Assembly (NCBI GenBank): GCA_946480605.1
Contig: CAMLKW010000138.1
Location: 1 to 11,773, forward strand
Length of the DNA stretch: 11,773 bases
Direction of reading: 5' to 3'
Source of the DNA: an uncultured Roseateles sp.
GTDB taxonomy: Bacteria; Pseudomonadota; Gammaproteobacteria; Burkholderiales; Burkholderiaceae
In this document: positions 1-11,773 of the stretch, one piece after another
How the letters are laid out: every line of letters starts with the position of its first letter
Numbering within the stretch: the stretch's first letter is position 1
Made by a program: the position numbers and the translations under genes
The notes under the pieces: model-generated
Seen by the model: only the letters and a program-made list of their open reading frames with translations
Databases searched by the model: none
What the model was told of the DNA's origin: nothing

Positions 1-445
1 AGGTCTCGTAGGTGCCCTGCACGATGCCCTGGCTGCCGATGTAGATCCAGCTGCCGGCCGTCATCTGGCCGTACATCATCAGGCCCTTGCGGTCCAGCTC
101 GTGGAAGTGCTCCCAGGTGGCCCAGGCGGGCACGAGGTTGGAGTTGGCCAGCAGCACGCGCGGCGCGTCGGCATGCGTGCGGAACACGCCCACCGGCTTG
201 CCGGACTGGATGAGCAGCGTCTCGTCGTCGCCCAGCTCGCGCAGAGTCTTCAGGATCGCTTCGAAGGCGTCCCAGTTGCGCGCCGCCTTGCCGATGCCGC
301 CGTAGACGACCAGCGCGTCCGGGTTCTCGGCCACGGCCGGGTCGAGGTTGTTCTGCAGCATGCGGTAGGCGGCCTCGGTCAGCCAGCTCTTGCAGTTCAG
401 CTGGGTGCCGGTAGGCGCTTTGACGGGGCGGGGCAGGACGGTCAT
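1..445 (-). CDS. hutU: Urocanate hydratase (urocanase), N-terminal part, cut by left edge
   Basis: Urocanase converts urocanate to 4-imidazolone-5-propionate with a tightly bound NAD+, the second step of cytoplasmic histidine breakdown. The first 148 codons are visible of a family length near 550. The start ATG (445-443) is preceded by GAGGAG six bases upstream. The translation has the recognisable urocanase N-terminus: an early [12 protein letters not shown] segment, then [15 protein letters not shown], then [19 protein letters not shown], and [20 protein letters not shown] at the cut. The NAD-binding and catalytic regions lie outside the window. The gene is divergent from hutC, 58 bp away, and is probably controlled by the operator between them. 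hutH would be expected further left. The family call is confident; completeness cannot be judged. Confidence 0.95.
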
Positions 446-451
446 CGAGAA

Positions 452-457
452 CTCCTC
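452..457 (-). promoter_or_regulatory. Ribosome binding site of hutU
   Basis: GAGGAG on the minus strand, six bases before the hutU ATG at 445. It fixes that start codon. Confidence 0.8.
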
Positions 458-469
458 AAAGTGGTGCGG

Positions 470-498
470 ACTCTAGTTGTCTATACAAGTCAAGTCAA
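470..498 (-). promoter_or_regulatory. Predicted sigma-70 promoter of hutU
   Basis: Read on the minus strand there is TTGACT (498-493, five of six matches to the -35 consensus), a 17-bp spacer, and TAGAGT (475-470, four of six matches to the -10 consensus). Transcription would start near 463, leaving a leader of about 18 nt that contains the GAGGAG ribosome binding site. The palindromic operator lies entirely within the spacer, so a bound repressor would exclude RNA polymerase. A second TTGACT (493-488) forms a direct repeat with the first. This is a prediction from sequence only. Confidence 0.6.
477..488. promoter_or_regulatory. Predicted HutC operator palindrome
   Basis: TTGTCTATACAA is a 12-bp palindrome with one mismatched pair, in the 58-bp region between divergent hutU and hutC. 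HutC is a dimeric GntR-family repressor released by urocanate, and it typically binds such TTGT...ACAA palindromes in hut promoters. A second inverted repeat, CTAGTTG (473-479) and CAACTAG (496-502), surrounds it off-centre and could be a second half-site pair. The site overlaps the hutU promoter spacer and lies just upstream of the likely hutC start, so one operator could control both directions, including autoregulation of hutC. Confidence 0.6.
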
Positions 499-503
499 CT
501 AGC

Positions 504-1232
504 ATGCCGCCTATGCCACGTTCTCCCGCCAGCCCCGAGCCCCAATACCTCAAGGTCAAGAACCATCTGCGCGAGGGCATCGCCAGCGGCCACTGGGTGG
601 CTGGCGACCTGCTGCCCAGCGAGGGGGCGCTGGTGGCGCAGTTCGAGGTCAGCCGCATGACGGTGAACCGCGCGCTGCGCGAGCTGGTGCAGGAAGGGTT
701 GATCGAGCGCGTGCAGGGCGTGGGCAGCTTCGTCGCCCAGCTGCACCGCATCTCGTCGACGCTGAACGTGCGCGACGTGCACGAGGAGATCGTCGAGCGT
801 GGCGGCCAGCACGAGGCGCGCGTGCATGCGCTGGTGAAAGGCAAGGCCACGCCGCAGCAGGCCGCCGAGCTGGGCCTCAAGCGCGGCGCGCCGGTGTTCC
901 TCAGCCTCATCGTGCACCTGGAGAACGGCCAACCCATCCAGTGCGAGGAGCGGGCCGTCAACCCGGCCTGCGCGCCGGACTACCTCGCGCAGGACTTCAC
1001 CCGCATCACGCCCACGCACTACCTGCTGGACGTGGCGCCGCTGTCGGAAGCGCGCTACATGATCGAGGCGGCACTGCCGGGCGAGGTGGAGGCCAAGCTG
1101 CTGGGCATCAACCGGCGCGACCCCTGCCTGGTCGTGAAGCGCATCACGTACAGCCGCGGCGTTGCGGTCACCAGCGTCAGGCTGACCCATCCCGGTGCGC
1201 GTTACCAATTGCAAGGGAGCTTTTCGGCATGA
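504..1232 (+). CDS. hutC: Histidine utilisation repressor HutC (GntR family, UTRA domain)
   Basis: A transcriptional repressor of the hut genes, de-repressed by urocanate in this family. From the ATG at 504 it is 242 residues, normal for HutC. Roughly residues 13-80 form the GntR winged helix (YLKVKNHLREGI, then LLPSEGALVAQFEVSRMTVNRAL as the recognition region, then a wing ending GVGSFVAQ). The rest is the UTRA ligand-binding domain, with typical PVFLSLIVHLENGQPIQ-type and ERAVNP segments and a C-terminal RLTHPGARYQLQGSF. An in-frame TTG at 477 would add nine residues but would put the operator inside the gene; an ATG at 513 is also possible. None of these starts has a strong ribosome binding site. 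It is the first gene of the plus-strand run toward hutDIGF. Confidence 0.93.
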   Translation: MPPMPRSPASPEPQYLKVKNHLREGIASGHWVAGDLLPSEGALVAQFEVSRMTVNRALRELVQEGLIERVQGVGSFVAQLHRISSTLNVRDVHEEIVERGGQHEARVHALVKGKATPQQAAELGLKRGAPVFLSLIVHLENGQPIQCEERAVNPACAPDYLAQDFTRITPTHYLLDVAPLSEARYMIEAALPGEVEAKLLGINRRDPCLVVKRITYSRGVAVTSVRLTHPGARYQLQGSFSA

Positions 1233-1287
1233 CTTTCGGGGCCCTGAGCTGCGGAGAATGACCGGTCCCCGAGTGCGAGGTTAGAAC

Positions 1288-1836
1288 ATGAGTTGGAGCA
1301 AGGTCAGCGCGGCAGACGTGCAGCCGCAGGCCTGGAAGAACAAGGGCGGCACGACCCGGGAGCTGCTGGCCTGGCCGCACGCGCACGACTGGGCGCTGCG
1401 CGTCAGCGTCGCGCACGTGGCGCAGGACGGGCCGTTCTCTGCCTTCCCCGGCGTGCACCGCTGGCTGGCCGTCATCGGCGGCGCCGGCCTGCGCCTGTTC
1501 GACTGGCCGCAGAGCATCGGCGACGACCCGCTGCGCTTCGAGGGCGGCCTGGCGCCGTCCGCCGAGCTGATCAAGGGTGCGACCGACGTGCTCAACGTCA
1601 TGGAGCGCCGCGGCAACCTGGAGGTCGAGCCGGCCAGCCACGTGCTGCTGCCGCGCACGCCGTGGGTGGGGCTGTTCACGGTCGAGGGCGGCCTGCTGGA
1701 GCACGGCCACCGCGCGATGCCGCTGGCGCCGCTGACGCTGGCCTGGTGCGAGGACCCGGCCGCGCAGAGCTGTGTGTTCACCGGTCCTGACGCCACCAGC
1801 AGCCATGCCTGGTGGCTGACCTGGAGCGGTGAATGA
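1288..1836 (+). CDS. hutD: HutD family protein
   Basis: This 182-residue protein belongs to the HutD family, small cupin-like proteins found in proteobacterial hut clusters. HutD has no demonstrated catalytic activity; it has been proposed to limit hut induction by binding a pathway intermediate. The family's N-terminal pattern is clear (QAWKNKGGTTREL, then a W/R-rich WALRVSVAHVAQDGPFSAFPGV stretch and a WLAVIGGAGLRL strand). The gene starts 55 bp after hutC with only a weak GAGG upstream of the ATG. It ends at TGA 1834-1836, with an overlapping ATG at 1833 that looks like the former coupled start of hutI. The terminal-inverted-repeat element begins two bases after the stop. Confidence 0.9.
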   Translation: MSWSKVSAADVQPQAWKNKGGTTRELLAWPHAHDWALRVSVAHVAQDGPFSAFPGVHRWLAVIGGAGLRLFDWPQSIGDDPLRFEGGLAPSAELIKGATDVLNVMERRGNLEVEPASHVLLPRTPWVGLFTVEGGLLEHGHRAMPLAPLTLAWCEDPAAQSCVFTGPDATSSHAWWLTWSGE

Positions 1837-2006
1837 TCCTTGATCCGACAGTTGAGCGCGCACGAGGGGCTGGCGAGGCGGGTTGCTGGCAAGGCGCGAC
1901 GACGCAGCGGGCTCGTGCCCACCAGCGGGCATGCAGCGCTGGGGGGCGGCGTGATGAAGCTGGCGATATCCCGCGGGGTGATGGCGGTGAGGACGGCGTT
2001 GAGTAG
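1833..2006 (+). other. Dead-end reading frame from the former coupled ATG
   Basis: The ATG at 1833-1835 overlaps the hutD stop in the ATGA arrangement usual for coupled hut genes. Read from here the frame passes into the inverted-repeat element and stops at TAG 2004-2006 after 57 codons, out of frame with hutI. The peptide is Arg/Gly/Ala-rich and resembles no family I recognise. It is listed because it is probably a relic of the original hutI start rather than a real gene. Confidence 0.4.
1838..1855. repeat. Left terminal inverted repeat
   Basis: This 18-bp arm pairs perfectly with 2014-2031. It starts two bases after the hutD stop codon. Confidence 0.9.
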
Positions 2007-3210
2007 CAAGCGGTCAACTGTCGGATCAAGGGTTCTGTGGCGCGGCGGCCGGCTGGCCACGCTGGCGGGTGACAGCGGCTGGGGCTTGATCGACGACGGT
2101 GCGCTGCTGGTCGATGGCGGCCTGCTGCGCTGGGTCGGCCCAAGTGCGGACGCGCCCGCGGCGGACGAGGTCGTCGAACTGCACGGCGCGCTGGTCACGC
2201 CCGGCCTGGTGGACTGCCACACCCACCTGGTCTACGGCGGCAACCGCGCCCACGAGTTCGAGCAGCGCCTGCTGGGCGCCAGCTACGCCGACATCGCCAA
2301 GGCCGGTGGCGGCATCCGCGCCACGGTAGCCGCCACCCGCGCCGCCAGCGAGGCGCAATTGCTGGCCGATGCGACGAAGCGTGCTCAGGCATTGATGCGC
2401 GAAGGCGTGACGACGCTGGAGGTCAAGAGCGGCTACGGCCTGGACGCCGCCACCGAGGCCCGCATGCTGCGCGTCGCCCGCCAGTTGCGGGGCTTGGACG
2501 TGCGCACCACCTACCTGGCCGCCCATGCGTTGCCGCCCGAGTTCGACAGCAGCGACGACTACATCACGGCCGTCTGCGCCTGGCTGCCCGAGCTTCACGC
2601 CGCCGGCCTGGTGGACGCGGTGGATGCCTTCTGCGAGCACCTCGCGTTCAGCCCGGCCCAGGTCGCGCGCGTGTTCGACGCGGCCCGGCGCCTGAGTCTG
2701 CCCGTCAAGCTGCATGCCGAGCAGCTCAGTGACCAGGGCGGCGCTGCGCTGGCGGCCGGCTACCGTGCGCTGTCCTGCGACCATCTGGAGTACCTGAGCC
2801 CGTCGGGCATCGCGGCCATGGCCGAAGCGGGCACCGTGGCCGTGCTGCTGCCCGGCGCCTTCTACGCGCTGCGCGAGACCAAGCTGCCGCCCGTGCAGCA
2901 GCTGCGCGATGCCGGCGTGCCCATCGCCATCGCGACCGACCACAACCCCGGCAGCTCGCCCACGCTGTCGCCGTTGCTGATGCTGAACATGGCCTGCCTG
3001 CTGTTCGGCCTGACGCCCGAGGAGGCGCTGCGCGGCCTGACCGTCAACGGCGCCCGCGCGCTGGGCCTGCGCGACCGCGGTCAGTTGGTGGCCGGCCAGC
3101 GCGCCGACTTCTGTCTCTGGGATGGCGGACATCCGCGCGAGCTGGCAGCATGCTTCGGCCATAACCCGCTGAAAGAACGGGTATTCCAAGGCGTCCAGGG
3201 AGGACCATGA
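1954..3210 (+). CDS. hutI: Imidazolonepropionase
   Basis: A metal-dependent amidohydrolase that opens imidazolone-5-propionate to N-formimino-L-glutamate. From ATG 1954 it is 418 residues; the family is usually near 405. Numbered from that ATG: the metal ligands in VDCHTHL (His89, His91) with VYGGNR following, KSGYG near 158, KLHAEQ with His254, CDHLEYL near 275 and ATDHNPGSS near 327. The conserved family N-terminus begins at [14 protein letters not shown] (base 2032), so everything before it is encoded by the inverted-repeat element. ATG 1954 has a GGGGGG run seven bases upstream and is preferred. ATG 1981 (409 residues) and an in-frame TTG at 1840 (456 residues) are alternatives. The stop overlaps the hutG ATG by four bases (ATGA), indicating translational coupling. 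Confidence 0.93.
2014..2031. repeat. Right terminal inverted repeat
   Basis: This 18-bp arm is the reverse complement of 1838-1855. It ends immediately before the conserved N-terminal beta strand of HutI. Confidence 0.9.
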
Positions 3211-4007
3211 GCGTGTTTCAACTCCGGCAGGGCCGCGTGCCGCTGCTGATCAGCCTGCCGCACGTCGGCACCGAGATTCCGGCCGGGCTGGCCGAGCGCC
3301 TGGTGCCGCGCGCTCTGGCCAGCGAGGACTGTGACTGGCATCTGGAGCGCCTTTATGCGCCGCTGGCGCAGGCGCTGGGCGCCAGCCTCATCGTGGCGCG
3401 CTACAGCCGCTACGTCATCGACCTGAATCGCCCGCCCGACGACCAGCCGTTGTATCCCGGCGCGGCCGGCGGCACCGGCCTGGCGCCCACGTGCTTCTTC
3501 TCCAGCGAGCCGCTGTACCGCGACGGTGCCGAGCCCGATGCGGCCGAAGTCTTGGCCCGCCGCGAGGCCTATTGGCAGCCCTACCACGATGCACTGGCCG
3601 CCGAGCTGGCGCGGCTGCGCACCGAGCACGGCCGCGCGCTGCTGTTCGACGGCCACAGCATCCGCTCCGAGCTGCCCTGGCTGTTCGAGGGCCGGCTGCC
3701 GGCGCTCAACCTCGGCACGGCCGACGGCGCCTCGTGCGCACCGGCCATCACCCAGCGCCTGGGCGCGCTGCTGGCCGGCCAGGACCGCTACAGCCAGGTC
3801 GTCAACGGCCGGTTCAAGGGGGGTTACATCACGCGCCACTACGGCCAGCCGTCGCAGGGTCAGCATGCCGTGCAGCTGGAGATGTGCCAGCGCTGCTACA
3901 TGGACGAGGCGCAAGACCCGCGCACGGCCTACGACGAGGCCGGTGCCGCGCAGGTCGCGCCGCTGATCGGTGCGTTGCTGGAGGAGATGCTCGCATGCCG
4001 GCCCTGA
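3207..4007 (+). CDS. hutG: N-formylglutamate deformylase (N-formylglutamate amidohydrolase)
   Basis: Hydrolyses N-formyl-L-glutamate to glutamate and formate, the last step of the five-step histidine pathway. The 266 residues match the usual family length. Visible family blocks are [13 protein letters not shown] (14-25), [10 protein letters not shown] (41-50), [13 protein letters not shown] (64-76), LLFDGHSI (145-152), LNLGTADG (167-174), [13 protein letters not shown] (201-213) and [13 protein letters not shown] (220-232). The His and acidic residues within these blocks are the likely metal and substrate ligands. This is the N-formylglutamate amidohydrolase type, not the arginase-like formiminoglutamase that shares the hutG name in enterics. 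That agrees with hutF next door. The gene overlaps hutI by 4 bp and hutF by 13 bp. Confidence 0.95.
3981..3986 (+). promoter_or_regulatory. Ribosome binding site of hutF inside hutG
   Basis: GAGGAG lies eight bases before the hutF ATG at 3995, within the last codons of hutG. It fixes the hutF start and argues against any of the longer in-frame extensions upstream. Confidence 0.75.
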
Positions 4008-5380
4008 AGCGCCTTCACGCCCCCATGGCCTGGGTCGACGGCCGCTGGCAGCACGACGTGCTGCTGACCGTCGACGCGAGCGGACACTGGTCCGAGATCA
4101 CCGTCAACCTGCCGGCGCCGGACGACGCCGAGAAGCTCGCCGGGCCGCTGATTCCCAGCCTCGTCAACGCCCACAGCCACGCCTTCCAGCGCGCCTTTGT
4201 CGGCCTGGCCGAACGCCGCGAGGCGGGGCAGGACGATTTCTGGAGCTGGCGCGAGCGCATGTACGCGTTGGCGCTGCGCATCTCGCCGCAGCAGCTGCGC
4301 GCGGTGGCCGCCCAGCTGTATGCCGAGCTGCTGCGTGGCGGCTACACGCAGGTCTGCGAGTTCCACTACGTGCACCATGCGGGCCATGGTCAGCAGTTCG
4401 ACGACGAGCTCGACATGGCCTGGGCGCTGGCCGAGGCCGCCCAGGACGTGGGCATGGGCCTCACACTGCTGCCGGTGGTCTACACGCGCAGCGGCTTTGG
4501 CGCCGCGGGCTTGCGGCCCGAACAGCACCGCTTTGCGGCCGATGCCGACTGGGCCTGGCGTTGCTGCCAGCGCGTCATGGCCGCCGGCCTGCCGCGCGTC
4601 AACGCCGGGGTGGCGCTGCACTCGCTGCGCGGCGCGACAGCGGCCGACATTGCTCGCCTGCACGATCTCATCGGCGGGGCCGACCTGCCCATCCACATCC
4701 ACGTGGCCGAGCAGATGGCCGAGGTCGAGGACTGCCTGGCCGCCACCGGCCTGCGGCCGCTGCAGTGGCTGGCCGAGCACGGGCATCTGGACCCGCGCTG
4801 GCAGCTGGTGCACGCCACGCACGCCGAGCCGGCCGAGATCGAGGCCGTGGCGCGCAGTGGTGCCGGCATCGTCATCTGCCCCGGCACCGAGGCCAACCTC
4901 GGCGACGGCCTGACCGACCTGCCCGGCTGGCTGGCCGCGCGCGTGCCGCTGACCGTGGGTTCGGACAGCCAGGTCACGCGCGGCTGGGTGGAGGAGCTGC
5001 GCTGGCTGGAGTACGGCCAGCGGTTGGCGTTGAGGCAGCGCAACATCGCCGCCGTGCCGGGCCTGCAGCCGTCCAGCGCGGCGCGGCTGTTCGACGCGGC
5101 CGTGCACGGCGGTGCGCGCGCGGCCGGCTTTGCGGCCTGGGGCCTGACGCCCGGCGCCCGTGCCGACGCGCTGGTGCTGAACCGCGAGGCCGACGGCCTG
5201 CGGGGCCTGCCCGACGACGCGCTGCTGGACGCAGTGGTGTTTGGCAGCAACGGCTCGCCATGGCAATCCGTCTGGGTGGCCGGTCGTGCGCGGCCCTGGC
5301 GGGCGCCGCAGCGCGTAGGCGACGGCTTCGAGACAGCCATGCGGGAGCTGTGGCTTGGCGAGGCTGCGGTGAAGGGCTAG
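3995..5380 (+). CDS. hutF: Formimidoylglutamate deiminase
   Basis: An amidohydrolase that deiminates N-formimino-L-glutamate to N-formyl-L-glutamate and ammonia, feeding HutG. The protein is 461 residues, close to family length. The fold's metal ligands are visible: NAHSH (His60, His62), IHIHVAEQ (His234, His236), QLVHATH (His273) and VGSDSQ (Asp324). FHYVHH near 123-128, LHSLRG near 209-213 and [13 protein letters not shown] (293-305) are typical HutF blocks. The open frame extends upstream through hutG, but family similarity begins at this ATG, which has a good ribosome binding site. The overlap with hutG suggests coupled translation. No obvious terminator follows in the 43 bp before the chemoreceptor gene. 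Confidence 0.95.
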
Positions 5381-5423
5381 TCTCGGGGCTCCGATGCAGC
5401 GCCGCAGCGCGCGAGGAGGAGCC

Positions 5424-6977
5424 ATGAAGCTGAGCAATTTCACGATCAAGGCCCGCCTTTACGCGCTTGCGGGGCTGGCGATGGTGGCCATGCTGCTGAT
5501 AGGCCTGCACGGGTTGTGGAGCCTGTCGCAGGCCAAGACCAAGTTCGTGCACTACCTCGACAACGACGTCGAGTCGCTGACCCAACTGGCCCACATCCGC
5601 GCCGGCGTCGGCAACCTGCGCCGCTACGAGAAGGACCTGCTCATCAACCTGGCCGACGCCAAGGCCGTCGAGCGCTACCGCAAGGACTGGGACGAGACCT
5701 ATGGCAAGGTGGCCGCCAGCCTGACCAAGGTGGCCGGGCTGGACATCGCACCCGACGTCAAGCAGATGCCCGCCGAGCTGATCCGGCTGCTGCAGGACTA
5801 CCGCGGCGGCTTCAGCGGCATCGCCGAGCGGCTGTCCAGGGGTGAGTTTGCCGACACGGCGTCCGCCAACCGGGCCATGGAGCCCATCAAGGGCACGGTG
5901 CGCGCCATGGACAAGGCGCTGGCCGACATGACCGAGAAGGTCGACAAGCACTCGCTGGAGGAAGTGGCCGTGCTGGACCGACAGGAGCGCGCGATACGGA
6001 TGGACCTCACGCTGGTCATCATCGGCGGTGTGCTGGTCATCGGCACCTACACGATGTTCAACATCCGCTCCATCCTGGAGCCGCTGGCGCGTGCCGTCGC
6101 CAGCGCCCAGCGCATCGCCGGCCGCGACCTGAGCCAGCCCGTGCGCGCCGAGGGCCGCGACGAGACGGCCGCGCTGATGCGCGGCGTACAGAGCATGCAG
6201 GACTCGCTGCTGCAGGTGGTCTCGGGTGTGCGCCAGAGTACCGACAGCATCGCCACGGCTTCGCACGAGGTGGCCGTCGGCAGCCAGGATCTCAGCCTGC
6301 GCACCGAGCAGGCCGCGTCCAACCTGCAGGAGACCGCGTCGGCGATGGAGGAGCTGACGGCCAGCGTCACTCACAACGCCGAGTCCGCGCGCCAGGCCAA
6401 CCAGTTGGCGACCGACGCTGCCGCCGTCGCGCGGCGCGGCGGCAGCGTGGTGGACGAGGTGGTCACGACGATGCAGCGCATCAGCGCGTCGTCGGCCAAG
6501 ATCGCCGACATCATCTCCGTCATCGACGGCATTGCGTTCCAGACCAACATCCTCGCGCTGAATGCGGCTGTCGAGGCGGCGCGGGCCGGCGAGCAGGGCC
6601 GCGGCTTCGCGGTCGTGGCCGGCGAGGTGCGCACGCTGGCGCAGCGTTCGGCCGAGGCGGCCAAGGAGATCAAGGCGCTCATCACCCAGAGCGGCGAGAA
6701 CGTGCAGGGCGGCGCGGCGCTGGTGGCTCAGGCCGGCCAGACCATGCACGAGATCATCGACGCGATCGCGCGCGTCAGCAGCATCGTGTCGGAGATCAGC
6801 CATGCCACCGGCGAGCAGAGCACCGGCATCGGCCAGATCGGCCAGGCCATCGCGGGACTGGACCAGATGACGCAGCAGAACGCCGCGCTGGTGGAGGAAT
6901 CCGCCGCGGCGGCCGCCAGCCTGCAGCAGCAGGCCGACGAGCTGTCGCGTTCGGTGGCGGTGTTCCGGCTCAGCTGA
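5424..6977 (+). CDS. Methyl-accepting chemotaxis protein
   Basis: A 517-residue transmembrane chemoreceptor that signals to CheA/CheW. There is a short cytoplasmic N-terminus, TM1 at about 11-32, a periplasmic helical region (about 33-193, probably a four-helix bundle), TM2 at about 195-213 and HAMP at about 214-267. The signalling coiled coil follows, with its conserved hairpin around 362-405 ([15 protein letters not shown], then [21 protein letters not shown]). Methylation-type Glu/Gln/Ala helices flank the tip. There is no C-terminal CheR/CheB-binding pentapeptide; it ends VAVFRLS. GAGGAGGA immediately before ATG 5424 fixes the start over an ATG at 5394. It lies 43 bp after hutF on the same strand, so it may be co-expressed and sense histidine, urocanate or another amino acid. 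The ligand cannot be read from the sequence. Confidence 0.93.
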
Positions 6978-7986
6978 GCCTGAAGGCCGGTCGCAGCGCG
7001 CCGACCTCGGTGCCGCGCCAGTTGCGCAGCACGAGGTGGCTGTAGCCGCGCAGCACCGCGTCCTCGGTTCTTAGCAGCGCCTGCGCGACGGCGGCCATCG
7101 TGCCTTCGGCGGCGCGCGCGGCGCCGTCGTCTATCTTCAGTGCCACGCCCAGGCCCAGCTCGGGCAGGGCCGCGCAGTACACGCCTTCGGCGCCGATCTT
7201 GCAGAACAGCCGCTCCCCGAAGGCCTGCATCACGCGGGTGTCGAAGCGGTCCGTGCCGCCCACCATGAAGGGCGCCGCCGCAGCCGCCTGGCGCAGCCGG
7301 CGCGCGGCGCGGGCGTTGCCACTCGACAGCCCCTGGCCCGTGCCGCAGCGCGCGAAGGCCAGCGCCAGCGCGCGCAGCGGCAGCGCAAAGGTCGGGATGG
7401 AGCAACCGTCGATGCCGCGCGGCGCGCGTTCGGTGTCCAGGCCGGTCGCCGCCGACAGCGCCGCCGTGACCTCGCGCATGACGGGGTGCTCCGCCGCCAC
7501 ATAGCCGCGGGCGAACTCGGCGGGCTCCGCGCCGGCGCCGCGCGCCATCAGGCAGGCCACGCAGACGAAGCCGCTGTGCTTGCCGGAGCAGTTGTTGTGC
7601 AGCGGCGTGGCGACCTCGCCGCGCGCGGCCATCGCGCGCAGCACCGGCTCACGGCCGGGCCACTGCGTGCCGCATTCCAGCGCGTCGGCGTCCAGCCCCA
7701 GCCTGGCCAGCATGCCGGCCGCAGTGGCCACGTGTTCGGGCTCGCCGCTGTGCGACGCGCAAGCCAGCGCCAGCTCGGCGTCGGTCAACCCGAACGCATC
7801 CGCTGCGCCGCTGGCCACCAGCGGCAGCGCCTGCAGCAGCTTGACGGCCGAGCGCGGGAAGATAGGGCGGTCCACATCGCCCAGCGCGGTGTGGACGGTG
7901 CCGGACGCATCGACGATAGCCAGCGCGCCGGCATGGCGGGATTCGACGGCGCTGCCGCGCAGGACTTCGATGAGGATGGGGTTCAT
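6970..7986 (-). CDS. L-asparaginase, Rhizobium-type (PF06089 asparaginase II family)
   Basis: Predicted to hydrolyse L-asparagine to aspartate and ammonia. The 338-residue protein has the features of the Rhizobium etli-type asparaginases, unrelated to E. coli AnsA/AnsB: a Ser-x-x-Lys pair in FPRSAVK (Ser46, Lys49), [10 protein letters not shown] (76-85), LHNNCSGKH (Cys133, Lys136) and RGIDGCSIP (Cys195). The two Cys and the Lys match the zinc site described in that family. The ATG is preceded by AAGG about nine bases upstream. The gene is convergent with the chemoreceptor gene, their 3' ends overlapping by 8 bp. It lies 45 bp downstream of the VWA gene on the same strand, so readthrough is possible, but its GC-rich codon use matches the hut side. 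Confidence 0.9.
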
Positions 7987-8031
7987 GGGTTCAGCCTTTG
8001 CATCCGTCGCCGCTCGCGGTGGTGACCTGAT

Positions 8032-9654
8032 TCACAGCACCACCACTTCGTCACTGAAGCCATCTGCGCTTCGCACCCCTGCGCAAAGCACCGAGTAAAT
8101 GCTGCAATCCAGGATCGACTTGCGCATTTGCAGCCAGTTGGCGAACTCGGACGATATGCGGGCGTCGCCGTCGGAAATCATCAGGACGTCGGCCTTCAGG
8201 TACTTGTTGTGCTCGCCGATGATGTCGAGCGCATGCCGGAGCGGCGTCTCGAAATCCGTGCCGCCTCCAAAGTCCTGCCGGAGAAACTTCAGCAGGCCCG
8301 CAGAGTCGCTTGCGTCTGTCATCGAAAACTCGCGAATCTCGCCGCTGGCACCAAACAGCAGCACATGCAGCGAGCGATTCTCAGTCTTCAGCATGTTTGC
8401 AATCGCGAGCAGCAAGGCCTTGCCCTTGAGGATGGGGCCGCCTTTCATGCTGCCCGAAGTGTCCAGGCAGGCCACCACGGGGCCTGTGCGCATGCGATGG
8501 AGCTCATCCTCGTCGCCAGTGGTTGAGGTCACGCCCTGCAGTTCGTAGGACTGCAATCCGTTTTCGAGCAGGCGGGCGAAGAACAGGGTTTCCAGCGTTT
8601 CGTTTTCCAGATTCAGCAGTTCGCTGGGTAATGCGCGCATCAGGTCGGCGCTGCGGTGGATGCCATGCACTTCGCTATTGCCGGCCTGAGGAATCTTGGC
8701 GCGCTTCTTCTTTTCCGCCGAGATGTGGTTGCGGCCCAATTGGCGGCTCAACTCCTTGATTTGCCTGCCGTCCTGGAGGATCTGGGCCAGCGCTGCCAGT
8801 TCCGCCTTGCCGGTCTGCAAATCGCCGTAGGTGAAACCTGCGTTCGGGCAATGGCTCAGGAAATCCTTGGCCGCCTCGTAGGTCTCGACAATGGCCGCCA
8901 TGGCCAGGCGGTGGCGGGCCAGATGCTGCAGGATGGCGGGGGGCAGGTTCTCGTCGCCGACCTCCGCTTCATAGGCCAGCGTGTCGGCGAGTTCTGCGTA
9001 GACCCGCGCCATGTTGTCGTCGTTCAGCGGGATGTTCTTGAAGTGGTCGGTCAGCGCCTGCCAGTCGGGCTCCGGCATGGATTCGCTGGGCTCCCCGTGC
9101 TGGGCCTGCCAGTCCCAGAGCCGCCATTTGGTGGCGCCGAGTTTCTTGCGCGCGGCGAATTTCAGCGCCAAGAGGGTGGGTTCCCAAGTGGTGGGGACGT
9201 CGATCGACTCCGCCAGCGACGCTTGAAATTCGAGCCCGGAGGTTTCAACACAGCGGGTGGAGAACTGGTGGCAGTTCTTGATCACTAGGCCATAGAACGC
9301 TCGCTCTCCGACCTCGCTGGAGGCGGCATGCGCAACCCGTCGATGCCCTACCGCGCCGGCCCCGTCACAAGAGACGTAGATCAATTTGCGGTTCGGCTTG
9401 CTCCTGGAGGTGAAGTCCGCAGGTCCGCTGCGCCGCACGGTGCTTTCGGCCTTGAGCAAGCTGTCGACGACGATGTTGGAGATCTCTCCGTCATCGATGT
9501 GGATGCCGGAGTGCTCGACGGCGCCCAGCAGATCGCAATACACGACGCTACCGGCCACGGGGGTGACCTTGTCGCGAAGGTGGCTGTCGATGAAATACCG
9601 CATGTGCCGCAGGCCGGCGACGATATTGGCAACTCCGAGAACGACAGGCAGCAT
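8032..9654 (-). CDS. ViaA-like VWA-domain protein with N-terminal LRAT/NlpC-P60-like domain
   Basis: A 540-residue protein combining two modules. Residues about 34-140 look like an LRAT/H-rev107-type (permuted NlpC/P60) domain: GSVVYC, EHSGIHIDDGEI with candidate catalytic His48, and IKNCHQFSTRCV with candidate nucleophile Cys128. Residues about 150-385 are a helical middle region resembling the ViaA spacer, including a basic EKKKRAK patch. Residues about 391-540 are a VWA domain with a complete MIDAS: DTSGS (398-402), Thr466 in FGGGTD and Asp495 in ISDGD. GPVVACLDTSGSM and FLRQDFGGGTD closely resemble E. coli ViaA, the partner of RavA. The start is six bases after the ATPase stop with no clear ribosome binding site, suggesting coupling; ATG 9603 is an alternative start. 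The LRAT call is from motif pattern only. I do not know its substrate. Confidence 0.8.
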   Translation of the reverse strand: MLPVVLGVANIVAGLRHMRYFIDSHLRDKVTPVAGSVVYCDLLGAVEHSGIHIDDGEISNIVVDSLLKAESTVRRSGPADFTSRSKPNRKLIYVSCDGAGAVGHRRVAHAASSEVGERAFYGLVIKNCHQFSTRCVETSGLEFQASLAESIDVPTTWEPTLLALKFAARKKLGATKWRLWDWQAQHGEPSESMPEPDWQALTDHFKNIPLNDDNMARVYAELADTLAYEAEVGDENLPPAILQHLARHRLAMAAIVETYEAAKDFLSHCPNAGFTYGDLQTGKAELAALAQILQDGRQIKELSRQLGRNHISAEKKKRAKIPQAGNSEVHGIHRSADLMRALPSELLNLENETLETLFFARLLENGLQSYELQGVTSTTGDEDELHRMRTGPVVACLDTSGSMKGGPILKGKALLLAIANMLKTENRSLHVLLFGASGEIREFSMTDASDSAGLLKFLRQDFGGGTDFETPLRHALDIIGEHNKYLKADVLMISDGDARISSEFANWLQMRKSILDCSIYSVLCAGVRSADGFSDEVVVL

Positions 9655-9660
9655 CGTCGG

Positions 9661-11751
9661 TCAGAGCCAGATATTGGCGCGGCACTGCTGCTCCAGCAGG
9701 TCTTCGCACGGCCCGGATGAATCGGCCGGCGGGCCTGCCATGAAGCTCGCGGCCACGCCCACCGTGCGCAGCGCGGGCCGGTGGCTCTCGGCATCCCAGC
9801 GCCAGACGTCCTGGAAATTCCAGTTCAGGGCGTTCTCGAAATAGCGCTGCGCCATTAACGCAGCCGCGATGGTTTTGCCGTCTTCTCCCTCGGCAGAAGA
9901 CTTGCCGGGATGGCCGTCGAGGGCAACGTTGTTGACCAGTTTGGCATCCGCCTTGATGTCGAAGGCGATTCGCCGGCCCAGTGTCGCGTGACGGCCAAGC
10001 GCGAGATGGCTCAAGGCGCAATCCTTGATGCTGGCTTTCTCGACCCTGTGTGCGATGCCGCTTAGTTTGATTTCGTAGTTGCTGCCGCTGCTGATCGACC
10101 CGGTGACGACGCAGCGTTCGCAGCTGCCGCCGCGCAATGCGCTGGTGACGCCACCGACTTCCAGGTTCCTGTCGCTCTTGAAGGTGTAATTCAACTCGAC
10201 CAAGCAGTCCGCGATGTTGCAGTTGATGGCCTGCTCCGAGATCAATGGCCACCCCGTTTGGCACTGGGAAATCACGCAGTTTTCTGCGGAATGGGCGATC
10301 GATAGTTTGGCCAGACAAGATGTCAGCTTGCAATCGACCGCCTTGGCCGAGATGAGGTGGCTGTCCGATTCGCAAGCATGAATCGTGGATTTGCCAGCCA
10401 TGGCCAGGAGCGGCACATTGCTCGCGCATTGCTCGATGCTGCAGCCATGTGCAGCGCTGGCCAGGGAGAAATTCTCCAGATTCACGCCGAAGATCCGCGA
10501 GCCCGGCTGCACCTCCTTGAAGAGAAATGAGCCCGTTGCGGGCTTGCGGTCCGGGCCTGTGATGGTGTGGCCGCCGCCGTCGAAATGGCCCTTGAAGACG
10601 ATGTCATGCAAGTGGGTCAGTTCGGCACAGCTGATGTCGGCGACCTGACGGAAGTGATGGCCGCGCTGGCCGACGTCGGGAAGGTCGAGATGCAGCAAGT
10701 CTTCCATCGTCGCGATCAGCAGCGGATCCGACGCGGTGCCGCTGCCTTTGAACCCTCCAATGACGGTGCCCGTCTGGCCGCGTGCCGGCATGGGCAAGGG
10801 CGAAGACCGCTCTGAAAGCTCGACGGGCTTGCGAGGCACGGCATGGCTGAACCGCCGCAGCGTGGTGACGATGATCTCCCGGACCTTGCTGATGTTGTCG
10901 GGGTGGCTCCACAGGCAGTCCTTCAGCAGCAGGACATCGGACAGGTCGACCTCCTTGCGGCCGTTGCTGGCGGCGGCAATGCGCAGCAGCTTGACGACCT
11001 TCTTCAGCCGGCGGTCGGACAGCGTCTCGCGGGGGTCTTCCTTGAAGACTTCCCGATGTCTGCGCCAGACCGTCTGCACGGCCTCGGCGACGTCGGGCGG
11101 CAAGCTGACTTCGCCGGCATCCCTGCGCAGAGCGTCAATGCCTTCGGAGCTGATGCGACAGCCATCGGGCAAGGGGGGCTCGTCGGCGTGGGTGAACAGC
11201 AGCGGGAGTTGATCCAAGCCGACATAGTCGACAAAGCTTCGCACGAGGAAGCGGTCATACAGCGCGCTGAGTTCCTCCTGGCCGGTGGGCAGTTCGTTGG
11301 ATGCGGCGACCAGCCCCAGCAGCGGCACGTCTTCTGCACGGGCGCCGTTGTGATACTTGCGCTCATTGAGGATGGTCAGCAGCGCGTTGAGGATGGACGA
11401 GCTTGCCTTGAAGATTTCATCCAGGAAGGCCACGCGCACGCTGGGAAGGTAGCCGGACGTGTTGCGCACGAAGCGGTCTGCCTTCAATTCGGCGATCGAC
11501 AGTGGGCCGAAGAGTTCTTCCGGCGTGGAGAACTTGGTCAGCAGGTATTCGAAGTAGTCGGCATGCAGCGCATCCTTGCTCAAGGCCTTTGCAATCCTGC
11601 GAGCGACCAGGCTCTTTGCCGTGCCTGGCGGCCCGATCAGAACGATGTTCTCGCCAGCCAGGATGGTGAGCAAAGCGGCCTTCGTGGCAGCTTCGCGGTC
11701 TACGAGACCTTGGTTGAGGTGTTGCAGCAGGTTCAGGATCTTTTCGCGCAT
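9661..11751 (-). CDS. RavA-like MoxR AAA+ ATPase with C-terminal GLUG/adhesin-type beta-helix
   Basis: A 696-residue fusion. Residues 1-305 are a MoxR-class AAA+ ATPase very close in pattern to E. coli RavA: Walker A GPPGTAKS (40-47), FSTPEELFGPLSI (74-86), Walker B VAFLDEI (107-113), sensor 1 VAASN (148-152), arginine-finger region LYDRFLVR (164-171), sensor 2 region LSDRRLKK (244-251) and LLLKDCLW (274-281). After a Pro/Gly-rich linker (about 306-334) comes a non-RavA region: GFKGSGTASDPLLI (333-346), HFDGGGHTITG (389-399), then coils with a (C/S)xIxxC ladder. It closes with WNFQDVWRWD (644-653) and RPALR. These are hallmarks of GLUG/adhesin repeat proteins. RavA's triple-helical and LARA parts are absent. 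No signal peptide is visible, so it is likely cytoplasmic. The start has no clear ribosome binding site, and only 22 bases lie upstream in the window. Confidence 0.85.
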   Translation of the reverse strand: MREKILNLLQHLNQGLVDREAATKAALLTILAGENIVLIGPPGTAKSLVARRIAKALSKDALHADYFEYLLTKFSTPEELFGPLSIAELKADRFVRNTSGYLPSVRVAFLDEIFKASSSILNALLTILNERKYHNGARAEDVPLLGLVAASNELPTGQEELSALYDRFLVRSFVDYVGLDQLPLLFTHADEPPLPDGCRISSEGIDALRRDAGEVSLPPDVAEAVQTVWRRHREVFKEDPRETLSDRRLKKVVKLLRIAAASNGRKEVDLSDVLLLKDCLWSHPDNISKVREIIVTTLRRFSHAVPRKPVELSERSSPLPMPARGQTGTVIGGFKGSGTASDPLLIATMEDLLHLDLPDVGQRGHHFRQVADISCAELTHLHDIVFKGHFDGGGHTITGPDRKPATGSFLFKEVQPGSRIFGVNLENFSLASAAHGCSIEQCASNVPLLAMAGKSTIHACESDSHLISAKAVDCKLTSCLAKLSIAHSAENCVISQCQTGWPLISEQAINCNIADCLVELNYTFKSDRNLEVGGVTSALRGGSCERCVVTGSISSGSNYEIKLSGIAHRVEKASIKDCALSHLALGRHATLGRRIAFDIKADAKLVNNVALDGHPGKSSAEGEDGKTIAAALMAQRYFENALNWNFQDVWRWDAESHRPALRTVGVAASFMAGPPADSSGPCEDLLEQQCRANIWL
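9961..10443 (-). repeat. Coding region of the beta-helix coils with the Cys ladder
   Basis: Residues about 437-597 of the ATPase fusion. Five successive segments carry (C/S)xIxxC-like hexads (CSIEQC, STIHAC, CKLTSC, CVISQC, CNIADC) starting at residues 437, 455, 474, 492 and 511. The period alternates 18 and 19 residues, as expected for the rungs of a right-handed beta-helix. Later degenerate rungs include the segment around CERC (544-547) and ASIKDC (573-578). This is protein-level repetition; the DNA itself is not a strong repeat. Confidence 0.6.
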
Positions 11752-11773
11752 CGTGTATTGGCTTCGTTTGTGC

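What the first reader, a model, noticed from the sequence alone, without database searches (positions are those of the whole stretch)
8032..9654. ViaA-like VWA protein fused to an LRAT/NlpC-P60-like domain
The C-terminal VWA domain has a full MIDAS and ViaA signature, while residues about 34-140 carry the His...Asn-Cys pattern of LRAT/H-rev107 proteins (EHSGIHIDDGE and KNCHQF). Members of that superfamily act as acyltransferases, phospholipases or peptidases. Joining such a possible effector to a VWA adaptor next to its AAA+ partner suggests an ATP-gated enzyme acting on lipids or peptides.
Basis: partly seen in the sequence, partly recalled or inferred. Interest (0 to 1): 0.75.

Follow-up and report, generated by a model that had tools for sequence, protein, structure and literature searches.

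The report
ViaA-like protein fused to LRAT enzyme
A bacterial two-gene unit joins a probable lipid- or peptide-processing cysteine enzyme to a VWA adaptor beside a RavA-like ATPase with an exchangeable, fast-changing C-terminal domain; it looks like an ATP-controlled switch for an enzyme, possibly in stress response or virus defence, but no activity has been shown.

Summary

New here: the AAA+ partner's C-terminal region is exchangeable. Of 122 partners 114 have a beta-helix-like region (3 of them with a lipoyl domain too), 7 a lipoyl domain only, 1 neither; 101 of 121 end in the same short motif. This region diverges far faster (38% identity) than LRAT, VWA and AAA+ parts (67-69%). The unit is rare and patchy.

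Best reading: an ATP-gated LRAT-type effector with a variable recognition module on the ATPase. Catalysis, substrate, gating and any defence role are inferred.

The parts
8032..9654 (-). VWA-LRAT fusion gene, 540 aa
   Evidence: Open frame on the minus strand; 742 proteins at E <= 0.001, query included; the 119 other listed ones at 57-63% identity over 97-100% of the query
9235..9609 (-). LRAT/PLAAT-like permuted papain domain, residues 16-140
9511..9513 (-). His48, predicted catalytic base
   Evidence: 120 of 120; 42 of 42 in A4, 76 of 76 in A5; aligned to the HWAIYVGDG His of HRASLS2; codon checked
9475..9477 (-). Asn60, predicted third (polar) residue of the triad
   Evidence: 120 of 120 Asn in the fusion family; in A4 Glu 21, Asn 15, His 5, Asp 1 of 42
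9292..9294 (-). Tyr121, conserved tyrosine 7 residues before the Cys
   Evidence: 120 of 120, 42 of 42 and 76 of 76; aligned to an HRASLS Tyr
9271..9273 (-). Cys128, predicted nucleophile, at the N-terminus of helix 128-137
   Evidence: 120 of 120, 42 of 42 and 75 of 76; helix 128-137 in the model; aligned to the NCEHF Cys of HRASLS
9250..9252 (-). Cys135, second cysteine at +7
   Evidence: 120 of 120, 41 of 42 and 73 of 76; LRAT has a second Cys 7 residues after the catalytic one (PMC3142127, passage)
9109..9126 (-). WRLWDW motif, residues 177-182, end of the region shared with the closest solo LRATs
   Evidence: 6 of 6 close solo relatives have WR here, 5 of 6 WRxW
8035..8490 (-). VWA domain with complete MIDAS (D398, S400, S402, T466, D495), residues 389-540
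   Evidence: PF13519 E 2.9e-8; ViaA profile match 275-498; codons checked
9661..11751 (-). RavA-type MoxR AAA+ ATPase, 696 aa, 6 bp upstream of the fusion gene
   Evidence: AAA_5 E 1.9e-27, lid E 1.1e-18; RavA NCBIfam 258.3 bits over residues 2-294; profile of 47 partners hits RavA structures at 1.2e-90
10861..11751 (-). AAA+ core and lid, residues 1-297
9703..10755 (-). Variable C-terminal region, residues 333-683, probable right-handed beta-helix (fold not modelled)
   Evidence: Profile of partners hits 3n6z over positions 348-604 at E 4.3e-4 (that this chain is a beta-helix is recalled); Beta_helix PF13229 in 2 of 47 members, best E 0.0015; 37.8% mean pair identity against 66.6% for the core in 10 loci
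9664..9702 (-). Conserved C-terminal tail, residues 684-696, ending NIWL
   Evidence: 101 of 121 partners end in N-[ILFMV]-W-[LIV], 3 more have it within the last 12 residues; kept where a lipoyl domain replaces the beta-helix-like region

Best explanation
A two-gene switch. The fusion protein carries an LRAT/PLAAT-type Cys-His(-Asn) enzyme at its N-terminus and a ViaA-like VWA at its C-terminus. The RavA-type AAA+ hexamer engages the VWA protein and, using ATP, holds or releases the enzyme in an active form. The AAA+ C-terminal region (beta-helix-like, lipoyl, both, or rarely neither) is an exchangeable recognition module that decides what triggers the switch or where it docks. The most likely target is acyl groups of membrane phospholipids (phospholipase or acyltransferase chemistry through an acyl-cysteine), with protein or peptide cleavage second. 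Shown here: domain identity, conserved catalytic residues, constant pairing with the ATPase, modular and fast-diverging C-terminus. Inferred: activity, substrate, hexamer and ATP gating, and a role in stress or conflict.
For: LRAT fold and active site. The LRAT part is as constrained as the motor and the VWA (67.6% against 66.6% and 68.5% mean pair identity, 45 pairs of 10 loci), as expected of a working enzyme. The AAA+ gene lies upstream in 10 of 10 genomes, 4-32 bp away in 8 of the 9 loci measured, window included. The AAA+ C-terminus is swapped while core and tail stay and diverges fastest (37.8%). Lipid link: E. coli RavA and ViaA bind phospholipids and localise to the inner membrane (PMC9489729, abstract and passages); LRAT-family enzymes act at the lipid-water interface (PMC10318531, passage), and permuted members have hydrophobic S1 pockets (PMC3142127, passages). 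Action of MoxR on what the vWA holds, and effector domains fused to vWA, are described themes (PMC7159879, section 8 and passages).
Against: No activity or interaction was tested. The profile of full fusions alone does not reach PLAAT structures. Only one Foldseek match has E <= 0.001. The ViaA profile match stops at position 428 of 487, so the C-terminal lipid-binding helix of ViaA is not matched. The N-terminal helix of the fusion is moderately amphipathic (mean moment 0.52, mean hydrophobicity 0.16) but no clear membrane span: 5 of 116 pass the score used. The third triad residue is Asn, not His. In 7 of the 10 fetched loci no PADLOC-class neighbour was found, with neighbours only partly scanned. 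In L005 the two genes are 735 bp apart.
Confidence: 0.5

Rival explanations
1. Defence system: the variable AAA+ C-terminus senses an invader and the LRAT domain then damages the cell's own membrane or a key protein (abortive infection).
For: Rare, patchy presence at E <= 1e-40: 4 of 399 genomes, 3 of 399, 1 of 398, 2 of 61; each sample includes the centre genome. Fast-changing, exchangeable sensor-like region. In 3 of 10 fetched loci PADLOC-class genes are near: type I restriction genes in L004, PDC-M38A/B in L007, ZorA/B-like genes in L034. Four plasmid-borne solo LRATs looked at are cargo beside transposases, an integrase or toxin-antitoxin genes.
Against: The 16 neighbours scanned (from 8 loci) were chosen by eye, with no background rate. 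No relative in IMG/VR with the two peptide patterns used. No phage record match (10 of 10 listed) and no listed plasmid match (20 of 62) reaches the LRAT part. PADLOC has no model for the fusion protein. The other loci look like housekeeping contexts by eye.
Confidence: 0.4
2. RavA/ViaA-like maturation factor: the pair remodels a client enzyme and the LRAT domain trims or acylates that client; beta-helix-like and lipoyl domains are client-docking modules.
For: Strong RavA and ViaA kinship. E. coli RavA uses its LARA domain to bind the client LdcI (PMC9489729 passages). Lipoyl domains normally belong to large metabolic complexes (general knowledge).
Against: The fast divergence of the C-terminal region is odd for docking to a conserved metabolic client. 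No third gene common to the loci was seen by eye. The lipoyl lysine motif is missing, by eye, in P0211 and P0122.
Confidence: 0.25
3. The LRAT domain is a peptidase that processes a protein, perhaps the conserved AAA+ tail (...NIWL) or the VWA-bound peptide, rather than a lipid enzyme.
For: The superfamily contains many peptidases (PMC3142127, passages); the tail is strongly conserved; vWA MIDAS sites bind peptides (PMC7159879 section 8).
Confidence: 0.25
4. The LRAT domain is catalytically dead and serves only as a binding or membrane-docking module.
For: The canonical third His is Asn; no activity shown.
Against: The catalytic positions are identical in 120 of 120; Asn is the third residue in papain itself (recalled), and that residue may not be essential in LRAT (PMC3142127, passage).
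Confidence: 0.08

Closest known systems
E. coli RavA-ViaA (MoxR AAA+ / VWA pair)
   Same: AAA+ core and lid of the RavA type, ViaA-like VWA, AAA+ gene first and VWA gene second
   Different: RavA profile matched only to position 298 of 498, so its C-terminal part is not matched; beta-helix-like or lipoyl C-terminus instead; ViaA C-terminal lipid-binding helix not matched; LRAT domain added at the N-terminus; equivalog cut-offs not met
PLAAT/HRASLS and LRAT acyltransferases and phospholipases (PF04970)
   Same: Fold, His on a strand, Cys at a helix start in an NC..F motif, Tyr at -7, second Cys at +7 as in LRAT
   Different: Bacterial, fused to VWA, Asn as third triad residue
MoxR-vWA ternary conflict systems (PMC7159879)
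   Same: MoxR ATPase with a vWA protein that carries an effector domain
   Different: Two genes, no third component seen by eye; RavA/ViaA lineage; effector N-terminal to the vWA; the words LRAT and lipoyl do not occur in that paper's text
Solo bacterial LRAT proteins ('lecithin retinol acyltransferase family protein' in plasmid records)
   Same: Six closest ones 37-42% identical over 70-82% of the query, with the WR(x)W end
   Different: No VWA, single gene, His or Glu at the third position

Membership tests
LRAT/PLAAT (PF04970) family | Permuted papain fold: His on an N-terminal strand, Cys at the start of a C-terminal helix | tested here: met
   Model (strand 47-52, helix 128-137); PLAAT/HRASLS best matches
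LRAT/PLAAT (PF04970) family | Catalytic Cys and His conserved | tested here: met
   120 of 120; 42 of 42; 76 of 76 (His) and 75 of 76 (Cys, one fragment)
LRAT/PLAAT (PF04970) family | Polar third residue and conserved Tyr; second Cys at +7 (LRAT) | tested here: met
   N60, Y121, C135 in 120 of 120; rule from PMC3142127 passages; that Tyr121 is the catalytic one rests on alignment with HRASLS
LRAT/PLAAT (PF04970) family | Score above the Pfam gathering cut-off | tested here: inconclusive
   Window protein 17.9 bits against 24.3, not reached; 9 of 120 listed proteins carry PF04970; 34 of 34 match at E <= 0.1
LRAT/PLAAT (PF04970) family | Acyltransferase or phospholipase activity | not testable with these tools
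   Needs an assay
ViaA (NF008230) | Equivalog score 500 bits | tested here: not met
   122.1 bits over residues 275-498; ViaA-like, not ViaA
RavA (NF010054) | Equivalog score 681 bits, including the C-terminal half | tested here: not met
   258.3 bits, profile 8-298 of 498; RavA-type core only
MoxR-vWA ternary conflict systems | Third core component (VMAP, iSTAND, FtsH-type protein or beta-propeller partner) | tested here: inconclusive
   No third gene common to the loci seen by eye; neighbours not all profiled, and the window ends at the AAA+ start
MoxR-vWA ternary conflict systems | bpMoxR profile PF20030 | tested here: inconclusive
   Hit at 7.7e-56, but the profile rings in 12 of 14 control genomes, E. 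coli included
Known anti-phage systems in PADLOC 2.0 | Match to a PADLOC model | tested here: not met
   No family for the fusion protein at E <= 1; two weak hits for the AAA+ over 28 and 40 residues (E 0.017 and 0.022)

The most novel reading that the evidence does not exclude
A previously undescribed immune-type switch: a RavA-lineage ATPase with a swappable, fast-diverging recognition region (beta-helix-like, or a lipoyl domain as bait) releases a PLAAT-type phospholipase/acyltransferase, fused to the VWA adaptor, onto the bacterial membrane when an invader or insult is recognised.
Probability: 0.3. Interest if true: 0.85.

Novelty: new variant of a known kind. Interest (0 to 1): 0.62.

Why it matters
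RavA-ViaA affects membrane lipids and aminoglycoside sensitivity in E. coli by a mechanism that is not settled (PMC9489729, abstract and passages). Here what looks like a lipid enzyme is fused directly to the ViaA-like partner, which makes the link between this ATPase pair and lipids directly testable. It would also be a MoxR-vWA unit in which the ATPase itself carries an exchangeable recognition region, with two unrelated folds used in the same slot. If it is a defence system, it would add a PLAAT-type effector.

Tried and rejected
Own-genome search: none is held for the window. The first structure job, full fusion with 34 sequences, gave a poor LRAT region (mean pLDDT 57.6); the domain alone with 76 sequences replaced it. 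PF20030 bpMoxR as evidence for ternary conflict systems: rejected as unspecific. Further copies of the beta-helix-like DNA in one genome as a source of variability: only the known copy found in G007, at DNA level, so diverged copies could be missed. N-terminal membrane span: not supported by composition. The low identity of the C-terminal region between near-identical AAA+ cores (core 99.3%, region 84.1% mean, 104 pairs) is partly ascertainment, because the protein database is clustered at 90% identity; I rely on the unclustered 10-locus comparison. The E-values of Colwellia-type solo LRATs are inflated because one such protein (L023) was in the query alignment A2; a fusion-only profile still finds them (where I printed 15 of 120 scored). 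The 47 partners scanned were picked to include the unusual lengths, so 8 of 47 with lipoyl is not a rate; over the 120 listed, 8 carry PF00364 in the precomputed column. Literature, in the open-access library held: LRAT+MoxR+vWA (1 paper, a mycobacterial review; passages seen, no such fusion), LRAT+anti-phage+bacterial (none), LRAT/von Willebrand factor/AAA+/domain architecture (17 papers hold 3 of 4 terms, 15 listed, only the same review holds LRAT), MoxR/lipoyl domain/vWA (42 papers hold 2 of 3 terms, 10 listed, none of these holds 'lipoyl domain'), 'LRAT domain'+'defense system'+phage (none), RavA+ViaA+LRAT (the same review only). None describes this fusion as far as seen.

Full report
1. 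What is there. The finding's coordinates hold a 540-residue gene on the minus strand. Six bases upstream of it, on the same strand, lies a 696-residue AAA+ gene at 9661-11751. The C-terminal part is a VWA domain (PF13519 E 2.9e-8) of the ViaA type (NCBIfam ViaA 122.1 bits, residues 275-498; the 500-bit equivalog cut-off is not met). The AAA+ protein has a RavA-type core (258.3 bits over residues 2-294, cut-off 681 not met; a profile of 47 partners hits RavA structures at 1.2e-90).

3. Active site. His48, Asn60, Tyr121, Asn127, Cys128, His129, Phe131 and Cys135 are identical in 120 of 120 aligned proteins, window included. These are close relatives. In the wider set of 42, H48, Y121, N127, C128, H129 and F131 are 42 of 42 and C135 41 of 42; in the set of 76, C128 is 75 of 76, the exception being a short fragment. 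Cys128 starts helix 128-137. PMC3142127 (passages) gives the pattern for permuted NlpC/P60 enzymes: Cys, His, a polar third residue, a Tyr, and in LRAT a second Cys seven residues on. Cys135 fits. The third position in the 42 is Glu 21, Asn 15, His 5, Asp 1; it is Asn in 120 of 120 of the fusion family and His in close solos such as P0327 and P0337.

4. The pair. An AAA+ gene of this type lies upstream of the fusion gene in 10 of 10 genomes (with the places). Spacing was measured in nine loci, window included: 4-32 bp in eight and 735 bp in L005. Strong matches are rare: 4 of 399 genomes, 1 of 369 below 1e-40 (19 of 369 at E <= 0.001, where of the 19 places outside G002 one matches the LRAT part, in G147, and the others the linker or VWA side), 1 of 6, 2 of 61, 3 of 399, 1 of 398. 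The samples overlap and each includes the centre genome. A scan of IMG/VR with two peptide patterns found no relative. No phage or plasmid record has a match over 80% of the query; of the rows listed (10 of 10 phage records, 20 of 62 plasmid records) none reaches the LRAT part.

5. The AAA+ C-terminus. Beyond the lid the partners differ. Of 122 (120 listed by core similarity, the window and L002), 114 match a profile of the region built from up to 60 of the long ones, which are among the 122. Eight do not: seven have a lipoyl domain instead (P0218 has two; P0215 is the weakest case, found by phmmer only) and one, P0195, has neither. P0122, P0144 and P0184 have both; P0145 also gave a marginal lipoyl hit and is not counted. 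Pfam gives Biotin_lipoyl in 8 of 47 scanned partners, best 1.1e-33, and Beta_helix in 2 of 47, best 0.0015; the 47 were picked to include odd lengths. The beta-helix reading rests on that, on the repeat pattern seen by eye and on 3n6z at 4.3e-4 (its fold is recalled); no model was made. 101 of 121 partners end in N-[ILFMV]-W-[LIV], 3 more have it near the end and 17 do not, several of these apparently truncated; the motif is also there when a lipoyl domain replaces the region. By eye the lipoyl lysine motif is intact in P0123, P0218, P0144, P0163, P0229 and L002, missing in P0211 and P0122, unclear in P0184 and P0215.

6. Rates. In ten unclustered loci (45 pairs) mean identity is 66.6% for the AAA+ core, 37.8% for the C-terminal region (16.6% gaps), 64.2% for the tail, 67.6% for LRAT, 55.5% for the linker and 68.5% for VWA. 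In clustered proteins a group of 16 shares core and tail but has mosaic-looking C-terminal regions; clustering at 90% identity exaggerates this.

7. Surroundings. The window itself holds hut-type genes and a chemotaxis-receptor-like gene (names recalled from the translations) and an asparaginase II gene. In three of ten fetched loci PADLOC-class genes are near: type I restriction genes in L004 (with an integrase), PDC-M38A/B in L007, ZorA/B-like genes in L034. L001 has an MqsA-type antitoxin gene downstream. I scanned 16 neighbours from 8 loci with PADLOC, chosen by eye, without a background rate. Four of seven plasmid records with a solo LRAT were looked at: single genes next to transposases, an integrase or toxin-antitoxin genes, with no VWA gene annotated in the stretch.

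8. Mechanism. Most likely the AAA+ hexamer acts on the VWA protein to control the LRAT enzyme, with the AAA+ C-terminus as recognition module. E. coli RavA and ViaA bind phospholipids, and ViaA overexpression alters lipid homeostasis (PMC9489729, abstract and passages). LRAT enzymes work on lipids (PMC10318531, passage), so membrane lipid is the preferred target. MoxR-vWA pairs with effector domains on the vWA protein are described from conflict systems (PMC7159879, section 8 and passages). Activity, substrate, gating and purpose are inferred.

9. Novelty. LRAT enzymes, RavA-ViaA pairs and vWA-effector fusions are known. The combination, and the exchange of a beta-helix-like region and lipoyl domains in one slot of the ATPase, were not found in the papers searched. 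I file it as a new variant of a known kind.

Noticed in passing
window 9703-10755: The AAA+ partner's C-terminal region is beta-helix-like and diverges much faster than the rest; in some relatives a lipoyl domain stands in its place.
   Followed up: yes
L002 (Giesbergeria MAG) 6600-7970: RavA-type core followed by a lipoyl domain with a lysine motif and the tail CANFWL.
   Followed up: partly
L035 9004-9438: A second, incomplete copy of the VWA part in the same genome as L002, close to the contig end.
   Followed up: partly
L007 9715-11549: PADLOC candidate PDC-M38A/B pair 67 bp downstream of the VWA-LRAT gene.
   Followed up: partly
L034 321-2763: ZorA/ZorB-like gene pair about 3 kb upstream of the AAA+ gene.
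   Followed up: partly
L023 243-1908: A solo LRAT gene of the Colwellia type lies beside a tyrosine-recombinase-like gene (named by eye).
   Followed up: no
L037, L038, L039, L040: Solo LRAT genes related to this domain are plasmid cargo beside IS66 elements, an integrase or toxin-antitoxin genes.
   Followed up: partly
P0001 residues 67-68 and 91: The window protein has three inserted residues that the 119 other aligned proteins lack.
   Followed up: no
window 477-5380: Histidine-utilisation-type gene cluster (GntR-type regulator, imidazolonepropionase-like and related proteins); names recalled from the translations, not searched.
   Followed up: no
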